DNA of 5,775 nt from JAFGIT01 sp016929465 [NCBI: Candidatus Coatesbacteria bacterium] (GTDB lineage Bacteria > B130-G9): positions 1 through 5,775 of the forward strand of contig JAFGIT010000371.1 in assembly GCA_016929465.1 (NCBI GenBank), given 5' to 3'. The notes below the pieces were generated by a model. It did not search any database. It was not told where the DNA came from and saw only the letters and a list, made by a program, of their open reading frames with translations. This document shows positions 1 through 5,775 of the stretch, in pieces (within the stretch, counting starts at the first letter, position 1; each line of letters starts with the position of its first letter). The translations under genes and the position numbers were made by a program.

Positions 1-293
1 ATTGACTGAGCAAAGCAGATTAATTAGATGGCAATTTGCTGAAGCCAATACTGGGCCAACATCACCTACAATTTTGAGTCACACCCGATGAGCCATGTAT
101 GGAATCAGAGCGAGCCGTCTCCTATCGCCGGGCTTCAGAAACTGCCGATGAGCAAATCCAAATGGGAGAGACCAAGCCCATCTTGCACCTTTCCGTTGTC
201 CGATCTCAGGCTGCCAGTCTGGCCATCGAGATTGATCGAAGACATCCGGATCTTCGAAGATGAGCTTGACATGGCGTTCGGGAATACCTATTG
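1..293. other. Left flank, no supported gene
   Basis: No convincing gene is visible. A minus-strand open frame (79-522) overlaps the first 60 codons of the TetR gene in antisense. Its non-overlapping part shows no family motif that I recognise and has no ribosome-binding site. A plus-strand frame at 88-297 (69 codons, ends NTYC) likewise has no ribosome-binding site and no recognisable domain. A 12-bp palindrome ATCTTCGAAGAT lies at 250-261, and CCGATGAGC occurs at 85-93 and 145-153; both are within what chance allows. The stretch may hold decayed coding sequence, but nothing supports a functional call. Confidence 0.5.
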
Positions 294-321
294 TTGAATT
301 GGAATGACTATTCCATATATG
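294..321 (+). promoter_or_regulatory. Candidate promoter of the TetR gene
   Basis: A -35-like TTGAAT (294-299) and a -10-like TATATG (316-321) are separated by 16 bases; each matches four of six positions of the sigma-70 consensus. The implied transcript would start near 328, about ten bases before the first ATG of the TetR gene. That makes either a very short leader or, if translation begins at the second ATG (377), a leader of about 50 bases. The segment is AT-rich compared with the coding DNA around it. The host's sigma factors are unknown, so this is a consensus-based inference. Confidence 0.4.
300..315. promoter_or_regulatory. Candidate TetR operator, 16-bp inverted repeat
   Basis: TGGAAT-GACT-ATTCCA is a perfect inverted repeat with six-base arms and a four-base centre. 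It exactly fills the spacer between the -35-like and -10-like elements, where a bound dimeric repressor would block polymerase. A related, degenerate copy (GGAATACCTATT, 281-292) lies exactly 20 bases upstream, two helical turns, and matches the second (301-312) at ten of twelve positions, but its right arm is not symmetric. TetR-family proteins commonly bind palindromes in their own promoters, so autoregulation is the natural reading. The assignment to this repressor is inferred from position only. Confidence 0.45.
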
Positions 322-337
322 TGTCGTTAATTGAAAA

Positions 338-1006
338 ATGGAACTAAGCAGCAGAATTGTGGAGCTAATTGCACGTATGGAAAAAATCGGACGCAGAGAG
401 AAGGAACGGCTCATAAGAAAAAGCGACATCATCAGCGCTGCGGAGGAGATATTCGCGCGTCGCGGCTTCTCGGCAACCACAATGCAGGAAGTCGCAAACC
501 TATCCGAGTTCGGGATGTCCACGCTCTATAAGTTCTTCAGCAGCAAATACGAACTCTATTGTTCTGTGATCGATGAGAATCTCGAGAAGCTTCACACGAG
601 GCTTGCCCAGCTGAACGAAATGCAGCTCGACTGGCGGAAGGCGATTGAGCGCTTCATCTCGGATCATCTGCAATTTTTCCAGGAGAATAGGCACTTTTTC
701 AGGATATATATGGCAGAGAAGTTCGGCTTCACTCATGAGCCCGAGAGGGATCTCGAGTCCCGGACGAAGGCACGCATTGCGGAGTATGTGGAACACGCGG
801 AGAGTGCTCTAAGGCGTTGGATTGAGCAGGGACATCTGGGCACTTCAGGCGCGAGGGAGCGCTCGCTCGCGCTACTCAGCACACTCGAATCCCATCTGTC
901 ACGTTGGCTGACGGACGATGATGCGACGAGTGCGGAAGAGCGAGCCGCCTTAATCATGGGCATTTTCTTCACCGACCCCGATTGCCTGCATGCCGAGGGC
1001 GGTTAG
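338..1006 (+). CDS. TetR/AcrR family transcriptional regulator
   Basis: This is a 222-residue one-component repressor of usual TetR length. Residues about 28-72 form the DNA-binding head: helix 1 (IISAAEEIFARRGF), then the helix-turn-helix with the family pattern TTMQEVANLSEFGMSTLYKFF and the following SSKYELY. Residues about 80-215 are all-helical and variable, as expected for the ligand-binding and dimerisation domain; the aromatic run FFRIYMAEKFGF (120-131) may line a pocket. The inducer cannot be told. Two starts are possible. ATG 338 has no Shine-Dalgarno and would leave a leader of about ten bases. ATG 377 (Met14) is preceded by GGAG at 361-364, somewhat far at 12 bases. Both retain the whole DNA-binding domain. 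The radical SAM gene begins 84 bases downstream on the same strand with no terminator visible between, so it is the likely target. An operator-like palindrome lies just upstream. Confidence 0.93.
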   Translation: MELSSRIVELIARMEKIGRREKERLIRKSDIISAAEEIFARRGFSATTMQEVANLSEFGMSTLYKFFSSKYELYCSVIDENLEKLHTRLAQLNEMQLDWRKAIERFISDHLQFFQENRHFFRIYMAEKFGFTHEPERDLESRTKARIAEYVEHAESALRRWIEQGHLGTSGARERSLALLSTLESHLSRWLTDDDATSAEERAALIMGIFFTDPDCLHAEGG

Positions 1007-1090
1007 CCTCCGTGTCCCAAGGCAAATCGCCGCCCACTGCCGAGGGTGTTTCTTTAGTTCATCTTTGAGAAGCTATGAGAGAGGATTGCG

Positions 1091-2560
1091 ATGAGGAGAA
1101 TACTCACTCAACATCTCGAGAAGAGAATGGTCAAGCGCCTGGGCAAGAAGATAATGACGGCCCTGGCAGACGGCTCTGATGAAAAAATCATCCAGATGAC
1201 CGAGTATTGGGAGCGACTTGCCGTGGTCGAGGACCACAAGCGGGCGGCAATTGGACTTCGGCGAATAATCGAAAGAGGCCATCCGATTGGCAAATGGCTG
1301 AAGCGGCTCTCCTCCCAGGTGAACGATGCCTGCAGAACCGGCTTCGTCGTCAATGTCTTTGCGAACTCCATGTTCGTCGGGGAGGAGAAAAGGCTCGCAT
1401 TTCGGGACAGGGAGGGCTTTCGGCCGCCCGACTTGATCGTCCTGAGCGTCACATCCAAGTGCAACCTCAACTGCCGAGGCTGCTGGGCTAAGCAGTTCAG
1501 AGGCTATCCCGATCTATCGTTCGATGCCATCGACAAAGTGATACGCGAGGCGAAGGACGAATTCGGCGTGCACTTCTTCACGATTACCGGTGGTGAGCCG
1601 TTCATGCGCCCCGAGATGCTGGATATATACGCCAAGCATCGAGATTGCTGGTTCCAGATCTACACTAACGGCCTCTGCATCAACGCACGGACCGTGAAGC
1701 GGCTCGCGAAGCTTGGCAATACCGGGCCGATGATTAGCGTAGAGGGCCTGGAGAGAGAGACCGATGCGAGAAGGGGCACCGGGACCTTCAGTAAGCTGGA
1801 GAAGGTTATGAAAACGCTGAGGGATGCCGGAGTCGTGGTTGGATTCTCCGCGACGGCTACTCGCCATAACGTGGAGGTTGTCTCGAGTCCCGAGTTCATC
1901 GATACGATGATCGACTGGGGAGCGCTGATTGGTTGGTATTTCCAGTACATTCCGGTCGGCGACAGACCAGATCCGGAGCTTATGCTGACGCCAGAGCAGC
2001 GGGACTTTCTGCGTCGAAGGCTCTACACAGAGCGGGCCACAAAGCCGATCTTCCTCGCGGACTTCTGGAACGATGGGACCGCTGTCGATGGCTGTATGGC
2101 TGGTGGAAAGCGCTACCTGCACATCAACAGCAGGGGCGACATCGAGCCGTGCGTATTCTGCCACTTCGCGGTGGACAACATCTACGATAAGACGGTGACA
2201 GAGGCCCTAAGGAGCCCGTTCTTCACAGCTATCCGAGAGCGCATCCCTTACGATGGCAATCTACTCCGATGTTGCATGTTGATCGATCGCCCGGAGGTCT
2301 TCAGAGAGCACTATGCGAACTTCAAACCAAGAGCGACACACGCCGGGGCAGAATCGCTCGTGACCGAGCTTGCCGATGCCCTCGACAGAAATAGAGAGGG
2401 CGTGTCCGCGATACTCGATAAGGCATGGAGAGCAGGCGACTGGCAGCACATCCTCACCGGTGAGATAGAGGCGGAGAGGGTCAAGGCTGTGGCCAAGGAC
2501 AGGGCGATTCACCCTGCGAGAGACGTAGGCACTGATGGCGTATCAGCGGCATTCCAATAA
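1091..2560 (+). CDS. Radical SAM protein with SPASM/twitch-like C-terminal region
   Basis: This 489-residue enzyme is predicted to cleave S-adenosylmethionine reductively at a [4Fe-4S] cluster. The cluster motif CNLNCRGC gives Cys124, Cys128 and Cys131, and it is followed by the SAM-contacting GGEP motif at 167-170. The core spans about residues 115-320. A C-terminal region has Cys335, then RGDIEPC with Cys354, Cys357, and Cys394-Cys395 before a DRPE motif. This layout suggests an auxiliary iron-sulfur cluster, as in SPASM or twitch enzymes that modify peptides or small molecules. The first ~115 residues are basic and largely helical, with no motif I can name. The last ~70 residues are also helical. 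The start at ATG 1091 is supported by AGAGAGGA at 1078-1085. The TetR gene lies 84 bases upstream and probably controls it. No precursor peptide or partner enzyme is seen, so the substrate is unknown. The fold call is firm; the function is open. Confidence 0.92.
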   Translation: MRRILTQHLEKRMVKRLGKKIMTALADGSDEKIIQMTEYWERLAVVEDHKRAAIGLRRIIERGHPIGKWLKRLSSQVNDACRTGFVVNVFANSMFVGEEKRLAFRDREGFRPPDLIVLSVTSKCNLNCRGCWAKQFRGYPDLSFDAIDKVIREAKDEFGVHFFTITGGEPFMRPEMLDIYAKHRDCWFQIYTNGLCINARTVKRLAKLGNTGPMISVEGLERETDARRGTGTFSKLEKVMKTLRDAGVVVGFSATATRHNVEVVSSPEFIDTMIDWGALIGWYFQYIPVGDRPDPELMLTPEQRDFLRRRLYTERATKPIFLADFWNDGTAVDGCMAGGKRYLHINSRGDIEPCVFCHFAVDNIYDKTVTEALRSPFFTAIRERIPYDGNLLRCCMLIDRPEVFREHYANFKPRATHAGAESLVTELADALDRNREGVSAILDKAWRAGDWQHILTGEIEAERVKAVAKDRAIHPARDVGTDGVSAAFQ

Positions 2561-2628
2561 GATCGGATTCTCCTCGGTGTCGGGGCGGGCTCTCCGAAGG
2601 ATGGTCATAGATCGTTATGAAGGTGTTT

Positions 2629-2710
2629 TGTAGGGTCAGGCATTGTGTCTGCCCGCTTTGTGATATTGAACTGCGTCCTGCAAAGGGCGGAGACAAGCCC
2701 CGCCCCTACA
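2629..2710. repeat. 82-bp MITE-like palindromic repeat
   Basis: Two imperfect complementary arms, 2629-2660 and 2681-2710, enclose a 20-base loop. The outer ends are TGTAGGG at the left and CCCCTACA at the right; the inner ends are CTTTG and CAAAG. Between them TTGTGTCTGCCC matches the reverse complement of GGGCGGAGACAA well. Transcribed, it would fold into a long GC-rich hairpin. The terminal sequence TGTAGGGGCGG resembles, from memory, interspersed palindromic repeats present in many copies in several environmental bacterial genomes. No clear target-site duplication flanks it, and there is no U-tract to make it an ordinary terminator. It could equally be a REP-like element or an old non-autonomous transposon relic. 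Confidence 0.7.
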
Positions 2711-2777
2711 CTACCTAATCACCTTTCTGCAGCCTCATCACGTAAGGCTCATGTCATTCTCGGCCCGCTGATTCGAT

Positions 2778-2807
2778 TTTACTGATTCACCATCATTCGG
2801 TGATAAT
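2778..2807 (+). promoter_or_regulatory. Candidate distal promoter with inverted repeat in spacer
   Basis: TTTACT (2778-2783, four of six matches) and GATAAT (2802-2807, five of six) are 18 bases apart. Between them, running two bases into the -10, sits TCACC-N7-GGTGA (2787-2803), a perfect five-base inverted repeat that could bind a dimeric regulator. The transcript would carry a leader of roughly 110 bases before the channel gene. The inverted repeat is short enough to occur by chance. Confidence 0.3.
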
Positions 2808-2851
2808 ATTCATCCGAAATATGAAGCAGGATTGCCATCGCCACTTTATAC

Positions 2852-2879
2852 TTGACCGTACATTCCGCCCGGTTAGACT
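2852..2879 (+). promoter_or_regulatory. Candidate proximal promoter of channel gene
   Basis: TTGACC (2852-2857, five of six -35 matches) is followed after 16 bases by TAGACT (2874-2879, four of six -10 matches). The expected start near 2886 would give a leader of about 40 bases that contains the AAAGGG ribosome-binding site. A TATACT hexamer at 2847-2852 is a competing -10 but lacks a good -35. The elements are weak, and the choice between this and the upstream candidate is not settled. Confidence 0.27.
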
Positions 2880-2927
2880 CTGACGCATATTTACACTTGG
2901 AACTCTCACTCTAAAGGGTCATACAAT

Positions 2928-4394
2928 ATGCCGAAGCAAGACGGTCAAAGTGGTTTCATCCGATTCTTCTATCAGGGCAAGATGGACGCCAACCTGGGCG
3001 TCTGCGGCCTTCTCGGCCTTGCCTTGACAGCGATATTCTATTACCTGTTCCCGATCCCCCTCCTTGGCGTGGACAATTATGTCTATAAGCTCTTCGCGGA
3101 GCGAGGCTGGGTGCCCTACGGCATAACTTTTCTTTTCTTCTGGGGTGCTTCGATACTCCTTGCCAAATACATCGGGATGAGGATGGAGCGGAAATACTTG
3201 CTGGTCGATCCGATTGGCAAGGTTCGCAAGGAGACTTATGGCCCTGAATCTGCACGTCAGATGATCTCCGACCTCTCAGAGCTCTGGGAGGCAACACGCG
3301 CAACCATATTGCCCAACAGGATCACTCGAATGCTAAGCCAATTCGCGTCCACCTCAGAGCCCGAATCGATGCAGGGCGTCATGCGCGAGGAGAGCGAGAT
3401 CGACGAGGCGCAGCTTGCTTCCTCGTATGTGATGGCGAAAGTCTTCGTGTGGGCGATTCCTATCCTCGGCTTTATTGGGACAGTTATCGGTATCGTGCAG
3501 GCGGTTGCCGGGTTCTCGAACTTCGTCTCGCAGTCGGTTGCAGATATCGCACAGATCAAATCCGGAATCGGGCTCGTTACCGGTGGCCTATCGGTCGCAT
3601 TCGAGACCACGCTGCTCGCGCTTGTCGTCAGCTTGGTGATGATGATCCCGATGTCGGCCCTTCAGAAAACTGAGGAGAATCTCCTGTCGGCATTCGACAG
3701 GTATTGCATCGACAAGGTCATCTCGAATGCCATCAAGAGGCGGATCGAGACGCCCACGCCCGAGTCGGCAATCCTCGCGAAGGTCATCGAGATCTCGATG
3801 AGAAATCAGCTCGACATCCTGGAGCAGTTCAAGGTGAACTTCATGTCGATGCTCAGCGGAGAGAGCGAGAAGTTTTCGGCGACCGTTTCGGAATTCACCG
3901 GGAGCCAGAAGAAGAGCCAGATGGAGTTCGCGAGGCTCGCAGAATCGCTCTCAGGTAGGTTCAACGAGCTGAGGACGATGTCGAAGGAGATGACTGAGAC
4001 GGCAACCGCCGCGGCGACAACCGCCAGCGAGAAGATATCGGAGGCCTACAAGGCAAATGTCGAGGCGCTTTCAAAGGAGCGCGAAGCCGCCCAGGCTCAG
4101 ATATCGTCACTCATCCAGACCATGCAGAAGGTCGCAACCGACGGAGCAACAGCTATCGTCTCCCTTAAGTCGGGCATCGAGGCCAAGGTGGGCGCTTTCG
4201 TCACGGCGGTCGAGGAGCAGAAGAAGGCGACAGAGCTATTGAACGCGACCAACAAGAACGTCGAAATGCTAACCAGCACCAAGCAGCTCATAGGCACTCT
4301 CGAGCAGATCAGGCAGCAGCTCGCGGACCTCAAACCCGCGGTCGATAACCTGTCGAAGCCGCGCACGATCCGCCTGGTTGATGAGATGAAGTAG
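2928..4394 (+). CDS. MotA/TolQ/ExbB-type proton channel protein with long helical tail
   Basis: This is a 488-residue inner-membrane protein. Hydrophobic segments lie at about 23-43, 62-80, 172-195 and 219-241. The last two carry the MotA/TolQ/ExbB signature: IPILGFIGTVIGIVQAVAGF (177-196) and GGLSVAFETTLLALVVSL (219-236). Thr185 and Thr227/Thr228 sit where channel-lining threonines occur in TolQ and ExbB. A cytoplasmic insertion (about 81-170) separates the two hairpins, as in MotA. Residues about 285-470 are rich in Ala, Glu, Lys, Gln and Ser with no helix breakers and should form a long helical or coiled-coil rod; the protein ends KPRTIRLVDEMK. Family members form pentamers that use ion flow to drive a MotB, ExbD or TolR partner. 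The long tail recalls ZorA of Zorya phage defence, but no partner or ZorC/ZorD is present here. The start is supported by AAAGGG (2913-2918). A hairpin follows directly, so it appears monocistronic. Confidence 0.88.
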   Translation: MPKQDGQSGFIRFFYQGKMDANLGVCGLLGLALTAIFYYLFPIPLLGVDNYVYKLFAERGWVPYGITFLFFWGASILLAKYIGMRMERKYLLVDPIGKVRKETYGPESARQMISDLSELWEATRATILPNRITRMLSQFASTSEPESMQGVMREESEIDEAQLASSYVMAKVFVWAIPILGFIGTVIGIVQAVAGFSNFVSQSVADIAQIKSGIGLVTGGLSVAFETTLLALVVSLVMMIPMSALQKTEENLLSAFDRYCIDKVISNAIKRRIETPTPESAILAKVIEISMRNQLDILEQFKVNFMSMLSGESEKFSATVSEFTGSQKKSQMEFARLAESLSGRFNELRTMSKEMTETATAAATTASEKISEAYKANVEALSKEREAAQAQISSLIQTMQKVATDGATAIVSLKSGIEAKVGAFVTAVEEQKKATELLNATNKNVEMLTSTKQLIGTLEQIRQQLADLKPAVDNLSKPRTIRLVDEMK

Positions 4395-4425
4395 GGGGCC
4401 AGGGGAGCATTGCTCCTTCCCCCTT
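4394..4425 (+). terminator. Hairpin terminator after channel gene
   Basis: The stem begins in the stop codon's last base. GGGGG (4394-4398) pairs with CCCCC (4419-4423), a three-base bulge (CCA) follows, and then GGGGAGC pairs with GCTCCTT, including two G-U pairs, around an ATT loop. Only TT and then a pyrimidine-rich stretch follow, so the U-tract is weak. Position between two converging genes supports a terminator role. In the opposite direction no U-tract is seen. Confidence 0.55.
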
Positions 4426-4453
4426 ATCCATTCTCCTTTGTCCCTTCTCCTGC

Positions 4454-4549
4454 CTATGGCAGCGGATAATGGAATCCCATATCCACGGTGCCCGTGTCAA
4501 GCGTGCCATCCGCCTGGGTGGTCTTGTCGGATAGGCCCTCGAGTGGTCT
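4454..4549 (-). pseudogene. C-terminal remnant of a beta-helix surface protein
   Basis: Read on the minus strand in the +1 frame relative to the propeller gene, 31 codons followed by TAG encode a peptide containing DKTTQADGTLDTGTVDMGF and ending GFHYPLP. The pattern T-x-x-D-G-x-x-D-T-G-x-V-D-M-G-[YF]-H-Y-P is, from memory, a frequent C-terminal ending of right-handed parallel beta-helix and choice-of-anchor-type exported proteins in planctomycete-like and candidate-phylum genomes. The frame continues upstream only as antimotif sequence inside the propeller gene, and no start codon with a ribosome-binding site precedes it. It begins directly after the tandem TAG TAG that ends the propeller gene. 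It is best read as the 3' stump of a deleted or displaced gene. A frameshifted extension of the propeller protein is less likely, because that protein already has a complete-looking end. Confidence 0.6.
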
Positions 4550-4550
4550 A

Positions 4551-5775
4551 CTACTCCTTCTTGAATGAAGCGAAAGCGATCTTGTCGTCCACCGGCCCGA
4601 TCATCTTGGTGGAGTCAGCAGGGAGACTCATGGCGGCGTATAGGTTGTAGGTTCCAGCCGGAAGGTCGTCGTAGCTGAGGCGAATTAGCTCGACGCTTTC
4701 GGTCGTGCTCGCCCATAGGACCATCGCGGTCGATATCGGCTCTGACGACATGAATGGGAGATAGATGAGATTGCCGTTCAGTTCCACCGCAGACCATACG
4801 TCCACCGCAATCGGCCGCCCGGCATTCACGAGCGTAAGGGATACGATGAGCTCGCCTGCGTCGGGCCCAGTCAATTCAATCCCGACGCTCTGCTGGGCAG
4901 GACCACCGTCCGCGACGCGGCTCAGCCCTGCCGGGGTGCCTATCCACTTGTTGCCGTCGTGGTCGATTGCGATGCGAAGCGCGCCGCCTTCGGCATAGGC
5001 GATACTTGACTCGGTGGCTGAGACTTCATCGTTGAATGGTGCCGTGGCCCAGCCTTCCCCCTGGTTCATATACAGACCCTCGGCAGCCGCGAGCCAGACA
5101 GTGCCGTCGCTATCGACCTGCAGGTCTTTCACGAGCACATCCATCTCCTTGGTCCAATCCTGGGAGGGTCGCTTCACGTAGAAGGATTTCCGCTCATCGC
5201 TGAAGGCCCTGGATGCGAGGTATGCCGTGCCATTCAAGTCAAAGAAGAGCCTACCCTCGTGGGGGATGTCAAGGCTGCCAAAGGGGACCTGTCGCCAATC
5301 GGCCCCGTCGAAGACCGAGTAGCCGCTCAGCCGCCGGAACCAGATCTCATTGTCCGGGCCTATAGTCATGTCCGACGGTCGCTCCCCGCTGAAGCAATCA
5401 GTCGTGGAATAGCGATACCAGGTCTCCTCACGGAATCCGACCGCGACCGCATCGGAAGGACCACCGAATTCAGGCGGGTTGGAGAACCATACCGTGCCGA
5501 GCGCGTCCGTAGCAACATAGCCGCCGGTCATCAGGTCGGAGTTCATGTCGTTATAGATCATTCCCGATTCCAGACCGAAGCGCCTGGCGCCGTCGATCGA
5601 GCGGACCCACACCCCGCTATCGAGATCGAGTGCCATCTGACCTGCCGCATAGAATTTGAGGATCAGCTCATCATTTGGAAGCCACACCGCGCCGCACAGC
5701 TGGCGCCAGGTCGACTCGCCGTAGATGCCAATTAGGCAAGTCTCCACACCACGCGCCCAGATGCGGCCGAGGCTG
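4551..5775 (-). CDS. Beta-propeller protein with C-terminal beta-sandwich, partial (N-terminus beyond window)
   Basis: The frame stays open to the right edge, so the GTG at 5747 is not the real start: the codons before it (SLGRIWARG) already fit the repeat. At least 408 residues are visible. Counting from that GTG, blades recur as short G-x-[VI]-W segments: AVWLPN, GTVWFSNP (about 84), NEIWFRR, DGTVWLAAAEGLYM and GNKWIGTPAGLSRV, many followed by a W-x-x-x strand such as GADWRQVPF. This resembles the Reg_prop repeat, a seven-bladed fold that in complete proteins may precede sensor kinases. Here there is no kinase. After about residue 280 comes a separate beta-rich domain ending DLPAGTYNLYAAMSLPAD and then FASFKKE, a C-terminal domain type I recall from exported proteins of environmental bacteria. 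It is probably secreted or periplasmic, but the signal peptide would lie outside the window. Ligand and function are unknown. It converges on the channel gene. Confidence 0.8.
   Translation of the reverse strand, partial: SLGRIWARGVETCLIGIYGESTWRQLCGAVWLPNDELILKFYAAGQMALDLDSGVWVRSIDGARRFGLESGMIYNDMNSDLMTGGYVATDALGTVWFSNPPEFGGPSDAVAVGFREETWYRYSTTDCFSGERPSDMTIGPDNEIWFRRLSGYSVFDGADWRQVPFGSLDIPHEGRLFFDLNGTAYLASRAFSDERKSFYVKRPSQDWTKEMDVLVKDLQVDSDGTVWLAAAEGLYMNQGEGWATAPFNDEVSATESSIAYAEGGALRIAIDHDGNKWIGTPAGLSRVADGGPAQQSVGIELTGPDAGELIVSLTLVNAGRPIAVDVWSAVELNGNLIYLPFMSSEPISTAMVLWASTTESVELIRLSYDDLPAGTYNLYAAMSLPADSTKMIGPVDDKIAFASFKKE

What the first reader, a model, noticed from the sequence alone, without database searches (positions are those of the whole stretch)
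2928..4394. Orphan long-tailed MotA/ExbB-like channel without a MotB/ExbD/ZorB partner
The protein carries a clear channel signature (177-196 and 219-236), a MotA-like four-helix layout, and a cytoplasmic tail of about 185 helical residues. Such tails are unusual in ExbB and TolQ but are the hallmark of ZorA in Zorya phage defence, where the tail transmits the motor's signal. Yet the upstream 367 bases are non-coding, and the downstream gene is a convergent propeller protein, so no ion-channel partner is adjacent. It could be a solo stress or defence sensor, a motor stator paired in trans, or a new family of tailed channels.
Basis: partly seen in the sequence, partly recalled or inferred. Interest (0 to 1): 0.6.

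Follow-up and report, generated by a model that had tools for sequence, protein, structure and literature searches.

The report
Scattered three-part bacterial membrane motor
The apparently partnerless channel protein looks like the ring subunit of a widespread, unstudied three-part membrane motor whose two other parts are, in this group of bacteria, encoded elsewhere in the genome.

Summary
The gene is real: 488 aa, MotA/TolQ/ExbB-type core (Pfam E 2e-11) plus a predicted tail of about 190 helical residues; no partner gene lies beside it. But it is not an orphan. Homologues in Planctomycetota, Verrucomicrobiota, Myxococcota and Cyanobacteria are mostly followed by two predicted single-helix partner genes, here called B1 and B2 (66 of 78 loci; 34 of 40 further cyanobacterial loci). 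In all four genomes of the window's family (Coatesbacteria-like), profiles made without that family find a B1-B2 pair at another locus. Five planctomycete genomes whose A-B1 locus lacks B2 carry B2 on another contig. B2 has the membrane aspartate expected to carry protons in 63 of 63 aligned rows; B1 has Ser or Ala there in 68 of 80. Best reading: a proton-driven ExbB/TolQ-like ring around a B1/B2 axle of which, in most lineages, only one strand can carry a proton. A Zorya or defence role is not supported. Precedents in print: AglRQS, and a tolQ-like gene with two different tolR-like genes in the PVC group. New variant of a known kind; function unproven.

The parts
2928..4394 (+). A subunit: tailed MotA/TolQ/ExbB-type ring protein, 488 aa
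   Evidence: ORF; PF01618 44 bits; full-length homologues in the three other genomes of the family
2994..3047 (+). predicted membrane helix 1 (residues 23-40)
   Evidence: hydropathy peak; AlphaFold helix
3111..3206 (+). predicted helix 2 (residues 62-93), membrane part at its start
   Evidence: AlphaFold helix; below the hydropathy cut-off used
3429..3533 (+). predicted helix 3 (residues 168-202) with the signature WAIPILGFIGTVIGI, T185 included
3546..3746 (+). predicted helix 4 (residues 207-273) with invariant G220 L221 F225 T227 T228 L229
3759..4352 (+). cytoplasmic helical tail (helices 278-350 and 357-475)
   Evidence: AlphaFold (pLDDT mostly 70-79, dips near residues 350 and 440); purifying selection
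4356..4379 (+). C-terminal stretch KPRTIRLV (residues 477-484), shared with cyanobacterial homologues and L077
   Evidence: alignment A1; motif scan
2561..2927 (+). 367-base intergenic region upstream of the A gene
   Evidence: no + strand ORF of 60 aa or more

Best explanation
The protein is the A (ring) subunit of a three-component ion-driven membrane motor, A-B1-B2. Shown here: A belongs with A proteins whose genes are usually followed by B1 and B2; in the Coatesbacteria-like family a B1-B2 pair is encoded at another locus, followed by a HEAT-repeat, lipoprotein-like gene in the three genomes whose contig reaches that far. Inferred: five A subunits form a TolQ/ExbB-like ring in the inner membrane; one B1 and one B2 helix sit in its lumen; protons pass along the ring threonines (T185, T227/T228) and the B2 aspartate (Asp19 in G000); ring and axle turn against each other; the periplasmic helices and C-terminal domains of B1/B2 carry force to the envelope (here perhaps to the HEAT protein), while the A tails form a cytoplasmic bundle that anchors the ring or couples it to a cytoplasmic partner. 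In most lineages B1 lacks the aspartate, so the axle would hold a single proton site. The cellular job is unknown; an envelope force task like that of Tol, Ton or Agl is the most likely.
For: Synteny, in loci chosen by A similarity only: 66 of 78 have A-B1-B2, 8 A-B1, 4 neither, and those 4 have at most 187 bases left on the contig; 34 of 40 further cyanobacterial loci A-B1-B2, 5 A-B1, 1 A only. Partners in trans: whole-genome searches with two-row cyanobacterial profiles hit the pair in 4 of 4 family genomes. Profiles trained on 75 B1 and 66 B2 rows without that family, run on 981 ORFs of fetched loci (canonical ExbD loci of these genomes included), score the four B1 at 104-109 bits and the full-length B2 of G000 and G003 at 93 bits (but 85 and 71 with the B1 profile); the split B2 of G002 scores 72, the contig-cut B2 of G001 32 as B2 and 54 as B1; no other ORF is better than E 2. 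Five planctomycete genomes with A-B1 but no nearby B2 have a full-length B2 on another contig, E 2.4e-101 or better. Among 98 genomes, A at E below 1e-30 is in 5, all with B2 at E below 1e-10. Tree: window A groups with the A family against five other A genes of its own genome, support 99/97. Fold: TolQ/ExbB Z 12.0-14.3 over 203-223 residues. Asp in B2 63 of 63 aligned rows; Ser/Ala in B1 68 of 80.
Against: No complex was modelled and nothing was tested in cells. B1/B2 profiles show no detectable homology to 13 canonical ExbD of these genomes (hhalign probability under 2%; an unrelated control, the A tail, reaches 5.5% against B2); 2 of 38 B1 rows touch Pfam ExbD at E 0.01. The B2 model matches no solved structure significantly (best E 0.059; best Z 5.3 to an unrelated enzyme). 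12 of 80 B1 rows and by eye 2 of 39 cyanobacterial ones have Asp, so the asymmetry is not universal. Two further A genes of the same genome lack an obvious adjacent B (L025, L026) and could use B1/B2. Among the 98 genomes G081 has B2 (1.9e-11) without A, and G097 an A-like hit (2.4e-13) without B2; weaker hits (E up to 1e-3) are scattered: 30 of 98 for A, 25 of 98 for B2. The tree's 50-row side also holds L030 and L031, which lack recognisable B1/B2, and the tool warns of long branches. In G003 the distance between A and B1-B2 is unresolved.
Confidence: 0.72

Rival explanations
1. The A protein forms a ring with a B2 homodimer (classical 5:2), and B1 is a separate anchor or regulator outside the pore.
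For: B2 keeps the aspartate in every aligned row; five planctomycete genomes code B2 apart from A-B1.
Against: B1 and B2 are homologous over 261 columns (hhalign 99.6%) and B1 keeps its predicted membrane helix; B1 is found downstream of A in 74 of 78 loci and 39 of 40.
Confidence: 0.2
2. The A protein is a Zorya-like phage-defence sensor-motor.
For: Long helical tail; weak PADLOC ZorA hits (up to 31.6 bits for the Anabaena homologue); 2 cyanobacterial copies stand after a type III-B CRISPR and CARF-HEPN operon.
Against: For the window protein the best hit, 18 bits, lies on the tail; no OmpA domain listed for B1/B2; none of 40 further cyanobacterial stretches has the tested type III-B/CARF genes, 5 of them cut within 1.5 kb upstream; in other phyla the recurrent neighbours that I recognise look like housekeeping or lineage-specific genes (names recalled). 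Defence genes were not scanned systematically.
Confidence: 0.05
3. The A protein works with canonical ExbD or MotB subunits of the same genome in trans.
For: G000 holds three canonical ExbD genes and, by eye, MotB-like genes next to a MotA-like gene (L024).
Against: The three canonical ExbD genes lie beside other A genes (L023, L027); the A family's usual partners are B1/B2.
Confidence: 0.06
4. The A protein is a true solo channel or a decaying remnant without partner.
For: No adjacent partner in G000, G001 and G002.
Against: Purifying selection in core and tail; B1-B2 present in 4 of 4 family genomes.
Confidence: 0.03

Closest known systems
AglRQS motor of Myxococcus xanthus (PMC9389320, passages seen)
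   Same: One A subunit and two different B subunits; [quoted passage not shown]
   Different: The review gives both AglQ and AglS the conserved aspartate; here B1 mostly lacks it. Here A has a long tail and B1/B2 mostly long helical linkers. AglRQS sequences themselves were not compared.
[quoted passage not shown]
   Same: One A plus two different B genes in Planctomycetota and Verrucomicrobiota.
   Different: A crude vWA (MIDAS) motif scan found none in 548 neighbours of the A-B1-B2 loci; the section mentions neither an A tail nor an Asp-less partner. Whether the two sets overlap was not decided.
TolQ-TolR / ExbB-ExbD
   Same: A core fold (Z 12.0-14.3); aspartate in the B2 helix; ring threonine positions (match recalled).
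   Different: Two distinct B subunits, long A tail, in-trans coding; B profiles do not match ExbD.
ZorA-ZorB of Zorya (PMC11890865, passages seen)
   Same: Long helical cytoplasmic tail; related core fold (Z 9.1-10.9).
   Different: Two B subunits without a listed OmpA domain; no conserved defence context found.

Membership tests
MotA/TolQ/ExbB superfamily | PF01618 above gathering score | tested here: met
   44 bits versus 22.9
MotA/TolQ/ExbB superfamily | Core fold of TolQ/ExbB | tested here: met
   VIA Z 14.3, rmsd 3.4, 207 residues to TolQ 8vlw, first 18 rows all TolQ or ExbB; the tool asks caution below about 13 for helical models
A-B1-B2 family (named here) | A sequence groups with A proteins whose genes precede B1-B2 | tested here: met
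   50-row side of a branch with support 99/97; long-branch warning, and that side also holds L030 and L031
A-B1-B2 family (named here) | B1 and B2 present in the same genome | tested here: met
   4 of 4 family genomes; B2 is cut by a contig end in G001 and split over two frames in G002
A-B1-B2 family (named here) | B1-B2 directly downstream of A | tested here: not met
Canonical ExbB/TolQ with ExbD/TolR | Adjacent PF02472 partner | tested here: not met
   none in the window; B1/B2 do not match canonical ExbD
Zorya (ZorA) | Long helical cytoplasmic tail | tested here: met
Zorya (ZorA) | Partner ZorB with OmpA-type peptidoglycan-binding domain | tested here: not met
   no OmpA-type family listed for B1/B2 in Pfam scans (35 B2 and 38 B1 rows with the first 25 families shown); by profile only
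Zorya (ZorA) | ZorC/ZorD or ZorE genes nearby | not tested
   neighbour ORFs were listed but not scanned with PADLOC
AglRQS | One A with two B, both B with Asp | tested here: not met
   two B yes; the family's B1 has Ala in 3 and Ser in 1 of 4 rows
Flagellar MotA | MotA equivalog model | tested here: not met
   PRK09109 16.1 bits versus 237

The most novel reading that the evidence does not exclude
A widespread class of rotary ion motors with an obligately heterodimeric axle in which only one strand (B2) has the proton-carrying aspartate, so that each ring turns by an asymmetric, single-site cycle, unlike the two-site 5:2 motors described so far.
Probability: 0.35. Interest if true: 0.75.

Novelty: new variant of a known kind. 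Interest (0 to 1): 0.5.

Why it matters
It turns an 'orphan channel' into part of a defined, widespread motor family on which my library searches listed no paper. Because one B partner usually lacks the proton-binding residue, the family makes an open question of the field directly testable: whether motors with two B genes use heterodimers, and whether one proton site is enough for rotation. The split gene order also shows that gene proximity, used in PMC12505986 to assign B subunits (section 5), would miss such pairs.

Tried and rejected
Zorya or defence reading: PADLOC scans; the CRISPR-adjacent cyanobacterial copies followed into 40 further cyanobacterial stretches of 9.6-19.9 kb, none with the tested type III-B/CARF genes; 5 of the 40 are cut within 1.5 kb upstream of A. 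Recurrent fourth partner: in cyanobacteria no neighbour cluster in more than 4 of 40 loci; in other phyla the listed clusters are mostly bound to one lineage, three span two or three of the larger phyla, the largest (19 loci, two phyla) at varying positions. vWA force transducer: crude MIDAS motif scan, 0 of 548 neighbours. B2 fold by Foldseek and VIA: nothing significant; no family is excluded by that. Solved-structure profile searches: with B1/B2 the 60 listed rows of each gave, as far as I can tell, coiled-coil and other helical proteins, no ExbD/TolR; with A, helical hits on the tail and a zinc-ribbon hit. Close relatives by single sequence in genome contigs: none; viral contigs: two MotA-like hits at 22-26% identity; phages: none. 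Print: searches of the open library listed no paper on this A-B1-B2 family as such; abstracts and listings were judged by title for most. Seen in part: PMC12505986 (outline, abstract, passages, sections 5 and 14), PMC9389320, PMC11890865 (passages), PMC12204202 (passages, section 8). Subscription papers are not held.

Rows dropped or sampled: one search covered 91 loci; the counts use the 78 non-Coatesbacteria loci (80 kept of at least 558). The first B1/B2 profiles were trained partly on these same loci; those hold no Coatesbacteria row and no ORF of 450 aa or more. The tree used 43 of 78 loci less L132 (no motif), plus four family genomes, two plasmid copies, five other A genes of G000, L030 and L031, 55 rows. 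A4/A7, A5/A8 and A6 hold hand-picked rows (54/52, 35/33, 38). The canonical ExbD set holds 13 of 15 loci. In one search, 9 of 72 B2 rows did not fit the motif pattern; 8 of them show the Asp in the printed letters and L160 is split. In one search, 2 of 39 cyanobacterial B1 rows did not fit and have Asp by eye. The profiles were trained with four cyanobacterial loci among others. Of the 43 cyanobacterial genomes with a hit (195 searched), 40 loci were fetched; one of the other three is the genome of L130.

Full report
What is in the window. The window is the whole 5775-base contig G000:C102 of a 3.19 Mb, 423-contig assembly. The gene at 2928-4394 encodes 488 aa. Pfam MotA_ExbB scores 44 bits. 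The predicted structure has a four-helix core and 192 residues of tail helix. Core and tail are both under purifying selection, the tail less strongly. The other window genes are a TetR-type regulator, a radical SAM/SPASM protein and a propeller-like ORF. No partner protein is found in the window.

Homologues in the family. Full-length homologues exist in the three other genomes of the family at 58-74% identity. By the ORF lists their neighbours differ: a phosphate-transport operon ending in PhoU in G003, an SGNH-like gene and methionyl-tRNA formyltransferase in G001, radical SAM and lytic transglycosylase-like genes in G002 (these names are my reading of the sequences, not tool output). In G001 and G003 a same-strand gene ends about 120-160 bases upstream of A, so A need not be monocistronic there; no partner-like gene adjoins it.

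Distant homologues carry two partners. Two plasmid copies, in Anabaena cylindrica and Microcystis, are followed by a 153-aa and a 231-236-aa protein with one predicted membrane helix. A scan of one genome for each of 84,980 species with the A alignment gave at least 558 relatives, of which the best 80 were kept, mostly Planctomycetota, Verrucomicrobiota and Myxococcota. Profiles of the partners, B1 and B2, show A-B1-B2 in 66 of the 78 loci outside the family, A-B1 in 8 and neither in 4; those 4 have at most 187 bases of contig left. Three of the 8 are also short of contig (230-1116 bases left). The other five are planctomycete (two named Gimesia), with 5 kb or more of room; each genome has a full-length B2 on another contig, E 2.4e-101 or better, the weaker hit of the same search falling on the A-B1 contig. 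In the cyanobacterial order of L130, 43 of 195 genomes have A; of 40 loci fetched, 34 show A-B1-B2, 5 A-B1 and 1 A only.

The partners of the window's protein. In G000 the B1-B2 pair lies on contig C137 at 16.6-18.2 kb (minus strand), followed by an 823-aa protein with HEAT repeats (Pfam E 1.1e-52) and a lipoprotein-like start; the same order is seen in G002 and G003, and in G001 the contig ends inside B2, whose last part is probably at the start of C73. The lipoprotein reading rests on the N-terminal sequence, not on a signal-peptide tool. The pair was first found in whole-genome searches with two-row cyanobacterial profiles. Profiles were then retrained on 75 B1 and 66 B2 rows without this family and run on 981 ORFs of fetched loci, including the window, the A loci and the canonical ExbD loci. 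The four B1 score 104-109 bits. The full-length B2 of G000 and G003 score 93 bits each, against 85 and 71 with the B1 profile. The split B2 of G002 scores 72 bits. The contig-cut B2 of G001 scores 54 bits as B1 and 32 as B2, so that fragment is not classed by score. Nothing else is better than E 2. Minimum distances between A and B1-B2 from contig lengths: about 12 kb in G001, 10 kb in G002, 3.6 kb with other genes between in G000; undetermined, at least 0.95 kb, in G003 (simple subtraction).

Co-occurrence and tree. Among 98 genomes, A at E below 1e-30 occurs in five (G000-G003, G093) and B2 at E below 1e-10 in the same five plus G081. Between these and noise, G097 has an A-like hit at 2.4e-13 without B2; at the looser E 1e-3, 30 of 98 genomes have an A hit and 25 of 98 a B2 hit. 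In a 55-row tree the window's A groups with the A-B1-B2 family and not with the five other A genes of its own genome (support 99/97); that side also holds two short A proteins, L030 and L031, without recognised B1/B2, and the tool warns of long branches.

Anatomy and mechanism. The A core resembles TolQ and ExbB most (Z 12.0-14.3), then ZorA and the flagellar stators. T185 and T227/T228 are invariant; that they match the ring threonines of ExbB/TolQ is recalled. Tail lengths in the family vary widely (median 163 residues, 33-702, in 67 measured homologues; 219 in the window's protein by the same rule), so the long tail is common but not universal. B1 and B2 are homologous to each other over 261 columns (hhalign 99.6%), but neither matches 13 canonical ExbD of these genomes (under 2%), so they are a distinct partner family; PMC12505986 (section 5) notes that ExbD and TolR typically fell below detection in its B-subunit searches. 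At the column of the membrane aspartate, B2 has Asp in 63 of 63 aligned rows, and B1 has Ser in 65, Ala in 3 and Asp in 12 of 80; in the 40 further cyanobacterial loci B2 has Asp in 34 of 34, and B1 Ser in 37 of 39 and by eye Asp in 2. From this I infer a pentameric ring around a B1/B2 heterodimer with, in most lineages, one proton site. Stoichiometry, rotation and function are inferred, not shown.

Relation to known systems. Passages of PMC9389320 describe AglR with AglQ and AglS, both with the aspartate, and state that hetero- versus homodimer is unknown. [quoted passage not shown] this may overlap with the family here, though a crude motif scan found no vWA neighbour (0 of 548). Passages of PMC11890865 say that Zorya needs the ZorA extension and the ZorB peptidoglycan-binding domain; no OmpA-type domain is listed for B1/B2. 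So the arrangement of one A with two B has precedents in print; the mostly Asp-less B1, the tailed A and the split coding are what is added here.

Verdict. Observation confirmed, interpretation partly supported: not an orphan, but most likely a split three-part motor.

Noticed in passing
L028:1-9356 and L130:1-9356: In two Nostocaceae the A-B1-B2 module starts 78 and 127 bases after a type III-B CRISPR operon that ends in a CARF-HEPN (Csx1/Csm6) gene (89% identical between the two). None of 40 other cyanobacterial stretches shows these genes, 5 of them cut within 1.5 kb upstream.
   Followed up: yes
L019:12879-13063 and 14900-15083: In G001 a 185-bp direct repeat (97% identical) holds about 95 bases upstream plus the first 30 codons of the A gene; an SGNH-like gene lies between the copies, suggesting a recent insertion or duplication.
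   Followed up: partly
L160:7409-8241: In G002 the B2 gene is split: the membrane part and the periplasmic part are in different reading frames, real or an assembly error.
   Followed up: partly
L157:6121-8592, L159:1950-4406, L160:4909-7380: A HEAT-repeat, lipoprotein-like protein of 818-823 aa follows B1-B2 in three genomes of the family; a candidate force receiver.
   Followed up: partly
alignment A7, N-terminal columns: The A consensus has an N-terminal CPxC...CPxC zinc-ribbon-like stretch, from planctomycete and other homologues; the profile touches PDB 7zok, 'Adventurous gliding motility protein X' (E 0.004). The window's protein lacks it.
   Followed up: no
window 1091-2560: Radical SAM/SPASM protein of 489 aa whose best NCBIfam hit is far below its cut-off (NirJ2 70 bits versus 500), next to a TetR-type regulator (338-1006): a possible peptide or cofactor maturase.
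   Followed up: no
L023 (G000:C86): The same genome has another A gene followed by two different ExbD genes, both with Asp at the start of the membrane helix (AglRQS-like layout).
   Followed up: partly
L025 and L026 (G000:C170, C163): Two further A genes of this genome also lack an obvious adjacent ExbD; L026 is followed by a TonB-like ORF (by eye).
   Followed up: no
L030:3060-9533: A Rhizobium megaplasmid has a short A gene after ORFs that look like a PP2C phosphatase and an FHA protein, with a single-helix B-like ORF after it and a kinase-like ORF upstream on the other strand (by eye).
   Followed up: no
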